This document shows, one piece after another, positions 1 to 64,000 of a stretch of 64,000 nucleotides of DNA. The notes beneath the pieces are model-generated. The model was not told where the DNA came from. It saw only the letters and a list, made by a program, of their open reading frames with translations, and made no database searches. This DNA is from an uncultured Hungatella sp. (GTDB lineage Bacteria > Bacillota > Clostridia > Lachnospirales > Lachnospiraceae): the NCBI GenBank assembly GCA_947089145.1, contig CAMUJH010000001.1:109599-173598 (forward strand), in the 5' to 3' direction. A program made the translations under genes and the position numbers. Position 1 is the stretch's first letter, and every line of letters starts with the position of its first letter.

Positions 1-3000
1 TAGCTGCCCCGTTATACAGCGCTTCCACCACCTTCCCTTTGACGCCGGCGCCGTACCTCAGCGGCACCGCCACAATTCTGGTGGTGTCATACAGCCGTAC
101 CAGTTCCTCCTCGCTGACAAATCCCTTAATTATAATTCCATTGCCAGGCTGCTCCAAATCTCGGATTTCCTGGGTCACTTTGGAACCTGCCACATAAAAG
201 ACGGGCGGCTTCTGTCCGGCCTTTTCCATCTGCAGGCGAATCAGAGGATAGACTTCTTTTACAAACCACCAAACCGCGTCCGCATTAGGCGGATGGGCAA
301 ATCCTCCTACAAATAAGATCCCTTCCCTCTTGGCAAAGTCCTCTGGAATGTCCGTCCGGAACTCGTCGTATACATATGCCACAATGTCCTTTACCGGAAT
401 ATCCTCGTCGATTGCTTTGATGGCATCTCTCTCCACATAGGACGGATAATAGGATACCGCGGCTTTATACATTAGCGACAGCTCCACAGATCTCCAATAT
501 TCTGACGACTCCTTTTTCTCTGGGTCCCCCGTCAGCTCGTACTCCCGCCCTTCCCTTAAAAAATGCAGGTCATGACCGTAATATATGATCTTAATATCTG
601 TGTTTTCTTTTATATAATCAATATATTTCGATGCAATATGGGGCCTGTTTAAATAAGCAAATTGAATGTCACTGCCATGATTCCTTAACCACTCCCAGAT
701 CCCCGCCTGGTAATCCTGCCCATAGAGTATCTCAATGCCCATTTGCTGCAGTACTGTGGAATACGGCTCCTCGTGCAGGAAATTATCTCCCAAAAACTTC
801 ACCGCATATCCCATTTTCAAAAACATTTTAAGATATTGGAATGTGGTCTTGGAGCCTGCATCCCTGTCATAAGTGGGCACATAGTGATCCACCACAAGAA
901 TCATCGGCTTGCCCATGCTTCTCTCCCTGGCCCGGAACGGATCAGGGTTCCCGTTGTTCTCGCATTGTCCGGCCAACTCTTGTGCCCACTTCTCTTTCAG
1001 CTTTTGGCTGTTTATTGTCTGATACCGTTTCAGCCCGGTGCCCAAAACGTCGGTTCCATTGGAAATTCCTTCGAAATGAATCACTTTGGACAGCGGCTGA
1101 TACACCACGCGATAACCGGCCTTTCTCACTGCAAAGGCCAGATCCGAGTCTTCGCAGTAGGCTGGGGCAAACCGCTGATCAAAGCCGCCTATCTGTTGCC
1201 ACAAAGCATTGGAAAGCAGAATCGCCGCACCGGAAATATAGTCTACGTCCTTTACATAATTGTACTCCGGCTTGTCCGGATCATCCAGCCGGCCATAATT
1301 CCACCCGGAACCATCGCTCCAGATTATGCCGCCTGCCTCCTGGAGCCGCCCGTCAGGGTACACCAGCTTCGACCCGGTCATGCCGATAGAGGCATCGGAT
1401 TCTATCAGATTGACCAGGGAACTAAGCCACCCTTCTGTAACCTGAGTGTCATTGTTGAGAAACATTACATACTTTCCCCTGGCAGACTTGGCTCCGTTAT
1501 TACAGTTGCGCAGAAACCCCTGATTGGAAGTATTTCTGCAGATCACAAGTCCCTCCGCATACCGTTCCAGGTTTGCGGTCCCGTCTGTAGACACGTCATC
1601 CGCAATGATCACTTCATAATCCACGTCTTTCGTGTGCTCCAATATAGATACCAGGCAGGCATACGTATAATGAATCTGATTATATACGGGGATGATAATG
1701 GACACCATGGGATTGTCCGTCCTGGTGAATTTCAGTTTCCCATGCTCCCGGTATTGGCTTCCGATGACAAAATCGCCTTCCAGCAGATTCTTTCCCTCCT
1801 CAGACCCATACAGTTTTATGGAGCGGACAGGATGCAGCACGTACTCCTTTACAAGAGCCAGCTTTTTCCGCTTCACGGACCCTTTCGGAAATCTGGCGTT
1901 AAACGCTTCTCCCAGCCTCCTCCTTATCTTAAATACCAGTGCCTCATGCCTGTTAAGATAATCAAGCGTCTTGGCCATCTCTCCGATTTCCCGCCGCAGA
2001 TCCTTTATGATAATCTCCAGATTGGTCACATGGTTCTGGGTCAGCCGCTGGACTTCTGTCATCTTCCGGATAGTCCCGTCCCTTTCCCTCAACTGCATGC
2101 GGGACTGGTTCCGAAGCTGTTCCAGACGCTCTTTCGTCCTCTCTAACTCCCTGTCTGTCTTTGTCAGTTCCCGGAAAGTTTTGGTTCTCACATAAAAATT
2201 TTCCAGATAAATCTTCTGATTTTCCCCATGGACATAAGCCTGAAAGCTTTTCTCCATGTCTTCATAGAGACTTGCCGCCTCTTTTGTAATGCCGAATTCC
2301 TTAAGCCAGTCCTCTGCCTGGCCATAGGCCGTCAAAAGGCTGCGGTACTGTCTGTAAAAGTAAAACAGCATCCGGTATTTCACATATTCCAAAGGCACGG
2401 GAAAGAAAAACACCCACTCATAATCCAGGCAGTATGTTTCCTCCCCCAAAAGAATATTTTCAAACAGCATATCAATATTGGAAACCTGAAGACTCTCGCT
2501 GCCCTCCAGCCCCTTACCGGGCAGTTCTCCAAACACCCTGGCAAACTCCGGCGTCACCTGGAAAGGCTGAAGACAGGACGGGTCCGCCGCAAGCACGGTT
2601 TCCATGGCTTCTTTCACCGTATCAACAGGCGCCTGCCCGTCTCTCACTGCCTGCCCCAGCTGCTCTGACAATGTATGCCCCACAATATACGGAAACCCTG
2701 CGCTGCCGTCCGCAACGGCAGGCATGGCGAATTTCAGATTCAGGTGCTGTCTGTTAAGCCCTATGCATTTTTCCTTAAAAGAGGCAATATGCTCCGCTCC
2801 GTCTGCCGCCAAGGCGGTCTTCTCTACCCGTCTGGGCTTTCCGAAAATTACCGTCCTAATCTGGAACGCTTCTTTCCTGGTGCGGTTGTATTTTATATAT
2901 TCAGCCCTCTCTTCATCCCCTGATCCCCCGCCCTGGCGCCAGATTGCCAAATATGCGTTGGCATAGCGGTCAAACTGCCCGTCCTCGCACACGGCGTCAT

Positions 3001-3745
3001 AGGACGCGCCTATATCAAGGGCCAGATAGGGAGGATAGTCGTAGGCAGTTACCGTGTCAGTCAAATCCCCTTTTCCCGGAAGATACTCATCTGAAAAGAT
3101 CGTTACAGGAATGCGGTAATCCGGCATAGGGTAGTAAAACTTCACATCCTGTCCCCTGTCCTCGTCTGACAAAAGCCTTATAAGCGCAGATTTAGAAAAG
3201 CTGAATGCATCCTTCTTGGCTCCGGCCCAGTATTTGAGGCCAAAAGGATTGCAGGCGGCCACAAGCAGTTCTCCCTCCGGCTTCAGCAAGGCTTTCGCAG
3301 CCCGTATCTCCTCTCCGGCGTTTTCCCCCAGAGTACCTGCAAATACGATATAATCATACTTTTTTGCGAAAGCTTCTTTTATGCTTCCGCCCTGCAGGGC
3401 ATAACTGCAGATTTCTCCTTTATAGTAGCTGATATTCTGCCGCCCTGCCAGTTCTCTGTGGCGCAGGCAATTTACCTCCAGATTCTCTTCCGAACTGTCC
3501 AGCACATCCACATGAGCCGTCTTTCGGCTGTAAACACCTGTCAGGGCGCCGTAGCCGGCCCCCACCTCCAGCAAACATGCGTCAGCCCGAAAAGGATACC
3601 ACTCCATCAGATTCTCTCTCTGATCCGAAAGGGCGTACAGGTAGTCAAGCCTTACGTGTTCCTTTAAGGCCTGCTTTCTATCCCCCTTATAAGTTTTTAA
3701 GATCCGTATCAGCTCCCTGCTGATATCCCCGCTGTCTCTGCTCAT
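1..3745 (-). CDS. Methyltransferase / kinase-like / coiled-coil / GT2 / GT4 multidomain polysaccharide enzyme (WbdD-like N-terminus), C-terminus cut by window edge
   Basis: The reading frame is open from the ATG at 3745 to the window edge, giving 1248 residues with no stop. Residues 55-190 form a class I SAM methyltransferase with motif I LEVGAGYGALTG at 59-70. Residues 285-460 look like a protein-kinase fold: K309 in a beta-3-like strand (RRVEKTAL), E318 in an alpha-C-like position, D425 and N430 in NIDMLFENIL, and D441 in LDYEW. Residues about 525-600 are a charged coiled coil. A GT2 domain starts near 672 (VSIIIPVYNQ, later FLNNDTQV, and GGFDQRFAPAYCEDSDL), and a GT4 domain starts near 935 and is still open at the edge. 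MT, kinase and coil in this order is the layout of WbdD, which caps and measures ABC-exported O antigens; that role here is inference. It follows the Wzt gene by 34 bp and is probably the last step of the locus. The missing tail is likely under 150 residues. Confidence 0.85.
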   Translation of the reverse strand, partial: MSRDSGDISRELIRILKTYKGDRKQALKEHVRLDYLYALSDQRENLMEWYPFRADACLLEVGAGYGALTGVYSRKTAHVDVLDSSEENLEVNCLRHRELAGRQNISYYKGEICSYALQGGSIKEAFAKKYDYIVFAGTLGENAGEEIRAAKALLKPEGELLVAACNPFGLKYWAGAKKDAFSFSKSALIRLLSDEDRGQDVKFYYPMPDYRIPVTIFSDEYLPGKGDLTDTVTAYDYPPYLALDIGASYDAVCEDGQFDRYANAYLAIWRQGGGSGDEERAEYIKYNRTRKEAFQIRTVIFGKPRRVEKTALAADGAEHIASFKEKCIGLNRQHLNLKFAMPAVADGSAGFPYIVGHTLSEQLGQAVRDGQAPVDTVKEAMETVLAADPSCLQPFQVTPEFARVFGELPGKGLEGSESLQVSNIDMLFENILLGEETYCLDYEWVFFFPVPLEYVKYRMLFYFYRQYRSLLTAYGQAEDWLKEFGITKEAASLYEDMEKSFQAYVHGENQKIYLENFYVRTKTFRELTKTDRELERTKERLEQLRNQSRMQLRERDGTIRKMTEVQRLTQNHVTNLEIIIKDLRREIGEMAKTLDYLNRHEALVFKIRRRLGEAFNARFPKGSVKRKKLALVKEYVLHPVRSIKLYGSEEGKNLLEGDFVIGSQYREHGKLKFTRTDNPMVSIIIPVYNQIHYTYACLVSILEHTKDVDYEVIIADDVSTDGTANLERYAEGLVICRNTSNQGFLRNCNNGAKSARGKYVMFLNNDTQVTEGWLSSLVNLIESDASIGMTGSKLVYPDGRLQEAGGIIWSDGSGWNYGRLDDPDKPEYNYVKDVDYISGAAILLSNALWQQIGGFDQRFAPAYCEDSDLAFAVRKAGYRVVYQPLSKVIHFEGISNGTDVLGTGLKRYQTINSQKLKEKWAQELAGQCENNGNPDPFRARERSMGKPMILVVDHYVPTYDRDAGSKTTFQYLKMFLKMGYAVKFLGDNFLHEEPYSTVLQQMGIEILYGQDYQAGIWEWLRNHGSDIQFAYLNRPHIASKYIDYIKENTDIKIIYYGHDLHFLREGREYELTGDPEKKESSEYWRSVELSLMYKAAVSYYPSYVERDAIKAIDEDIPVKDIVAYVYDEFRTDIPEDFAKREGILFVGGFAHPPNADAVWWFVKEVYPLIRLQMEKAGQKPPVFYVAGSKVTQEIRDLEQPGNGIIIKGFVSEEELVRLYDTTRIVAVPLRYGAGVKGKVVEALYNGAA

Positions 3746-3779
3746 CTTTCCTCCATACCGGACAGTACAAGTCCTTTAT

Positions 3780-5102
3780 TTAGTTCCCTGAGCTTCCTGC
3801 CTCAATCTTCTTGGCCTCCACCACTGACTCCATATCATAGACGCCCACAGTATTCTTATTAGAAATAACCGTAATATTAGCCACGTCGTACAGCCTGTGA
3901 TAGACCACGTGTTCCCCCATCTCAAACCCTGTGCAGCTCATGGACAGCAGGTATTCTCCCCCCTGAAGCGTCATTTTCTGAGTAAAAGAAACCTCATATT
4001 CATCTCCGCTTTTTACCGGCCTGATATCCGCTCCTTCGAACATGGTGTTGGTCCCGCTGAGTTCCGTTCCCTTCTTGTCCTTAATGGTATACGTAAAGAT
4101 GGGCGCCTGAATGGCTGCATGAAAACGTATTTTCTCTTTTATGGTAAAATTCTCGCCTTTCAGCAAAAGATTTGTAATATTCCCCCGCTCATCCAAAAGC
4201 CCCAGATCATAGATCTCAGCCCGTCCGTCACCATATTCTGTCCGGCTGCTGTTAATGGTCAGTTTCTCCTTCATCAGCCCGCCTGCCCTGTCCCGTTTTG
4301 ATCCGTTTTCCCTGGCATCCTCCCCGGAGAAATCATTCATCTCCTCCAGTTCCTCTTCCAGAGAGTCCATCTGGTTGGCCAGAATCTTTTTATACAGATC
4401 CACCATGTGCCCCGGAGGGCCTTCTGCCACAAAATTGCCTTTATTCAGAAGCACCACCTTATGGCAGTATTTGATAATGCTTCCCATGTCATGGGTCACC
4501 ATCAGAATGGTTGTCCCTTTCTCGCGGATCTCTTCCATCCGCCTGTAGCACTTGGACTGAAAAAAAACATCCCCCACGGACAGAGCCTCGTCCACGATCA
4601 AAATCTCCGGCTCCACGTTAATGGCCAAAGCAAAAGCCAGCCGCACAAACATACCGCTGGAATAAGTCTTTACCGGCTGATAGACAAAGTCCCCTATGTC
4701 CGCAAAGTCCAGAATATCCTGAAGCTTTCCGTCCATCTCTTTCTTTGAAAATCCCATCATGGTGCCGTTCATATAGATATTTTCAATCCCTGTATAATCG
4801 GAATTAAACCCGGCCCCCAGCTCCAGAAGGGCCGAAATATTCCCTTTCACCTCCACGGTTCCCGTAGTAGGAGATAAAACCCCGGTAATAATTTTCAAAA
4901 TCGTAGATTTCCCCGACCCGTTGGTGCCGATAATCCCCACCGTCTCCCCTTTCTTCACCTGAAAAGAGAGATTGTTGAGGGCATAGAACTTCTTATGATA
5001 CTCTTTATGCCCCGGATGCAGGGATTCCTTCAGCCGGTCAATGGGTTTCTCATACATTTTATAGATTTTCGTCACGTCTTTTACCGTTATTGCATTTTCC
5101 AT
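3780..5102 (-). CDS. wzt: Polysaccharide ABC exporter ATPase with C-terminal cargo-binding domain (Wzt/TagH type)
   Basis: This is the ATPase of an ABC-2 exporter that moves finished glycans across the membrane. The nucleotide-binding domain shows Walker A GTNGSGKST, signature YSSGMFVRLAFA and Walker B EILIVDEAL. After about residue 250 comes a beta-rich domain of the Wzt_C kind, which in Gram-negative homologs recognises the modified end of the polymer. The length (about 440) fits the long, cargo-selective Wzt class and exceeds a plain TagH-like NBD. AAAGG lies six bases before the ATG at 5102; an ATG at 5108 directly abuts it and is less likely. The permease gene is 14 bp upstream and the WbdD-like enzyme gene is downstream. 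Confidence 0.9.
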   Translation of the reverse strand: MENAITVKDVTKIYKMYEKPIDRLKESLHPGHKEYHKKFYALNNLSFQVKKGETVGIIGTNGSGKSTILKIITGVLSPTTGTVEVKGNISALLELGAGFNSDYTGIENIYMNGTMMGFSKKEMDGKLQDILDFADIGDFVYQPVKTYSSGMFVRLAFALAINVEPEILIVDEALSVGDVFFQSKCYRRMEEIREKGTTILMVTHDMGSIIKYCHKVVLLNKGNFVAEGPPGHMVDLYKKILANQMDSLEEELEEMNDFSGEDARENGSKRDRAGGLMKEKLTINSSRTEYGDGRAEIYDLGLLDERGNITNLLLKGENFTIKEKIRFHAAIQAPIFTYTIKDKKGTELSGTNTMFEGADIRPVKSGDEYEVSFTQKMTLQGGEYLLSMSCTGFEMGEHVVYHRLYDVANITVISNKNTVGVYDMESVVEAKKIEAGSSGN

Positions 5103-5116
5103 AGTCATCCTTTCAT

Positions 5117-5935
5117 CTACAGCACATCTGAAAAATGCGGCCTCAGCCTTTTAAACACTTTAAGCCCCACCAAAAATATGCATATGGTTACTGCCCAAAA
5201 ATACACTGTCAGTCTGGGCTTCTCCCAAAATCCGTTTCCTAAAAGCATGCTGTCCCGGTATCCGGACACTACATAATACATGGGGTTCAGCTTTATAATT
5301 TTGCACAGCAGGGGATAATAGGACCTGTCTGCAAACTGCTCCTCCTGCCACATGATGGGAATCAGCCACATGCCAAACTGCAGGCAGATGCCCACAATCT
5401 GAGCCATATCCTTAAAAAACACCTGTATGGCGCTGGTAAAATAGACAATGGCCATGGAAAACATGGTAACCGCAAAGGTATAGTACGCCGTCTGAAGCCA
5501 GCTTATCCTGGGCATCCATCCAAAGCACAGATACATCCCCGCCATGATGGCAACAAAAATAACATGGACAATCAGGCAGGAAAGTATCTTTATGATCGGC
5601 AGGACTTCTACCCGGAATACCACCTTTTTCACCAGATAGCTGTACTCCTGCAGGCAGTTGGTTCCCGCATTCAGCACCTCGCTGAAATAGAACCATGGTA
5701 CGATTCCCGGCACCAGCCACAGCACATAGGGAACCCCCTCAATAGGGCTGCCGCTTCGAAGCCCTATGCCAAACACAAAATAATAGATAAGCACCGTGAC
5801 AATCGGCTGGACAAACATCCAGACCACGCCAAAGTAGGACCCTACAAACCGCTTCCGAAAGTCAGCCTTTGCCAGATCCCCTATGAGCCTTCGCTTTTTA
5901 ATGATATCCTTTCCCAGGGATATTACATAATCCAT
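5117..5935 (-). CDS. wzm: Polysaccharide ABC exporter permease (Wzm/TagG type)
   Basis: This 272-residue integral membrane protein of the ABC-2 family has about six hydrophobic segments. The N-terminal cytoplasmic stretch ends in DFRKRFVGSYFGVVWMFVQP, the typical entry to the first membrane helix of O-antigen and teichoic-acid export permeases. The partner ATPase gene follows immediately, so the two form one exporter. GGAAGGGATTGT precedes the ATG. The upstream neighbour is an RmlC-type epimerase, which suggests a deoxyhexose-containing cargo. Wzm and TagG cannot be told apart by sequence inspection alone. Confidence 0.9.
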   Translation of the reverse strand: MDYVISLGKDIIKKRRLIGDLAKADFRKRFVGSYFGVVWMFVQPIVTVLIYYFVFGIGLRSGSPIEGVPYVLWLVPGIVPWFYFSEVLNAGTNCLQEYSYLVKKVVFRVEVLPIIKILSCLIVHVIFVAIMAGMYLCFGWMPRISWLQTAYYTFAVTMFSMAIVYFTSAIQVFFKDMAQIVGICLQFGMWLIPIMWQEEQFADRSYYPLLCKIIKLNPMYYVVSGYRDSMLLGNGFWEKPRLTVYFWAVTICIFLVGLKVFKRLRPHFSDVL

Positions 5936-5947
5936 ACAATCCCTTCC

Positions 5948-6511
5948 TTACGCTTCCTGGAATTTAAAGGTATCCTTTAACCCGCCCCATTTCTGATCCT
6001 TCTCAGAGATAATCAGCTTCATCTGATCCTCAATGGGCCACTGCACCCCTATCTCAGGGTCATTCCACGCAAGTCCGCCCTCGTCACCGGGATGATAGAA
6101 GTCTGTACATTTATAGACAAACTCCGCCTCCTCCGAGAGAACCAAAAAGCCGTGGGCAAACCCTTCCGGAATATAAAATTGTTTCTTATTCTCCGCAGAC
6201 AGCTCCACTCCAAACCACTTTCCATATGTTTTGGAATTGGCCCGCAGATCTACAGCCACATCAAACACGGCCCCCCTTACTACTCTTACCAGTTTGCCCT
6301 GGGGAAACTGTTTCTGGAAATGAAGCCCTCTCAGAACACCTTTCACGGACATGGACTGGTTATCCTGTACAAATATCATATCCAGCCCTGCCTCTCTGAA
6401 ATCATTCTGATTGTAAGTTTCTACAAAATATCCTCTCTCGTCTTTGAACACGGTGGGTTCAATCACGTAAAGCCCTTCTATGTCACATGGTGTTACTGTT
6501 ATCTTACCCAT
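5948..6511 (-). CDS. rfbC: dTDP-4-dehydrorhamnose 3,5-epimerase (RmlC family)
   Basis: This cupin-fold epimerase of the dTDP-L-rhamnose pathway isomerises C3 and C5 of dTDP-4-keto-6-deoxyglucose. The 187-residue length is standard. Diagnostic blocks are YFVETYNQNDF, the SMSVKGVLRGLHFQ block carrying the catalytic histidine, GKLVRVVRGAVFDVAVDLR, and IPEGFAHGFLVLSEEAEF. GAGGAGAATTTAGT precedes the ATG. RmlA, RmlB and RmlD are not in this window, so the rest of the pathway must lie elsewhere, or the enzyme may serve a related 6-deoxysugar. It sits directly before the Wzm/Wzt exporter genes. Confidence 0.92.
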   Translation of the reverse strand: MGKITVTPCDIEGLYVIEPTVFKDERGYFVETYNQNDFREAGLDMIFVQDNQSMSVKGVLRGLHFQKQFPQGKLVRVVRGAVFDVAVDLRANSKTYGKWFGVELSAENKKQFYIPEGFAHGFLVLSEEAEFVYKCTDFYHPGDEGGLAWNDPEIGVQWPIEDQMKLIISEKDQKWGGLKDTFKFQEA

Positions 6512-6572
6512 ACTAAATTCTCCTCACTTTTTCTTTAGCCGCAGGCATCTGCAAAACTTTGCACAAAGCCCC

Positions 6573-8240
6573 TTACAGCCTCATGCTTACAACGGAATAC
6601 AGACGAAGAATCACATAGCCGTTAGTGCAGCACATCAGATACAATATACTACGGTTTCCATTCTTTGTCAAAACTATGACATTATTTTTAAATGCCATTA
6701 GCAGCACCGGCAGGAACGGGAGAAAATATCTTCCCTGAACTCCGCTTATAACCGGAGAGCTTAAAGGCGTCCAGGCAATCAGCATGGAGGCCATAGCCGC
6801 AAAGCCGCAAAGCGCGCACATGACGCAGATCCAAATGCGGTTTCCCGCTGACATCCTCTGCGATTCTCCCGGCTTTTTCGCAGCCAGGCACAGCAGCGCG
6901 GCCGTAAACACTGCCACTGCGCCGTAGGGCACGTCCAGCACCGAGTCAAGATTGCCCAGGTATGCCCCGATCATAGTCATATGGTAATACTCAGCCTGCC
7001 ATAAAAGCGTCTGATAAAACATACGCACTGCCTGCAGGGGACGGTGAAGCAAAAGGCTTAAACTGTAGCCTGCCTCCTGGGACCATGGCACCACGCTCTC
7101 TGTCTCTGTGGCATACGATACAATGGTCTGGCCATTGACAAAGGTCATAGACAAGCCCCATGCCGCTGCCACGGCGGCGGCAGACAATAGCCATGGCTTC
7201 CACCCTCCGAACTTCTTTACGGGAATCAACAGGCACAGCCCCATTAATACCCCGTATATCAGCTTGCAGGGGCCCGCTGCGGCCATAATCCCGGCAATCA
7301 CCGCCACGTCGGCTGCCCGCACCCGCTCTTTCTCATAGGCCAGATCCAGACATACCGCCGACAGATAAAACATGCCCCCCAGGATCATCACATCATAAGA
7401 AAAGGATGCCGACAAATGCAGCGTCATAGGAAGCAGCGCCACTCCGAAAAGAACTTCTTTGCCAAAGGGAAGACGTCTCATGGCAAGGTATGTGGCTCCC
7501 ACGAAAAACAAAAGATTGCCAAGCCGTCCCATATAAAGAAGCATAATAGTGTTTAAGCCCAAAAGCCTTGCCAGAGAAATCCCCAGCGCCTGAGGAACAT
7601 AGGCGGCAGGAGTCGTGACAACAGGAGGATACGGGGAAAGGATCAGGGAATGTTTCAGCTGTTCTTGAGATTTGGCCGCCTTTGGGTACCTCTGCCCCCA
7701 GATTCCCTGCTGCCTTATGGTTTCATAAGTCTTTTCCTCAAGAAGCTCACCCAGATAGCCGGATTCTGCCGCCGTTTCCGCTGCAGGCTGCATATATCCG
7801 TCTTCGCTTTCCTCATACTCCCACTGGTCTTTTACATCCTCCGCCCAAATATCCTGCGGACGCACCAGAACATGGCCTGTGGCGGAGTTGGAGGGCTGCC
7901 CCAGAAAGCGGCTGGACAGCTGATACGCCCCCATATAGTGGCTGATCTCATCCGGGGCCGAAAGCGGTGGAAGAACCAGGAGATAAAAAATCCCCAGTGT
8001 TATCCCTGCCACGGCGTAGACTGTTTCAAGTTTCCTGCGGGGCCTGGTTTCATCAGGACAGAACATCTTTCCCAAAGCCCCAACAGCGGCGACAGTCCCT
8101 GCAAACAGCAGCAGATACTGCCCCACAAGCCACCTGTTTTTACTTTCCAAAGCCCCGGATTTTACATCCAGAAGATGCCACAGCCCGAAAGCTGCCACAG
8201 TCAGGCAGCCCCACAGCCAGGCCCTATTGTTCCTCTTCAT
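6573..8240 (-). CDS. DUF2142 polytopic membrane protein, putative GT-C-like enzyme of the polysaccharide locus
   Basis: This roughly 555-residue protein has about twelve hydrophobic segments and a large loop after the third (about residues 110-200), which contains PPLSAPDEISHYMGAYQLS. Membrane proteins with this early acidic motif after the first helices belong to DUF2142 and are usually found with surface-glycan genes. A lipid-linked sugar transferase role is plausible but not shown. The ATG at 8240 has GAGGAGAAAAGGC before it and is preferred over a TTG at 8255. The start overlaps the end of the DUF2304 gene by 17 bp, so the two are translationally coupled. Confidence 0.75.
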   Translation of the reverse strand: MKRNNRAWLWGCLTVAAFGLWHLLDVKSGALESKNRWLVGQYLLLFAGTVAAVGALGKMFCPDETRPRRKLETVYAVAGITLGIFYLLVLPPLSAPDEISHYMGAYQLSSRFLGQPSNSATGHVLVRPQDIWAEDVKDQWEYEESEDGYMQPAAETAAESGYLGELLEEKTYETIRQQGIWGQRYPKAAKSQEQLKHSLILSPYPPVVTTPAAYVPQALGISLARLLGLNTIMLLYMGRLGNLLFFVGATYLAMRRLPFGKEVLFGVALLPMTLHLSASFSYDVMILGGMFYLSAVCLDLAYEKERVRAADVAVIAGIMAAAGPCKLIYGVLMGLCLLIPVKKFGGWKPWLLSAAAVAAAWGLSMTFVNGQTIVSYATETESVVPWSQEAGYSLSLLLHRPLQAVRMFYQTLLWQAEYYHMTMIGAYLGNLDSVLDVPYGAVAVFTAALLCLAAKKPGESQRMSAGNRIWICVMCALCGFAAMASMLIAWTPLSSPVISGVQGRYFLPFLPVLLMAFKNNVIVLTKNGNRSILYLMCCTNGYVILRLYSVVSMRL

Positions 8241-8571
8241 GCCTTTTCTCCTCAAGAGCCATCTGCTGCACCAGTTCTTTAATTTTTGTCTCCAGCTGTG
8301 AGATCTGGATGGTCATATCAAATACTTTTACAATCAGCAGAAAAATCGCCATCAGAAACAGAAAATTGGCAGTGGAGTAGATCCCCAGAACCCTGGCGCA
8401 AAAATCTGCCGCCGCCGGAAAGATACTGTATATTACCAGCACAATTGCCAGAACTATCCAGAATATAGCGCTTTCTATCTGCACTTTGGACTGCCTTATC
8501 TTCCGCATCATCAGAAAAAAGGTTCCCACTGACACCAGAATCAGGGCAATCCGCAGGGTCATTGTCATCAT
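8224..8571 (-). CDS. DUF2304 small membrane protein
   Basis: This 115-residue protein has three hydrophobic segments followed by a charged amphipathic tail (QISQLETKIKELVQQMALEEKRHEEEQ region, likely coiled coil). The motif QSKVQIESAIFWIVLAIVL is typical of DUF2304 proteins, which are commonly encoded beside DPM1-like glycosyltransferases in glycan loci. The ATG at 8571 overlaps the TGA of the upstream GT2 gene in an ATGA junction, so this start is preferred over an ATG 48 bp further up. Its biochemical role is not established. Confidence 0.8.
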   Translation of the reverse strand: MMTMTLRIALILVSVGTFFLMMRKIRQSKVQIESAIFWIVLAIVLVIYSIFPAAADFCARVLGIYSTANFLFLMAIFLLIVKVFDMTIQISQLETKIKELVQQMALEEKRHEEEQ

Positions 8572-9542
8572 GCCTGCATCCCCCATTTCCTTTTCCAGTA
8601 CTCTCTGTTTCCCGTGCATCGCAAAATCATGGCTTTAGGCAGTTTTTTATACATTTTCCCTGTGCGGTATCCCATATATTTGCATCCGCTGCTTATAATG
8701 AGGGACGTAAGCAGCCAAAACCGTCCTGTCCGCAGAAGCCATGCCGCCGTATCTTTCACCAGGCGGATGCCTTCCCCCTCTGACCTAAGGCCGCTGAATA
8801 CTTCCGGATGTTCCGCCTGGGAAACTGCCAGATCAAAATTCCTCCGAAACTGTCCGCCAGGCGACAGATTATGAGAATGAATCACCTTGGCTTCTGCCTC
8901 GTAGACAACGGCATAGCCTGCCTTAAGGACTCCTGCCGCATAAACCATATCCTCATTAAAAATAGCGCTGTCCGCAAACCCGCCGTTCTTCACGAAGATG
9001 TCTCTCCGATAGGCGCAGCACACGTTGGACGCAAAATAGGTCTTGATTCCCAGCCTGGGCAGGTCGTTTAATGTCTTAACCGCCCCCTTGCCGGGATAAT
9101 TAAAGGCCCGCGTATGCCGCTCAATGGTGCGGCAGTCTTTGTCCGGCAGCTGTCTGGCATAAGCCATGGCCGCCTGCTGTCCCTGGGAACCCTCCTGTTC
9201 CAGCGCCTTTACCAGTTTCTCTACCAGATACTTATCGTAAGGCACCGCGTCATCCGTCATAAAAATCATCACGTCCGCGCCGGAATACCCGGCTGCCGTA
9301 TTTCTCGTGGCTCCATGGTCAAATTCCGCTTTGGAGACATGGTGGACTTCCAGCCCCCGGACAGCTTTGTATCCGTCCTCATTCCAATATCTTTTCTCCG
9401 TGTTCATCACAATAATCCGATTCACTTTATAGGTCTGCTTCTGAAGCATCTGCAGAAGTCTGGCAAACCGTTTTCCTGGTTTATACACCGGTATCAGCAC
9501 ATCCACTTCCGGCGGATTCTGCCATCTCATAGATTCCATCAC
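8568..9542 (-). CDS. Glycosyltransferase family 2 (rhamnosyltransferase-like)
   Basis: This 324-residue GT-A enzyme opens with VDVLIPVYKPGKRFARLLQML, has the metal-site region MIFMTDDAVPYDKYL and the acceptor-side segment GGFADSAIFNEDMVYAAGVLKAGY. It probably transfers a deoxyhexose from a nucleotide donor to the growing glycan; the rhamnosyl assignment rests on family resemblance and on the nearby rfbC. It is joined by ATGA overlaps to the flippase gene upstream and the DUF2304 gene downstream, which indicates a tight operon. Confidence 0.85.
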   Translation of the reverse strand: MMESMRWQNPPEVDVLIPVYKPGKRFARLLQMLQKQTYKVNRIIVMNTEKRYWNEDGYKAVRGLEVHHVSKAEFDHGATRNTAAGYSGADVMIFMTDDAVPYDKYLVEKLVKALEQEGSQGQQAAMAYARQLPDKDCRTIERHTRAFNYPGKGAVKTLNDLPRLGIKTYFASNVCCAYRRDIFVKNGGFADSAIFNEDMVYAAGVLKAGYAVVYEAEAKVIHSHNLSPGGQFRRNFDLAVSQAEHPEVFSGLRSEGEGIRLVKDTAAWLLRTGRFWLLTSLIISSGCKYMGYRTGKMYKKLPKAMILRCTGNREYWKRKWGMQA

Positions 9543-10846
9543 TCCTGTCTCTTACATTTTCTGCCTTTCCTGATTCCTGCCCAGGTCCATGCGGCAAACC
9601 CTGCTGCCATTGCTGCCATCAGAATCAGATAAGCCGCTGCCGCTCCGTATATTCCGCTTCTTTTTACCAGAGCCGGAGCCAAAACCGCCGCCAGGCCTGT
9701 CAAAGCCAGATATATACCGAAAATCACACGCTGTTTCCTCATAATCACTAGTGCATAGTAGTGAAGATTTAAAAATGCATAGCAGGCTCCCCCCATGACA
9801 ATCAGAATAAAAGGCACATGGCTGCTAACCAGCTTTCCTTCATAGCCGCTGCCTAAAATCCGCTCCAAAACCCACAGAACCGGCCTGCCCAGCCCTGCCG
9901 CCAAAACCAGGGCCAAAATGCTCAAAGCGCCGATGATCCTGGAAATGGACATAAGCTTTCCAGAAAACGCATCGAACCGTTTCTGAGTCCACATATCAGT
10001 CAGGCTGGTCAGAACCGGACGGATCACAAAGCCTGCCGCCAGATTAATAACGGATGTAGGCATAAAAATAATATTGAAATACCCGGATGCCGCATCATTC
10101 AGATGGGCGTCAATGGCATATTTCGCCGCAGAAAATATATAGAAATCTAAAAACACGGACACAAACAGAAGTATGCTCTCATTGGTAAGGGGCCTCATTC
10201 TGCTTTTGTCCCATGCATAGTCAACGCCTTTCAGCCGTTTTAAAATTATGACGTCAAACAGCAGGATTCCTGCTGCCTGGGCCCCCAGCGCGGCTGCGCA
10301 GGCCGCTGTCAAGTTTCTGCCGGTTAAAAACGCCGTAAAAAAAACTCCCACAGACAAAATCGTCCGAAACGTGTTGGATTTCCCTGTAAGATGAAGATTT
10401 CCGTTTCTCTGGAATTCTGATTCATAGACATCCGCCAGCCCGTCCGCCACTTTATAGCACACCAGCAGAAAAACCAATGTCATCTTTCTGGCTGAATATC
10501 CTGAAAGTATCAGATATCCTGCCCCGGCCGCCAAAGCAAGGCCGCAGGTAATATATCTGTGATGAAGGTAATCTCCAAAGCGGTATTCCTGGCTGCCGTC
10601 CGTAATCTGAAACGGGCGCATTCCAAAATAAGCCAGAATAAACATTTGCTGGCCAAAGGTGCTGTAGCCAAAAGCAAAAATCCCTCCGTCATCCTCGCCG
10701 GCCAGACGCATCACCAAAAAAGACAGAACCATGCTGGCAAACGCATAGCAGAAGCTTCCTGCCATATTCCAGAGAATATTCTGTTTTTCTTTATTCGGAC
10801 CGGTTTTCATAAGCGCTGTCGCCCACCGCTCTGCCATAGCTGTCAT
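9539..10846 (-). CDS. Polysaccharide flippase-like membrane protein (Wzx/MOP superfamily)
   Basis: This 435-residue protein has about twelve hydrophobic helices spread evenly, as in Wzx and other MOP exporters of lipid-linked sugars. The N-terminal block NILWNMAGSFCYAFASMVLSF and the SILLFVSVFLDFYIFSAAKYAI segment are typical. A locus with both a Wzx-like protein and an ABC exporter may handle two kinds of lipid-linked intermediates, for example polymer and side-branch precursors. The stop overlaps the next gene start (ATGA). AAGGACAG lies just before the ATG. Confidence 0.82.
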   Translation of the reverse strand: MTAMAERWATALMKTGPNKEKQNILWNMAGSFCYAFASMVLSFLVMRLAGEDDGGIFAFGYSTFGQQMFILAYFGMRPFQITDGSQEYRFGDYLHHRYITCGLALAAGAGYLILSGYSARKMTLVFLLVCYKVADGLADVYESEFQRNGNLHLTGKSNTFRTILSVGVFFTAFLTGRNLTAACAAALGAQAAGILLFDVIILKRLKGVDYAWDKSRMRPLTNESILLFVSVFLDFYIFSAAKYAIDAHLNDAASGYFNIIFMPTSVINLAAGFVIRPVLTSLTDMWTQKRFDAFSGKLMSISRIIGALSILALVLAAGLGRPVLWVLERILGSGYEGKLVSSHVPFILIVMGGACYAFLNLHYYALVIMRKQRVIFGIYLALTGLAAVLAPALVKRSGIYGAAAAYLILMAAMAAGFAAWTWAGIRKGRKCKRQE

Positions 10847-10917
10847 CTGTCCTTGCCTGCACCTTTCTGCACCTGTGCGCCGTCCTGCCTTGAGGAGCCG
10901 CGGTTTTCACAGTGCCC

Positions 10918-11685
10918 TCAGCTCCGCTTTCTAAAATTCTGTATCAGTAAAATAGAAAGCAGCATCCTTATCATGTATTTCGCTGCCACCATGGGCCTTA
11001 GATAGCTTTTTCCCCCTGCCCTCTCTGCAATCTCCACCGGAATCTCCCCGATTCTGGCGCCCTGTTTCAGCAAATAAGAAATCGTATCCGGCTCAGGCCC
11101 ATAGTTAAGGTTCCATGCGAACTCCCCTATGGTTTCCCGGTTAAACATCCTCATTCCGGAAGTGGGATCTGTCACCTTTACTCCGGTAGTAATAAAAATC
11201 GCCCCGGCAATCAGCCTGCTTCCAATCATCCTCATGGAAAAGTCCTTCTTATTATGAATAAAGCGGCTTCCGATAACGATCTCATATCCCTCATCCATTT
11301 TCTCTCTCATGGATCTGATAAATTCCGGCCGGTGCTGACCGTCGCCGTCAAACTGGATCGCATAGGCATACCCCTTATTCCAGGCATATTTCATCCCTGC
11401 CTGAAAACACCCGGCAAGCCCCAGATTTACCGGAAGATCCAGAAGATTATATCCCTTTTCCCTGCATATTTGCGCCGTTTTATCCCGAGAGCCGTCATTA
11501 ACCACAATGTAGTCCAGCTCCGGGCATTTCTGCACCAGTTCCTTAACTACCATGTCAATATTAGCCTCTTCGTTATACGCCGGTATTACTGCCAGCACCT
11601 TTTCTCTCAGTTCCACCTTCTGGTTCTCTCTTTCTATATCATCAATGTATCCCGTTTCCCTTAGTTCAATGCCCTTTCCTCTCAA
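10918..11685 (-). CDS. Glycosyltransferase family 2, DPM1-like (polyprenyl-phosphate sugar synthase type), uncertain start
   Basis: The protein is compact and DPM1-like: LAVIPAYNEEANIDMVVKEL, YIVVNDGSRDKT, LPVNLGLAGCFQAGMKYA, IQFDGDGQHRPEFI and the late block NLNYGPEPDTISYLLK. Family members load a sugar onto polyprenyl phosphate for use by membrane GT-C enzymes, which suits the DUF2142 and DUF2304 neighbours. There is no C-terminal membrane anchor pair. No in-frame ATG precedes the domain. The listed start is a TTG at 11685; a GTG at 11616 is nearer the domain, and a good GGAAAGG stands before an in-frame ATT at about 11670. The gene overlaps the DegT gene by up to 20 bp. Confidence 0.8.
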   Translation of the reverse strand: MRGKGIELRETGYIDDIERENQKVELREKVLAVIPAYNEEANIDMVVKELVQKCPELDYIVVNDGSRDKTAQICREKGYNLLDLPVNLGLAGCFQAGMKYAWNKGYAYAIQFDGDGQHRPEFIRSMREKMDEGYEIVIGSRFIHNKKDFSMRMIGSRLIAGAIFITTGVKVTDPTSGMRMFNRETIGEFAWNLNYGPEPDTISYLLKQGARIGEIPVEIAERAGGKSYLRPMVAAKYMIRMLLSILLIQNFRKRS

Positions 11686-12781
11686 TGATATCGCAAATCA
11701 TATCCGCCGCATCCATCGGCAGATCCGCATACAGAGGCAGCGTCAGCACCTGTCTCGAAATTCTTGCGGCCACCGGAGTATCTTCTGCGGGGAAGCGCTC
11801 CCTGTAGCACTCGTATTCATTGACACACGGATAAAAATATTTCCGTGCATGAATATTCTTCTCCTTTAACGCCTGAAATATTTCATCTCTCTTGGCTTTG
11901 TAACCGTCAAATACCACTGGCATATAAGCATAGTTATATTTTACTCTTGGATTTTCCCTGCACAGCTTTATGCCCTTTATTCCCTCCAGCCGATGACGGT
12001 AATGCATGGCAAGTTGTTTCCGCTTTCGAATCTCCTCGTCCACATGGCGCAGGTTGCACAGCCCCATAGCCGCCTGAAATTCATTCATTTTGCCGTTGGC
12101 GCCTACATATTCCACGGTTTCGCTGTCCATAATCCCAAAATTTTTCAGCTGGTACAGCCGTTTTTCCAAAGATGCCTCCTTAAATGCCACCGCGCCTCCC
12201 TCAATGCTGTGAAACACTTTTGTGGCATGAAAGCTGAACATGGAGGCATCTCCCCATGTGCCTACGCCTTTTCCGTCCAGCTCCTCCCCAAATGCATGGG
12301 CTGCGTCATAGATGACTTTCAGATGATGCCTGTCCGCAATCTCCTGGATCTTTTCCACATCGCACAAGTTCCCATAAACATGAACCGGAACAATGGCGCA
12401 GGTCCTTTCTGTGATTAAGCTCTCAATCAAGTCCGCATTCAGCGTGTAGTCTTCCTCATTGATATCGCAGAGTACCGGAGTAAGGCCGTTTCTCACAATG
12501 GCATGGGTGGTGGAGGCAAATGTAAACGGCGTGGTAATAACCTCCCCCTTCAGCTCCATGGCCTGAATCGCCAGCTCTAAAGCCATATGGCCGTTGACAA
12601 ACAGCTCCAGGTTTGTCAATTTCAGATATTTTTTCAGCTGTTCCCGGAACTCTTCATGGTAAGCCCCCATATTGGTCAGCCAGGCACTGTCCCAAATAGG
12701 TTTCAGCATCTCTATATACTCTTCCAGAGGCGGCAGTGATGACCGTGTCACCAGCACCGGCCTTTCCAGCGTTTCCTTCAT
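11666..12781 (-). CDS. DegT/DnrJ/EryC1/StrS family PLP-dependent sugar aminotransferase
   Basis: This 371-residue fold-type I PLP enzyme aminates keto sugars attached to nucleotides. The PLP lysine lies in MFSFHATKVFHSIEGG, preceded by VIYDAAHAFGEE with the aspartate that contacts the cofactor, and TTPFTFASTTHAIVRNGL near the N-terminus. The SFHATKVF form resembles the FdtB/QdtB group that makes 3-amino-3,6-dideoxyhexoses, but the substrate cannot be fixed by eye. Its presence implies an amino-deoxysugar in the glycan. GGAAAGGGAAAGAC precedes the ATG. Confidence 0.88.
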   Translation of the reverse strand: MKETLERPVLVTRSSLPPLEEYIEMLKPIWDSAWLTNMGAYHEEFREQLKKYLKLTNLELFVNGHMALELAIQAMELKGEVITTPFTFASTTHAIVRNGLTPVLCDINEEDYTLNADLIESLITERTCAIVPVHVYGNLCDVEKIQEIADRHHLKVIYDAAHAFGEELDGKGVGTWGDASMFSFHATKVFHSIEGGAVAFKEASLEKRLYQLKNFGIMDSETVEYVGANGKMNEFQAAMGLCNLRHVDEEIRKRKQLAMHYRHRLEGIKGIKLCRENPRVKYNYAYMPVVFDGYKAKRDEIFQALKEKNIHARKYFYPCVNEYECYRERFPAEDTPVAARISRQVLTLPLYADLPMDAADMICDIIERKGH

Positions 12782-12827
12782 GTCTTTCCCTTTCCTGCCA
12801 ATTTACAATATCTCCCATTCTACAATA

Positions 12828-15182
12828 TCAGGAAGTAAATGTAAACAGCAAATCCACCATCCCTTCGTACGCGGCCTTCCTTGCCTGTACCACGTTTTCC
12901 ACGCCCCGTCTTTTTAAATATTCCGTTGTCTTAGGCCCGATACTATAAATATTGTTCCATGTCCCCCACTGCCCCTCTGCGGCATCCAAAAATCTCTCTG
13001 CCGAAGAAGCACAGGTAAACAAAATCCCGTCATAGGTTTCCAAAGGCTCTATTTTTTTCAGATCCGGAATTAGAGCCCGGTTCTCATACACCGCAATTTC
13101 CCGAAACCTGCATGCATGTTTAAGCGCCTCCCCCAAATGGCTGTCCGCATTCCCTGCCTTTATATGCCATACGTTTTCTGTGCCGGTCAAATAAGCGCTT
13201 AGTCCTTCGGCCAATGCGCTGCTGTGGTATTCTCCAGGCATGAAGTCCGCATACAGGCCGTATCTGGCCAGCTGCTCCCCGGTCTTTTCCCCGATAACCG
13301 CAATCCTGCATCCGGCAAGGCTCCTGACATCCAGCCCGCTTTCCCTAATGCCTTTGAAAAATGCTTCCACTCCGTTTTTGCTGGTAAATATAAGCCAGTC
13401 TGCTTCCTGCATCCAGACTTTAGAAAACCGGATTTCAGGATACACGATCTCCCCCACCTGGATCTCATCTGCATCCGCTCCCTGGGCCATTAAAAGTTTT
13501 CCCAATCTGGTAGGCTTATTTCCGATCTTAGGAATTAAATACCGCTTTCCAAACAGGGGCCGCCGTTCAAAAAAGCCCAGCTCCTCCCTCAGCGACACCA
13601 CCTGCCCCACTGCAATGATCGCCGGAGAAATAAGCCCTTCCCGCCTTACCGCCTCCGCAATATGATCCAGATCCGCCGCGCATACTTTCTGGTTTGGGGT
13701 AGTTGCACAGGAAACCACGGCTGCCTTTGCGGTGCCCGGCATCCCGGCTTCCATAAGCCTCTCTGCAATTTCCTTTATCTTGTTAAGCCCCATTAAAAAT
13801 ATACATGTGTCATTCCCTCTGGCCATGGCCTGAAAATCAATATCCGCCAATTTATCCTTTTGGCTGTGGGCAGTCACCACGTGAAATCCCGATGCCATCC
13901 CCCGGTGCGTCACCGGAATGCCTGCATAGGCAAGCCCGGCAATGGCGGAAGTAACTCCCGGAATCACCTGAAACGGCACCCCATGGTCTTTGAGCCAGAG
14001 GCCCTCTTCCCCTCCCCGGCCAAACACGTATACATCGCCGCCCTTTAACCGCACCACGTTCGCATATTCCATGCTCTTTCGTACCAGAAGACGGTTAATC
14101 TCCTTCTGTACCATGGTATGGCTGCGGTTTTCTTTCCCCACATAGATTATTTCGCATCCGGGTTTCGCCTCTTCAAGAAGCTTCGGCGAAGAAAGCCTGT
14201 CATAGATAAGACAGTCAGCCTCCCTGACCGCAATCAGCCCTTTCACGGTAATCAGCCCCGGATCTCCCGGGCCTGCGCCCACCAGGCTGACCGTTCCCGC
14301 CATCTGCTGCCGGATACAGGCAGCCGCCTCTTCTGCCAGGTTCTTCGGGTTCGTTCCGTAAACAGCCGCATATCCCTGCCTGCTTCCCGTCTCATTGCAA
14401 AACATTGCAAGAAGGCGCCATCTGCCGTCTTCCCCCTTTCGGCAGAATGCCCCTGCCGGCGCATGGCAGTCGCCGCCCATTTCCTGCAAAAACCCCCGCT
14501 CCGCCTCTACGGCAGTGACAGTCTCTTCATCGCAGAACCTGTCCAGCATCTGCAGCAGCTCCCTGTCCTCCTGGCGGATCTCCAATGCCAAAACCCCCTG
14601 AGCCGGGGCCGGAATCATCTCCTCCTCACTGAGGTACTGGGTAATCTTATGCTGCAGGCCAAGGCGGTTTAAGCCTGCAGCTGCCAGAATAATGCCGTCC
14701 AGCTTCTCCTCTTCCATTTTCCGAAGCCTGGTATCCACATTTCCGCGGATATTCACCACGCGAATGTCATTTCTCAACCGCTTCAGCTGAAATTCCCTTC
14801 GCCTGCTGCCGGTCCCTATTACAGCGCCCGGGGGGAGTTCTTCCAGGGATGCCTTTTCACGCAAAATCAGCACGTCTTTGGGCGCTTCCCTTTTCCACGC
14901 TTTTGCAAACACAAGCCCGGGGGCAGGGCAAGACGGCATATCCTTCATGCTGTGCACGCCGATATCCGCTTTATGGTTTAAAATATCTTCCTCGATCTCT
15001 TTCACAAAAACGCCCTTGCCTCCCAGCTCATGGAGCGGCCTGTCCGAAATCCGATCTCCCGTAGTGCGAATGATGCGGATCTCAAATTTATGCTCCGGGT
15101 ATGCCTGGGCCAGCTTCCTGCGCACATGCTCCGCCTGGGCGACGGCAAGTTTTGACCCCCTTGTGCCAATAATATATTCCAT
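12828..15182 (-). CDS. Trifunctional HemC-CobA-HemD: hydroxymethylbilane synthase, uroporphyrinogen-III methyltransferase and uroporphyrinogen-III synthase
   Basis: One 784-residue chain carries three enzymes of the siroheme route. Residues 1-294 are HemC (IGTRGSKLAVAQAEHV, IRGNVDTRL, and MGGDCHAPAGAF with the dipyrromethane-binding C239). Residues 296-537 are SUMT/CobA (VGAGPGDPGLITVKG and GMASGFHVVTAHSQ). Residues 545-784 are HemD (ADWLIFTSKNGVEAFF, and ILFTCASSAERFLD near the end). It converts porphobilinogen to precorrin-2. CobA-HemD fusions are common in clostridia; HemC on the same chain is rarer. In CobA the usual GGDP(F/Y)VFGRG reads GGDVYVFGRG, with V384 in place of proline. AAGGGAGAGTAAAGACC precedes the ATG, and a candidate promoter lies at 15223-15251. 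HemA, HemL and HemB are not in the window. Confidence 0.93.
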   Translation of the reverse strand: MEYIIGTRGSKLAVAQAEHVRRKLAQAYPEHKFEIRIIRTTGDRISDRPLHELGGKGVFVKEIEEDILNHKADIGVHSMKDMPSCPAPGLVFAKAWKREAPKDVLILREKASLEELPPGAVIGTGSRRREFQLKRLRNDIRVVNIRGNVDTRLRKMEEEKLDGIILAAAGLNRLGLQHKITQYLSEEEMIPAPAQGVLALEIRQEDRELLQMLDRFCDEETVTAVEAERGFLQEMGGDCHAPAGAFCRKGEDGRWRLLAMFCNETGSRQGYAAVYGTNPKNLAEEAAACIRQQMAGTVSLVGAGPGDPGLITVKGLIAVREADCLIYDRLSSPKLLEEAKPGCEIIYVGKENRSHTMVQKEINRLLVRKSMEYANVVRLKGGDVYVFGRGGEEGLWLKDHGVPFQVIPGVTSAIAGLAYAGIPVTHRGMASGFHVVTAHSQKDKLADIDFQAMARGNDTCIFLMGLNKIKEIAERLMEAGMPGTAKAAVVSCATTPNQKVCAADLDHIAEAVRREGLISPAIIAVGQVVSLREELGFFERRPLFGKRYLIPKIGNKPTRLGKLLMAQGADADEIQVGEIVYPEIRFSKVWMQEADWLIFTSKNGVEAFFKGIRESGLDVRSLAGCRIAVIGEKTGEQLARYGLYADFMPGEYHSSALAEGLSAYLTGTENVWHIKAGNADSHLGEALKHACRFREIAVYENRALIPDLKKIEPLETYDGILFTCASSAERFLDAAEGQWGTWNNIYSIGPKTTEYLKRRGVENVVQARKAAYEGMVDLLFTFTS

Positions 15183-15222
15183 GGTCTTTACTCTCCCTTA
15201 AATCGGCCGAAAATCTCCTTCC

Positions 15223-15251
15223 ACTATACTCCATGGTTTGCTTAAAGTCCA
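15223..15251 (-). promoter_or_regulatory. Candidate promoter of hemC-cobA-hemD
   Basis: On the minus strand TGGACT (15251-15246) and TATAGT (15228-15223) are separated by 17 bp. They match the sigma-A consensus at 4/6 and 5/6 positions. The start codon is 41 bp past the -10 box. Confidence 0.45.
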
Positions 15252-15312
15252 GTGCAACATGCCAATTCACAGATGATGCATTATTTAGCCGATGCCGCTT
15301 CCCCATAATGCG

Positions 15313-15347
15313 GAGGACGGCATCAGCCTTATGCTGACGCCGTCCTC
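15313..15347. other. Stable intergenic hairpin
   Basis: GAGGACGGC and GCCGTCCTC form a perfect 9-bp outer stem with an inner TCAGC/GCTGA stem. In the minus direction of the surrounding genes no U-run follows, so it is not a standard terminator for the sulfite-reductase gene. In the plus direction a T5 run follows only after 11 bases. It lies between repeat copy A and the hemC promoter. Confidence 0.6.
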
Positions 15348-15360
15348 ATTATTGCCTCTT

Positions 15361-15440
15361 TTTAGCCGCCGATTAGCCGGCATGCATTCGGGGATGCCAA
15401 GCGGGCCCGCCTGACTTTCATGTGCGGCGGCACCTCCCCT
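15361..15440 (-). repeat. Dispersed intergenic repeat, copy A (left module only)
   Basis: Read on the minus strand, this stretch matches the left part of copy B (about 38386-38461) block by block: CCGCCGCACATGAAAGTC, GCATCCC, GAAT, CATGCCG, CTAAT and GGCGGC in the same order and almost the same spacing. It sits between the sulfite-reductase-like gene and hemC-cobA-hemD. Confidence 0.75.
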
Positions 15441-15470
15441 GCCGGGCCCATGGGGGGTTACTGCCTGCCG

Positions 15471-16421
15471 TCAGCAGGTGGCCCCGCCTGTCAGATGCAG
15501 CCTGGCATCCAGAATCTCCTGCTTCCTGTCTAAAATGTCATTGGACAGAAGTTGTTTCTCCACCTCCTCAAAGCCAATCCTCTCAATGGTATCCGCAAAA
15601 CGCTCTCCCGTCTTTCCCTGCTCGCGGAACAGAAGAATCGCCTTTTCCACCGTGTCAAGCAGCTCCTCCTCTGAGGTAAAAATCTTAGATAACAGCTGTC
15701 CGTGTGCGGTTCTTTTTCCCCATCTTCCTCCAATGTACATCCGATACCCAGGCGTTCCCTCTTCTATAACGTCAAACGGGCATTTTTCCACACAGCGTCC
15801 GCAGTTGTTGCAGACTTGGCTGTTAATATTTATAATGCCGTCCTCCAGTTTTGCAGCACCCATGGGGCAGACATTTTCCACCTGGCATTTTTTGCAGCCA
15901 TTGCACATGTCCTCGTCCACGTTGGGAATAAGCTGGCCTACGATCCCAAGGTCATTTAAATCCGGCTTCACGCAGTTGTTGGGGCAGCCGCCGGTTGCAA
16001 TTTTAAACTTATGGGGCAGTCTCACGGTGCGGTATCCTTTATAAAAGCGCTCATGTATTTTCTCGGACAGCGCAAATGTGTCATACAGTCCATACTGGCA
16101 GGTAGTTCCCTTACAGGCAACCACCGGGCGCACCAGAGAGCCTGTGCCTCCGGTTTCCAGCCCTGCCTGCCCAATGTAGGCGCGAAACGGCTCAATATTG
16201 TCAAAATGGATTCCTCTTACCTCCACCGTAAGGCGGGTGGTAAACTCCACGTCGCCGTTGCCGTATTTCTCTGCCGCCTCAGCGATTATCTTTGTCTGCT
16301 CCGCCGTAATCTTGCCGTTTACCGTGATAATGCGGCCATTAAATAAATCAGTCCCCTTATTATTCAGGAAGCCTAATGCCTTTACTCTTTTAATCTCTTC
16401 TGGTTTTATTGTACATCCCAT
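15471..16421 (-). CDS. Siroheme/[4Fe-4S] sulfite (or nitrite) reductase-like protein with ferredoxin insert
   Basis: This 316-residue protein resembles small sulfite reductases such as AsrC. An N-terminal ferredoxin-like half-domain is followed by the cluster motifs CKGTTC and GGCPNNC, a two-cluster ferredoxin insert (CNGCKKC...CP and CNNCGRCVEKCP) and a C-terminal region. It would reduce sulfite or a related oxyanion with electrons from ferredoxin or a flavoprotein. The first siroheme-cluster motif reads C-X4-C rather than the textbook C-X5-C. Its setting among siroheme genes supports a siroheme enzyme. GGGAGGAAACAGTT precedes the ATG. Nitrite as substrate cannot be excluded. Confidence 0.85.
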   Translation of the reverse strand: MGCTIKPEEIKRVKALGFLNNKGTDLFNGRIITVNGKITAEQTKIIAEAAEKYGNGDVEFTTRLTVEVRGIHFDNIEPFRAYIGQAGLETGGTGSLVRPVVACKGTTCQYGLYDTFALSEKIHERFYKGYRTVRLPHKFKIATGGCPNNCVKPDLNDLGIVGQLIPNVDEDMCNGCKKCQVENVCPMGAAKLEDGIININSQVCNNCGRCVEKCPFDVIEEGTPGYRMYIGGRWGKRTAHGQLLSKIFTSEEELLDTVEKAILLFREQGKTGERFADTIERIGFEEVEKQLLSNDILDRKQEILDARLHLTGGATC

Positions 16422-16500
16422 AACTGTTTCCTCCCAATTTTTCCTATGTAATCACGGCGTCGCTCTATGCCTGGCTGCCCATAACTTTATAAGCATATCA

Positions 16501-16516
16501 TGAAAGCCAGCTTTCA
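16501..16516. promoter_or_regulatory. 16-bp near-perfect palindrome, possible operator
   Basis: TGAAAGC and GCTTTCA are separated by two bases. The site is 80 bp before the sulfite-reductase-like start and just after the upstream oxidoreductase stop. Its symmetry suits a dimeric repressor, but no regulator is identified. Confidence 0.35.
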
Positions 16517-16551
16517 AAGCAGGCGCAAAATCGGTTCCCGGACAGCGGCTT

Positions 16552-18180
16552 TTACTCCTGGATCTCTACCTGGTTAAAGGTAATACCGCCTTCAAGGACT
16601 TTCGTATTCTTATACCCGTAATATTTTAGGCGGTTCTGCAGCAGGTACGCCCGCTTCCCCTTATTGCATACCAGAAGAATATTCTCCTCCGGGTCCAGCC
16701 CGTCTACAGGCCCTTCCACGGAAGTCAGCTCCACATAAGGAGCGCCCTCAATAGACGGCACCAGGCATGTATCTACAATTTTATAGCCTTTTGCCGCCCC
16801 TGCGGCGAATTCCGCCGGAGTAAATGTTTCAAACTGACCGTTTATCTTATTCATCAAAATATTCAGCGTGTGCTCAAAGGGATGAATAGCCGTCGAAAAC
16901 GGCGGGGCATAGGCCAGATCCATATCCGCCAGATCGTTTAAAGTACCTTTCAGCATAATCCCTGTGACCGCAATATCCACGATCTTATCTACCGCTCCCG
17001 CACCGATTACCTGTACGCCTAAAAGCCGCAGCGACTGCCTGTCAGCAATCATTTTAATAATAAACGATCCCGCTCCCGGGTAATAATGAGCCTTGTCATC
17101 CACTACCGTAACCACGCTGACCGGCTGGTAGCCTTCTGCCGCTGCCTGCACCTCTGTCAGCCCGGTCCGCCCTACGTGAAGCCCAGGCAGCTTACACACG
17201 GCCGTTCCAAGCGCGCCTCTGTAGCTAATACCTGCCCCCATCATATTTCTGGCAATCAGGCGCCCGGCGATATTGGCTGTGGAACCCATAGGGGACCATG
17301 CCGGCTTTCCGGTTAATGCATTATGTACCATGGCGCAGTCTCCTGCTGCGTAAATATCTGGAATATTGGTTTCCCCCTGCTCATTGGTCAGGATCGTGCC
17401 CTTGAACATCTCAATGCCGCTGCCTTCCAAAAATGCGGTGTTCGGGCGAATGCCGGCGCTTAATACAACCAGATCCGCCTTGTATGCCCGCTTGCTGGTA
17501 ACAACCTTCTCCGCTTTGCCGCTGCCTTCAATGGCCGTTACGGCAACCCCCGTTACCACGGGAATCCCGCTTTCCTGCAGTTTTCCCTCCACATACTCCG
17601 CCATCTCTGCGTCAAACCCCGGAAGCGCGTGAGGCGCCATATCCAGCACAAAAGGACGTATGCCTTTCAGCTTTAGATTTTCGGCAATCTCAAGGCCGAT
17701 ATAACCGGCTCCTACTACCACGGCCTTTTTAACGTTTCCTGCGTCTACAGCCTCTCTCAGACGGATGGCGTCATCAGGGGTTCTGATAAAAAACACATTT
17801 TCCAAATCACAGCCCTCAATAGGCGGCTTCACGGGGCTGGCGCCTACGGAAATAACCAGCTTGTCATACCCGTAAACCGATTCTTCCCCTGTATTTACAT
17901 TTACAGCCGTTACCTGCTTTGCCGCCGGGTCAACCTTTACGGCCTCTGTCTCGGTCAATACGGTTACCCCTGTCAGCTTAGAATACTTCTTGGGCGTATT
18001 CACAATAAGCTGTTCCCGCTCTTCAATGACATGCCCCACATAGTAGGGAAGGCCGCAGCCTGCGTAAGAAATATCTTTTCCCTTGTTCAGCACGATCACT
18101 TCATTACTGCGGTCTTCCCGCATTAACTTCGCCGCAATCTTGGTTCCTGCGGCAACCCCTCCAAGTACCAGCACCTTCAT
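16552..18180 (-). CDS. FAD/NAD(P)-dependent CoA-disulfide reductase-like protein with C-terminal rhodanese domain
   Basis: This 542-residue enzyme of the CoADR/NADH oxidase/Npsr group has FAD-binding MKVLVLGGVAAGTKIA and the redox cysteine C42 in SYAGCGLPYYVG. It also has the NAD-binding VVGAGYIGLEIAENL and IYAAGDCAMV. Residues about 455-542 are a rhodanese domain with candidate sulfur-carrying cysteine in LLVCNKGKRAY. Such fusions reduce CoA persulfides, polysulfides or disulfides. Next to a sulfite reductase and siroheme genes, it may deliver electrons or handle product sulfide; that is inference. AAGGAGGAGATAAGAA precedes the ATG, and the start lies inside the end of the Met8-type gene. 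Confidence 0.88.
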   Translation of the reverse strand: MKVLVLGGVAAGTKIAAKLMREDRSNEVIVLNKGKDISYAGCGLPYYVGHVIEEREQLIVNTPKKYSKLTGVTVLTETEAVKVDPAAKQVTAVNVNTGEESVYGYDKLVISVGASPVKPPIEGCDLENVFFIRTPDDAIRLREAVDAGNVKKAVVVGAGYIGLEIAENLKLKGIRPFVLDMAPHALPGFDAEMAEYVEGKLQESGIPVVTGVAVTAIEGSGKAEKVVTSKRAYKADLVVLSAGIRPNTAFLEGSGIEMFKGTILTNEQGETNIPDIYAAGDCAMVHNALTGKPAWSPMGSTANIAGRLIARNMMGAGISYRGALGTAVCKLPGLHVGRTGLTEVQAAAEGYQPVSVVTVVDDKAHYYPGAGSFIIKMIADRQSLRLLGVQVIGAGAVDKIVDIAVTGIMLKGTLNDLADMDLAYAPPFSTAIHPFEHTLNILMNKINGQFETFTPAEFAAGAAKGYKIVDTCLVPSIEGAPYVELTSVEGPVDGLDPEENILLVCNKGKRAYLLQNRLKYYGYKNTKVLEGGITFNQVEIQE

Positions 18181-18802
18181 TTCTTATCTCCTCCTTAAAC
18201 CTCTTTAATATGATCTTCCCAATATCCTCCTCTGAAAGCAGCGTCCCCTGTTCCAGCCCCTGACTCAGAAGCGCCTGATAGACAGCCTTTCTGGCACCTG
18301 CCGGTTCAATCTGCTTTACCCAGCTCCTGAGGCTTCCCAGCTGTGCAGTCAGTTCTCCCAGGTGTTCTGTCAAAATCGGCTGCATCTGTTCCTTTAAGTA
18401 CTGTGTTACTGCGGGACTCTGTCCGCCGCTGGAAAAAGCCGCTGTCACCTCCCCTCTTTTTATATAAGAAGGAAAAATAAAATCGCAGTCTTCTGTCTGA
18501 TCCACGGCATTAACCGGTATGCCTTCTTTTCTGCACAGAAAGCTGATTCTGTGGTTTTCTTCCCTGTCGTCCGTCGCTGCAACTGCCAGTCTTCGCCCCT
18601 TTAAGTCTCTTGTCTCAAAGCATCTCTCCTGACATGTGACGCCGCCTATGTTTTTTATATCCTCCGAAATCTCCGGAGCCACCACCACTACTTCTGCGCC
18701 AAAGTCTTTCAGCACTTTCACCTTATGGAATGCGATCCGCCCTCCTCCCACTACCAGACAGCTTTCTCCTTCCAGTTGAATAAACATGGGAAAATACGAC
18801 AT
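18104..18802 (-). CDS. Precorrin-2 dehydrogenase / sirohydrochlorin ferrochelatase (Met8/CysG N-terminal type)
   Basis: This enzyme converts precorrin-2 to sirohydrochlorin with NAD and inserts iron to form siroheme. The N-terminal Rossmann motif is CLVVGGGRIAFHKVKVL; later blocks are PVNAVDQTEDCDFIFPS and GEVTAAFSSGGQSPAV, typical of the family. GGAGGAGAAAAGTCCC stands before the ATG at 18802, so this start is preferred over 18820. The last 25 codons run out of frame through the start of the oxidoreductase gene, an unusually long 77-bp overlap. Either the overlap is genuine or a small frameshift extends the tail. Confidence 0.88.
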   Translation of the reverse strand: MSYFPMFIQLEGESCLVVGGGRIAFHKVKVLKDFGAEVVVVAPEISEDIKNIGGVTCQERCFETRDLKGRRLAVAATDDREENHRISFLCRKEGIPVNAVDQTEDCDFIFPSYIKRGEVTAAFSSGGQSPAVTQYLKEQMQPILTEHLGELTAQLGSLRSWVKQIEPAGARKAVYQALLSQGLEQGTLLSEEDIGKIILKRFKEEIRNEGAGTWRGCRRNQDCGEVNAGRPQ

Positions 18803-18832
18803 GGGACTTTTCTCCTCCATCCGCCATGCAAG

Positions 18833-19726
18833 TTATGGCTTCATCTTTTTAATGCTTTCTATAAGCTTTTCCGCCTTTGCTGCCGCCCGGATCTCAGCAA
18901 AAATCCCTTGAAACCACACTCTGGCAATCAGTTCTTCAAGTTTATTAATGTAAAGATAGTTTTTCATATAGTACATAAGGCTTTCATGGCGCAGTCTCTG
19001 GCGTATCTGCTGGCCTTTACAGGCTTTGGAAATGGTAGTCCCATGGCGGTGGATATAAGTCTCTGTCAGCAAAACCACGGTCCGATAACCGTTTGTCCTC
19101 ATCCGCCATGCCAGAACCGATTCCTCCTGATACAGAAAAATATGCTCGTCGTAGCCGCCGCATTCCAAAAACGCTCCCCCGTCAACCATAAGCATAGAAC
19201 CATGAACCGCGTCTGCATAGACTGCCTTTTTGCCTCTGTAATGGGATTCCGGGTAATTCAAAGCCCTTTTAAACAGCCGCCTGCTTATGGGCCCCATGGC
19301 AAGCAGTTCACCTGCGAATCCGCGCAGGGGCCATCCCCGCCCCAGACCTCCGTACTGCATATCCTCCATCACGGGGGCCACTGCGCCCACATCGGGATGT
19401 GACTTAAAAATGCGGCTCATAGCCAGAATCACCCGCTCCGCAAACTCCACGTCCGGATTGGCTATGATCACGTGAGTTGCCTGGTTCGTGCCAATGGCAT
19501 ACCTCACTCCCAGATTGTTGCCGTAACCATATCCTCCGTTTCTGTCCCCGCGGATTACCGCTACTTTCTCATCCTCCAGGGCTTTCAGCCTCTCCCAGGA
19601 ATCGTCTGCAGATGCATTGTCCACCACCACAATGCCTGCCAGGCTTTCAAACCCATGAATTCTCTTAACCAGACATATTGCCGTATCCGCATCATTATAG
19701 TTTACAATCACGCAGTTTATTTTCAT
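18833..19726 (-). CDS. Glycosyltransferase family 2 (rhamnosyltransferase-like)
   Basis: This 297-residue GT-A enzyme starts with KINCVIVNYNDADTAICLVKRI and has GIVVVDNASADDSWE, HVIIANPDVEF (donor/metal region) and GSMLMVDGGAFLECGGYDEH. The ATG at 19726 overlaps the TGA of the preceding GT2 gene (ATGA), so this start is preferred over one 45 bp upstream. It belongs to the rhamnosyltransferase-like group judging by the N-terminal block. It is separated from the polysaccharide genes near 12.8 kb by the siroheme module. Confidence 0.87.
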   Translation of the reverse strand: MKINCVIVNYNDADTAICLVKRIHGFESLAGIVVVDNASADDSWERLKALEDEKVAVIRGDRNGGYGYGNNLGVRYAIGTNQATHVIIANPDVEFAERVILAMSRIFKSHPDVGAVAPVMEDMQYGGLGRGWPLRGFAGELLAMGPISRRLFKRALNYPESHYRGKKAVYADAVHGSMLMVDGGAFLECGGYDEHIFLYQEESVLAWRMRTNGYRTVVLLTETYIHRHGTTISKACKGQQIRQRLRHESLMYYMKNYLYINKLEELIARVWFQGIFAEIRAAAKAEKLIESIKKMKP

Positions 19727-20712
19727 CGCCCCGGCCTCCTGTTTTGGGAAAGATCCGGCATGGTTATGCATTGGGCCAGAGTCTGAACCGGCGAGCTTTT
19801 ATAAAATCGGTTTCTTACTATGTTGCGCAGCCTTCCCTCCGGCGTCTGCAGAGGAAGGGCCAGAAACGCCCTTAATGTCTGCCTCTGTTCTCTGGTCATC
19901 CTCTCTTTGTACATAGAGCCAAAGGCGGCTGCCTGGGCAAACATCCTGCGGTAGTTATCCTCCACTGCAGATTTCCTTCCCATCCGCCTCCTCATATCCT
20001 CCAGGCCCCCTGTCCGGCTGGCCCCCATAGCGTTATCCCTGTGCTGCCGGTACTGATACAGCGGTTCTCTGACACAGGAAATGGTTCCGAAGCAGGAGGC
20101 GGCCAGGGCTATCCACCAGTCATGCATAAGGCAGCTGCCAGGCACTCTGTCAACCAGTCCGGCCAGCGCCTTGTTCATCATAACCGCGCCTCCTGTCACC
20201 GGGTTCTCCGCCAGGATTTCTGAAAAGGCTGTCCGCCCAGGGCTGCAGTGCTGATACCGGAAAAAGCTGGGGGAAATAACATTCAGCCGTTCATCTGTCA
20301 CTTCCATATCCGAGTGAACCAATATAGGATGTTCCTTTCCATACTTATCTTCCAGTGTTTTTATGCGGTTAAGCAGCGTTTTTGTCTTATGATTCTCCCA
20401 CACGTCATCCTGATCGCTGAACAGAATATAGTCTCCCTCGGCCTGACTTAAAAGCCAGAAGAAATTCATGGCCGCAGGCGGCACCTTTTTGTCTCTGTCC
20501 TGAAATGCCCCCTCTTTTATCCGATGTCTTAAAACCACCTGTCCGGGGTACCATTTGGCATATCTTTCAAGAATCTCCCTGGTGCCGTCCCTGGAACCGT
20601 CATCGGATACCATGATCTGCAGATTCGGCACGGTCTGAGCCAGAATAGAGTCCAGCTGCTGCTCAATATACTTTTCCCCCTCATAGGCTGCCATAAGAAC
20701 TGTGATTTTCAT
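19723..20712 (-). CDS. Glycosyltransferase family 2
   Basis: This 329-residue enzyme has the N-terminal GT2 block ITVLMAAYEGEKYIEQQLDSIL, the nucleotide-binding MVSDDGSRDGTREIL and the metal-site YILFSDQDDVWENHK. Proteins with the SDQDDVW form are often alpha-1,3-rhamnosyl- or galactosyltransferases of cell-wall glycans. A C-terminal basic segment (RNIVRNRFYKSS) may sit on the membrane. It is coupled by ATGA to the next GT2 gene. Confidence 0.87.
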   Translation of the reverse strand: MKITVLMAAYEGEKYIEQQLDSILAQTVPNLQIMVSDDGSRDGTREILERYAKWYPGQVVLRHRIKEGAFQDRDKKVPPAAMNFFWLLSQAEGDYILFSDQDDVWENHKTKTLLNRIKTLEDKYGKEHPILVHSDMEVTDERLNVISPSFFRYQHCSPGRTAFSEILAENPVTGGAVMMNKALAGLVDRVPGSCLMHDWWIALAASCFGTISCVREPLYQYRQHRDNAMGASRTGGLEDMRRRMGRKSAVEDNYRRMFAQAAAFGSMYKERMTREQRQTLRAFLALPLQTPEGRLRNIVRNRFYKSSPVQTLAQCITMPDLSQNRRPGR

Positions 20713-20740
20713 GATTCTATCAAATCCTTTTCTTCAAACA

Positions 20741-21730
20741 TCATTGTCTGTCTCTGTTTTTTGCTCTGGATTCCGCCACCCTCATGCCAAGCTTCCCGCT
20801 TATAATCCATCGTATCTCCGGCCACACAGCCGTCACATAGTCCAGCAGATGATAGGCCAGCATATAGGCCTCTTTCCCCTTTTCCTTCGGCGTCCCCGCC
20901 CACGGCGTCTGTGCAAGGTACATCTCATAGGCTCTCCGGTAATGGTTCAGGTTTCCTGCAATCCACGGCCGCTCATCTCCCATATAGTGAATAACCGCAG
21001 GATGCCTCTTTGCATCGGAAAACATCTTCTCTGTAACTGCCTTATAGGAAGGACTGCGGCGGATTAAATCCCCATAGGAAAAATATCGGTAGTTGGTAAA
21101 AAAATTATACGTTGGCGGCAGAGGCTTTATCTGCCCTTTTAGGACTCCGTTTAGTACGTCCTGATCGCTGGCAAACAATTTTCCGCCCTTTTGCTGCCAG
21201 AATTCCAAAAGCCTTTTTTGAATCTCTTTCTCCCGCCACTGCTTCAGGTCTGTCAAAAGAACGCCTGAATTAAAATACGGCTGCTCCCTGCCAATGCCTA
21301 TAGATTCTTTTACCGCCTGATAAATGGTGGGCTCCATAACTGCGCCTATGATATTTCCCTCCAGATCCATGTTCCACAGTTTTCCAAGCGGCCGAGCCAC
21401 CACCGTATCACAGTCCAGATACAAAACCTTTTCCACGCTGTCAGGCAGCATCTCGCCCATAAAAAGCCGGCTCATAATACTTAAGTCATATGCCCCTGTA
21501 TCTGCCTGAAACCGGATTCTGTCCTTTAAATCACCCATCTCGGCAAACACCAGTTTCCGGCCGTACTGTTCCCCAATCTTCTCCAGCCTTTTCAGGCTGT
21601 CTTCCGACAATCCCAGGGACAGGACATACACCACTAGCTCCCGGCAGTTTTTGTTCTGTTCAAACAGAGAGTACATGGATACTGCCAGGTGTCTGGCATA
21701 GGCATCATTGGACGAGTAAACAACAATCAT
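20741..21730 (-). CDS. Glycosyltransferase family 8
   Basis: This 329-residue retaining GT-A enzyme starts with MIVVYSSNDAYARHLAVSMY, has the metal-binding DxD in VLYLDCDTVVARPL, then YFNSGVLLTDLKQWRE, LFASDQDVLNGVL and the late VIHYMGDERPW. GT8 enzymes usually transfer glucose or galactose. AAAAAGGAGACAGATTC precedes the ATG. It adds a hexose step to the set of GT2 enzymes. Confidence 0.9.
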   Translation of the reverse strand: MIVVYSSNDAYARHLAVSMYSLFEQNKNCRELVVYVLSLGLSEDSLKRLEKIGEQYGRKLVFAEMGDLKDRIRFQADTGAYDLSIMSRLFMGEMLPDSVEKVLYLDCDTVVARPLGKLWNMDLEGNIIGAVMEPTIYQAVKESIGIGREQPYFNSGVLLTDLKQWREKEIQKRLLEFWQQKGGKLFASDQDVLNGVLKGQIKPLPPTYNFFTNYRYFSYGDLIRRSPSYKAVTEKMFSDAKRHPAVIHYMGDERPWIAGNLNHYRRAYEMYLAQTPWAGTPKEKGKEAYMLAYHLLDYVTAVWPEIRWIISGKLGMRVAESRAKNRDRQ

Positions 21731-21745
21731 GAATCTGTCTCCTTT

Positions 21746-22711
21746 TTATCTTCTCCGATATCCTGTCTGAAAATCTACCAGATTCCTCATTTCGTCTATG
21801 TTTCCTGCCAGAAACTTTTCCAGATTCTCCCCGGCGATTCTGACAATCCGTTCAAAGGTTTCCGCAAGATGGTACTGTCCGGAGATATGGGGCGTAATCA
21901 CCATCCTGGGCGCATCCCACAGAGGATGTCCCTGCGGCAGGGGCTCCGGGTCTGTTACATCCACGCAGCATCCTCCCAGATGCCCCTCCCCCAGCACTTT
22001 GCACAGGGCATCCCCGTCGATGGCGCTGCCTCTTCCCACATTTAACAGATATGCCCCCGGCTTCATAAGCCGCAGCCGCCTTTCATCCATCAGATGAAAC
22101 GTGTACGGGGTATTGGGCAGAGAAAGCGCTACAAAATCCGCCCTGGGCAGCAGCTGATCCAGATCCTCCGTGGTATGGATCTCATCCAGATATTCCGGCT
22201 TCTCCCCTTTAGTCCTCCTGACGCCTATGGTGCGGCTGCCAAGGGCTTTCATTCTCTTTGCATATTCCCCGCCAATATCCCCAAGGCCCACTGCCAAAGT
22301 CGTGGACCCCCATATGGAAGTCACGTTCCCCTCATCCTTCCACTGATGGTTCATCTGGTTACGGTAATACCGGTAAAATTTATTCTGCAGCAAAAAGGAC
22401 ATGCCAACCATGTATTCGGAAATGGCAAGGCCGTAAGCCCCCGTGGCATTGGTCAGCACGGTCCCGGGCCTTAGCACGCCGGGAGCGCAGTAATTGTCCG
22501 ACCCCGCCGAGTTCAGCTGCAGCCACTGCAGTCTTTTGGCCTCCTTTAATAATGCAGGGTCTGCATTGCCTATTATAATGTCCGCTTCCCGGATCTGATC
22601 TCCGGTTATGGCAGAAGCCGACGTGTAAAAAAATTCACACCCGGCTCCGATTCTCTCTAGATACTCTTTATGCCTGTCTTCTGCAGGTATTGTTACAATG
22701 ACTTTTTTCAT
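21746..22711 (-). CDS. D-2-hydroxyacid dehydrogenase family protein
   Basis: This 321-residue NAD-dependent dehydrogenase has an early NADPALLKEAKRLQWLQLNSAG and a Rossmann glycine motif in AVGLGDIGGEYAKRMKALG. The conserved catalytic region is NVGRGSAIDGDAL, with the acidic PEPLPQGHPLW and the histidine in VITPHISGQYHLAE. The exact substrate is not readable; members act on glycerate, lactate, phosphoglycerate and related acids. Its start overlaps the rpiB stop (ATGA), so both are cotranslated. It may be a central-metabolism gene at the proximal end of the locus. Confidence 0.85.
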   Translation of the reverse strand: MKKVIVTIPAEDRHKEYLERIGAGCEFFYTSASAITGDQIREADIIIGNADPALLKEAKRLQWLQLNSAGSDNYCAPGVLRPGTVLTNATGAYGLAISEYMVGMSFLLQNKFYRYYRNQMNHQWKDEGNVTSIWGSTTLAVGLGDIGGEYAKRMKALGSRTIGVRRTKGEKPEYLDEIHTTEDLDQLLPRADFVALSLPNTPYTFHLMDERRLRLMKPGAYLLNVGRGSAIDGDALCKVLGEGHLGGCCVDVTDPEPLPQGHPLWDAPRMVITPHISGQYHLAETFERIVRIAGENLEKFLAGNIDEMRNLVDFQTGYRRR

Positions 22712-23148
22712 CGGTTTTCAATCTCCATTAGCTGATCTATCCGTCTCTGGTGCCTTCCGCCTTCATACTCTGCATCGAGCCATGCGTCTGTAATCATTTT
22801 TGCCATCTCAATGCCGATAATCCTGGCTCCGAATCCCAATACATTGGAATCGTTGTGCATTCTGGACAGCCGGGCAGTACATGGCTCGCTGCACACGCAG
22901 GCTCTGACTCCTTTTACCTTATTGGCGGCCATGGATATTCCCACGCCGGTTCCGCAGATTACGATTCCCAGGTCAGCCTCCTGCGATGCCACGGCTTTTC
23001 CCACCATCTCTCCGTATACCGGATAGTCACAGCTTTCCGATGTGTTGGTCCCCATATCCGTCACCTGGATTCCCCGTTTTTCAAGATGGGCTTTAACAGC
23101 CTCTTTCATCTCCACGGCCGCATGGTCATTGCCTATTGCTATTCTCAT
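22708..23148 (-). CDS. rpiB: Ribose-5-phosphate isomerase B
   Basis: This 146-residue enzyme of the LacAB/RpiB family interconverts ribose 5-phosphate and ribulose 5-phosphate. Diagnostic blocks are IAIGNDHAAVEMKEAVKAHL, GIVICGTGVGISMAANKVKG (with the catalytic cysteine), and RMHNDSNVLGFGARIIG. The length is standard. GGAGAATAAAGCTT precedes the ATG. Allose-6-phosphate isomerase activity is a possible alternative. Confidence 0.92.
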   Translation of the reverse strand: MRIAIGNDHAAVEMKEAVKAHLEKRGIQVTDMGTNTSESCDYPVYGEMVGKAVASQEADLGIVICGTGVGISMAANKVKGVRACVCSEPCTARLSRMHNDSNVLGFGARIIGIEMAKMITDAWLDAEYEGGRHQRRIDQLMEIENR

Positions 23149-23223
23149 AAGCTTTATTCTCCTTATATGAATTCCCCCGCGGTTTTACATCCTGTCTTTC
23201 TCACGCCAATCCCCGATACTGTC

Positions 23224-24339
23224 TTACCTATTGGTCCGGACTCCAAAAAAATTCTGAATCCTGTCCAGTCTGGAACTCATGCTCTGCAGCAGAATATCCG
23301 CCGCCGTAAACGCGGCCATGGCTTCCACTACCACCACGGCCCTGGGAACAATAATCGGATCGTGACGGCCTTTTATGGCGGCCTCCACCTGTTCTCCCTG
23401 ACGGTTTACGGTTTTCTGGACAGCGGAGATAGACGGCGTGGGCTTAAAAGCCGCCCGCACCACCACCCTGCTTCCGTCGCTGATCCCTCCCAGAATCCCT
23501 CCGGCATGGTTGCTCTCTTTTATGACGGTTCCGTCCGCCGTCCTGGCAAACCTGTCATTGTTCACGGAACCTGTGGCGGCGGCAGCCTGAAACCCGTCTC
23601 CGATCTCCACGCCTTTCACGGCGCCGATAGACATCATGGCATGCGCCAGCCGGGCATCCAGCTTTTCAAAAACCGGCTCGCCGATCCCTGCCGGCAGCCC
23701 GTCTATAATGCACTCCGCCACGCCTCCGGCAGAATCCTGGCAGGCTATCAGCTGATCCAGATATCTCTCCGCCTGAGCGGCAGCCTCAGCATCCGGCATG
23801 CACAGGCGGTTCCGAAACCGCTCTTCCAGGTCAAATCTTTCTGCGTCAATTTCAATATGGCCTACGGACTTTGTGTATGCTGCCACCCGGATTCCCAGGC
23901 TTTCCAGCAGCCTGGCTGCCACGGCTCCCGCGGCCACCCGGCCGATGGTTTCCCGGCCGGAGGAGCGGCCGCCGCCGCGGTAGTCCCGAAATCCGTATTT
24001 TGCATCAAAGGTATAATCCGCATGGCCGGGCCGGTACAGATTCTTTATCTCGTCGTAATCGCGGGACCTTTGATCCGTATTGCGGATTATCATCGAAACA
24101 GGCGTTCCTGTAGTCATGCCCTCAAAAACACCTGACAGGATCTCCACCTTGTCGCCTTCCTGGCGCTTTGTGGCAAATCTGCTCCCTCCCGGCTTTCTCC
24201 GGTCAAGGTACTTCTGAATCTCCTCCTCGCTAAGGGCCAGCCCTGCCGGGCATCCGTCAACCACGACCCCCAGCCCCTTGCCATGCGATTCCCCCCATGT
24301 AGTCATGGTAAGCAATGTGCCCCATGTTGATCCTGCCAT
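23224..24339 (-). CDS. aroC: Chorismate synthase
   Basis: This FMN-dependent last enzyme of the shikimate pathway makes chorismate from EPSP. The 371-residue protein shows family signatures [28 protein letters not shown] with [13 protein letters not shown], and the [14 protein letters not shown] region. ACGGAGGGCTGAGA precedes the ATG. The flanking genes are metabolically unrelated (rpiB, lactonase fold). It is the only shikimate gene in view. Confidence 0.95.
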
Positions 24340-24377
24340 TCTCAGCCCTCCGTGTTTTGTAGTATTTTCCTTTTCCG

Positions 24378-25427
24378 TCAGCGCACTTTTACAATGGCGC
24401 AGCAGTTAGGCTCGTCTACCCTCATAGACCTTCCGCACATGACTATGAGCCCTTTCTCGTAGTCGATGTTGAAAAACGTAATGGTTCCTGACTCATGGTT
24501 AAAGGAAGCCAGATGCTTATCATCCGGAAAAACGGCAATATCTTTCGGATAATCTCCGCTGATTGGCAGGCAGCACAGCAGATCAAGCATCCCTGTCTCC
24601 GGGTTTCTGTTAAAAATGCTGACTGTATTGTCCCCTGCGTTGCTGCAGAACAGATGCTTCTCGTCAGGTGAGAATCGGATGGCGCATGCAGCTGTCAGCT
24701 GGCTCAGACGTTTGGAGCCTGTGGTCGGTATTGTCTGGATCTTTTCAATTTTAGGCGAGCGTTTCCCTGTCTCATAGGTGTACACGTCGATGACGTTTTT
24801 AACCTCATACATCAGGTAAATGAATCTGCCGTCCGCACTGAAAATAAAATGCCTGGGAGCCGATTCCAAATCACAGGGAATGGTATCTACCAGCATCAGC
24901 TGCTCATCTGTAAACCGGTATACTTTCACCTGATCCACGCCTAAGTCCGCCACCATGACAAATCTCCTGTCAGGGGTCAGGCGGGTGCAGCTGATATGGG
25001 GGCGGAATGTTCTCTCCGCCACGCTGCCCAGTCCTTTGTGGTACACGCCTGCCGCAATGGTTCCGATGGTTCCGTCGGGATTCAGATGCATCACTGTGGA
25101 TTTTCCGTCATGGTATCCTGATATGAACAGATACTTTCCCTCCGGCTCCACTGACAGCTGGCATCCCCTCATGCCCCGGATATTGGCTGTATTCAGCCTG
25201 GTGATGCTTCCGTTTTCATGGATACGGTAAGATACTACGCCTTCATCCGCAATGGAATACAAGGTCTTGCCGTCTGCAGACGCCGCCAGGTAGGAGGAAT
25301 TATCGATCTCCATCTCGCACCGTTCCTTAAACCTTCCGTTTTCCACGTCCACATCATAAACCGTGATTCCTTTTGCATTACCCGTGTAGGAGTAGGAGCC
25401 TACATAGGCCATATATACACCTTTCAT
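24378..25427 (-). CDS. Lactonase-family beta-propeller protein (YbhE/Pgl type)
   Basis: This 349-residue seven-bladed propeller has repeated blocks such as GKYLFISGYHDGKSTVMHLN, RFVMVADLGVDQVKVY, GRFIYLMYEVKNVIDVY and KHLFCSNAGDNTVSIFNR. Members include 6-phosphogluconolactonase and muconate-lactonising-like proteins; with rpiB nearby a pentose-phosphate role is plausible, yet unproven. GGAGGG stands 8-9 bases before the ATG at 25427; a second ATG at 25412 is possible. It is transcribed away from the pot operon. Confidence 0.82.
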   Translation of the reverse strand: MKGVYMAYVGSYSYTGNAKGITVYDVDVENGRFKERCEMEIDNSSYLAASADGKTLYSIADEGVVSYRIHENGSITRLNTANIRGMRGCQLSVEPEGKYLFISGYHDGKSTVMHLNPDGTIGTIAAGVYHKGLGSVAERTFRPHISCTRLTPDRRFVMVADLGVDQVKVYRFTDEQLMLVDTIPCDLESAPRHFIFSADGRFIYLMYEVKNVIDVYTYETGKRSPKIEKIQTIPTTGSKRLSQLTAACAIRFSPDEKHLFCSNAGDNTVSIFNRNPETGMLDLLCCLPISGDYPKDIAVFPDDKHLASFNHESGTITFFNIDYEKGLIVMCGRSMRVDEPNCCAIVKVR

Positions 25428-25498
25428 CTTACTGACCCTCCTAAATTCCTCTTATTTTTACCTAATGTTATAATATCATACATTTCTCAAAAAATCTA

Positions 25499-25526
25499 TT
25501 GACAGCTATATATTTTTCTGTATAAT
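25499..25526 (+). promoter_or_regulatory. Consensus promoter of the XRE-potABCD operon
   Basis: TTGACA (25499-25504) and TATAAT (25521-25526) are both perfect hexamers with a 16-bp spacer. The predicted transcript starts near 25533, which leaves about 160 nt of leader before the GTG at 25696. Confidence 0.88.
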
Positions 25527-25542
25527 GGAACTTGCACTTTGT

Positions 25543-25598
25543 TTATTATTACTAAACTTTAAGATTATATCTGGTATCAGTTAGTATTAGTAAACTTT
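25543..25598 (+). promoter_or_regulatory. Pair of 18-bp direct repeats, likely operators
   Basis: The blocks at 25543-25560 and 25581-25598 share the pattern TTAnTATTAnTAAACTTT with two mismatches, at a 38-bp period. They lie just past the predicted transcription start. A repressor bound there would block elongation. The adjacent XRE/cupin gene is the obvious candidate binder. Confidence 0.6.
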
Positions 25599-25625
25599 TT
25601 GTTCGGATCATCTAAGATTAGCAGC

Positions 25626-25657
25626 GGAAAAAGGAGGGCGCAGGCCGCCTTTTTTCC
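25626..25657 (+). promoter_or_regulatory. Leader hairpin with U-run, possible attenuator
   Basis: GGAAAAAGG (25626-25634) can pair with CCTTTTTTCC (25648-25657), and GGC/GCC close an inner GCAG loop. The T6 run is in the descending arm. It stands 39 bp before the regulator start codon, so it could terminate part of the transcripts. Confidence 0.4.
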
Positions 25658-25695
25658 TGTACAGACCGGCATAGCTGTCTGGGAAAGGAGAAACC

Positions 25696-26229
25696 GTGGA
25701 TATCGGTTTAAAGCTGAAAGAGCTTCGCATTCTTAAAGGGCTTACCCAGGAGGAACTGGCGGATCGGGCGGAACTGTCAAAGGGGTTTATCTCCCAGCTG
25801 GAGCGGAACCTGACATCACCCTCCATCGCCACCCTTACGGACATTCTCCAGTGCCTTGGGACCACTCTGGGAGAATTCTTCAATGAAACGCCGGAAGAGC
25901 AGATTGTTTTCGGCAAGGCCGACTATTTTGAAAAATTGGATTCCGAGTTAAAGAATGAAATCAAGTGGATCATTCCCAATGCCCAGAAAAACGTTATGGA
26001 ACCTATTATGCTGACTTTGGAGCCCGGGGGAGAAACCTACCCGGACAATCCCCATGAGGGGGAAGAATTCGGCTACATACTTCAGGGAACCGTTGCCATC
26101 CATCTGGGAAACAAGGTCTACAGGGCAAAAAAGGGAGAATCATTTTATTTTGTCCCTGACAAAAAGCACTATCTGACCAGCAAGTCAGGGGCTGTCATCC
26201 TCTGGGTCAGCTCCCCGCCCAGTTTTTAA
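25696..26229 (+). CDS. XRE/HTH transcriptional regulator with cupin domain (PuuR-like)
   Basis: The 177-residue regulator has an N-terminal helix-turn-helix (LKELRILKGLTQEELADRA, LSKGFISQLERN) and a C-terminal cupin around residues 105-175 (EFGYILQGTVAIHLG, GESFYFVPDKKHYL). Proteins of this architecture control polyamine and amino-acid transport, often by sensing the substrate in the cupin. It starts at GTG, with GAAAGGAG five bases before. It is first in the pot operon, so autoregulation via the repeats at 25543-25598 is likely. Ligand identity (putrescine or spermidine) is inference. Confidence 0.9.
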   Translation: MDIGLKLKELRILKGLTQEELADRAELSKGFISQLERNLTSPSIATLTDILQCLGTTLGEFFNETPEEQIVFGKADYFEKLDSELKNEIKWIIPNAQKNVMEPIMLTLEPGGETYPDNPHEGEEFGYILQGTVAIHLGNKVYRAKKGESFYFVPDKKHYLTSKSGAVILWVSSPPSF

Positions 26230-26265
26230 TTTCATACTAATTATAAGAAACCAGGAGGAAACCAT

Positions 26266-27339
26266 ATGAGCAGTCTCATCGATTTAGTCAACGTGTCCAA
26301 AAGCTTTGACGGGACTCTGGTATTGGATGATTTAAACCTTTCTGTGAAAGAGAACACCTTTGTCACTCTGCTGGGCCCCAGCGGCTGCGGCAAGACTACC
26401 ACCCTGCGGATCATCGGCGGCTTTGAGCGCGCTGACAAGGGAAAAGTGATTTTTGACGGCCAGGATATTTCCAGCCTGCCTCCCAACAAAAGGCAGTTAA
26501 ACACCGTCTTTCAAAAATATGCCCTTTTTACCCACATGAATATAGCGGAAAATATAGCCTTTGGCCTTAAGATTAAGAACAAGCCTAAAGCTTACATACA
26601 AGACAAGATCCGATACGCTTTAAAGCTGGTGAATCTGGACGGTTATGAGAGCCGCAGCGTAGATTCCTTAAGCGGCGGCCAGCAGCAGCGCATTGCCATC
26701 GCCCGCGCCATAGTCAATGAGCCCCGGGTCCTTCTTCTTGACGAGCCCTTGGGCGCTTTGGATCTTAAGCTGCGTCAGGATATGCAGTATGAGCTTATCC
26801 GTCTGAAAAACGAACTGGGCATTACCTTTATCTATGTGACCCATGATCAGGAAGAGGCCCTGACCATGTCCGATACCATCGTGGTTATGAATCAGGGATA
26901 TATCCAGCAGACGGGGACTCCGGAGCAGATTTACAATGAGCCTGAAAACGCATTTGTGGCTGACTTTATCGGCGAGAGCAATATCCTTCACGGCACTATG
27001 ATAAGGGATGAGCTGGTGGAGATCTTCGGAGCCAGGTTTGCCTGTGTGGATAAGGGCTTTGGAACCAATATGCCGGTGGATGTGGTGATCCGCCCGGAGG
27101 ATATTGACCTGGTAAGTCCTGATGAAGGTATCTTAAAGGGCGTGTGTACCCACCTGATATTCAAGGGGGTTCACTACGAGATGGAGGTCACCACCCCTGA
27201 CGGCTTTGAATGGCTGGTTCACTCTACGGATATGTGTCCCGTGGGAAAGGAAGTGGGCATCCGGGTTGATCCTTTTGACATACAGATTATGAACAAACCT
27301 GCATCGGAGGACGAGGAGGCCGTGGGACTGAATGAGTAA
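26266..27339 (+). CDS. potA: Spermidine/putrescine ABC transporter ATPase
   Basis: This 357-residue ATPase has Walker [18 protein letters not shown]-loop [12 protein letters not shown], signature [16 protein letters not shown] and Walker [16 protein letters not shown]-terminal TOBE-like domain follows from about residue 280 ([12 protein letters not shown]). It drives uptake of polyamines with PotB, PotC and PotD. AGGAGGAAACCAT precedes the ATG. The gene overlaps potB by 8 bp. Confidence 0.95.
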
Positions 27340-28144
27340 AAAATTATTATCCGGCCCTTACCTGGTATGGATGGCGGGATTTACAGTGATCCCCCTAATC
27401 CTTATCCTATATTACGGGCTCACTGACAAAAACGGGGTCTTTACCCTTGCCAATATTATTTCCATTGCAACGGCTGAACATTCTAAAGCGCTGTGGCTGT
27501 CACTGGGGCTTTCCTTTGTCAGCACCCTGGTGTGCCTGATGCTGGCATACCCTCTGGCTATGATTTTAAGAAAGCGGAATATTGGGAAAGGCAGCTTTGT
27601 GGTATTTATTTTCATTCTGCCCATGTGGATGAATTTCCTTCTGCGGACCCTGGCCTGGCAGACGCTGTTGGAGAGAAACGGCGTCATTAACGGCCTGCTG
27701 TCCGCGCTTCATCTGCCCCCTCAGTCCCTTATTAATACCCCTGGAGCCATTGTCCTGGGCATGGTGTACAATTTCCTGCCGTTTATGGTCCTGCCTATTT
27801 ACAATGTACTGTGCAAAATTGATGACAACACCATCAACGCCGCCAAAGATCTGGGTGCCAATTTCTGGCAGACCCTGTTCCTTATATGGTTCCCCTTAAG
27901 TGTTCCCGGGATTATCAGCGGCATAACCATGGTGTTTGTCCCTGCCCTGACTACGTTTGTTATCTCCAACCTGTTAGGCGGAAGCAAGGTTCTCCTTATT
28001 GGAAATGTAATTGAGCAGGAATTTACCAAAGGAAGCAACTGGCACCTGGGGGCCGGCCTTTCCCTGGTTCTCATGGTATTTATCCTGGCAAGCATGGCTC
28101 TCATTGCAAAATACGATAAAAACGGGGAGGGAACCGCATTCTGA
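27332..28144 (+). CDS. potB: Spermidine/putrescine ABC transporter permease PotB
   Basis: This 270-residue permease has about six membrane helices and the ABC permease EAA loop ([23 protein letters not shown], ending in P-L-S). The N-terminal hydrophobic start [21 protein letters not shown] is typical. It starts within the end of potA and ends on the potC start codon (TGATG), so the operon is tightly coupled. Confidence 0.94.
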
Positions 28145-28974
28145 TGAAAACGACAAAAGACCGCTTAAAGAAAACCGTGGAGAACTTTTATCTGGTGCTT
28201 ATTATGATTTTTCTCTACGCTCCCATTGCCACCCTGATGGTGCTTTCTTTCAGCAACTCCAAGTCCCGGACTCAGTGGGGAGGCTTTACTCTCCGCTGGT
28301 ATGGGGAGATGTTTGAAAGTTCCACCATTATGGCTGCACTGCAGAATACCCTGATCATCGCCTTTACATCGGCGCTGATCGCCACTGTCATCGGCACGGC
28401 GGCGGCCATTGCCATCAACAGCATGAAGCCCCTTCCCAAAACCGTTATTATGGGAATCACCAATATTCCCATGCTGAATGCCGATATCGTAACTGGCATT
28501 TCCCTGATGCTGGCGTTTATTGCTTTCGGTATTTCTTTGGGATTTGAAACCATTTTAATTGCGCACATTACATTTAATATTCCTTATGTCATTTTAAGCG
28601 TTATGCCTAAATTAAAGCAAACCAATAAAAGCGTATACGAGGCAGCGATGGATCTGGGCGCACCGCCTATCCAGGCATTTTTTAAGGTCGTTTTTCCGGA
28701 CATCCTGCCAGGGGTTCTTTCCGGATTCCTTCTGGCTTTTACCATGTCCCTTGATGATTTCATCATCACCCACTTTACGAAAGGCGCAGGCATCAATACG
28801 TTGTCCACATTAATTTACAGCGAAGTGCGCAGGGGCATTAAGCCATCCATGTATGCCTTGTCCACCATTATTTTTGTGACAGTGCTTATACTGCTGATCG
28901 TAACAAACTTTGCTCCTCACCGGAAGCTTCCGCATCTTCGCCATGGGGCCCTTAGGAACGAAGGAGGGCAGTAA
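28144..28974 (+). CDS. potC: Spermidine/putrescine ABC transporter permease PotC
   Basis: This 276-residue permease has six hydrophobic segments. The EAA loop reads SVYEAAMDLGAPPIQAFFKV and ends in VFPDILPG, as in PotC. The family motif ADIVTGISLML is present, as is DDFIITHFTKG near the C-terminus. The ATG overlaps the potB stop codon. PotD follows after 83 bp. Confidence 0.94.
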   Translation: MKTTKDRLKKTVENFYLVLIMIFLYAPIATLMVLSFSNSKSRTQWGGFTLRWYGEMFESSTIMAALQNTLIIAFTSALIATVIGTAAAIAINSMKPLPKTVIMGITNIPMLNADIVTGISLMLAFIAFGISLGFETILIAHITFNIPYVILSVMPKLKQTNKSVYEAAMDLGAPPIQAFFKVVFPDILPGVLSGFLLAFTMSLDDFIITHFTKGAGINTLSTLIYSEVRRGIKPSMYALSTIIFVTVLILLIVTNFAPHRKLPHLRHGALRNEGGQ

Positions 28975-29057
28975 TATCTATAAAAACATCAGCTATAAGG
29001 ATTCCAAAACCATATCGGATTCCGAAACTATATACGAATACACGGAGGATTGGAACT

Positions 29058-30155
29058 ATGAAAAAGAACACATTTGCTTTATTCTCAGCCTTTATTCTGG
29101 GCGCATCCGCAGTCTTGGGGGGATGCGGCAAATCATCTGATGGCCAAAGCCAGAATGGGGCCGGAGAAGTATATGTATACAATTGGGGGGAATACATTGA
29201 CGAGGAAGTTATTTCCATGTTTGAAGAAGAAACTGGCATTAAAGTTATCTATGACATGTTTGAAACCAATGAAGACATGTATCCGGTTATTGAAGCCGGA
29301 GGCAGAACCTATGACGTGGTGTGTCCCTCTGATTACATGATCCAAAAAATGGCGGAAAATAATATGCTGGCGGAAATAAATTTTGAAAATGTCCCCAATG
29401 TCAGCCAGATTGACCCGGAATATATGGAGCGCTCCAAAAGCTTTGACCCGGAAAACAAATATTCTGTTCCCTACTGCTGGGGCACCGTAGGCATTCTGTA
29501 CAATACAAGCATGGTAGCGCCTGAAGATGTTCCCACCCGCTGGTCTGATTTATGGAAGGAAAAATTCAGCGGGGAAATCCTGATGCAGGACAGCGTCCGG
29601 GATGCCTTTATGGTGGCATTAAAATCCCTGGGGTATTCCATGAACTCTGAAAATGAAGCAGAACTGCAGGAGGCCAGGGATCTGCTGATTCAGCAGAAGC
29701 CATTGGTTCAGGCCTATGTAATCGACCAGGTTAGAGACAAGATGATCGGGGGGGAGGCGGCCCTGGGTGTTATCTATTCCGGCGAAATGCTCTATATTCA
29801 GGAGGAAGTAAAAGCCCAGAATCTGGATTATGATTTGGAATACGTGATCCCCGAGGAGGGTACCAATGTGTGGATTGACTCCTGGGTGATTCCGGCTAAC
29901 GCAAAAAATAAGGAAAACGCTGAAGCCTGGATTAATTTCCTCTGCCGCCCGGAGATCGCTAAAATGAATTTTGAGTATATTACTTATCCCACTCCCAATA
30001 AAGGTGCCTTCGATTTATTGGACGAGGATCTGAAAAACAACAAAGCTCTGTTCCCGGATATAGATTCTCTTGACAACTGTGAAGTATTCCAGTATCTTGG
30101 AGATGAGGCGGACAGCATTTACAATAATTTATGGAAAGAAGTAAAATCCAAATAG
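29058..30155 (+). CDS. potD: Spermidine/putrescine-binding lipoprotein PotD
   Basis: This 365-residue solute-binding protein has a lipoprotein signal peptide with lipobox LGGC and lipidated C23, so it is anchored outside the membrane. The mature start VYVYNWGEYIDEEVISMFEE, then YDVVCPSDYMIQKM and INFLCRPEIAKMNFEYI, match PotD/PotF. It captures polyamines for PotBC. GGAGGATTGGAACT precedes the ATG. Confidence 0.95.
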   Translation: MKKNTFALFSAFILGASAVLGGCGKSSDGQSQNGAGEVYVYNWGEYIDEEVISMFEEETGIKVIYDMFETNEDMYPVIEAGGRTYDVVCPSDYMIQKMAENNMLAEINFENVPNVSQIDPEYMERSKSFDPENKYSVPYCWGTVGILYNTSMVAPEDVPTRWSDLWKEKFSGEILMQDSVRDAFMVALKSLGYSMNSENEAELQEARDLLIQQKPLVQAYVIDQVRDKMIGGEAALGVIYSGEMLYIQEEVKAQNLDYDLEYVIPEEGTNVWIDSWVIPANAKNKENAEAWINFLCRPEIAKMNFEYITYPTPNKGAFDLLDEDLKNNKALFPDIDSLDNCEVFQYLGDEADSIYNNLWKEVKSK

Positions 30156-30223
30156 TGCTGCCGTCCCTCAAACGCACTCTTACATAAAGCAGCGGATAAA
30201 ACCGCAGGAAGGGGTATTTTCTT

Positions 30224-30592
30224 ATGGAATTTTTAGAAATGCTGGAGTTGGGGCTGAGACATGTGGTGGATATCGCAATCGTGGGGTTTGAATTTGTAGG
30301 CGTATTCGTCATTATCCTGGCTGGGCTTAAGGGCATCCGGGATTATGTGAAAAAAAATCCTCAGATTCGTCTTAATCTGGCCATCGGCATGGCTTTAGGG
30401 CTGGAATTCAAGCTGGGAAGCGAGATTCTCCGTACCGTAATTGTCCGTGAGCTCTCCGAAATTGCCACTGTAGCTGCTATCATAGTCCTCAGAGCTGCCC
30501 TTACTTTCCTGATTCACTGGGAAATCAAGGAAGAAAAAGCTGATGAGGAAGAATTGAAAAGTCTGGAGGCGTCGGTATCAGGCAAAAATTAA
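30224..30592 (+). CDS. DUF1622 family membrane protein
   Basis: The 122-residue protein has two or three hydrophobic segments (VVDIAIVGFEFVGVFVIILAG; IATVAAIIVLRAALTFLIHW) and the conserved cytoplasmic block RLNLAIGMALGLEFKLGSEIL between them. This is the DUF1622 pattern. Function is unknown. It follows potD by 68 bp with AGGAAGGGG before the ATG, so it is probably read with the pot operon. Confidence 0.85.
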   Translation: MEFLEMLELGLRHVVDIAIVGFEFVGVFVIILAGLKGIRDYVKKNPQIRLNLAIGMALGLEFKLGSEILRTVIVRELSEIATVAAIIVLRAALTFLIHWEIKEEKADEEELKSLEASVSGKN

Positions 30593-30622
30593 TCTGCAAT
30601 TTTAAAATCAAGGAGAAAGGTT

Positions 30623-31474
30623 ATGTGTAAAAAAAGTATTATTTTTCTGGACATTGACGGCACGTTAGTTAACACCTCCACCAATCCGGAGTCAATTCCC
30701 GATTCCGCCGTCGAGGCAGTTCACCAGGCCCGCCGAAACGGCCATCAGGTCTATCTATGTACCGGAAGGAGTAAAGCGGAAATCTATGATTTTATTACAG
30801 AGGTGGGGTTTGACGGCGTTATCGGAGCTGCAGGCGGTTTCATTGAAGTCCAGGGAAAAGAAATCTTCCATGAAACCATTAAACCCGAATCTGCGGCCCA
30901 GGTAGCCACATATTTTAATGAACACAACATTGATTTTTATCTGGAAAGCAACACCGGGCTTTATGCTTCTAAAAATCTGATTCCCCATTTGGAATGGATC
31001 ATGTATGGCGACGTGGAGCATGACCCTGCTGCAAGGGAGCGAAAAAAGGAAGGAAGCAATTTTATCAATGCCTTAAACCAGGATTCCGAAATGCCTATGG
31101 AAGACATTAACAAAATCTGTTTTCTGGAAACAAACGGCTCCAAATATCAGGACATTTACGATGCTTTCCATGATGAATTTTACATGGTAAGATGCACGGT
31201 TCCCATTTTCGGCGATGAAAGCGGCGAAATGTCTGTTCCCGGAATCAACAAATCCACTTCCATCCGCATCCTGCTTGACTACCTGAAAGCAGATATTTCG
31301 GATACCTATGCCCTTGGCGACGGCATGAATGACGCGGAGATGCTTGACTGCGTTCATACGGGCATTGCCATGGGCAATGCAAAAGAGGGCCTGAAGGCTA
31401 TTGCCGATTATATTACAACGGATCTTACGGATGACGGTATTTACAACGCATTTAAGCATTTTGGACTGATCTGA
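30623..31474 (+). CDS. Cof-type HAD-superfamily phosphatase
   Basis: This 283-residue HAD hydrolase has motif I IIFLDIDGTLVNTST, motif II LCTGRS, and motif III/IV near the end (STSIRILLDYLK, then ALGDGMNDAEML with GIAMGNA). The large C2b cap marks the Cof group, which acts on sugar phosphates, FMN and similar small molecules. Exact substrate is not inferable. AAGGAGAAAGGTT precedes the ATG. Confidence 0.9.
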   Translation: MCKKSIIFLDIDGTLVNTSTNPESIPDSAVEAVHQARRNGHQVYLCTGRSKAEIYDFITEVGFDGVIGAAGGFIEVQGKEIFHETIKPESAAQVATYFNEHNIDFYLESNTGLYASKNLIPHLEWIMYGDVEHDPAARERKKEGSNFINALNQDSEMPMEDINKICFLETNGSKYQDIYDAFHDEFYMVRCTVPIFGDESGEMSVPGINKSTSIRILLDYLKADISDTYALGDGMNDAEMLDCVHTGIAMGNAKEGLKAIADYITTDLTDDGIYNAFKHFGLI

Positions 31475-31517
31475 ACGGCAATGCCTGGCCGCTGACGAAG
31501 AAAGTGAGTGTGATCTT

Positions 31518-32705
31518 ATGAAATACAATTTTACTTCTATTATTGAAAGACATGGCATGGACGCTATTGCAGTGGATAATCCTCCCGGAACCCCGAAGGA
31601 GGGCTACGACCTTATTCCCATGTGGGTAGCTGACATGAATTTTCCTGCAGCGCCTGCGGTTGTGCGGGCTCTTCTTGCCCGCGTCTCTCACCCGGCCTAT
31701 GGATACTTTAATCTCTCTGATGCCTATTTTGACAGCATCATCCGCTGGCATGAAACCAGGAACCATGTAACCGGCCTTGAAAGGGACCATATCGGTTATG
31801 AAAACGGCGTTCTCGGCTGCGTGGTTTCCGCTGCCCAGGCTTTCTGCTCTTCAGGGGACAAGATCCTGCTTCACGCCCCTACTTACATTGGTTTTACCAA
31901 TTCTCTGGCCAACGCAGGGTACAAGCTGATATTAAGCGATCTGATTCAGGATAAAGACGGAATCTGGCGTATGGACTATGAGGACATGGATAAGAAGTTA
32001 AAAGAACACGCTATCCATTTTGCCGTGTTCTGCTCTCCCCACAATCCCACAGGGCGGGTATGGGAGCAGTGGGAGATTGAAAAGGCAATGGAAGTATACT
32101 GTGCCAATGACTGCGTGGTGGTTTCTGACGAAATCTGGTCAGACCTGCTTTTGGACGGCCATAAGCATATTCCCACCCAGTCTGTTTCCCAGGATGCCAA
32201 AAACCGCACCATTGCCGTATATGCGCCGTCCAAGACTTTTAACCTGGCAGGGCTTGTAGGCTCTTACCATATTATATATAATCAATACCTGCGGGACAGG
32301 CTTCTTAAGCAGTCCTCCTTAAGCCACTATAACTCCCAGAACGTTCTCTCCATGCACGCTCTTATCGGCGCCTACAGCCAGGAGGGGGAGGAATGGGTGG
32401 ACGAACTGTGTCAGGTGTTAAGCGGCAATGTTGAATATGCCTGTAACTACATAACCAGCCATTTTAACGGGATCTCCCTAAGCAGGCCGGAGGGGACATA
32501 CATGCTGTATCTGGACTGCTCCGCCTGGTGCAGAGAGCATGATATGACCTTAGATCAGCTTTTGAAAGCCGGATGGGATGTAGGGGTTATCTGGCAGGAC
32601 GGACGGCCTTTTAACAAACCTGATACCATCCGCATGAATCTGGCTTTGCCTTTAAGCCGGGTAGAAGAAGCGTTTAATCGGCTGTCCCGGTATGTATTCT
32701 GTTAA
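31518..32705 (+). CDS. PatB/MalY-type PLP-dependent C-S lyase (cystathionine beta-lyase-like aminotransferase)
   Basis: This 395-residue fold-type I enzyme opens with the PatB signature IPMWVADMNFPAAP, has FCSPHNPTGRVW, the cofactor aspartate region VVVSDEIWSDLLLDG, and the PLP lysine in YAPSKTFNLAGL. Members split cystathionine or other cysteine S-conjugates. AAAGTGAGTGTGATCTT precedes the ATG. It is the last plus-strand gene before a bidirectional terminator. Confidence 0.9.
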   Translation: MKYNFTSIIERHGMDAIAVDNPPGTPKEGYDLIPMWVADMNFPAAPAVVRALLARVSHPAYGYFNLSDAYFDSIIRWHETRNHVTGLERDHIGYENGVLGCVVSAAQAFCSSGDKILLHAPTYIGFTNSLANAGYKLILSDLIQDKDGIWRMDYEDMDKKLKEHAIHFAVFCSPHNPTGRVWEQWEIEKAMEVYCANDCVVVSDEIWSDLLLDGHKHIPTQSVSQDAKNRTIAVYAPSKTFNLAGLVGSYHIIYNQYLRDRLLKQSSLSHYNSQNVLSMHALIGAYSQEGEEWVDELCQVLSGNVEYACNYITSHFNGISLSRPEGTYMLYLDCSAWCREHDMTLDQLLKAGWDVGVIWQDGRPFNKPDTIRMNLALPLSRVEEAFNRLSRYVFC

Positions 32706-32766
32706 TGCGTGTCTGTAAACATCACAGCAGCAGCCCCATCCTTACATGTTAGAAAGTTACAAAATG

Positions 32767-32808
32767 AAAGAAGCCAGGATAAAGCGCACCGCCTTATCCT
32801 GGTTTCTT
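32767..32808. terminator. Bidirectional terminator between the C-S lyase gene and nagA
   Basis: CCAGGATAA (32774-32782) and TTATCCTGG (32794-32802) form a perfect 9-bp stem, extended by AAAGAA/TTTCTT on the outside. It lies between convergent genes and can serve both. Confidence 0.75.
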
Positions 32809-32822
32809 AACTGCTCTCTTCT

Positions 32823-33962
32823 CTACAGCATCTTCTTTCCCCGGCAATAAGTCTGACACACGTCATAATTATCTTCCAGCACTGCAATATCCGCATCATA
32901 GCCAGCCGTCAGCTTCCCTTTCCGGCCGTCCACGCCCAGACATCTGGCCGGATTAATGGTGCAGCTGTTCAGAGCCGTATCAAACGGAATCATGGCATCC
33001 TCAACCATGATCTTCAGCCCCCTGTTCATATTCAGAGTGCTTCCCGCAATGGTATCCGTCCCTTTCAGATAGGCCAGCCCGCTTTCGCTGATCTCTATGG
33101 GATGGCCGCCCAGCTCATAATCCCCCCCTGGAGGGCAATGCTTCGGACGCAGGGAATCGCTGATCATAATCGTATAATCCCGCCCCTTGGCCGTCACATA
33201 ATCATTGAGGGCCGCCAAATGGGAATGGCATCCGTCACTGATAACCTCTCCATAAATGTCCCGGACCCTCATCGCCGTGCCCACAAGCCCGGGTTTTCTG
33301 TGGTGGAATGCAGTCATTCCGTTAAACACGTGGGTCATGGACGTGGCGCCATTGGCAATTCCCATCATAGCCTGCTCATAGGTGGCTGATGAATGGCCCA
33401 TGCTGACCACCACACCTGTCTCCCTGCAGTATCTGGTCAGCTTAAAATCCGGGTCATGCTCCGGAGCCATAGTAATGTATTTAATCAGCCCCTCCGCCGC
33501 CTGCTGGTACATCTTAAACTGTTCTACGGAAGGCTTGGCAATGGCCTCCGGCGGCTGTGCCCCCTTATAGTCCATGTCAAGATAAGGGCCCTCAAAGTGA
33601 ATCCCCAAAATCTCGGCTCCCTCGTATCCCTCTCTCACCACAGCCGCCACGTTGGCAACCGCTTTCGTAAGGACGTCCGGCATCTGGGTAACGGTAGTAG
33701 GCAGAATCCCTGTAACGCCTTCCTCCGGAATCCGCCTCATCCAGTCCCTTAAGCCTTCCGGCTCCCCGTCATTGGTGTCAAACCCGTATGCGCCGTGGGT
33801 GTGAACATCAATAAACCCCGGAACTATCCGCCTGCGCCCATAATCCTCGTCTGCCGCCTTTGTCCCGTAGGGATATACTGCCTGAATCTTTCCCTCCGAA
33901 ATCTCCAGCTGCGCTTCCAAAAACTGACCGCAGATCCATACTCTCCTGCTTTGTAATATCAT
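32823..33962 (-). CDS. nagA: N-acetylglucosamine-6-phosphate deacetylase
   Basis: This amidohydrolase removes acetate from GlcNAc-6-phosphate in amino-sugar recycling. Family motifs are VPGFIDVHTHGAYGFDTNDG, ILGIHFEGPYLDMDYKGA, VSMGHSSATYEQA, THVFNGMTAFHHRKPG and SGLAYLKGTDTIAGSTL. AGAAGGGAGAAGGCGAC before the ATG at 33962 supports this start, giving 379 residues, over one at 33986. No nagB adjoins it. A candidate promoter and an inverted repeat lie upstream. Confidence 0.93.
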   Translation of the reverse strand: MILQSRRVWICGQFLEAQLEISEGKIQAVYPYGTKAADEDYGRRRIVPGFIDVHTHGAYGFDTNDGEPEGLRDWMRRIPEEGVTGILPTTVTQMPDVLTKAVANVAAVVREGYEGAEILGIHFEGPYLDMDYKGAQPPEAIAKPSVEQFKMYQQAAEGLIKYITMAPEHDPDFKLTRYCRETGVVVSMGHSSATYEQAMMGIANGATSMTHVFNGMTAFHHRKPGLVGTAMRVRDIYGEVISDGCHSHLAALNDYVTAKGRDYTIMISDSLRPKHCPPGGDYELGGHPIEISESGLAYLKGTDTIAGSTLNMNRGLKIMVEDAMIPFDTALNSCTINPARCLGVDGRKGKLTAGYDADIAVLEDNYDVCQTYCRGKKML

Positions 33963-33982
33963 GTCGCCTTCTCCCTTCTGCA

Positions 33983-34011
33983 GCATCTGCCTCCCCCATC
34001 CGGCCAGATGC
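33983..34011. promoter_or_regulatory. Inverted repeat upstream of nagA, possible operator
   Basis: GCATCTG (33983-33989) and CAGATGC (34005-34011) are perfect 7-bp arms around 15 bases. The site lies between the candidate nagA promoter and its start codon, a usual position for a repressor site or 5'-UTR hairpin. Confidence 0.4.
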
Positions 34012-34031
34012 GTCTATATTTTTATACCAAC

Positions 34032-34060
34032 AGTATATCCATTATTCAGCGAAAATGCAA
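34032..34060 (-). promoter_or_regulatory. Candidate nagA promoter
   Basis: On the minus strand TTGCAT (34060-34055) and TATACT (34037-34032) are 17 bp apart. The predicted start leaves a leader of about 60 nt. Confidence 0.5.
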
Positions 34061-34072
34061 GGCAAGAACAAA

Positions 34073-35779
34073 TTATCTTCCTTTTCCGTTGGCCTTCTCC
34101 ATATGAACATTTTTTCCTTTGATCTTTACATCTTTCATGGCCCTTAAAACTGCATCCGAATACTCTCTGGGAACATCCACAAACGTATAATTGTCATACA
34201 TGTCAATGCTTCCCACCATTTTGCCCGATATTCCCGATTCTCCGGCCACGGCTCCCAGAATATCGCCGGGACGGATGTTCTGGCTTTTGCCGATATTGAT
34301 AAAGAGACGCACCATATCATCTTCCCCGTCTCTGTCATATCTTCCCTCGCGTCCAAAGCGGCTGCCTCGCCCGTCACGGCTTCCGCGGCTGCCCCTTCCC
34401 CGGCTGTTTCTTCCGTCACGGCCATACCGGTCTAAATCATCCAGAGAGCGGGCGGGACGGCTGCAGTCAATAATGTCCTCATTCTCCTCGCCCATGGCCA
34501 GCTTCAAGAGGGCTGCCGCCACATCCAGGGAGGTGCACTCCTCCTCTTCCAAAACCTTCTTCTCAATAATATTTACCATCTTTGTCAGGTCTGTATCATT
34601 GATCAGATCCATAACCTGCTCCATGATTTTTTCCGCCTTAATGGTGGTAATGTCATCCAGGGAGGGGATGGCCTGGGGAATAATCTTGGTCTTGCAGTAC
34701 CGCTGAATGTCCCGCAGTTTATAAACTTCCCTGCCTACCACAAGGCTGAATGCAATGCCGTCCTTTCCGGCGCGGCCTGTACGGCCGATACGGTGAACAT
34801 AGTATTCGTCATCCTGAGGAATGTCATAGTTAAATACCGCTTCCACATTATCCACGTCAATTCCCCTGGCTGCCACATCTGTAGCCACCAGTATCTCTGT
34901 GGCCCCGCTCCGGAAGCTGTTCATTACCCGATCCCGCTGCATCTGCTTTAAATCGCCGTGGAGGCCTTCCGCAAAATATCCCCGGCCCTGGAGATCCTGA
35001 ACAAGATCATCCACCTGTCTTTTCGTATTGCAGAACGCTATGGACAGTTTGGGAGCATACATGTCCAGAAGGCGGCACATTACCTCAACCTTGGTTTTCG
35101 GTTTTACCTCATAATAATACTGGGTTACCTTAGGTACTGTCAGTTCCTTCTTTACCACCTTTACCGTCACAGGCTCTCTCTGGAACCGTTTGGCAATGTT
35201 CTGAATCTCCATGGGCATAGTGGCAGAAAACATGACCGTCTGCCTCTCCTCGGGAAGCTGGCTTAAAATGGTTTCCATGTCTTCCAAAAAACCCATATTC
35301 AGCATCTCGTCCGCCTCATCCATGATTACGGTATGCACATGGTCACACCGGATAGTTTTTCTCCTCATATGATCCATAACGCGGCCAGGGGTACCAATAA
35401 CGATCTGGGTACCGTCTTTCAATCCCCGAATCTGCCTTACAATATCCTGTCCGCCGTAAATAGGAAGCACCTTAATCCCATGCATATACTTTGCAAGCCT
35501 GCGGATCTCCTCTGCAACCTGAATCGCCAGTTCCCTGGTTGGGCACAGGGCAATGGCCTGCAGCTTCTTGCTTTTTGGATCTATCTTCTGTAAAAGCGGA
35601 ATACCGAATGCCGCCGTTTTTCCTGTTCCTGTCTGAGCCTGTCCTACCACATCCCGGCCTTCCATCTGTACCGGGATTGCCTGGGCCTGTATAGGCGATG
35701 CCGCCTCGAATCCCATATCTGTCACTGCCCTGAGAATTCTTTCGTCCAACTCCAACTGGTCAAATCTTACTGTTTCCAT
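34073..35779 (-). CDS. deaD: DEAD-box ATP-dependent RNA helicase with DbpA-type RNA-binding domain (CshA/DeaD)
   Basis: The 568-residue helicase has the Q motif (FEAASPIQAQAIPVQ), motif I AQTGTGKTAAFG, motif II VIMDEADEML, motif III FSATMP and motif VI YVHRIGRTGRAGK. An Arg/Gly-rich linker covers about residues 450-485. A DbpA/CsdA RNA-binding domain follows (DDMVRLFINIGKSQNIRPGD). It likely remodels rRNA or mRNA, especially in the cold. It has a roughly 160-nt leader downstream of the two-component terminator. Confidence 0.94.
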   Translation of the reverse strand: METVRFDQLELDERILRAVTDMGFEAASPIQAQAIPVQMEGRDVVGQAQTGTGKTAAFGIPLLQKIDPKSKKLQAIALCPTRELAIQVAEEIRRLAKYMHGIKVLPIYGGQDIVRQIRGLKDGTQIVIGTPGRVMDHMRRKTIRCDHVHTVIMDEADEMLNMGFLEDMETILSQLPEERQTVMFSATMPMEIQNIAKRFQREPVTVKVVKKELTVPKVTQYYYEVKPKTKVEVMCRLLDMYAPKLSIAFCNTKRQVDDLVQDLQGRGYFAEGLHGDLKQMQRDRVMNSFRSGATEILVATDVAARGIDVDNVEAVFNYDIPQDDEYYVHRIGRTGRAGKDGIAFSLVVGREVYKLRDIQRYCKTKIIPQAIPSLDDITTIKAEKIMEQVMDLINDTDLTKMVNIIEKKVLEEEECTSLDVAAALLKLAMGEENEDIIDCSRPARSLDDLDRYGRDGRNSRGRGSRGSRDGRGSRFGREGRYDRDGEDDMVRLFINIGKSQNIRPGDILGAVAGESGISGKMVGSIDMYDNYTFVDVPREYSDAVLRAMKDVKIKGKNVHMEKANGKGR

Positions 35780-35946
35780 TCATTTTCCTTTCTATGCCGG
35801 CAGGGATGCCCTTTGCCGGAAACACATCCATCACTTTTTACTTTTCTTTCAGGCCGCCGGCCCACTGTCTTGTATATTTTTATAAATTTCCCTGTACAGA
35901 ATATAGCTCTCTGTCTTTACCTGAAAATCGTCTGAGTATATAAGGG

Positions 35947-35991
35947 AAAAAAACGAGAACATTCAAGACAGACCCTGAATCTTCTCGTTTT
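35947..35991 (-). terminator. Intrinsic terminator of the two-component operon
   Basis: Read on the minus strand, AACGAGAA and TTCTCGTT form the stem with an inner ATTCA/TGAAT helix, followed by TTTTTTT. The 306-bp gap from 35780 to 36085 contains this terminator and the leader of the helicase gene; nothing else clear is seen there. Confidence 0.88.
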
Positions 35992-36085
35992 GCACATTAG
36001 TAAACTATAGCAGACCTCTATGCATATGTCAATCAGCAAATTTACTGATTTTTATTCAATCGGCAGCACTTGTATGGTTCCGGCT

Positions 36086-36778
36086 TTAGACCTTGAAACG
36101 GTATCCCACTCCCCATATGGTTTCAATGTACTGAGGCTTTGCCGTATTAAACTCAATCTTTTCCCGGATCTTCTTAATATGCACCGTTACCGTGGCAATA
36201 TCCCCAATAGATTCCATATCCCATATCTTGCTGAACAGCTCCTCTTTCGTATATACATGGTTAGGATTCTGAGCCAGGAACGTCAAAAGGTCAAATTCCT
36301 TGGTAGTAAAGTTCCTTTCCTCCCCGTTGACCCACACCCGCCTGGCCGTTTTATCAATTTTCAGCCCGCGTATTTCGATAATCTCGTTGTCCGGCATTCC
36401 GCTTCCAATGAGCCTTTCATATCTGGCCAGATGGGCCTTCACCCGGGCCACCATCTCGCTTGGGCTGAAGGGTTTAGTCATATAGTCGTCAGCTCCCAGG
36501 CCCAGCCCCCGTATTTTATCAATGTCCTCTTTTTTGGCCGACACCATAATAATAGGCGTATTTTTAACCTCCCTCACTTTCCGGCAGATCTCAAACCCAT
36601 CCACTCCAGGAAGCATCAAATCCAGAATAAACAGGTCGTATTCCCCCTTCAGCGTCTTGGAGAGTCCCATCTCCCCGTCATTTTCTATCTCCACCTCAAA
36701 GCCGCTCAGTTCCAAATAGTCCTTCTCCAATTCGGCAATGCTCTCTTCATCTTCAATGATTAAGATCTTCTTCATCAT
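36086..36778 (-). CDS. OmpR/PhoB-family response regulator
   Basis: The 230-residue regulator has a receiver domain with the acidic pair in IIEDEE, phospho-acceptor aspartate in DLFILDLMLPGVDG and K in MVSAKKED. The C-terminal winged helix ends in YIETIWGVGYRFKV, a hallmark of the OmpR class. AGGAGGTTATTC precedes the ATG. It overlaps the histidine kinase gene by 26 bp, which gives its partner. Target genes are unknown. Confidence 0.93.
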   Translation of the reverse strand: MMKKILIIEDEESIAELEKDYLELSGFEVEIENDGEMGLSKTLKGEYDLFILDLMLPGVDGFEICRKVREVKNTPIIMVSAKKEDIDKIRGLGLGADDYMTKPFSPSEMVARVKAHLARYERLIGSGMPDNEIIEIRGLKIDKTARRVWVNGEERNFTTKEFDLLTFLAQNPNHVYTKEELFSKIWDMESIGDIATVTVHIKKIREKIEFNTAKPQYIETIWGVGYRFKV

Positions 36779-38270
36779 GAATAACCTCCTGGTATTTTCT
36801 TAGCACAAAATGGATCTCTGTGCCGATTCCTTCTTTGCTGGTAGCCCAAATCTTTCCGCCGTGGTCTTCAACAATCTTGCGGACAATGGACAGGCCGATT
36901 CCGCTTCCGCCCTTTGAGGAATTTCTCGAAGAGTCAGTCCGGTAAAATCTGTCAAAAATGTTAGGAAGATCCTTTGCCCCGATTCCCCGTCCGTTGTCTT
37001 CAATTTCCACCTGGATGAAATCGCCCACATCTTTAATGCGGATATTAATAATTCCCCGCTTTTTATCCAGATATTTTACAGAATTACTGATAATATTGTT
37101 AACCACCCGCTTCATCTGTTCCGCATCGGCGATAACCACCACGTCTTCATCCACATAATTAAAGTAGCCGAGTTCGATATTATTGGAATCCAGCTCCAGT
37201 CCTACCTCCTCCACGCAGTCCCGGAAGTAGTTGGCCACATTGATTTTGGAAAATGTGTATGGTATCTTATTGGTATCAATCTTCGAATAAAATGTCAGTT
37301 CGTCAATAAGACGATCCATGTCATTTGCTTTATTATATATGGTGCGGATATATTTATCCAATTTTTCCGGCGAAGACGCAACCCCGTCCAAAATCCCCTC
37401 CACATAGCCTTTAATGGCAGTTATAGGGGTTTTTAAATCATGAGAAATATTGCTGATCAGTTCCTTGCTTTCTTTGTCGTACTGAACTTTTTCCTCTGTA
37501 GATTCCTTCAGCCGCATGCGCATCTCTTCAAAGTCCTGACAAAGCTGGCTGATCTCATCCCCATTGTCCATATCCACATCAAGGGTAAAATCCAGGTTGC
37601 CGTTTTTTATCTCATTGGTTGCCAGCTGCAGCTTGTTTAAGGGGGCCAGAAGGGATTTGTAAACCCAGCCTGTAAGCATAATTCCCGTAAATATAAGAAT
37701 CATAATTCCTGAAAGCAGAATCTCAGTAAACATGGATTTGACTTCAGGAATAAAGTCGTCTATGCTGGATATGATAAATACGGTTCCCTCCTCATTGTCG
37801 CTAAATTTGAAATCTACCTGTTTGATCAGATGCTGCGTCTCTCCGTCCAAATAAATCCCTCCCTCTAAAAAGGAGGTTTCTGTATCATCATAGTTGGAAA
37901 GATGGCGGAAAATTTCAGAGTTATCCGGACTTATACCTGAATATATGAACTGGTCGCCTTTTCGGACAATGAGATAAGCATATTTTGCCTTTAGCTCCTG
38001 ATTAACACTATCCAGGTAGGCCGGATCAGCAAAACTGTCAGGCTCCTTCTCCAGCTTCTCCTGAATCGCCATCTGATTGCTCCGAGTCAGGCGGTTAAAT
38101 ATCTGAACCGTATTGCCGGAGAGAAGATCCACTGGTTCCGTAAGACCGTGGGATTCCCTGAAGGCCCGCATCTGGTAGCTGCTGAGGACACTGAACGCCA
38201 GATAAATCAACAGCATGGGAACCAGCGTTATGGTAAGAAATGCAATTCCTAAACGGGTCTTGATTTTCAT
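36753..38270 (-). CDS. Membrane sensor histidine kinase
   Basis: The 505-residue kinase has a first membrane helix at about 8-30, an extracellular domain to about 175, and a second helix near 180-205. It continues with a HAMP domain, phospho-acceptor histidine in LISNISHDLKTPITAIKGY, N-box VNNIISNSVKYLD, and G-boxes DNGRGIG and GGSGIGLSIV. This is the classic VanS/PhoR-like layout. The kinase gene precedes the regulator gene, the reverse of many OmpR pairs. The ligand is unknown. Confidence 0.93.
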   Translation of the reverse strand: MKIKTRLGIAFLTITLVPMLLIYLAFSVLSSYQMRAFRESHGLTEPVDLLSGNTVQIFNRLTRSNQMAIQEKLEKEPDSFADPAYLDSVNQELKAKYAYLIVRKGDQFIYSGISPDNSEIFRHLSNYDDTETSFLEGGIYLDGETQHLIKQVDFKFSDNEEGTVFIISSIDDFIPEVKSMFTEILLSGIMILIFTGIMLTGWVYKSLLAPLNKLQLATNEIKNGNLDFTLDVDMDNGDEISQLCQDFEEMRMRLKESTEEKVQYDKESKELISNISHDLKTPITAIKGYVEGILDGVASSPEKLDKYIRTIYNKANDMDRLIDELTFYSKIDTNKIPYTFSKINVANYFRDCVEEVGLELDSNNIELGYFNYVDEDVVVIADAEQMKRVVNNIISNSVKYLDKKRGIINIRIKDVGDFIQVEIEDNGRGIGAKDLPNIFDRFYRTDSSRNSSKGGSGIGLSIVRKIVEDHGGKIWATSKEGIGTEIHFVLRKYQEVIHDEEDLNH

Positions 38271-38312
38271 GACGAAAATATCCTTTCTGCAGAAAAACTC
38301 ATTAATATTTTT

Positions 38313-38318
38313 ATTATA
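38313..38318 (-). promoter_or_regulatory. Candidate extended -10 element for the two-component operon
   Basis: The minus strand reads TGTTATAAT: a perfect TATAAT with an upstream TG, 43 bp before the kinase start. No good -35 is seen. Confidence 0.4.
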
Positions 38319-38355
38319 ACATATTTCATCCGGCGCATTTCTAAAATCATTCTAA

Positions 38356-38640
38356 ACTTTCTCCAAAGTATCCCCATCCGTCCGGCGGGGACGCGCCGCC
38401 GCACATGAAAGTCCGGCAGGCACATTTTGCATCCCTGAATACATGCCGCCTAATTGGCGGCGGACTTTTCAAGTAAACCCCCATGCCGCTTTTTCGGCGC
38501 CGCCATGAATGAAAGCGGGGTTTACTATGAACCCTCCGGGGGATGCACACAAAATGCCAAAAGCAGGCATTTTGGCGCTGTACGGTCAGCGCAGCATATG
38601 CGCAGACCTACCGTGAGGATTCGAGACTTTCAAAGTAATA
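38356..38640 (+). repeat. Dispersed structured repeat, copy B (most complete)
   Basis: This is a 285-bp GC-rich island in an otherwise AT-rich gap. The left module matches copy A and the right module matches copies C and D. It contains AGTAAACCCC/GGGGTTTACT (38471 to 38526), AAAATGCC/GGCATTTT (38551 to 38573), and a GCGCA/TGCGC hairpin inside ACGGT/ACCGT arms. Both ends carry a related palindromic block, ACTTT...CAAAGTA, at about 38356-38370 and 38626-38637. A 94-codon frame across it is not credible as a gene. Confidence 0.8.
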
Positions 38641-38665
38641 TTTTTCCGCTTAAGCCTATTATCCT

Positions 38666-38705
38666 TTATCCACATTTATCTCCAAATTCCAGACCGCTAT
38701 CCACA
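38666..38705 (+). promoter_or_regulatory. Two DnaA-box-like 9-mers
   Basis: TTATCCACA (38666-38674) is a perfect DnaA box and CTATCCACA (38697-38705) has one mismatch, in the same orientation and 31 bp apart. They lie in AT-rich DNA upstream of the gene at 38820. Confidence 0.4.
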
Positions 38706-38819
38706 ATTTTCCTATACTATCCTTATTTTTCCTTCTGAAATGCCGATATAATCCATATAAACTCACTTTACCTACACTTACCTATACGTTGATTCATCCA
38801 TATGAAGAAGGAGGATATT

Positions 38820-39437
38820 ATGAGAGTTGATCAGGATTTAGCTGCAAGAATTTACAGCCAGCCAACACAGGCCAAGTCAGTGTCAGCTGTTCAGGCCGCT
38901 GCTGATAAGCAGGCCACTGATGCCGCCAGCACCGCCACAGAGAAGAAGCCTGACGTAGACCGCGTGGAACTTAGCAGCGATGCCAAGGTAACGTCTAAAA
39001 TGAGTGACTCTGAGAGAGCCGCTCTGGTTAAGAGTCTGAAAGATGACCTTACCAATCAGATGACCCGCTTCACCAATATGATGGTTCAGAATTTCCAGAA
39101 GCAGGGCATTAATGTGTCCATGGCTAATGGCAACGATTTCTGGAGAATGATGGCCAGCGGCGATTACACCGTGGACGCCAAGACAAAAGCCGAGGCTGAG
39201 GAGGCTATCTCCGAGGACGGTTACTGGGGCGTTAAGAACACTTCACAGAGAATCTTTGATTTTGCTTCTGCTTTAGCAGGAGATGATCCTGAGAAGATGA
39301 AGAAGTACCAGGAGGCAGTGGAGAAGGGCTTCAGCCAGGCTGAAGAGGCTTGGGGCGGTTCCCTTCCGTCTATCTGCGGCGATACCCATGAGGCAGTTAA
39401 CAAGCTCTTCGATGAGTACTATGCAAACAACAAATAA
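38820..39437 (+). CDS. Unrecognised 205-residue soluble protein
   Basis: I do not recognise the family. The N-terminal 70 residues are Ala/Ser/Thr/Lys-rich and likely disordered, ending in DRVELSSDAK, a phrase also seen in FlgM-like and flagellar-associated proteins. The rest is helical and acidic (LVKSLKDDLTNQMTRFTNMM; FDFASALAGDDPEKMKKY; GGSLPSICGDTHEAVNKLFD). There is no signal peptide and no membrane segment. GAAGGAGGATATT before the ATG at 38820 is a very strong ribosome site, and codons such as AAG, CTG and GAG dominate, which suggests high expression. It is monocistronic, with its own terminator. Confidence 0.8.
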   Translation: MRVDQDLAARIYSQPTQAKSVSAVQAAADKQATDAASTATEKKPDVDRVELSSDAKVTSKMSDSERAALVKSLKDDLTNQMTRFTNMMVQNFQKQGINVSMANGNDFWRMMASGDYTVDAKTKAEAEEAISEDGYWGVKNTSQRIFDFASALAGDDPEKMKKYQEAVEKGFSQAEEAWGGSLPSICGDTHEAVNKLFDEYYANNK

Positions 39438-39451
39438 TTACATGGGATTTT

Positions 39452-39492
39452 AAAAAGTGCCAGCCTTTATCTGTATCAAGGCTGGCATTTTT
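39452..39492. terminator. Bidirectional terminator between the 38820 gene and mfd
   Basis: TGCCAGCCTT (39458-39467) and AAGGCTGGCA (39478-39487) form a perfect 10-bp stem. TTTTTC follows on the plus strand and T5 follows on the minus strand. Confidence 0.9.
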
Positions 39493-39540
39493 CTATCGGA
39501 AGATCCATATGCGGCGGACAACATACTTTCCATTGCGGCT

Positions 39541-42500
39541 CTAAATGGCTTGTTCCGTCAGCTTGGCTATGCTGCTTAGAATCTCTTCCGCCTTCTCTAT
39601 CATTTTCACGCTTTCCCGGTTTTTAGTATTTCTCTCCTGATAAAGCAGTCCGGGATTTTCCCCGGTTCGTATCCGAAGGGCTCCCTGATATTGAGAGATC
39701 AGCTGGGGAAGGGCCTCTGTATTCATTCTGGCTTTGGAATATAAGGTCATGCGGATTTCCTGACGGTTAATATTTACCTCGGTCATATATGCCTGATGTG
39801 CCAGGGCTTTCAAATATGCCACCTTTAAAAGATTCTCCACTGCCTTAGGCAGTTCCCCAAACCTGTCAATCAATTCATCCTGCATATCCAGATACTCTTC
39901 CTCGTTCTCAATGGCGGAGATCCGTTTGTAGATATCCAGCTTCTGGTACTCATTTTTAATGTATCCTGCCGGAATGTAGGCGTTGATATCGCAGTCCACC
40001 ACGGTCTGGAAATCTTCCTCTTCAGTCCTTCTGCCTTTCAATGCCTGTACGGCCTGATTCAGCAGTTTGCAGTACAGATCATACCCTACAGCCTCCATGT
40101 GGCCGTGCTGCTCCGCTCCCAGCACATTGCCGGCTCCCCTGATCTCCAGATCCCGCATGGCAATCTTGATGCCGGAACCCAGCTCTGTAAATTCCCTTAT
40201 GGCCTGAAGCCGCTTTTCCGCCTCCTCTTTAAGCATCTTATCTCTCTTGTACATTAGGAACGCATAGGACACCCGGTTCGACCTCCCTACCCGTCCCCGC
40301 AGCTGATACAGCTGGGACAGCCCCATGCGGTCCGCATCATGGATGATCATGGTGTTGGCATTGGGAATGTCCAGCCCGGTTTCAATAATGGTTGTTGACA
40401 CCAGCACGTCAATGTCCCCGTTGACAAAATCAAACATGATCTTTTCAAGCTGCCGCTCATTCATCTGTCCATGGGCAAATACCACCACGGCGCCAGGCAC
40501 CAGCTGCGCCACATGGCCTGCCACCTCGTCAATGTCGTGGACCCGGTTATAGACATAGTACACCTGCCCGTTTCTGGCCAGCTCCCGGTTAATGGCCTCC
40601 CTCACCATCTCGTCATTGTACTCCATCACATAGGTCTGAATCGGCACCCGATCCACCGGCGGCTCCTCCAGCACGCTCATATCACGGATTCCCACCAGGC
40701 TCATATGAAGAGTTCTGGGAATCGGCGTTGCAGTCAGGGTCAGCACATCAATGTTTTCTTTTAGCTGCTTTATCTTCTCCTTATGCGCCACCCCAAACCG
40801 CTGCTCCTCGTCAATAATGAGCAGGCCCAGATCTTTAAACGCAACATCCTTTGAAAGCACCCGATGAGTGCCTATGACCACGTCCACCAGCCCCTTTTTT
40901 AAGTCTGTCAGCGTTTTTTTCTGTTCTGCACCGCTTCGGAAACGGGACATCAAATCTACTCTCACAGGAAAGTCCTTCATCCTCTGAACAAAAGTATTGT
41001 AGTGCTGCTGGGCCAGAATGGTGGTGGGTACCAGGTAGACCACCTGTTTGCTGTCCTGTATGGCCTTAAATGCAGCCCGGAGGGCAATCTCCGTCTTTCC
41101 GTACCCCACGTCGCCGCAGATAAGCCTATCCATAATTTTCCGGCTTTCCATATCTTTTTTGGTAGCCTCGATGGCATCCAGCTGATCGTCAGTCTCTTCA
41201 TATGGAAACAGTTCCTCAAATTCCCTCTGCCACACCGAGTCCTCGCTGTACTGAAAACCTGCCGTCTCCTGCCTGGCTGCATACAGCTCCACCAGCTCTT
41301 TTGCGATCTGTTTAACCGCTCCCTTTACCTTGGCTTTCGTCCTTTTCCACTGTTCCCCGCCTAGTTTATTTAACTTGGGAGCTTTTGCGTCCGCACCTGC
41401 GTATTTCTGAATTCCGTCCAGCCTGGTAGCCAGAAGGTACAGGTTTCCTCCATCCGCATATTCAATCTTTAAATAGTCTTTTACAATGTGATCCTGCTCG
41501 ATTTTCTCGATCCCTCGGTAAATGCCCAGGCCATGCTCCTCATGGACCACGTAGTCTCCCACGGACAGTTCCGAAAAGCTCTGTATCTTTTTGCCCTCAT
41601 AGGAAGTCTGCCTCCGTCTCCGCTTCTTCCTGACTGCGCCGAACATATCGCCTTCCGTAATGACAACAAACTTAATCTGGGGATACTCAAATCCCCGATG
41701 GAGATTGCCGTAGGTCACCAAAAGCTCCCCCGGCTTTACCTGGGGGCTTTCCTCCTCGGAAAAGAATGCGCTGAGCTCATACTCTCTCAAGTCCCCTGCC
41801 AGGCGCTTAGCTCTGGTGTGGGAGCCGGATAGAAGCACCACCCGGTATTTCTCCCGCTTCCACCGCTTTAAATCTTTAATCAAAAGTTCAAAGCCATTCT
41901 GATAGGAATTAATGTTTTGAGTCTGAATGCCATAGCGTTTCTCTGCGGTCATTCCGGAAAGCCTCTGTTCCAGTCCTGTTACCATGACTGTGCGGGGAGT
42001 CTGGAGCCTGGCAAGGGTTTCTTTTACTGTGTACAAAAGGCTGGTCTGTTCCGGCAAAAGATACCCTTTCTCCAGACGGGCGACCATGCTCTCCCGGAAT
42101 TCCGCCTCCACGGTTTCTCCCTTTTCCTTCAGCCTGGCCGGCTCATCCAAAAAAACAGCCGTGGCAGTTTCCTGAAAGTACTGCTGGAAGGATACTGTGT
42201 CCTGGCAGAAATACGTAAGATAGCTGTCCATCCCGCTGACGCTGTATCCCTGTTCCAGCCCTTCGGTAAATTCCTTTACAATGGAAAAGATGCGGTGGGC
42301 TTCCTCGGTTTTCATCTGCTTCCTGAAAAGCTTCTCCTGCTTTAGGCCCGCTTCTTTTATGCGCCTGATCCCATGTTCCAGATCCTCTCTCCTTAAAGCC
42401 TGCTCCGAGGCTGGATAGAGAACCGCCTCGTCCACCTGCTCCACGGATCGCTGGCTTTCCAGGTCAAAGGTTCTGATAGAGTCCACCTCGTCATCCCACA

Positions 42501-43080
42501 GCTCAATCCGGAACGGCAGTTCCTCCGTCAGCGGAAACACGTCGATAATCCCGCCCCGTATGGAAAACTGTCCCATGCCGTCCACCTGAGGCATCCGCTC
42601 ATACCCCAGCTCCACCAGCAGCCGTTTCCACTTCTCCACATCAACGGTTTCCCCGGTCTTTACCGTAAGAATCTGTTCTTTTAAAGAGGCAAGAGGAAGC
42701 AGATGATCCATCAGCCCGTCCAGAGTTGTAACCACCACGCCCTCATCATCTTCTATCAGATGCTTTAGCACCTGCAGTCTCTGTTTGGTCAGCAGATTGC
42801 CATGAATATCCGCAGTGTAGAACAAAAGATCTCTGGAAGGGTACAGATATACGCTGTTTCGAAAGCACCTGAAATCCTCATAGATCTCTTTTGCCCTGGA
42901 ATCATCGTAGGTCACCACCAGTTTCCAGGGATAGCGCTCTCCGGCTTCCTCCATTAAATGAACTTTCTGTGAATCCATGCAGCCGCTTATCTGGATTGGT
43001 CCTCTGCCCCGGTTTAAGTCTTGGTTCATTTCATCATATTCCGCCAGTTCTGTCAGCGGATTCGCAAATACCCTGCTCAT
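39541..43080 (-). CDS. mfd: Transcription-repair coupling factor
   Basis: The 1179-residue Mfd removes RNA polymerase stalled at DNA lesions and recruits UvrA. It has UvrB-like N-terminal domains, the CarD-like polymerase-interaction domain ([20 protein letters not shown], near 495), helicase motif [21 protein letters not shown] box [12 protein letters not shown], and the TRG-motif region [11 protein letters not shown]. The C-terminal autoinhibitory TRCF domain starts near 1010. GGGAAAGGGGAAGAC precedes the ATG. The pth-mfd order is widespread in Firmicutes. Confidence 0.96.
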
Positions 43081-43131
43081 GTCTTCCCCTTTCCCGATTT
43101 CTGCGGCAATTTTGAAATTATGACATTGCTG

Positions 43132-43713
43132 TTATGGTTCTTCTGTTTTCCGCTTTCCGTTAAAATGGTTCATAGCTTCATCAATTCCCTGTCCGATCAA
43201 CATAGACGCCGCATCCGCCGCATCCCGAAAGGCCGTCTCCATCCGCTCCTGCTCCCCTTTCGAAAAACGGCTCAACACGTAATCAGCCAGATCCATGCCC
43301 TTAGGCTTTTCCCCTACGCCCACTTTCACTCTTGGAAACTCCTGGGTTCCTAAATGGGCAATCAGATTTTTTATTCCGTTATGGCCTCCTGCGCTTCCCT
43401 TTCCCCGAATGCGGAGCTGCCCCGGCTCAAGGCTTACATCATCATATATTATCAGAATATGTTCCTGATCCACCTTATAAAAATCCGCTGCCGCCCGAAC
43501 GCTCTCCCCGCTTAGGTTCATAAAAGTCTGAGGTTTCAGCAGTACCACCTTCTGCCCCTCAAGCACGCCTCTCCCGCACAAGCCTTTATGCTTTTTCTCA
43601 TCCACGCAGATGCCCATGCGGTCTGCCAGAATATCTATCACACAGAATCCCACGTTATGTCTTGTATTTTCGTACTGCTTCCCCGGATTCCCCAGTCCTG
43701 CTATAATATACAT
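43132..43713 (-). CDS. pth: Peptidyl-tRNA hydrolase
   Basis: This enzyme releases peptides from prematurely dropped peptidyl-tRNA. Family motifs are IAGLGNPGKQYENTRHNVGF, with the catalytic histidine, LLKPQTFMNLSGESV, ILIIYDDVSLEPGQLRIR and GSAGGHNGIKNLI. The ATG at 43713 with AAGGAG ten bases before gives 193 residues, the usual length; the frame opens at 43737. The mfd gene follows after 51 bp. Confidence 0.95.
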   Translation of the reverse strand: MYIIAGLGNPGKQYENTRHNVGFCVIDILADRMGICVDEKKHKGLCGRGVLEGQKVVLLKPQTFMNLSGESVRAAADFYKVDQEHILIIYDDVSLEPGQLRIRGKGSAGGHNGIKNLIAHLGTQEFPRVKVGVGEKPKGMDLADYVLSRFSKGEQERMETAFRDAADAASMLIGQGIDEAMNHFNGKRKTEEP

Positions 43714-43763
43714 TCTTTTCTTACTCCTTATTCTCATTGCTGATAATTCTTTACAGCACTTTA

Positions 43764-43820
43764 AGCGTTAGCAGAACTGCAGGCAGGGGTTATCATCTGT
43801 CTGTGGAATCTGCTAACGCT
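43764..43820. other. Long inverted repeat upstream of pth
   Basis: AGCGTTAGCAGA (43764-43775) and TCTGCTAACGCT (43809-43820) are perfect 12-bp arms. Inside, CAGGCAG and CTGTCTG can pair with one G-U. There is no following T-run in either direction. It lies between divergent pth and the flavoprotein gene, and may be a regulatory site or part of a 5'-UTR. Confidence 0.6.
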
Positions 43821-43887
43821 GATCTGGCTTTTATCATATCAGCTTTTAAAGCAGAAGTAAATAGCAACTGAACATTCTGTTTTTCTC

Positions 43888-43917
43888 TTGATTGTGCGGC
43901 ATGATTCATAGTATAAT
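43888..43917 (+). promoter_or_regulatory. Promoter of the flavoprotein gene
   Basis: TTGATT (43888-43893) and TATAAT (43912-43917) are separated by 18 bp. The ATG at 43995 is 78 bp past the -10 box. Confidence 0.65.
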
Positions 43918-43994
43918 AAAATGCGGCGGTGTGTCCGCTTCCGGGCGCATGCAGGTTTGCTTTATATCTTATTTAAAATCAAAGGAGTGATTGA

Positions 43995-45413
43995 ATGAAT
44001 CCATCCAGCCAGTTTGACGTCATCATTATCGGTGCCGGCCCATCCGGCATTTTCTGTGCCTATGAGCTGATTGCCAAAAAGCCTGATCTGAAAATACTTA
44101 TGATTGAAAAGGGACGGCCCATTGAAAAACGCACCTGCCCAAAGCGCACCACCAAGACCTGCGTTGGCTGCAAGCCCTGTTCTATAACCACTGGCTTTGC
44201 AGGCGCAGGGGCATTTTCCGACGGCAAGCTTTCCCTGTCGCCGGACGTAGGCGGCCATCTGCCGGATATCCTTGGCTATGACAAGGCGGTAGAACTGATT
44301 AAGGAGTCTGATGATATTTATCTGAAATTCGGCGCTGATACCAACGTATACGGCGTGGACAAGCAGAAAGAGATCGAGGAAATCCGCAGGAAAGCCATTA
44401 ATGCCAACCTGAAGCTGATTGAGTGTCCCATCCGGCACCTTGGCACAGAGGAAGGGTATAAAATTTACACCCGCCTTCAGGAACATCTTCTTGCCCAGGG
44501 CGTTGAGATGAAATTTAATACTATGGTGGAAGACATTATAATAGAAGAAAACCATGCAAGAGGTGTGGTTACGGATAAAGGCGAAACCTGTTATGCCCCG
44601 GAAGTGGTAGCGGCCATTGGCCGGGAAGGGTCTGATTGGTTCAGCCGCATCTGTAAACGTCATGGCATTGAGACGGAAGTAGGCACTGTCGATATTGGCG
44701 TACGGGTGGAAGTCCGGGATGAAGTCATGGAATTCCTCAACAAGAATCTCTATGAGGCCAAGCTGGTATACTATACTCCCACCTTTGACGACAAGGTCCG
44801 CACCTTCTGCACCAATCCTTCCGGCGAGGTAGCCACAGAATACTATGAAAACGGCCTGGCAGTGGTCAATGGCCATGCCTACAAGTCAAAGGATTATAAG
44901 ACCAGCAACACCAACTTTGCCCTGCTTGTGTCCAAAAACTTTACCAAGCCCTTTAAAACACCTATTGAATACGGCAAACACATTGCGCAGTTAAGCAACA
45001 TGCTGTGTGACGGGAAAATCATGGTTCAGACTTTCGGAGATTTTCAGAGAGGAAGACGCACCACAGAAGAGCGTCTATGCCGCAATAACCTGATTCCTAC
45101 GTTAAAAGATGCCGTGCCGGGAGATCTTTCCCTGGTATTCCCTCACCGCATCATGGTAGACATCAAAGAAATGCTTCTTGCTCTTGACAAGGTAACTCCC
45201 GGCATTGCCAGCGACGAAACCCTCCTGTATGGCGTGGAAGTAAAGTTTTATTCCAATAAGGTGGTTGTCAATGCGGACTTTGAAACCAGTATCTGCGGCC
45301 TGAGGGCAATTGGCGACGGCGCTTCCGTAACCAGGGGACTTCAGCAGGCTTCTGCCAACGGCATCAGCGTGGCCAGAAGTATTCTGCAGTGCCACAGGAG
45401 AAAGATATCTTAG
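43995..45413 (+). CDS. FAD-dependent dehydrogenase-like protein (COG2509 type)
   Basis: This 472-residue flavoprotein opens with FDVIIIGAGPSGIFCAYELI, the FAD dinucleotide fold. It has a conserved cysteine block (RTCPKRTTKTCVGCKPCSI) before GAGAFSDGKLSLSPDVGG, and LRAIGDGASVTRGLQQASANG near the end. This is the pattern of uncharacterised NAD(FAD)-utilising dehydrogenases widespread in clostridia. The cysteine block may bind a metal or cluster; that is inference. AAAGGAGTGATTGA precedes the ATG. Confidence 0.88.
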   Translation: MNPSSQFDVIIIGAGPSGIFCAYELIAKKPDLKILMIEKGRPIEKRTCPKRTTKTCVGCKPCSITTGFAGAGAFSDGKLSLSPDVGGHLPDILGYDKAVELIKESDDIYLKFGADTNVYGVDKQKEIEEIRRKAINANLKLIECPIRHLGTEEGYKIYTRLQEHLLAQGVEMKFNTMVEDIIIEENHARGVVTDKGETCYAPEVVAAIGREGSDWFSRICKRHGIETEVGTVDIGVRVEVRDEVMEFLNKNLYEAKLVYYTPTFDDKVRTFCTNPSGEVATEYYENGLAVVNGHAYKSKDYKTSNTNFALLVSKNFTKPFKTPIEYGKHIAQLSNMLCDGKIMVQTFGDFQRGRRTTEERLCRNNLIPTLKDAVPGDLSLVFPHRIMVDIKEMLLALDKVTPGIASDETLLYGVEVKFYSNKVVVNADFETSICGLRAIGDGASVTRGLQQASANGISVARSILQCHRRKIS

Positions 45414-45434
45414 ATTATATGGAGGAAGACTCTC

Positions 45435-46361
45435 ATGACAATTGCAGTTACCATGACAAAACTGCTGGTTACCATTGCAGCAGGATTTTATTTAAACAAA
45501 AGGGGCATATTAGACGCGGGAACCTGCAAAAAGCTTTCCTCCATGATCGTAAACTTTACCTCCCCGCTTTTAATTATCAGCTCTGCCAGCCAGGTATCTG
45601 CAGACAGCCAGGGAGACATTATTCTGCTGTTGGCTGCCGGGCTTGTACTGTACGGCACTCTGCCATGGATTTCCGCTGCTGTAATCCGGCTGATTCATGT
45701 GCCTTCAGACTGCCGGGGAACCTACCGTTCCATGCTGATGCATGCCAATGTTGCATTTATGGGCTACCCTGTAGTTCAGGCGCTGTACGGGGAATCCTCC
45801 ATATTTTATACTACGATTTTCAATCTGGGGTTCAACCTGCTTATCTATACCTACACCATGTTCCTGTTTGACAGGGATGCAGGCCGTATATCCAGTTTTG
45901 AACCCCGGCGTCTTTTGAATGCCGGAACTATAGCCGCCGTCCTGGCCCTTGTTATCCCGTTTTCCGGAATTGCTCTCCCTGATATGCTCCAGCAGCCATG
46001 CAGCTTTATTGGAAATGTAACCACGCCATTGTCCATGCTTATCATTGGCAGCAATATGGCCAGCTATCCTCTCCACGATATTTTCAGTGAACGGAAAATC
46101 TATGCGGTAACCATTGTCCGCCTGCTTGTTATGCCTCTGCTTACTGCATTATACATGAGTTTCTTTACAGATAACTCTCTGCTGATCTGCATGACTGCCA
46201 TGACCATCGGCATGCCTGTGGCGTCCATGGTTGCCATGGCCAGCAGCCAGTATGAAAAGCAGGGGCGCATCGCTTCCATCAGCGTTGTTCTCTCGACCTT
46301 GTGTTCCATGGTTACTATCCCGATCCTGGCGGCAATTTTTAAATTCTGGTTTGCTGTTTAA
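45435..46361 (+). CDS. AEC-family permease (auxin efflux carrier superfamily)
   Basis: This 308-residue protein has ten hydrophobic segments in two halves of five, as in AEC transporters. It has GFYLNKRGILDAGTCKKLSS near the start and FMGYPVVQALYGESSIFYTT with the conserved unwound-helix prolines. Bacterial members carry malate, malonate or other organic anions. GGAGGAAGACTCTC precedes the ATG. It follows the flavoprotein gene by 21 bp, so both share an operon ending at the 17-bp stem terminator. Confidence 0.87.
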   Translation: MTIAVTMTKLLVTIAAGFYLNKRGILDAGTCKKLSSMIVNFTSPLLIISSASQVSADSQGDIILLLAAGLVLYGTLPWISAAVIRLIHVPSDCRGTYRSMLMHANVAFMGYPVVQALYGESSIFYTTIFNLGFNLLIYTYTMFLFDRDAGRISSFEPRRLLNAGTIAAVLALVIPFSGIALPDMLQQPCSFIGNVTTPLSMLIIGSNMASYPLHDIFSERKIYAVTIVRLLVMPLLTALYMSFFTDNSLLICMTAMTIGMPVASMVAMASSQYEKQGRIASISVVLSTLCSMVTIPILAAIFKFWFAV

Positions 46362-46377
46362 CATTGAAATGATTCAG

Positions 46378-46416
46378 GCAGCAAAAACGGCGGCCCCTAG
46401 CCGCCGTTTTTGCTGC
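46378..46416. terminator. Strong bidirectional terminator after the AEC gene
   Basis: A perfect 17-bp stem (46378-46394 with 46400-46416) around CCCTA contains A5 in one arm and T5 in the other. It separates the plus-strand AEC gene from repeat copy D and spoVG on the minus strand. Confidence 0.9.
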
Positions 46417-46425
46417 TCCCTATTG

Positions 46426-46570
46426 TGAAAGTATCCAATGCCTGGCAGGTCTGTGTGCAGATGTGCTGCCTGCAGACTGCGGGAATGCACTTTTGCATTC
46501 CGTATACATCCCCCTGGACGCACAGGCCTTTCATTGATGGTCATGCTGCGAAGACAGTGCAGGGTTTACT
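46426..46570 (-). repeat. Dispersed structured repeat, copy D (diverged, in the spoVG 3' region)
   Basis: On the minus strand the order AGTAAACCC, ATGAAAG, GGGGGATG, hairpin and CAGACCT repeats that of copy B. The hairpin here is GGAATGCA/TGCATTCC with loop AAAG, against AAAATGCC/GGCATTTT in copy B: three pairs changed on both sides. It starts on the spoVG stop codon. Confidence 0.6.
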
Positions 46571-46841
46571 GCGCCGCTTCGCTTTCCAGGGTGGTACTCT
46601 CATACTTGTCAAGAATCACTCTCTGAATCATATCCCTGGTTTCGGAATTGATCGGATGGGCAATATCTCTGTATTCCCCGTCCGCCGCCTTCCGGCTTGG
46701 CATTGCTATAAACAGTCCTTTTTCTCCCTCAATCACTTTGATATCATGAATTACAAATTCATTATCCAGCGTGATTGAAACTATGGCTTTCATTTTTCCC
46801 TCTTTCTCAATTCTTCTTACTCTTACATCTGTAATTTGCAT
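46566..46841 (-). CDS. spoVG: SpoVG family RNA-binding regulator
   Basis: The 91-residue protein matches SpoVG through [61 protein letters not shown] and a C-terminal helix. It is a site-specific nucleic-acid-binding protein linked to sporulation, division and virulence control. AGAGAGGGGAACAGG precedes the ATG. It follows glgD by 48 bp on the same strand. A sigma-H-like promoter was looked for but is not clear. Confidence 0.96.
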
Positions 46842-46889
46842 CCTGTTCCCCTCTCTGTTTCTCCTCTGTAACGATGAAACAATTGAAAC

Positions 46890-48011
46890 CTATAACGTAT
46901 AGCGCTCATTCTTTTCTACAACAATTTTAACATTATCCGGAGTACCAATATAGGTAGTATTAGCACGTATGGTATCGCGGCTTTCCACGATGCAGTTTTC
47001 AATTACCGTATTATCCCCGATATAAACATCATTTAGGATAATGGAATTCTTGATCACACAGTTGTTTCCAACATAGACCTGTTTAAACAGCACGGAACTG
47101 TCCACCACTCCGTTGATAATGGTTCCGCTGGCTACCAGGCTGTTTTTCACATCTGCACCGGGGTTATACTTGGCTGGCGGAAGATCGCCGACCTTGGAGT
47201 AAACCTCCGGATACTGGCGGAAGAAGTAATCCCGCACTTCCGGCTTTAAAAAATCCATATTTGTTGTATAGTAGGACTCTACGGAAGCAATGTTGCTCCA
47301 GTACGTCCCTAGTTCATACGCATAGATTCTTTTAATGTTTTTATAACGTACTAAAATGTCATTGACAAAGTCATACCTGTCTTCCTGGGCGCAGCGCTCC
47401 AAAAGTTCAATCAGCTGGCGGCGGCGGATAATGTAGATTCCGCAGGAAATGGTATTGGACTCAGCCACCATGGGCTTTTCCTGGAAATCCGTAATGCGGC
47501 CGTCATCGTTAATCCCCAAAACTCCGAATCTGGTCACATCCACATTGGCAGGCATGGTTTTGCACACTACCGTAATATCGGCCTTCTTCTCAATATGGTA
47601 TTCCAGCACTTTGCTGTAATCCAGCTTGTAAATGCAGTCGCCGGAAGTAATCACCACATAAGGTTCATGGCTGTCTTTCAAAAATGTCAGATTCTGGTAC
47701 AGAGCGTCAGCCGTGCCCCGGTACCAGTCATTGTGTTCTGCTGTAATCGTCGGCGTAAATACAAACAGTCCTCCCTGTTTTCTTCCGAAATCCCACCACT
47801 TGGAGGAATTCAGATGTTCGTTCAGCGAGCGGGAATTGTACTGGGTAAACACTGCTACGCTCTGAACGTGGGAATTTGACATGTTGCTCAAAACAAAATC
47901 AATGCTGCGGTAGCTTCCGGCGATTGGCATGGCCGCTATGGCCCGCTTATTGGATAGTTCCCGCATTCTTTTGCTGTTGCCGCCTGCTAAAACGATACCG
48001 ATCGCTCTCAT
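46890..48011 (-). CDS. glgD: Glucose-1-phosphate adenylyltransferase regulatory subunit GlgD
   Basis: The 373-residue subunit pairs with GlgC to make ADP-glucose for glycogen. It has the nucleotidyltransferase N-terminus ([21 protein letters not shown]) and a left-handed beta-helix C-terminus ([18 protein letters not shown]). The pyrophosphorylase signature G-G-x-G-x-R-L is changed to GGNSKRM, as is normal for GlgD, which is weakly or not catalytic. The ATG overlaps the glgC stop (ATGA). Confidence 0.95.
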
Positions 48012-49282
48012 TTTGCGCCACCTGCCTTCATAATGTAGTCTCCGCCGGCCAATAAGCCTTCCGGGTAATCTTCTGATGTGGTCTGGCCGGAGATCGCCGT
48101 GTTCTTGCCTACTTTTACATTGTCAGGAATCACGCTGCGCTCACCAACGGTAACCAGATCGGACTGGTATACCTTGGGATCGTATTTGTTAGGTGCAACC
48201 TCGCCTACGCCCATCTCTACATTGCTGCCGATAACCACATCCTCGGCAATAATGGCTTTCTTAAGAATGCTGTTCTCGCCGATGACGCTGCCTCTCATAA
48301 TAATGGAATCCCGGATCACGGCTCCCTTGCCGATAGTTACGCCGGCGCCGATAACGGAATTGCTCACCTTGCCGTAGATCTCCGTGCCTTCACCGATGAT
48401 GCTTCTCTCGATGACTGCATCTGCAGCAATGAACTGAGGCGGTATGATATCGCTCTTTGTATAGATCTTCCAGTATTCTTCATAAAGATTAAATTCCGGA
48501 ATAATGTCAATCAGTTCCATGTTGGCTTCCCAGTAAGAGCTTAGTGTGCCAACATCTTTCCAATAGCCGTTGTACTCATAGGCAAAAATCCTCTGCCCTT
48601 TCTCATGGCAGTACGGGATTACGTGTTTGCCGAAATCGCAGCTGGGAACCTCGGCCAGCTGAACCAGTGCCTCTTTTAAAGCTTTCCAGCTGAATATATA
48701 AATACCCATAGATGCCAGGTTGCTTCTCGGGTTAGCCGGCTTCTCTTCAAATTCCGTAATCCTGTTTGTGTCATCCGTAATCACAATGCCAAACCGGCTG
48801 GCTTCCTCGATAGGAACAGGCATGGCAGCAATGGTGACATCTGCGTTGTTTGCCTTGTGATACTCCAGCATAACTTCGTAATCCATCTTGTAAATATGGT
48901 CGCCGGACAGGATCAAAACGTATTCCGGATTGTACTGCTCCATATACTCCATATTCTGGTAAATGGCATTAGCCGTTCCGGTGTACCAGTCGCTGCCTTT
49001 GCTCTTCTCGTATGGGGGGAGCACGGTAACTCCTCCTACATTCCGATCAAGATCCCACGGAATGCCGATTCCGATGTGGGTGTTCAGTCGTAATGGCTGG
49101 TACTGGGTCAATACGCCTACGGTATCGACGCCGGAATTGATACAGTTGCTTAAGGGAAAATCAATAATTCTGTATTTTCCGCCGAAAGATACTGCTGGTT
49201 TTGCAACTTTTTGGGTTAAGACTCCAAGACGGCTGCCTTGTCCCCCCGCCAAAAGCATGGCGATCATCTCTTTCTTGATCAC
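48008..49282 (-). CDS. glgC: Glucose-1-phosphate adenylyltransferase catalytic subunit GlgC
   Basis: The 424-residue enzyme makes ADP-glucose from ATP and glucose-1-phosphate. It has [42 protein letters not shown] and [14 protein letters not shown], then the parallel beta-helix. It starts at GTG (49282) with AGAGGTGATAAT before; an out-of-frame ATGTGA (ATG then stop) overlaps the GTG. It is cotranslated with glgD, and the mRNA has a roughly 470-nt leader. Confidence 0.95.
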
Positions 49283-49752
49283 ATTATCACCTCTTGCTGT
49301 ATATTTTTCTGTGGTGCAGTGGCCTGGGGCGGGCAGGGAAGCGGTGGGCGGACGGGCCGGATGTGTGTTTAGCTATGCGAGTCTGATAATTCTAAGGCCG
49401 AATGCGCTTAAGGCTTCGCTTGCGCTTGGGGCATGGGCTGGAACGTGAATCTGTAGATTTGAACGGCTTTCACCGGCAAGAGAACGCCGGAATCTTAAAC
49501 CGGAACCGCTGCTCTTCGCTGCCGGCTTGTGAGGCCGGAAGGAAGACAGAAGGCGGGATAAGAGGGTTGTTGCAGTTACCTCCCTTTCTCTTTCAGGGAT
49601 GGCTGCCCTGGAAGGGTCCGCTTTTTTACCTTTTTTACGGGCTCGCCGGCGCTTTCCCTTTGTCTTGCCCCGACTCGGCCACGTACCTTGCCCTATAAAA
49701 TAAAACATAGCCAGGATCGGCTTTTGTCTTATTTCGCACTGCTCATTGCTTA
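49283..49752 (-). promoter_or_regulatory. Long structured leader of glgC mRNA
   Basis: About 470 nt separate the predicted start near 49752 from the GTG. On the minus strand the leader holds two hairpins with CCGGC/GCCGG arms (about 49520-49540 and 49470-49490), a CAGGG/CCCTG hairpin near 49590-49610, and a GGGC/GCCC helix near 49635-49670. A 132-codon frame here is basic and low-complexity and has no ribosome site, so I treat it as non-coding. I do not recognise a known riboswitch class. This accounts for most of the gap between glgC and asnS. Confidence 0.55.
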
Positions 49753-49759
49753 CATGGAC

Positions 49760-49788
49760 ATTATACCACACATTTTAGAAATAGTGAA
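49760..49788 (-). promoter_or_regulatory. glgC promoter
   Basis: TTCACT (49788-49783), 17 bp and TATAAT (49765-49760) with an extended TG motif (TGGTATAAT) on the minus strand. Confidence 0.75.
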
Positions 49789-49934
49789 TAAATTCTTATG
49801 GTATTCATGGTTTTTTTTATGCATTTTCCGACACTTTCCGGCAAAAAAAATTTTTCTTTTCTTTTCAATGGGATTTGCGTCTGACAACTTCTGTCTTCCG
49901 CAGCTAAAAAGAACTAAATTGAAAGGGGAAAGCC

Positions 49935-49963
49935 TTGAATCCATACAAAAAATAAAGTATAAT
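49935..49963 (+). promoter_or_regulatory. asnS promoter
   Basis: TTGAAT (49935-49940) and TATAAT (49958-49963) are 17 bp apart. The leader is only about 40 nt, which leaves no room for a T-box. Confidence 0.82.
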
Positions 49964-50010
49964 CGACGTAGTTCTGTTTATATTGAAAGGGAAAAGGAGA
50001 TTTATTTGGT

Positions 50011-51402
50011 ATGGATTTAATAACGGTAAGGGAAATATATAAAAACAGAGAATCATTTCTGAATCAGAAGATTTCCGTAGGCGGCTGGGTTAAAAGTATC
50101 CGGGATTCTAAGGCTTTTGGATTTATCGTTCTTAGCGACGGCTCCTATTTTGAAACTCTCCAGATCGTTTATCATGATACCATGGACAACTTTGATGAGA
50201 TCAGCAAATTAAACGTGGGGGCTGCCGTGATCGTTACCGGCACTCTGGTAAGCACTCCTCAGGCTAAACAGCCTTTTGAGATTCAAGCGGATACAGTTGC
50301 TGTGGAGGGAGCCTCTGCTCCTGACTACCCCCTTCAGAAAAAGCGCCATAGCTTTGAGTATCTGAGGACTATCTCCCACCTGCGTCCCAGGACAAACACG
50401 TTTCAGGCAGTGTTCCGGGTTCGGTCTTTAATTGCCTATGCCATCCATCAGTATTTTCAGGAGCGGGATTTTGTTTATGTCCACACTCCGCTGATTACTT
50501 CCAGTGACTGCGAGGGTGCAGGGGAGATGTTCCAGGTAACTACTATGGATTTGGACAATATCCCCAAGACCGCGCAGGGGGCTGTGGACTTCTCTCAGGA
50601 CTTCTTCGGCAAGCCCACCAGCCTTACTGTAAGCGGACAGTTGAACGGCGAAACTTATGCCATGGCTTTCCGGAATATCTATACCTTCGGCCCTACGTTC
50701 CGGGCGGAAAACTCTAACACCACCCGCCATGCCGCTGAATTCTGGATGATTGAGCCGGAGATGGCCTTTGCCGATCTGGAGGACAATATGGCTGTCGCCG
50801 AGGGGATGTTAAAGTATATTATCCGCTATGTTCTGGAACATGCTCCGGAAGAGATGAATTTCTTTAACCAGTTTGTGGACAAGGGCCTTTTAGATCGGTT
50901 AAACGGCGTGCTGAACTCTCAGTTCGGCCAAGTAACGTATACGGAGGCTGTGGAGATTCTGGAAAAGAACAACGACAATTTCGACTATAAGGTGTTCTGG
51001 GGCTGTGATTTACAGACAGAGCATGAAAGGTATCTGACGGAGCAGGTATTTAAAAGGCCTGTATTTGTCACGGATTACCCAAAGGAGATCAAGGCTTTCT
51101 ACATGAAGCTTAATGATGACAACAAAACCGTGGCTGCCATGGACTGCCTGGTTCCGGGCATCGGGGAGATCATCGGCGGAAGCCAGCGTGAAGACAGCTA
51201 TGAGAAGCTGACTGCCCGGATGAAGGAGCTTGGACTTAAGGAAGAGGATTACGGCTTCTACCTTGATTTGCGCAAATACGGTTCTGCGCGCCACGCCGGC
51301 TTTGGCCTGGGCTTTGAGCGGTGCGTCATGTATCTTACAGGAATGTCCAATATCCGTGACGTTATTCCGTTCCCAAGAACTGTCAATAACTGTGAACTGT
51401 AA
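50011..51402 (+). CDS. asnS: Asparaginyl-tRNA synthetase
   Basis: The 463-residue class IIb synthetase has an N-terminal OB-fold anticodon-binding domain ([20 protein letters not shown]) and the class II motif 2 region [20 protein letters not shown] with [11 protein letters not shown]. Motif 3 is [15 protein letters not shown]. It charges tRNA-Asn; AsnRS rather than AspRS is shown by the [12 protein letters not shown] block. GGAG lies eleven bases before the ATG, slightly far. Confidence 0.95.
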
Positions 51403-51404
51403 AT

Positions 51405-51445
51405 CAGGCCGGCCGGTGATCCTTATCCAACCGGCCGCCTGTTAT
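51405..51445 (+). terminator. Probable terminator after asnS
   Basis: A GC-rich stem (51405-51417 with 51430-51441, one bulged base) follows the stop by 3 bp. The tail is only GTTAT, so termination may be partial, with read-through into the nuclease genes. Confidence 0.5.
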
Positions 51446-51506
51446 CTGACAGCTAATCAGCAGAAGAGAGTCCGAAAGCACATTCCATATCCAAGGAGGA
51501 ACTGAC

Positions 51507-52577
51507 ATGAAATTCATCCACACTGCCGATATCCACTGGGGCATGACCCCGGACAGCGACAAGCCCTGGTGCCGGGAGCGGACTCAGGCTGTCAAGGATA
51601 CATTTTCTCAGATTGTCACCAAGGCACGGGAGATGGCAGTTGATTTTCTGTTTATTTCCGGGGATTTATTTCACAGGCAGCCTCTTCAGAAGGATCTGAA
51701 AGAGGTTAACTACCTGTTTACCACCATACCGTCCGTGCATATTGTCATTATTGCCGGAAACCATGACCGCATCCGCAATACCTCTGCGCTCCTGAGCTTT
51801 TCCTGGTGTTCCAATGTTACGTTTTTTATGAAAGACCAGATGAGCAGCGTATACTTTGAGGACTGCAACGTAGAGGTTCATGGATTCAGCTATACCACGC
51901 CGGAGATCCGCGAAAACCGGGTGGATCACCTGTCCGTTCCTCTGGACGGACGTATCCATGTCCTTATGATTCACGGTGGGGATGCCAATCATCTGCCTTT
52001 TGATAAAAGCGCTTTGGCTGCTTCCGATTTTTCTTATATCGCCCTTGGCCACATCCATAAGCCGGAGATTCTCTATCCGGGCAAAATGGCCTATCCCGGT
52101 TCTCCGGAGCCTTTGGACAAGACGGAAACCGGAGTCCACGGCATTTTGACCGGGGAGATTAATCCCGGCACGAAGAAAGTCACTTCGCTGGAGTTCCTTC
52201 CCTTGTGCCGCTCTCAGTATGTTCCGCTGGCGGTCAATGTTTCCCCGGCAACCACCAACATGGAATTGGAAATGAAAATCGCACAGGAGATCGAGCGGCG
52301 GGGACGCCACCATATTTACCGGTTCCGCATCCGGGGCATGCGTGACCCTCAGATGGAATTCGATATGGAAAATCTTCTCTCCAAATTCCGCATTGTGGAA
52401 ATTATGGATGAATCGGAGCCTCAGTATGACTTCAGCGCTCTTTTTGCCGAGCATTCCAGCGATATGATCGGTTTTTATATTCGGGCTCTTCAGAAACCTT
52501 CCATGAGTCCTGTAGAAAAGAAGGCGCTCTACTATGGAATCAATGCGCTGCTTCGCACGAAGGATGAAAGGAGTTAA
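51507..52577 (+). CDS. SbcD/Mre11-like metallophosphoesterase exonuclease
   Basis: The 356-residue protein has the calcineurin-like phosphoesterase motifs FIHTADIHWG, FLFISGDLFH, IIAGNHDRI and ALGHIHKPEI, the full metal-binding set of SbcD/Mre11/YhaO. It would process DNA ends with the ATPase encoded 2 bp downstream. CCAAGGAGGAACTGAC precedes the ATG. The residues after about 280 form the capping region. Confidence 0.92.
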   Translation: MKFIHTADIHWGMTPDSDKPWCRERTQAVKDTFSQIVTKAREMAVDFLFISGDLFHRQPLQKDLKEVNYLFTTIPSVHIVIIAGNHDRIRNTSALLSFSWCSNVTFFMKDQMSSVYFEDCNVEVHGFSYTTPEIRENRVDHLSVPLDGRIHVLMIHGGDANHLPFDKSALAASDFSYIALGHIHKPEILYPGKMAYPGSPEPLDKTETGVHGILTGEINPGTKKVTSLEFLPLCRSQYVPLAVNVSPATTNMELEMKIAQEIERRGRHHIYRFRIRGMRDPQMEFDMENLLSKFRIVEIMDESEPQYDFSALFAEHSSDMIGFYIRALQKPSMSPVEKKALYYGINALLRTKDERS

Positions 52578-52579
52578 GC

Positions 52580-54460
52580 ATGAGATTTATCGAACTTCAT
52601 ATTAAGGGCTTTGGAAAATTTCATGACCGCACCATCACCTTCCAGAACGGCCTTAATGTTGTCTACGGAAAAAATGAAGCCGGCAAATCCACTATCCATA
52701 CATTTATCCGGGGCATGCTTTTCGGCATCCAGCCCATGCGGGGCAAGGCTTCCAGAAATGATCTGTACAACAAATATGAACCTTGGGAAAACAGCGGAAC
52801 CTATGAGGGGGCGCTCCGGCTGGAGCATGGTGGGCACATCTACCGGATCGAGCGCACATTTCAGAAGACCAAGAAAGAGTTCTGCCTTATTGATGAAACC
52901 CTGGGAAAGTCCCTGCCCCCTGAAAAGGCCCTGATGGACGAGCTGCTGTGCGGTCTTAGTGAAACCGCATACAATAATACGATCAGCATCGGTCAGCTAA
53001 AGTGCGCCACAGATGCCGGCATGGTAACGGAATTGAAAAATTACATTGCCAACATGAACAATACCGGTAATATGGCTCTGAATATCACCAAGGCCACAGA
53101 TTATCTGAAAGTGCAGAAAAAAGAGCTGGAAGCCCAGCTGGTTCCTGAGGCTGCCCGCTCCTACACTTCCCTTTTAGGGGAAATTAAGACTCTCGAACGG
53201 GAAATATCGGCTCCGGAATATGAAAACCAGCTTCCTGCCTATCAGCAGATGCGGGCTGGCGCCCGCTCCCAAATTGATGAGAAACAGGCGGAAAAGGAAT
53301 CGCTTCTGCAGAAGGTCGCCAGGGGGCGTCAGGTTTTGAGCCAAAATCAATTTACCGATATTCTGTCGATTAAAAATTATCAGCAGAAAACCCAGGACGT
53401 ATATCATGACTATCAGGACACGAAAACGGCATCTGAAAAAAAATCCCGGCGGATTTTCGGCATTGCGGCGTTTATCCTGGCCGTCTTATGCCTTGCCTGC
53501 GGCGTGTATTTCTATACCATGGGCGATTGGAATCCTGTTACGGACTTCCTGCTTGACTGTCATGTTGACTTCCCGGCGGCTGCCGTCTTTGCTGTTATGG
53601 CTGCGCTCTCTGCGTTTCTTCTTCTGGCGGGACTTCTTTCTCTATGGAAGGGGAAACGGCTGAAAAAAGAGCTTACCCTGTCAACTCAGGTTCTCGAGGA
53701 ATCCTTTTCCAGGCATTTAGGTGATAAAACCATTTCTCAAAAAGCCCTGGATGCATTCCTGGCACGGATGGCGGAATTCCAAAGATTAAGTGCGTCCTTG
53801 GATCAGTCTGAAGAAACTATTATGCAGCTGACCAACGACATATCGGCCTTGCAGGAAAAGCAAAACAGCTGCAGTGAAGTCATTGAGAAGCAGCAGAAGC
53901 TTCAATGGGAATTGGAGAAAAAGCTGGAGCTTCTATCCAACTATAAAACTCAGATGGAAGTCCTCCGCAGCACTCTGGCGGAAAATGATCGGATTTCCCA
54001 GGAAATTGCCGCCATTGATCTGGCCCGGGATACTATGACAGAACTGTCGGCTTCCATCAGAGATTCCTTTGGCTTCTATCTCAATAAGACTGCCTCTGAA
54101 CTTATTGGCGGAATCACAGGGGGGATCTATACCAGCATAAGTATTGACGAAAATCTTAATGCTTTTATGAACACCCCTTCCAAGCTGGTGCCCCTGGATC
54201 AGGTAAGCAGCGGTACCATGGATCAGATTTATCTGGCTCTGAGGCTGTCTGCTGCCAAGCTTCTCCAAAGCGAGGCTGCGGAACAGATGCCTTTGATTTT
54301 TGATGACAGTTTTGTCCTATATGACGAAGATCGGCTGAAAAGCGCCCTTAAATGGCTGGCTGCTGCCTACACCGGACAGATCATTATTTTTACCTGCCAT
54401 CAGCGGGAAGCCCAGATGCTGACTGCCAACCAGATACCTTATACTCTGATTACGATTTAA
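52580..54460 (+). CDS. Short SbcC/YhaN-like AAA ATPase with two membrane helices in the coiled-coil region
   Basis: Residues 1-60 carry an SMC/SbcC-type head (FGKFHDRTITFQNGLNVVYG, Walker A GKNEAGKST). The C-terminus has the signature VSSGTMDQIYLALRLS and Walker B PLIFDDSFVLYDED. Coiled coil is short (about 170-285 and 360-480) and is interrupted by two hydrophobic segments at about 291-312 and 332-356. YhaN-type ATPases have such segments, but at 626 residues this protein is much shorter than SbcC or YhaN. It is probably tethered to the membrane with the SbcD-like partner. Confidence 0.88.
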   Translation: MRFIELHIKGFGKFHDRTITFQNGLNVVYGKNEAGKSTIHTFIRGMLFGIQPMRGKASRNDLYNKYEPWENSGTYEGALRLEHGGHIYRIERTFQKTKKEFCLIDETLGKSLPPEKALMDELLCGLSETAYNNTISIGQLKCATDAGMVTELKNYIANMNNTGNMALNITKATDYLKVQKKELEAQLVPEAARSYTSLLGEIKTLEREISAPEYENQLPAYQQMRAGARSQIDEKQAEKESLLQKVARGRQVLSQNQFTDILSIKNYQQKTQDVYHDYQDTKTASEKKSRRIFGIAAFILAVLCLACGVYFYTMGDWNPVTDFLLDCHVDFPAAAVFAVMAALSAFLLLAGLLSLWKGKRLKKELTLSTQVLEESFSRHLGDKTISQKALDAFLARMAEFQRLSASLDQSEETIMQLTNDISALQEKQNSCSEVIEKQQKLQWELEKKLELLSNYKTQMEVLRSTLAENDRISQEIAAIDLARDTMTELSASIRDSFGFYLNKTASELIGGITGGIYTSISIDENLNAFMNTPSKLVPLDQVSSGTMDQIYLALRLSAAKLLQSEAAEQMPLIFDDSFVLYDEDRLKSALKWLAAAYTGQIIIFTCHQREAQMLTANQIPYTLITI

Positions 54461-54484
54461 GTTTAAAGAAGGAGGTTCTTTCTT

Positions 54485-54826
54485 ATGGAGTCACAAGATA
54501 TACCGCCTATAGATTGGGAATTAACTGAAGACTATTATCAGAACAGACAAGATATGCCGGAACTTAAGCTGGAAGATTTTATGGATGAGGGGGAAACCGA
54601 ATCTGTTTCTGGAAAAGTCTCCCAGGAACAAGCCCAGCGGTTCCAAAAAATTGCTGACGACGTACACTGCGTACTGGCTCTGGCTAAAAACGGAAAAACC
54701 ATCCAGGAAATCGCCGCCCAGCTTAATCTGGAACCGCAGTATGTGTATGATATTCAGGTGTCAGCCCAGGGCTTTCGGGAAGATGATGAGATTGCCGTAG
54801 CCCATCTGGTGGAGATGTCACTTTAA
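54485..54826 (+). CDS. Unrecognised 113-residue acidic protein with HTH-like segment
   Basis: I do not recognise the family. The N-terminal half is very acidic (PPIDWELTEDYYQNRQDMPEL). The C-terminal half contains ALAKNGKTIQEIAAQLNLEP followed by QYVYDIQVSAQGF, which resembles a helix-turn-helix. AAGAAGGAGGTTCTTTCTT precedes the ATG. It follows the SbcC-like gene by 24 bp and is closed by a strong terminator, so it belongs to the same operon and may be its regulator or partner. Confidence 0.75.
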   Translation: MESQDIPPIDWELTEDYYQNRQDMPELKLEDFMDEGETESVSGKVSQEQAQRFQKIADDVHCVLALAKNGKTIQEIAAQLNLEPQYVYDIQVSAQGFREDDEIAVAHLVEMSL

Positions 54827-54857
54827 GTGGAAATGTGCGCTGTCAAGTCCATATACG

Positions 54858-54900
54858 GCCAGAGACAGGCATCGGATTTACATGCCTGTCTCTGGCTTTT
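54858..54900 (+). terminator. Strong terminator after the SbcCD-like operon
   Basis: A perfect 15-bp stem (54858-54872 with 54882-54896) is followed by TTTT. The stop codon of the minus-strand gene at 54878 lies in its loop. Confidence 0.88.
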
Positions 54901-55351
54901 GGGAAAAAATAATTGTTACAAATTGTGCCTTTGACAGCCCTCCGCCCTTTTCTTGTCCGCCGAATCCCAAAAAGCAGTTAACGCCATCTATTTCATTTTC
55001 CCATCGGATTCTCTCGCAAAATTCAAGGTTGTACCCGGGAACCTTGTCTATTATCACCCTTTCATCATATGTTTCCTGAAAATTTTTATAAACTTGATTT
55101 TCATTTTTAAATCCGCCATATAAAATATGGTCTTCTCTTAGGGTATTCTCTTCTGCAACATTCCATCCTAATCCGCTCTCTGACAGCACCTGTTCCAGCA
55201 TTTCTCTCTGCAAAGGAAATATGGGCGCAGGCATTTTTTGATTTTCGCATTGATTATAGAAAATACCGACACTTATACATAATGCTATTATAATGATAAC
55301 CAAGTTATTTTTAATTTTGATTTTATATGCCTCCCATTCTCTTATCTCCAA
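54878..55351 (-). CDS. Unrecognised small membrane-anchored protein
   Basis: The 157-residue frame has one hydrophobic segment near residues 14-31 (NNLVIIIIALCISVGIFYN) and an extracellular domain with REMLEQVLSESGLGWNVAEE and CFLGFGGQEKGGGLSKAQF. The only start before the anchor is a TTG at 55351 with AGG five bases before; the start is therefore uncertain. Its last ten codons are the arm of the terminator at 54858-54900. The DNA is AT-richer than its surroundings. No family is recognised. Confidence 0.6.
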   Translation of the reverse strand: MEIREWEAYKIKIKNNLVIIIIALCISVGIFYNQCENQKMPAPIFPLQREMLEQVLSESGLGWNVAEENTLREDHILYGGFKNENQVYKNFQETYDERVIIDKVPGYNLEFCERIRWENEIDGVNCFLGFGGQEKGGGLSKAQFVTIIFSQKPETGM

Positions 55352-55466
55352 GTGAACCTATGATGAAGGGTTCAGTTTTGTCCTGGAACGCCCGGTTTCT
55401 CCGGCCGCAAAAAATTTTTATATCAACCTCCAGCTGTCAAACTAAGTTTACTTCTTTCACTATACA

Positions 55467-56579
55467 CTAACTATCACCTATATCATTAAAATCGAAGTAA
55501 AGATCTATCTGGTTAGAATTTGTAACAGAGCCATCAAATGTACAATGCGTCGATTTTATTTCATGGTTAGACTCAGGGGAAAGGTAAATGTCCATTATAT
55601 AGTCCGTACTTAAACTAAAATATGTTTGAGTACCCCAAGACAATATTCCAGACTCTGTCGTAATGCCATAATAGGTACTGCCAGTTTTAGAATCACGTAA
55701 ACTCCTGCACGTAAATATAGCGTCTTTATAAGAGGAAGCAATGCAATATGACTTATCTTCGTCTGGGCTTGTCATATAGAGACGGAGTTGAAACAAAGGA
55801 GTATATTGGCAGTCTTTCTTTTCCAAATTCATAAAAAACTTACCACTCTCTTCCCCGCTAACTACCTGAATTGGACATGTAACATAAATATCGTAATCAT
55901 CATGAAAGACAACACAGTAGAATTTATTTTGATTTCCAGGCGAATAACGTATATTGTCGGAAGAAGTCAGGGTACAGATTATTTCATCGCTGGAATAATC
56001 CATGATCACCATCTTAGCAGATAAGATACGTCTACCTACCAGTATATCATACTCCTCAGTATTCATTAAATCATGATATACGCGGCCAGCTCTCTCATTT
56101 ATATAAAATACTACGCTGCCGCTCTCACTTTTTATGACTCTTGTGTCTGCCTCTGAGTACTCATCTTTCAGCTGCTGAATCAAATCAAGATTTTGTCTGA
56201 TTAGCAGTTCCTCTAAAGAAAGATGGGCCTTCTCATCATCTTTAACAGCCCCATCGCTATCCTGTTCACTGGACTCCTGAGAACTCTCACTCTGAATATT
56301 ATTGTCTTGTTCACTGGACTCCTGAGAACTCTCACTCTGAATATTATTGTCTTGTTCACTGCTGTTGTTACTATTGATATCAACTACAAAGTGCAGATTC
56401 ACAAGGCCGAGAACCAGCAGCATCAGCCACATAAGTATGAAAGTCATCTCACGCACAGAAAGCTTTTTCTTTTGAGATGGTTTCACTTCAAAAAAAATGA
56501 GGAAAATTGTTATCGGCAATCCCAGTGCGCCTATAGCGGTAAGCAGAATGGCTATTATAGTAGGACCGTTTACTGACAT
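55467..56579 (-). CDS. Unrecognised membrane protein with Ser/Gln/Glu repeat linker
   Basis: The 370-residue protein has two N-terminal membrane helices (residues 6-30 and 47-67), then a linker in which SSEQDNNIQSESSQE occurs twice in tandem plus a partial unit (about 72-107), then a folded extracellular domain of about 240 residues. The domain has paired cysteines and many aromatic residues. GAGGGGGGATATAAG precedes the ATG. AT-rich codon use unlike the neighbours suggests transfer. No family is recognised. Confidence 0.78.
   Translation of the reverse strand: MSVNGPTIIAILLTAIGALGLPITIFLIFFEVKPSQKKKLSVREMTFILMWLMLLVLGLVNLHFVVDINSNNSSEQDNNIQSESSQESSEQDNNIQSESSQESSEQDSDGAVKDDEKAHLSLEELLIRQNLDLIQQLKDEYSEADTRVIKSESGSVVFYINERAGRVYHDLMNTEEYDILVGRRILSAKMVIMDYSSDEIICTLTSSDNIRYSPGNQNKFYCVVFHDDYDIYVTCPIQVVSGEESGKFFMNLEKKDCQYTPLFQLRLYMTSPDEDKSYCIASSYKDAIFTCRSLRDSKTGSTYYGITTESGILSWGTQTYFSLSTDYIMDIYLSPESNHEIKSTHCTFDGSVTNSNQIDLYFDFNDIGDS
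56263..56360 (-). repeat. 45-bp in-frame tandem repeat
   Basis: Units begin at 56263, 56308 and 56353 (period 45 bp); the first two are near-identical and the third is partial. The period is a multiple of three, so copy-number change would alter linker length without breaking the frame. Confidence 0.9.
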
Positions 56580-56600
56580 CTTATATCCCCCCTCGATTCA

Positions 56601-56629
56601 ATCTTCTCACATATGTAAAAATTTGTCAA
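56601..56629 (-). promoter_or_regulatory. Candidate promoter of the 370-residue membrane protein
   Basis: A perfect TTGACA (56629-56624) is followed after 17 bp by a weak GAAGAT. The rest of the gap 56580-56866 is AT-rich, apart from the terminator at 56748. Confidence 0.4.
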
Positions 56630-56747
56630 TATACAGGCCAGTTTATCAGCATAGGGAGTTAGGCCATAGTAGAACTATTAAACCATTGCTCTTAAAAAGC
56701 TGTACTCATATAGAAAGTATTGTTACATCAATATCTATGTAATTTAA

Positions 56748-56773
56748 CAAGGACTGTCCTTTGACAGCCCTTG
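56748..56773 (-). terminator. Hairpin terminator downstream of the GNAT gene
   Basis: CAAGG and CTGTC pair with GACAG and CCTTG across a 4-nt loop. On the minus strand TTAAATT follows. Confidence 0.55.
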
Positions 56774-56866
56774 CAGCAGTATATTTATTTAGATTTTATT
56801 AGCAGCCAGATAGCAAGACATATACTTAATTACTTTTCTGCATTGTTTAAAAACCAACTGTCACTG

Positions 56867-57415
56867 TTATCCTACTGTGGACAACCTGCCGATTTTTTTA
56901 AGGAAAATCTCCCTTATATATCCGCCGTACTTTTCTTTTACCGCCACCGGCTCATAACCCTGGCTGACAATGTTGTTCCTGCTGTAATAATTATCCGGGT
57001 GAACCGTGCACATCAGATACTTAAATCCCTTTTTCTGCAAGTCCTTTTCTGCCGCCTGCATTAATCGGTATTGAAGCTTATGTCCACGGTATTTGGGAAG
57101 TATGGCTATGGAATCCATATGGGCCACCAGAGGAAGTTCCCTTTCCTCCAATCCTGCATCATATCCCAGATTGTTGGGGCTGATTCCTGGTATGGCTGCC
57201 ATAAAAACTCCCGCAACATGGCCGGTATCTGCGGCTACAGCCTTGTATCCAAGGCCTTTGCCGCCCTGCAGCATCTCATAGGTGTAATCTGCGTTGTCCG
57301 CCACAAACCACTCCTTGTTATCCAGTTCATTCCACACGGTTTGAATGATATCCGCAAAAGTCTGATAATCTGCAGCATCAGCCGTCTCTATCGTAAATTC
57401 CCCTTGCTCTGCCAT
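56867..57415 (-). CDS. GNAT-family N-acetyltransferase
   Basis: This 182-residue acetyltransferase has the strand-4 and acetyl-CoA loop pattern AHMDSIAILPKYRGHKLQYRLMQAAE, then CTVHPDNYYSRNNIVSQGY, a conserved acceptor-side block. The substrate is unknown. GGAGGAATTGATTC precedes the ATG. It is 3 bp from the trmL stop and so cotranscribed. Confidence 0.87.
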   Translation of the reverse strand: MAEQGEFTIETADAADYQTFADIIQTVWNELDNKEWFVADNADYTYEMLQGGKGLGYKAVAADTGHVAGVFMAAIPGISPNNLGYDAGLEERELPLVAHMDSIAILPKYRGHKLQYRLMQAAEKDLQKKGFKYLMCTVHPDNYYSRNNIVSQGYEPVAVKEKYGGYIREIFLKKIGRLSTVG

Positions 57416-57418
57416 GAA

Positions 57419-57913
57419 TCAATTCCTCCAGTTAAGCCGGTGCAGGCTTCCTTCCATAGTCATTTTTTCAAATCCGTTCTGCCGCAGGGCTTCATAAAGC
57501 ACTATGGATACTGCATTGGACAGATTCAGGGAACGGATGTGGCCCCACATGGGAATCCGCACGCAGTTTTCCTGATGCTCTAAAAGAAGTTCCTCCGGGA
57601 TTCCTGCGCTTTCTTTGCCGAACATCAAATAGCAGTCCGGTTCGTAGGAAATTTCCGTATACGCCTTTTTGGCCTTGGTGGTAGCCATATAAATCCTGGC
57701 CCCAGGATTCCTTTCCAGAAAATCTTCAAAATTGCAGTAAACAATCACATCCAGCATATCCCAGTAATCAAGTCCTGCACGCTTTCTGGCCTTCTCGTTG
57801 ATCTTAAATCCTAGTGGTTCTATAAGATGAAGCCTTGTATTGGTTGCCACGCAGGTTCTTCCGATATTCCCTGTATTGGCAGGTATCTCTGGTTCAAACA
57901 GTACAATATTCAT
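57419..57913 (-). CDS. trmL: tRNA (cytidine(34)-2'-O)-methyltransferase
   Basis: This 164-residue SPOUT methylase modifies the wobble base of tRNA-Leu. Knot motifs are NIVLFEPEIPANTGNIGRTC, LMFGKESAGIPEELL, and IPMWGHIRSLNLSNAVSIVL with the asparagine and serine of the family. The ATG at 57913 follows the aminotransferase stop by one base and has GAAAGGC before it; the frame opens at 57931. Confidence 0.93.
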   Translation of the reverse strand: MNIVLFEPEIPANTGNIGRTCVATNTRLHLIEPLGFKINEKARKRAGLDYWDMLDVIVYCNFEDFLERNPGARIYMATTKAKKAYTEISYEPDCYLMFGKESAGIPEELLLEHQENCVRIPMWGHIRSLNLSNAVSIVLYEALRQNGFEKMTMEGSLHRLNWRN

Positions 57914-57914
57914 G

Positions 57915-59087
57915 TTAAGCCTTTCCGTCAAGACGCTTCACAAACCGCTCCATACGCCCCAGAGCCTCTTTCAGGCTCTTTAAGGAGTATGCATAGGACA
58001 CCCGGAGAAATCCCTCCCCGCAGGCGCCGAATGCGGTTCCCGGCACAACCGCCACCTTTTCTTCCTGCAAAAACCGGTTGGCAAATTCCTCCGACGTCAT
58101 GCCGAACCGCTTAATGCTGGGAAACGCATAGAATGCGCCGTTAGGTTCAAAACACGAAAGTCCCATTTCTTCAAAGGCGTGAAGCACAAATCTCCTTCTC
58201 TGGTCATAGGATTCCCGCATCATTTCCACATCCCCATCCCCGTCCCTGACAGCGGAAACTGCAGCATACTGACTGGTAGTAGGGGCGCACATGATGGCAA
58301 ACTGATGAATTTTAAGCATCTGCTCCTGAATCACATGAGGAGCCGCCGCATAGCCCAGCCTCCAGCCAGTCATGGCATAGGACTTGGAGAATCCGTTGAT
58401 CAGCACGGTTCTCTCCTGCATTCCGGGAAGAGACGCTATGGATACATGACGCTCTGATCCAAAGGTCAGCTCGCAATAAATCTCATCGGAAAGCACAAAC
58501 AGATCATGCTCTAAAATAACCTCTGCAACCGCTTCCAGATCTTCTCTTCTCATGACAGCCCCTGTAGGGTTATTGGGGAAAGGCATAATCAGAATCTTGC
58601 TCTTATCCGTGATCTTCTCTCTCAGCTTCTCTGCGGTAAGCCTGAACTGATCCTTCTCCTCCAGTTCTATAATTACCGGCTTGCCGCCTGCCAAAACCGT
58701 ACACGGCAGGTAGGACACAAAGCTGGGCTGGGGAATCAGCACTTCATCCCCGGGATTCAGCATGGCCCTTAAAGCAATATCAATGGCCTCGCTGCCGCCT
58801 ACCGTTACCAAAAGTTCCCTGTCCGGATGGTATGTAACGCCGCAGCGGCGCTGCAGATAATTGGCAATCTCGGTGCGCAGCTCTTTTAATCCTGCATTAG
58901 ACGTATAAAAAGTCCTTCCCTTTTCCAGGGAGTAAATTCCCTCCTCCCTGATGTGCCAAGGCGTGTCAAAATCCGGCTCGCCTACGCCCAGGGAAATGGC
59001 ATCCTTCATCTCGCTGACAATGTCAAAAAACTTTCTGATTCCAGATGGCTCTATGGTTGTAATCACATCTGATAAAGGGTTTCTCAT
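57915..59087 (-). CDS. Class I/II aminotransferase
   Basis: This 390-residue PLP enzyme has GVGEPDFDTPWHIREE near the start, ILIMPFPNNPTGAVM, LFVLSDEIYCEL, and the PLP lysine in INGFSKSYAMTGWRLGY. It belongs to the AspC/PatA group of aspartate or aromatic aminotransferases. The ATG overlaps the stop of the Lrp-type regulator gene, implying coupled translation and probable control by it. Confidence 0.92.
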   Translation of the reverse strand: MRNPLSDVITTIEPSGIRKFFDIVSEMKDAISLGVGEPDFDTPWHIREEGIYSLEKGRTFYTSNAGLKELRTEIANYLQRRCGVTYHPDRELLVTVGGSEAIDIALRAMLNPGDEVLIPQPSFVSYLPCTVLAGGKPVIIELEEKDQFRLTAEKLREKITDKSKILIMPFPNNPTGAVMRREDLEAVAEVILEHDLFVLSDEIYCELTFGSERHVSIASLPGMQERTVLINGFSKSYAMTGWRLGYAAAPHVIQEQMLKIHQFAIMCAPTTSQYAAVSAVRDGDGDVEMMRESYDQRRRFVLHAFEEMGLSCFEPNGAFYAFPSIKRFGMTSEEFANRFLQEEKVAVVPGTAFGACGEGFLRVSYAYSLKSLKEALGRMERFVKRLDGKA

Positions 59088-59566
59088 GGGGTAATCAGCA
59101 TCCTTTCATCCTGAACTTCCTGCACCAGTACAGTTCCGTGGTCTTTATATTTTTTCAAAACAAAATGAGTCGCCGTGCTGAGGACAGATTCCATAGGGGA
59201 AAGCTTTTCCGACACAAACTGAGCCACCTGCCGCATGGTCCTTCCCTCAATAAATACGGTAAAGTCATAGGCGCCTGACATCAGATACACGGCATTTACT
59301 TCACTGTACTGGTATATTCTCTCCGCAATCTTGTCAAACCCCATGCCTCTCTGAGGCGTAACTTTTACTTCAATCAGGGCAACCACTTTTTCATCGCTGG
59401 TATTATCCCAGTTAATCAAGGTGTGATACCCGCAGATAATGTTCTCTTTTTCCATATCCGCAATTTCGTTGGCCACTGCAACTTCACTTTCTCCCAGAAG
59501 AATAGCCAGATCTTTTATATCAATTCTGCTGTTCTTCTCTATCACTGCTAAAATTTTCTCTCTCAT
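59084..59566 (-). CDS. Lrp/AsnC-family transcriptional regulator
   Basis: This 160-residue regulator has an N-terminal winged helix (SRIDIKDLAILLGESEVAVAN) and a RAM ligand-binding domain (VALIEVKVTPQRGMGFDKIA, VYLMSGAYDFTVFIEGRTM). It probably senses an amino acid and controls the coupled aminotransferase gene. Its ends overlap the genes on both sides by 4 bp. Confidence 0.92.
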   Translation of the reverse strand: MREKILAVIEKNSRIDIKDLAILLGESEVAVANEIADMEKENIICGYHTLINWDNTSDEKVVALIEVKVTPQRGMGFDKIAERIYQYSEVNAVYLMSGAYDFTVFIEGRTMRQVAQFVSEKLSPMESVLSTATHFVLKKYKDHGTVLVQEVQDERMLITP

Positions 59567-60141
59567 AATGCTGCCTCCTGTATAATCTTTTGAATCTCAT
59601 CTTCTCTTGGCCGCTCCATAAAGCCTCTTATCTGGCCGTGGCGAACCTGCCGTTTGATGCCTGCATGGATCTTTCCTATGACGGATGCCTTTATGCCGTC
59701 TGCCCCCAATTTCTCACACAGGTTCCACCCGTGGTCTGACACTGCAACCATGCAGTTAGAGCTAAACAGACGATATGGATTCAAGTCATACCTTTCACAG
59801 ACTTCTATGGTTTCCTGCTTAACCGGAATTTTGTACAAGTCTATGTCAAATCCCAGCCTGTATGCGCCTGACAGATTCCAAAGGGCGGTAAAAATACCGC
59901 CCCTGCCGACCTCTTCCCATTCCGTGGCGCCATACTTCTGCCATGGTATGGATATTCCGTCTATTTGAATTTCGTCATTCTGCTGTATCTGTCCAAGATA
60001 CTCTTCCGAAAACCAGGTCAGAAGCTCCCTCTCCCGAATCAGGCTTATTCGCCTGGCGCCTTCCCGGCCTGCATAGCCTGCCGCCACCAGATCCTGGCCA
60101 GGCGTCATGGTCCCTTTGGGTTCCCGCTGTATCATCAACAT
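59563..60141 (-). CDS. HypE/AIR-synthase C-terminal-domain-like protein
   Basis: The 192-residue protein resembles the C-terminal half of AIR synthase/HypE: VEVGRGG-like EVGRGGIFTALWNLSG, DIDLYKIPVKQETIEVCERY, LNPYRLFSSNCMVAVSD and GIKASVIGKIHAG. The preceding part (MTPGQDLVAAGYAGREGARRI) corresponds to the end of the N-domain, so the ATP-binding half is missing. The start is uncertain: the frame opens at 60213 inside the VanW gene end, and the ATG at 60141 is 34 bp after that stop. No other Hyp gene is near. Function unknown. Confidence 0.7.
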   Translation of the reverse strand: MLMIQREPKGTMTPGQDLVAAGYAGREGARRISLIRERELLTWFSEEYLGQIQQNDEIQIDGISIPWQKYGATEWEEVGRGGIFTALWNLSGAYRLGFDIDLYKIPVKQETIEVCERYDLNPYRLFSSNCMVAVSDHGWNLCEKLGADGIKASVIGKIHAGIKRQVRHGQIRGFMERPREDEIQKIIQEAAL

Positions 60142-60175
60142 GGCAATAACCTGCTTTCGCTGTGTATATAGCCCG

Positions 60176-61672
60176 TCAGCTTGTATATCCCGGCCCTCCG
60201 TCAACGCCTTCAATGGGCGCTGCCGGCTGAGGCTGTTCTGGAATGCCTTGTGCCGGCGCAGTCTGGGCAGGCGTCCCCTCTCCCTCTGCCGGGGTTCCCT
60301 CTGCGGGAGCTGTCTCGGCAGGCGCCGACGGTGCGGCTGGCGCTGGCGGGCCTACGCGATATACGGCCTTAGACGCATTGTAAGTATCTGTGTGAAGAAG
60401 CGTTCTCTCTGTCTCCACGCCGTCTATATAGACGCATTTCCAAAGCCTTGATTTCAGTCCCTGGTGGGCTGACTGCACCCGGACCCTGGCCCCCGGAGCG
60501 AGAGAGGGATCTACTTTGGTAATCGGCTCCCCTGCGCTGTGAACGCTAAGTGTCTCTGACTGGAATTTTATGGTTCTGTTAGCCGGCCTGGTTTCTTTCC
60601 CGTAGATTGTAAATGTAAGCGTTCTCCCGCTTGTTCCGCCTTCCACATAAATCGGCGTATCATAGGGATTTGTCACCTTTATGTCTTTATAGGTTCCTGC
60701 AATTGCCGCATCATTAGAGGGCGGCACATAGGTAACTATCATAGAGTGATTCTGTCTCTGGGTTATCTCCAGTTCTGCAAACAGCGCCGCATTGTACAAG
60801 GTAGTAGCAATCTGGCAGACGCCTCCGCCTACGCTGTCCACTACCTGGCCGTTCTCATAGGCAGCTGCCGTAGCATATCCGTTGGCTGTAGTAAACGGCT
60901 GCATGCATTCATAACCGGACAGCGTCTCTCCCGGCATCAGCACATGGCCGTTAATCTTGGAAGATCCCACCTGAAGGTTTGTGGCCCTTGCCCGGCCGCT
61001 GCTGCTGAAGTCCGTAGAAAAGGTTCCCAGCACGTCCTGTATCTGTGACAGCATCTCTGTAGTTTTTGCCGGTTCCGAAACCGCTACTGCCGCCTTTACA
61101 TAGACAGGCTGATGCAAGTCTCCCTGTATTTCCTGTCGCAGCATTTCCATGGTCTGTGCCAGATCCACCACAAGCCCGCTCTGAGACGGGGTTATCACAA
61201 ACTGACCGTTTTCTCTGGTAATAGAAGCATCTAGGGCCTCTCTCTGCAGAGGATGGCACAATGCTTCCAAAACACTCTGCATGGCACCCTCATCCGCCTT
61301 TAAGTTCAACGGCAGCTCAATGGGATTCCTGCTCAAATCTTTTTGTTTCATGTAGCGCTGTATAATGTTGCCTGTGTGGTATTCTTTTACTGTCTCTTCC
61401 ACTACATCTGGATTGTCCCAATAATATCCCAGCCCTTCCACGGTAGTCTCCACGGCAGTTCCGTCCACATCCAGAGTGACTGTCTGCGCCTTCATGGCTG
61501 CCGCAATCTCTTCCGCTTTCTGCTTTGCCTCTTCCTCCTCAAACCCTCCCAGGTTCTGGCCGCCTGCCGAAATCCCCTCCGGCACTACGGCCGCCTGCAC
61601 TGCGGCAGGGCATCCCCATGCCAAGCCAAAAAGCACAGCTGTAAATCCTGCTGCCCATATCCATTTCTTCAT
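60176..61672 (-). CDS. Exported VanW-family protein
   Basis: The 498-residue protein has a signal peptide (residues 1-28). Two peptidoglycan-binding-like repeats precede a VanW domain with YATAAAYENGQVVDSVGGG and CQIATTLYNAALFAELEI, and the conserved RQNHSMIVTYVPPSNDAAI. A G5-like end follows, then a Pro/Ala/Glu-rich tail (about 445-498). It is likely at the cell wall. Role is unknown, and a link with glycopeptide resistance cannot be assumed from the name. Confidence 0.9.
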   Translation of the reverse strand: MKKWIWAAGFTAVLFGLAWGCPAAVQAAVVPEGISAGGQNLGGFEEEEAKQKAEEIAAAMKAQTVTLDVDGTAVETTVEGLGYYWDNPDVVEETVKEYHTGNIIQRYMKQKDLSRNPIELPLNLKADEGAMQSVLEALCHPLQREALDASITRENGQFVITPSQSGLVVDLAQTMEMLRQEIQGDLHQPVYVKAAVAVSEPAKTTEMLSQIQDVLGTFSTDFSSSGRARATNLQVGSSKINGHVLMPGETLSGYECMQPFTTANGYATAAAYENGQVVDSVGGGVCQIATTLYNAALFAELEITQRQNHSMIVTYVPPSNDAAIAGTYKDIKVTNPYDTPIYVEGGTSGRTLTFTIYGKETRPANRTIKFQSETLSVHSAGEPITKVDPSLAPGARVRVQSAHQGLKSRLWKCVYIDGVETERTLLHTDTYNASKAVYRVGPPAPAAPSAPAETAPAEGTPAEGEGTPAQTAPAQGIPEQPQPAAPIEGVDGGPGYTS

Positions 61673-61708
61673 AATCTCTCCCTCAAGCTACTGTCCTTGT
61701 ATCTCTCT

Positions 61709-61822
61709 TTAGTAGTTCAGGGCACTTAAAATTATGGGTGCCACCATTGCCAGAACCAGAAGGATCACAATAATGGAAGACACGATTTTTCTGTTCTTTT
61801 TATTGTTGAAATCAAACATCAT
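61709..61822 (-). CDS. 37-residue single-pass membrane peptide
   Basis: A short frame starts at ATG ATG (61822/61819) with GAGGTGAATAAAA before it. It encodes a basic N-terminus (FNNKKNRK) and one hydrophobic helix (IVSSIIVILLVLAMVAPIIL). It is directly upstream of the VanW gene on the same strand. The ribosome site and charge pattern support a real gene. Function unknown. Confidence 0.7.
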   Translation of the reverse strand: MMFDFNNKKNRKIVSSIIVILLVLAMVAPIILSALNY

Positions 61823-61917
61823 TTTTATTCACCTCTTTATTATTCTTCCGTACTGTGGCCCGATTTTATCCCTCATTCTGAGACTTTTATTTGACTGCGG
61901 AATTCATCTGCACAGTT

Positions 61918-61981
61918 CATAGCATTATACATCTGCAGGAATCATACCTTCTGATTCCCATAAGGTATATTCTATGCTATT
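61918..61981 (-). other. Imperfect hairpin after the radical SAM gene
   Basis: ATAGCAT/ATGCTAT arms enclose GGAATCA/TGATTCC. No T-run follows on the minus strand. It may be a weak terminator. Confidence 0.4.
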
Positions 61982-63847
61982 TTAGTCATTGATGCAAGAC
62001 CTGTTTTCGCCTTTTTCGGCTGCATTCTGCCAAATTATGCCTTCTCTGCCATTCCATATGCCGATTGCCACAGCCTCTCCATTGGAGCTTACATGATTCC
62101 GGCTCCTGTAATCAAACAGTATCATCTTTCCATCACTCATTACCTCAATGTGGGCCATTTTGCCCATCTGTCTGGAATCATAGCCCTCATATCCTTTTAA
62201 ATATCGGGGATTTTTATTCTCGTCCTCAAAAAATTTCCGGATGGCAGCCTTATATCTGCCTTGATCGCCGGCAAATTTGGGGCGGCTTTTGACATTTTCC
62301 CGCAGATACAGGTCATACATTAAAAGATCACAATACCTATGGATTTGCTGCGGGTCCTTCTCTTTCAAAAAATTATAGAGTATTTCATACCTGGCCAGCC
62401 GGCTGTGGCTTATGCCGGCCAGGCCATGGCATTCATAGTACGTTCCTATATCCCGGAACATGGCGTAGGGAGTCTCCCAGCGTGTCTCCATCTCCCTCAG
62501 TGTATGGACAAACTGGCAGCTGTTATAATAGACCTCTACCATTTCTTCTACCATTTTAAGTTCAAGAATCTCCCCATACTCCATCCATCGGGTAAACAGC
62601 ACTTCGTAGGGCGGTTCTTCATGGAAGCAGAGGCCGTAATCCTTGGCAGCGGCTGCCATATAAGACCCTTTCAACACTTTTAGGAATCCCAGCTGAAGCT
62701 GATCTGGATGCATGCCATATACCCGGTTAAATGACTGGCGGAAGCTGGAAAGATCTTCATAAGGCAGTCCCGCAATCAGATCCAGGTGCTGGTGGATATT
62801 GGAAAATCCCCTGACTGCCTGTACTGCCTTTTCTAATTTCTCCAAATCCGTCTTTCTTCGGATCTCATGGAGAGTCTGCAGGTTCGTTGTCTGAACCCCG
62901 ATCTCCAGCTGAATAAGCCCCGGCCTCATTTGACTCAGCAGTTTCAGCTGTTCTTCGTCTATAAGATCCGCCGAAATCTCAAAGTGAAAATTTGTGATTC
63001 CATTGTCATGGCGGAGCAAAAATCCCCAGATTTCCAGACAATGGCTTTTTCTGCAGTTAAATGTCCTGTCTACAAATTTTACCTGAGGCACTTTCTTGTC
63101 CAGAAAATATTCCAATTCTTTCTTCACCAGGCCAATGCTTCTGAAACGCACCGTCTTATCAACAGAGGAAAGGCAGTAACTGCAGGAAAAGGGACATCCT
63201 CTGCTGCTCTCATAATAGATAATCCTGTGCTCCATTCCATCCAGGTTCCTGTAGGGAAAAGGAATTTCATCCATGGAAAGCAGCGGTCTTATGGGTGTTG
63301 CTTTTATCTGCCCTGACTGATCCCTCAAAACGATTCCGGCAATTTCCTCTAATCCCGTATCTTTTTCATGGCCATGATCCGAAATGGATTCTGCGTTTTC
63401 GCTGCAGGCCGCCTGTTCTGACAGCAGCTCCTGCCTTTCATAATAATCTGCCAGTTCAGAAAAGGTCTGCTCCCCTTCCCCCACCATGATCCCTGTAACT
63501 GCCGGCTCTTCTGCCAAAACGTTTTCTGCATCATAGGATACTTCCGGTCCGCCCAGCCATATTTTAGTTTTTGGCAGCACTTTTGCAAGATTTCTTACCA
63601 GCTGTTTTATATAAGTAATATTCCAAATATAGCAGGAAAATCCCACTATATCCGGTTTCCTTTTATAAATATCCTGTAAAATGCCATCCATCTGGTTATT
63701 AATGGTGTACTCTCCGATCTCAATCCGGCTTCTGCTCTCTTCTCTGCTGTTTTTAGCCAGGGCTTTTTCCGCATAAGCTCTCAGACTGTAAACCCCTAAA
63801 TTGGAATGGATATATTTTGCATTAATAGCTGCTAACAATATTTTCAT
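61982..63847 (-). CDS. B12-binding radical SAM protein (DUF4080 type)
   Basis: The protein has an N-terminal cobalamin-binding domain (ILLAAINAKYIHSNLGVYSL, with GFSCYIWNITY and IWLGGPEVSYDAE), the radical SAM cluster motif CPFSCSYC, and then a C-terminal DUF4080 domain. The ATG at 63847 with GGGGGTAAT gives 621 residues; the longer frame to 63916 runs into repeat copy C. It could be a methylase of an unknown substrate. Confidence 0.9.
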   Translation of the reverse strand: MKILLAAINAKYIHSNLGVYSLRAYAEKALAKNSREESRSRIEIGEYTINNQMDGILQDIYKRKPDIVGFSCYIWNITYIKQLVRNLAKVLPKTKIWLGGPEVSYDAENVLAEEPAVTGIMVGEGEQTFSELADYYERQELLSEQAACSENAESISDHGHEKDTGLEEIAGIVLRDQSGQIKATPIRPLLSMDEIPFPYRNLDGMEHRIIYYESSRGCPFSCSYCLSSVDKTVRFRSIGLVKKELEYFLDKKVPQVKFVDRTFNCRKSHCLEIWGFLLRHDNGITNFHFEISADLIDEEQLKLLSQMRPGLIQLEIGVQTTNLQTLHEIRRKTDLEKLEKAVQAVRGFSNIHQHLDLIAGLPYEDLSSFRQSFNRVYGMHPDQLQLGFLKVLKGSYMAAAAKDYGLCFHEEPPYEVLFTRWMEYGEILELKMVEEMVEVYYNSCQFVHTLREMETRWETPYAMFRDIGTYYECHGLAGISHSRLARYEILYNFLKEKDPQQIHRYCDLLMYDLYLRENVKSRPKFAGDQGRYKAAIRKFFEDENKNPRYLKGYEGYDSRQMGKMAHIEVMSDGKMILFDYRSRNHVSSNGEAVAIGIWNGREGIIWQNAAEKGENRSCIND

Positions 63848-64000
63848 ATTACCCCCATGCATTCGGCGACGGGACTTTCCTAGTAAACCCCCATGCCGCT
63901 TTCTCAGCACCACCATAAATGAAAGAAGGGTTTACTAGGAACCCTCCGGGGAGATGCACACAAAATGCCAAAAGCGGGCATTTTGGCGCTGTACGGTCAG
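63848..64000 (+). repeat. Dispersed structured repeat, copy C (runs off the window)
   Basis: This stretch matches the right module of copy B across about 140 bp, up to CTGTACGGTCAG at the edge. The outer stem is TTCCTAGTAAACCC/GGGTTTACTAGGAA (14 bp, perfect), and the inner stem is AAAATGCC/GGCATTTT. It stands directly upstream of the radical SAM gene. Confidence 0.78.

Follow-up and report, generated by a model that had tools for sequence, protein, structure and literature searches.

A predicted polymerase and chain terminator with a cryptic kinase domain encoded beside an ABC exporter in Lachnospiraceae close to Hungatella

A single polypeptide encoded at the edge of the 64-kb window, which is the whole stretch of DNA analyzed here, probably polymerizes an ABC-exported surface glycan and also terminates its chains. 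Judged by its sequence, it should belong to the type known from Klebsiella O7, with a GT2-GT4 pair of glycosyltransferases (GTs) in place of GT2-GT2, in Lachnospiraceae close to Hungatella. The domain order, the homology of the methyltransferase (MT) and kinase domains to the Klebsiella O7 type, the invariant catalytic residues, and the conserved operon were computed here. That one protein can phosphorylate, (partially) methylate, and polymerize was shown in the accessible part of the published work for the homologue only (PMC11231755); for the window protein, we infer the substrate, the chemistry of the cap, the ruler function, and the hand-over to Wzt.

RESULTS

Domain order of the protein

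The open reading frame (ORF) on the minus strand at positions 2-3745 encodes 1248 amino acids (aa) and is open at the edge of the window. In the host genome, the protein runs to 1321 aa (L001:12379-16344), and its last 73 aa are located outside the window. From the N to the C terminus, an MT, a cryptic kinase, a helical linker, a GT2, and a GT4 domain follow one another (Table 1). The observations of the initial annotation, which had been made from the letters alone, were partly confirmed: the long multidomain ORF is real, and the MT, the GTs, the exporter, and four kinase residues were found again, whereas a fifth residue, E318, was not and the coiled coil was only in part. Of its interpretation, the function was supported in outline, but not the kinship and the novelty.

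TABLE 1 Positions of the domains and neighboring genes in the window
Feature	Position	Strand	Basis
GT4-type glycosyltransferase, residues 946-1248 of 946-1321 (remainder outside the window)	2..910	-	PF13692, PF00534
GT2 glycosyltransferase, residues 665-925	971..1753	-	PF00535 at 682-801, E 1.2e-24
Helical linker, putative coiled-coil ruler, residues 515-640	1826..2203	-	Heptad hydrophobic density
Cryptic APH-like kinase domain, residues 281-512; K309, D425, N430, D441, E443, W444	2210..2905	-	Invariance and match to O7-type kinase
Catalytic motif D425-x4-N430-x10-D441 (DMLFENILLGEETYCLD)	2423..2473	-	hhalign to O7 type, IDxxPxN motif
Methyltransferase domain, residues 1-272	2930..3745	-	Pfam Methyltransf_23; hhalign to O7 type; separate gene in relatives
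Wzt, ABC ATPase with C-terminal glycan-binding domain	3780..5108	-	Wzt_C E 2.9e-42, ABC_tran E 5.1e-24
Wzm, ABC-2 permease	5117..5935	-	ABC2_membrane E 2.3e-12
rmlC, dTDP-4-dehydrorhamnose 3,5-epimerase	5948..6511	-	dTDP_sugar_isom E 1.4e-76

Both GT domains named in the initial annotation were matched by Pfam, the second one by PF13692 (Glyco_trans_1_4, E 1e-19) in the C-terminal 406 aa and by PF00534 (E 1.6e-8) on the full C terminus. The GT2 domain is 27% identical to the second GT2 of the Pseudomonas asturiensis protein P0004 (E 3e-21). The coiled coil previously placed at about residues 525-600 is partly supported by the heptad pattern, with a hydrophobic a/d density of at least 0.75 in 28-residue segments starting at residues 556-590, and is regarded here as putative. 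The spacing between kinase and GT2 was 148-157 aa in 71 of 79 loci (79 of the best 80 of 474), and linkers of 148-157, 174-179, and 209 residues occurred among the relatives.

The cryptic kinase and its invariant residues

A Pfam search with the whole window protein found no kinase family, and the same search with the 26 kinase domains of alignment A1 yielded none except a weak APH match in 1/26 (E 0.0051). This kinase is without Pfam annotation and easy to miss. A1 contained the window and 25 of 30 loci fetched from a search that matched 160 of 299 genomes; of the other five, one was the window's own copy L002, and L005, L009, L026, and L031 did not pass its filter, one unbroken match over the kinase. 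Profile searches of the PDB gave nothing significant with A1 (best match JAK1, E 0.17) or with the O7-type profile A4 (best E 1.4).

Four of the residues listed in the initial annotation, K309, D425, N430, and D441, were invariant in 26/26 sequences (window and 25 relatives) and in 67/67 sequences (window and 66 relatives), two sets drawn from different collections in which species may overlap. The position of E318, the residue that failed, was occupied by Glu in only 3/26 and 11/67 sequences, and the invariant neighbor is H319. D-x4-N and DYEW were also kept in 4/4 relatives that the coverage filter had kept out of the 26-sequence set.

The D-x4-N and metal-binding Asp motifs of the APH-like/protein-kinase-like superfamily are present. 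The kinase profile matched 14 APH proteins weakly over 29 columns at the catalytic motifs, with E 1e-4 and a probability of 57%, whereas reversed controls gave E 0.36-0.59. Addition of O7-type rows did not strengthen this link, with E 8e-4 for the merged profile, 0.002 for the O7 type alone, and 1e-4 for the window family alone. APH-matching ORFs of about 800-1070 aa in relatives were considered as kinase-GT proteins and rejected: the kinase profile matched none of eight fetched stretches, whose long ORFs looked like ordinary Ser/Thr kinases.

Kinship with the Klebsiella O7 type

The hhalign comparison of alignments A2 and A3 gave a probability of 100 and E 8e-48 over 440 columns spanning MT and kinase, and the kinase alone matched the O7-type kinase with E 6.7e-18 (reversed controls 0.43-0.44). 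The 84 rows of A2 are the window and 83 relative stretches out of 110; most of the 27 omitted by hand were near-copies, and the others were both L110 rows and, from L043, L059, and L083, the rows with a separate MT. L088 and L100, whose genes are fragmented, were used neither in A2 nor in the tree, and the tree also lacks L092, which is cut by a contig end. A3 comprises six O7-type MT-kinases, including P0004 of P. asturiensis.

This Pseudomonas orthologue, through which the kinship was traced, stood in for the Klebsiella ORF6 sequence. It shares the published Y28, Y66, G91, G93, E112, and Y158 of K. pneumoniae O7 ORF6 at identical positions and also has the DxDD and NxD motifs of the two GT2s. 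In the hhalign result, D425 falls on the IDxxPxN Asp, which corresponds to D441 of K. pneumoniae O7; the equivalence of that D441 to D443 of P0004 rests on motif and position. At the position of K309, Lys was found in only 3/6 O7-type sequences, and at that of window residue D441, Asp was found in 5/6.

According to the accessible part of the published work, K. pneumoniae O7 ORF6 is a single polypeptide for both chain extension and capping with methyl-phosphate and has the layout MT-kinase-CBM-coiled coil-GT2-GT2 (PMC11231755). In vitro, the D441A variant was kinase-dead, phosphate and methyl-phosphate products were obtained, and methylation was partial (PMC11231755). Some ORF6 orthologues stop after the coiled coil (PMC11231755, accessible part), so that a GT2-GT2 pair is not required of a terminator.

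The methyltransferase head

Methyltransf_23 matched residues 39-163 with E 2.6e-5, below the Pfam cut-off, and the SAM motif EVGAGYG at residues 60-66 (E60-V-G62-A-G64-Y-G66) is canonical in the window copy, in agreement with the MT that the initial annotation had read from a motif at residues 59-70. In most aligned relatives, the motif is changed, with Q60 in 51/64 and D64 in 49/64, and reads mostly Q-x-G-x-D-Y-G versus E-x-G-x-G-x-G; methylation may therefore not be general among them. This drift and the low Pfam score of the window MT would fit a head that adds only a phosphate cap or another phosphate-linked group and whose MT, in most members of the family, has a structural role or no activity. 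This explanation is unlikely, however: the window copy retains the motif and D83; G62 and G66 were found in 64/64 rows and D83 in 61/64; and wherever MT and kinase are split (32 loci), their genes lie side by side.

A PADLOC match to mad2 (E 1.1e-7, residues 42-195) spans the MT only and was taken as generic methyltransferase similarity. A tblastn search of plasmids with the window head gave one record, an MT-level match leading to a Citrobacter plasmid, and with the remote relative L121 as query there were 10 records, of which 2 matched over most of its length.

Exporter genes and loci of relatives

The adjoining ABC exporter of the initial annotation is real and consists of Wzm and a Wzt with a Wzt_C domain. 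This domain is 24.8% identical to that of P. asturiensis (E 1e-13) and 25.7% to that of E. coli O9 (E 2e-6). Layouts were compared in the 80 of 474 loci whose kinases are most similar to that of the window, which biases the counts of fused and split genes and of layouts toward near kin. In these loci, Wzt was located upstream in 80/80, twice as a fragmented gene; in 71, there was an overlap or a distance of at most 60 nt. rmlC was present in 43/80. MT and kinase were fused in 48/80 loci, and the MT was a separate gene in 32/80, which placed the MT domain boundary at residue 272. Both were joined or split at one same junction, with at least four changes on the tree. In some relatives, the MT-kinase is its own gene of about 730 aa, and several GTs are encoded together in a gene next to it. 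Among ten distant loci picked by hand, one (L136) had neither Wzt nor Wzm across 19 kb. Gene adjacency and the domain family suggest that the glycan is handed over to the adjacent Wzt.

Some related MT proteins are fused to a cytidylyltransferase, so that the MT module can serve other chemistry. The fusions to CTP_transf_like in L119, L123, and L128 suggest the making of an activated small molecule, and the MT-kinase might accordingly make or decorate an internal or side-chain phospho-sugar instead of acting at the chain end. We regard this as improbable. These fusions are remote, reaching 36.6 bits (L119) and 22.5 bits (L123) with the kinase profile and, for L128, 28.7 bits in one profile search while not being listed in another, and all three show no GT domain in Pfam. 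The window kind, in contrast, adjoins Wzt in every one of the best 80 loci and is homologous to a proven terminator.

DISCUSSION

In the proposed mechanism, a polyprenol-linked chain would be elongated at the membrane by the GT2 and GT4 modules, with dTDP-rhamnose as a likely donor because rmlC is part of the cluster. The helical linker would act as a spacer of about one rod length between these modules and the cap-adding head at the N terminus. When a chain end arrives at this head, the kinase may move a phosphate from ATP onto the terminal sugar, and the MT may then methylate this terminal phosphate.

We slightly favor the broader view that this is an unrecognized, family-wide Gram-positive system, in which hundreds of Lachnospiraceae-type genomes would cap ABC-exported surface glycans with (methyl-)phosphate via an unannotated kinase, at a length set by a near-constant rod. 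Since the SAM motif has drifted in many species, the cap may be a bare phosphate in some of them. Chain termination of a kind proven in Klebsiella would be extended to common gut commensals, and the chain-end chemistry of surface glycans could be predicted in Hungatella, Lacrimispora, Enterocloster-type clostridia, and relatives. One polysaccharide to which the glycan may be related is the mannose-rhamnose capsule of Enterocloster bolteae. The fused or separate MT, the fused or separate GTs, and the different linker lengths would serve as natural experiments on modularity and ruler length. No description of this build-and-cap design was found in the accessible literature for this group of Gram-positive gut bacteria.

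The initial annotation had called the protein WbdD-like. It shares with E. coli O9/O9a the gene order wzm-wzt-terminator-polymerase (wzm-wzt-wbdD-wbdA in E. coli O9) and with O9a WbdD the order MT-kinase-helical rod and the proposed ATP/SAM capping, so that the name holds as an analogy. It does not hold as kinship: in hhalign, the MT alone matched WbdD (E 0.007), the kinase reached E 0.36 over 21 columns compared to E 6.7e-18 for the O7 type, and none of the 15 PDB matches that profile A1 gave at E<=10 was a WbdD entry. WbdD is also separate from the polymerase WbdA. That the protein is a genuine WbdD homologue joined to a WbdA-like polymerase, for which the module and gene order and the aligning Wzt C-terminal domains (E 2e-6) might speak, is very improbable, because the kinases are not detectably homologous and WbdD matches APH and Pkinase in Pfam plus solved Ser/Thr kinases while the window kinase matches none of them. 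The claim that one polypeptide extends and caps the glycan stands as an analogy, by module and gene order and by a homologous enzyme shown to do both.

Further systems of this kind are described in the accessible parts of the literature. WbbB of K. pneumoniae O12 likewise combines polymerase, terminator, and coiled-coil ruler in one chain (PMC11231755) but caps with Kdo through a glycosyltransferase (PMC9587256). In the Gram-positive Geobacillus stearothermophilus, WsaE is a capping methyltransferase fused to two GTs beside wzm/wzt; it adds a 2-O-methyl cap, is described there without a kinase, and possibly needs another factor for control of chain length (PMC2943079). The initial annotation had known of no described fusion of this kind, but K. 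pneumoniae O7 ORF6 (PMC11231755) and WsaE (PMC2943079) were already in print.

As far as the accessible part of its description goes, ORF6 and the window protein have in common one chain of MT, unannotated kinase, coiled coil (putative here), and two C-terminal GTs, a cluster with rmlD/rmlC, wzm, and wzt, and a catalytic Asp in a D-x4-N motif. They differ in that GT2 is followed by GT4 in the window protein and by a second GT2 in ORF6, in that the carbohydrate-binding domain (CBM) of ORF6 was not seen in the window protein, in the host, a member of the Lachnospiraceae, and in the MT, which relatives of the window protein often encode as a separate gene.

Domain structure and neighborhood of the putative terminator-polymerase gene

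The open reading frame at the window edge (Table) encodes a protein of 1321 aa at full length, with the 73 extra residues supplied by the host assembly (4.46 Mb, 127 contigs). Its nearest named relative came from an uncultured Hungatella (93% identity over 1035 alignment columns), which suggests a host within the Lachnospiraceae. Upstream, and in the same direction, are rmlC and the genes for Wzm and for a Wzt that carries a Wzt_C domain. Pfam indicated a weak methyltransferase (MT) match at residues 39 to 163, a strong GT2 match at 682 to 801, and a GT4-type domain in the full C-terminus, so that both glycosyltransferases (GTs) placed behind the N-terminal head by the initial annotation were recovered. 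For residues 165 to 515, Pfam returned no catalytic family; the matches to helical families that start at residue 477 did not exceed chance level. The heptad count of the linker points to a putative coiled coil.

Table: Positions and composition of the features analyzed
Feature	Position	Strand	Composition
Putative terminator-polymerase ORF	window 2-3745	-	1248 aa, runs past window edge
MT domain	residues 1-272		limits from comparison with relatives
Middle domain	residues 281-512		limits from comparison with relatives
Helical linker			
GT2 domain	residues 665-925		limits from comparison with relatives
GT4 domain	residues 946-1321		limits from comparison with relatives
Gene set ahead of wzm-wzt-terminator	window 5948-12781	-	DegT, polyprenyl-P GT2, flippase-like, GT2, small membrane protein, DUF2142, rmlC
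CTP_transf_like protein	L119:745-3027	+	
CTP_transf_like protein	L128:163-2556	-	
CTP_transf_like protein	L123:313-2577	-	
WbsX fusion	L120:139-3162	+	MT-kinase-coil head, WbsX
Citrobacter braakii pF217-3 cluster			rmlBACD-(transposase)-wzm-wzt-(MT-kinase-coil, 649 aa)-GT-GT
Pseudomonas asturiensis pCC1524 cluster			wzm-wzt-(1457 aa protein)

The middle domain as a probable kinase

Kinase-like residues had been proposed from the window sequence at K309, E318, D425, N430, and D441. K309, D425, N430, and D441 were invariant across 26 sequences (25 relatives found by genome search plus the window protein), as were K285, R290, T298, H319, G356, E443, and W444, and the first four were also present in all 67 rows spanning them in a separate set of named relatives that again included the window. 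Homologs keep the proposed catalytic residues except for E318, which dropped out with a Glu in just 3/26 and 11/67 sequences. The D-x4-N and DYEW motifs were kept in 4 further relatives that a coverage filter had excluded from the 26 sequences. A profile of the 26 domains matched 14 aminoglycoside-phosphotransferase-family proteins (E 1e-4, probability 57%, 29 columns; reversed controls, E 0.36 to 0.59), which placed D425, N430, and D441 on the D-x4-N motif and the metal-binding Asp of this family. Addition of O7-type rows to the profile did not improve this match (E 8e-4). Taken alone, it would be modest evidence for a kinase.

Relationship to WbdD and to the O7 type

In a profile comparison with WbdD of E. 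coli HS (O9), only the MT was matched, at E 0.007 with a probability of 5%, and the kinase yielded 21 columns at E 0.36, but the kinase alone matched that of the O7 type at E 6.7e-18 (probability 99; reversed controls, 0.43 to 0.44), so that the kinship to WbdD originally assumed is not supported. The alignment of six O7-type MT-kinases matched the Lachnospiraceae alignment across both domains (probability 100, E 8e-48, 440 columns). Residues conserved in both sets included R290, T298, G356, D425, N430, D441, E443, W444, R458, and E498; on the other side, the equivalent of K309 was a Lys in only 3/6 O7-type sequences.

When the kinase profile was run across the phylum, 14 of 398 genomes gave a match, including the window's own, and the search reached a longer protein with an MT-kinase-coil-GT2-GT2 layout, which together with plasmid searches led to the two named clusters (Table). 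The P. asturiensis protein possesses Y28, Y66, G91, G93, E112, and Y158 at the positions listed for K. pneumoniae O7 ORF6, D443 as the Asp of an IDxxPxN motif, and DxDD and NxD motifs in its two GT2s, and was therefore treated as an ORF6 orthologue. D425 of the window protein aligned with D443. Traced through this presumed orthologue, the alignments support a kinship of the window protein to O7 ORF6.

The window Wzt_C resembled that of the P. asturiensis cluster (24.8%, E 1e-13) and that of E. coli O9 (25.7%, E 2e-6), a resemblance that would fit a Wzt recognizing a chain terminus of similar kind.

The rml-wzm-wzt-terminator-GT cluster of C. braakii, with a transposase gene within, resides on a plasmid typed as conjugative, so that such O-antigen-type clusters may move.

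Fused and split arrangements

Species genomes were scanned for relatives, of which 474 were found, and the loci of the best 80 were counted. Wzt was encoded upstream in 80/80, broken into pieces in two of them; it overlapped or lay no more than 60 nt away in 71, and Wzm was inside the fetched stretch in 45. The gene was fused in 48 loci (of these, two are fragmented and one is truncated where its contig ends), and a separate MT gene followed by kinase-linker-GT2-GT4 was found in 32. On a FastTree phylogeny of 78 proteins (77 loci plus the window), these states required at least four changes, meaning that the MT-kinase junction was repeatedly opened or closed with the partners staying together. 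The kinase-GT2 spacing was 148 to 157 aa in 71 of 79 loci, 174 to 179 in 6, and 209 in 2. In a 299-genome family sample, 160 had a head match at E 0.001 or better, a number that possibly includes MT-only matches.

Among 10 more distant loci chosen by hand, Wzt was present in 9 and Wzm in 8; one (L136) had neither within 19 kb. Their layouts differed from those above; for example, L131, L132, L135, and L137 showed wzm-wzt-(MT-kinase, about 730 to 780 aa)-(multi-GT), which is the E. coli O9 layout, and L133 had wzm, wzt, MT, kinase, and GT2 as separate genes.

The gene set ahead of wzm-wzt-terminator, with a small membrane protein that is presumably DUF2304-like, may add an extracytoplasmic side chain. 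Its individual genes were present in 24 to 43 of the 80 relative loci, with flanks reaching 10 kb.

Variation and possible other uses of the head

SAM motif I (residues 60 to 66) was mostly Q-x-G-x-D-Y-G in the aligned relatives (Q60 in 51/64 and D64 in 49/64 rows), which counts against methylation throughout the family; the window copy has the canonical E-x-G-x-G-x-G. A CTP_transf_like domain (E 9e-19 to 3.5e-17) forms the C-terminus of three proteins of 755 to 798 aa and is preceded in them by a remote MT. A remote kinase match was found in L119 (36.6 bits) and L123 (22.5 bits); L128 scored 28.7 bits in the phylum-wide search and did not match the later profile that scored the other two. The head may have been put to another purpose in these proteins, perhaps the synthesis of an activated methylated alcohol, and the existence of such remote MT-cytidylyltransferase fusions means that the module does not always go with chain termination. 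In L120, the head runs into a WbsX glycosyltransferase (PF14307, E 7e-103), another polymerase partner.

Comparison with published terminators

The initial annotation knew of no described fusion of this kind; published enzymes contradict this. In Kelly et al. 2024 (PMC11231755), a single polypeptide, ORF6 of K. pneumoniae O7, was shown to polymerize through its C-terminal GT2 modules, jointly with a separate ribofuranosyltransferase, and to phosphorylate and (incompletely in vitro) methylate the chain end through its N-terminal MT and an unannotated kinase that D441A inactivates. The O12 enzyme likewise combines polymerase modules and terminator, and ORF6 orthologues are named from alphaproteobacteria, gammaproteobacteria, and cyanobacteria, with a homologue in Methanoculleus (PMC11231755). 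WsaE is described, in the portion available, as a Gram-positive polymerase-terminator chain with a methyl cap (PMC2943079). A limited literature search yielded no recognizable paper on a kinase-bearing terminator of such kind in Lachnospiraceae. Compared to O7 ORF6, the window protein has the same head but a different polymerase, GT2-GT4, and no CBM was seen in it; a new major host group and, among the relatives, a natural range of module splits are further differences.
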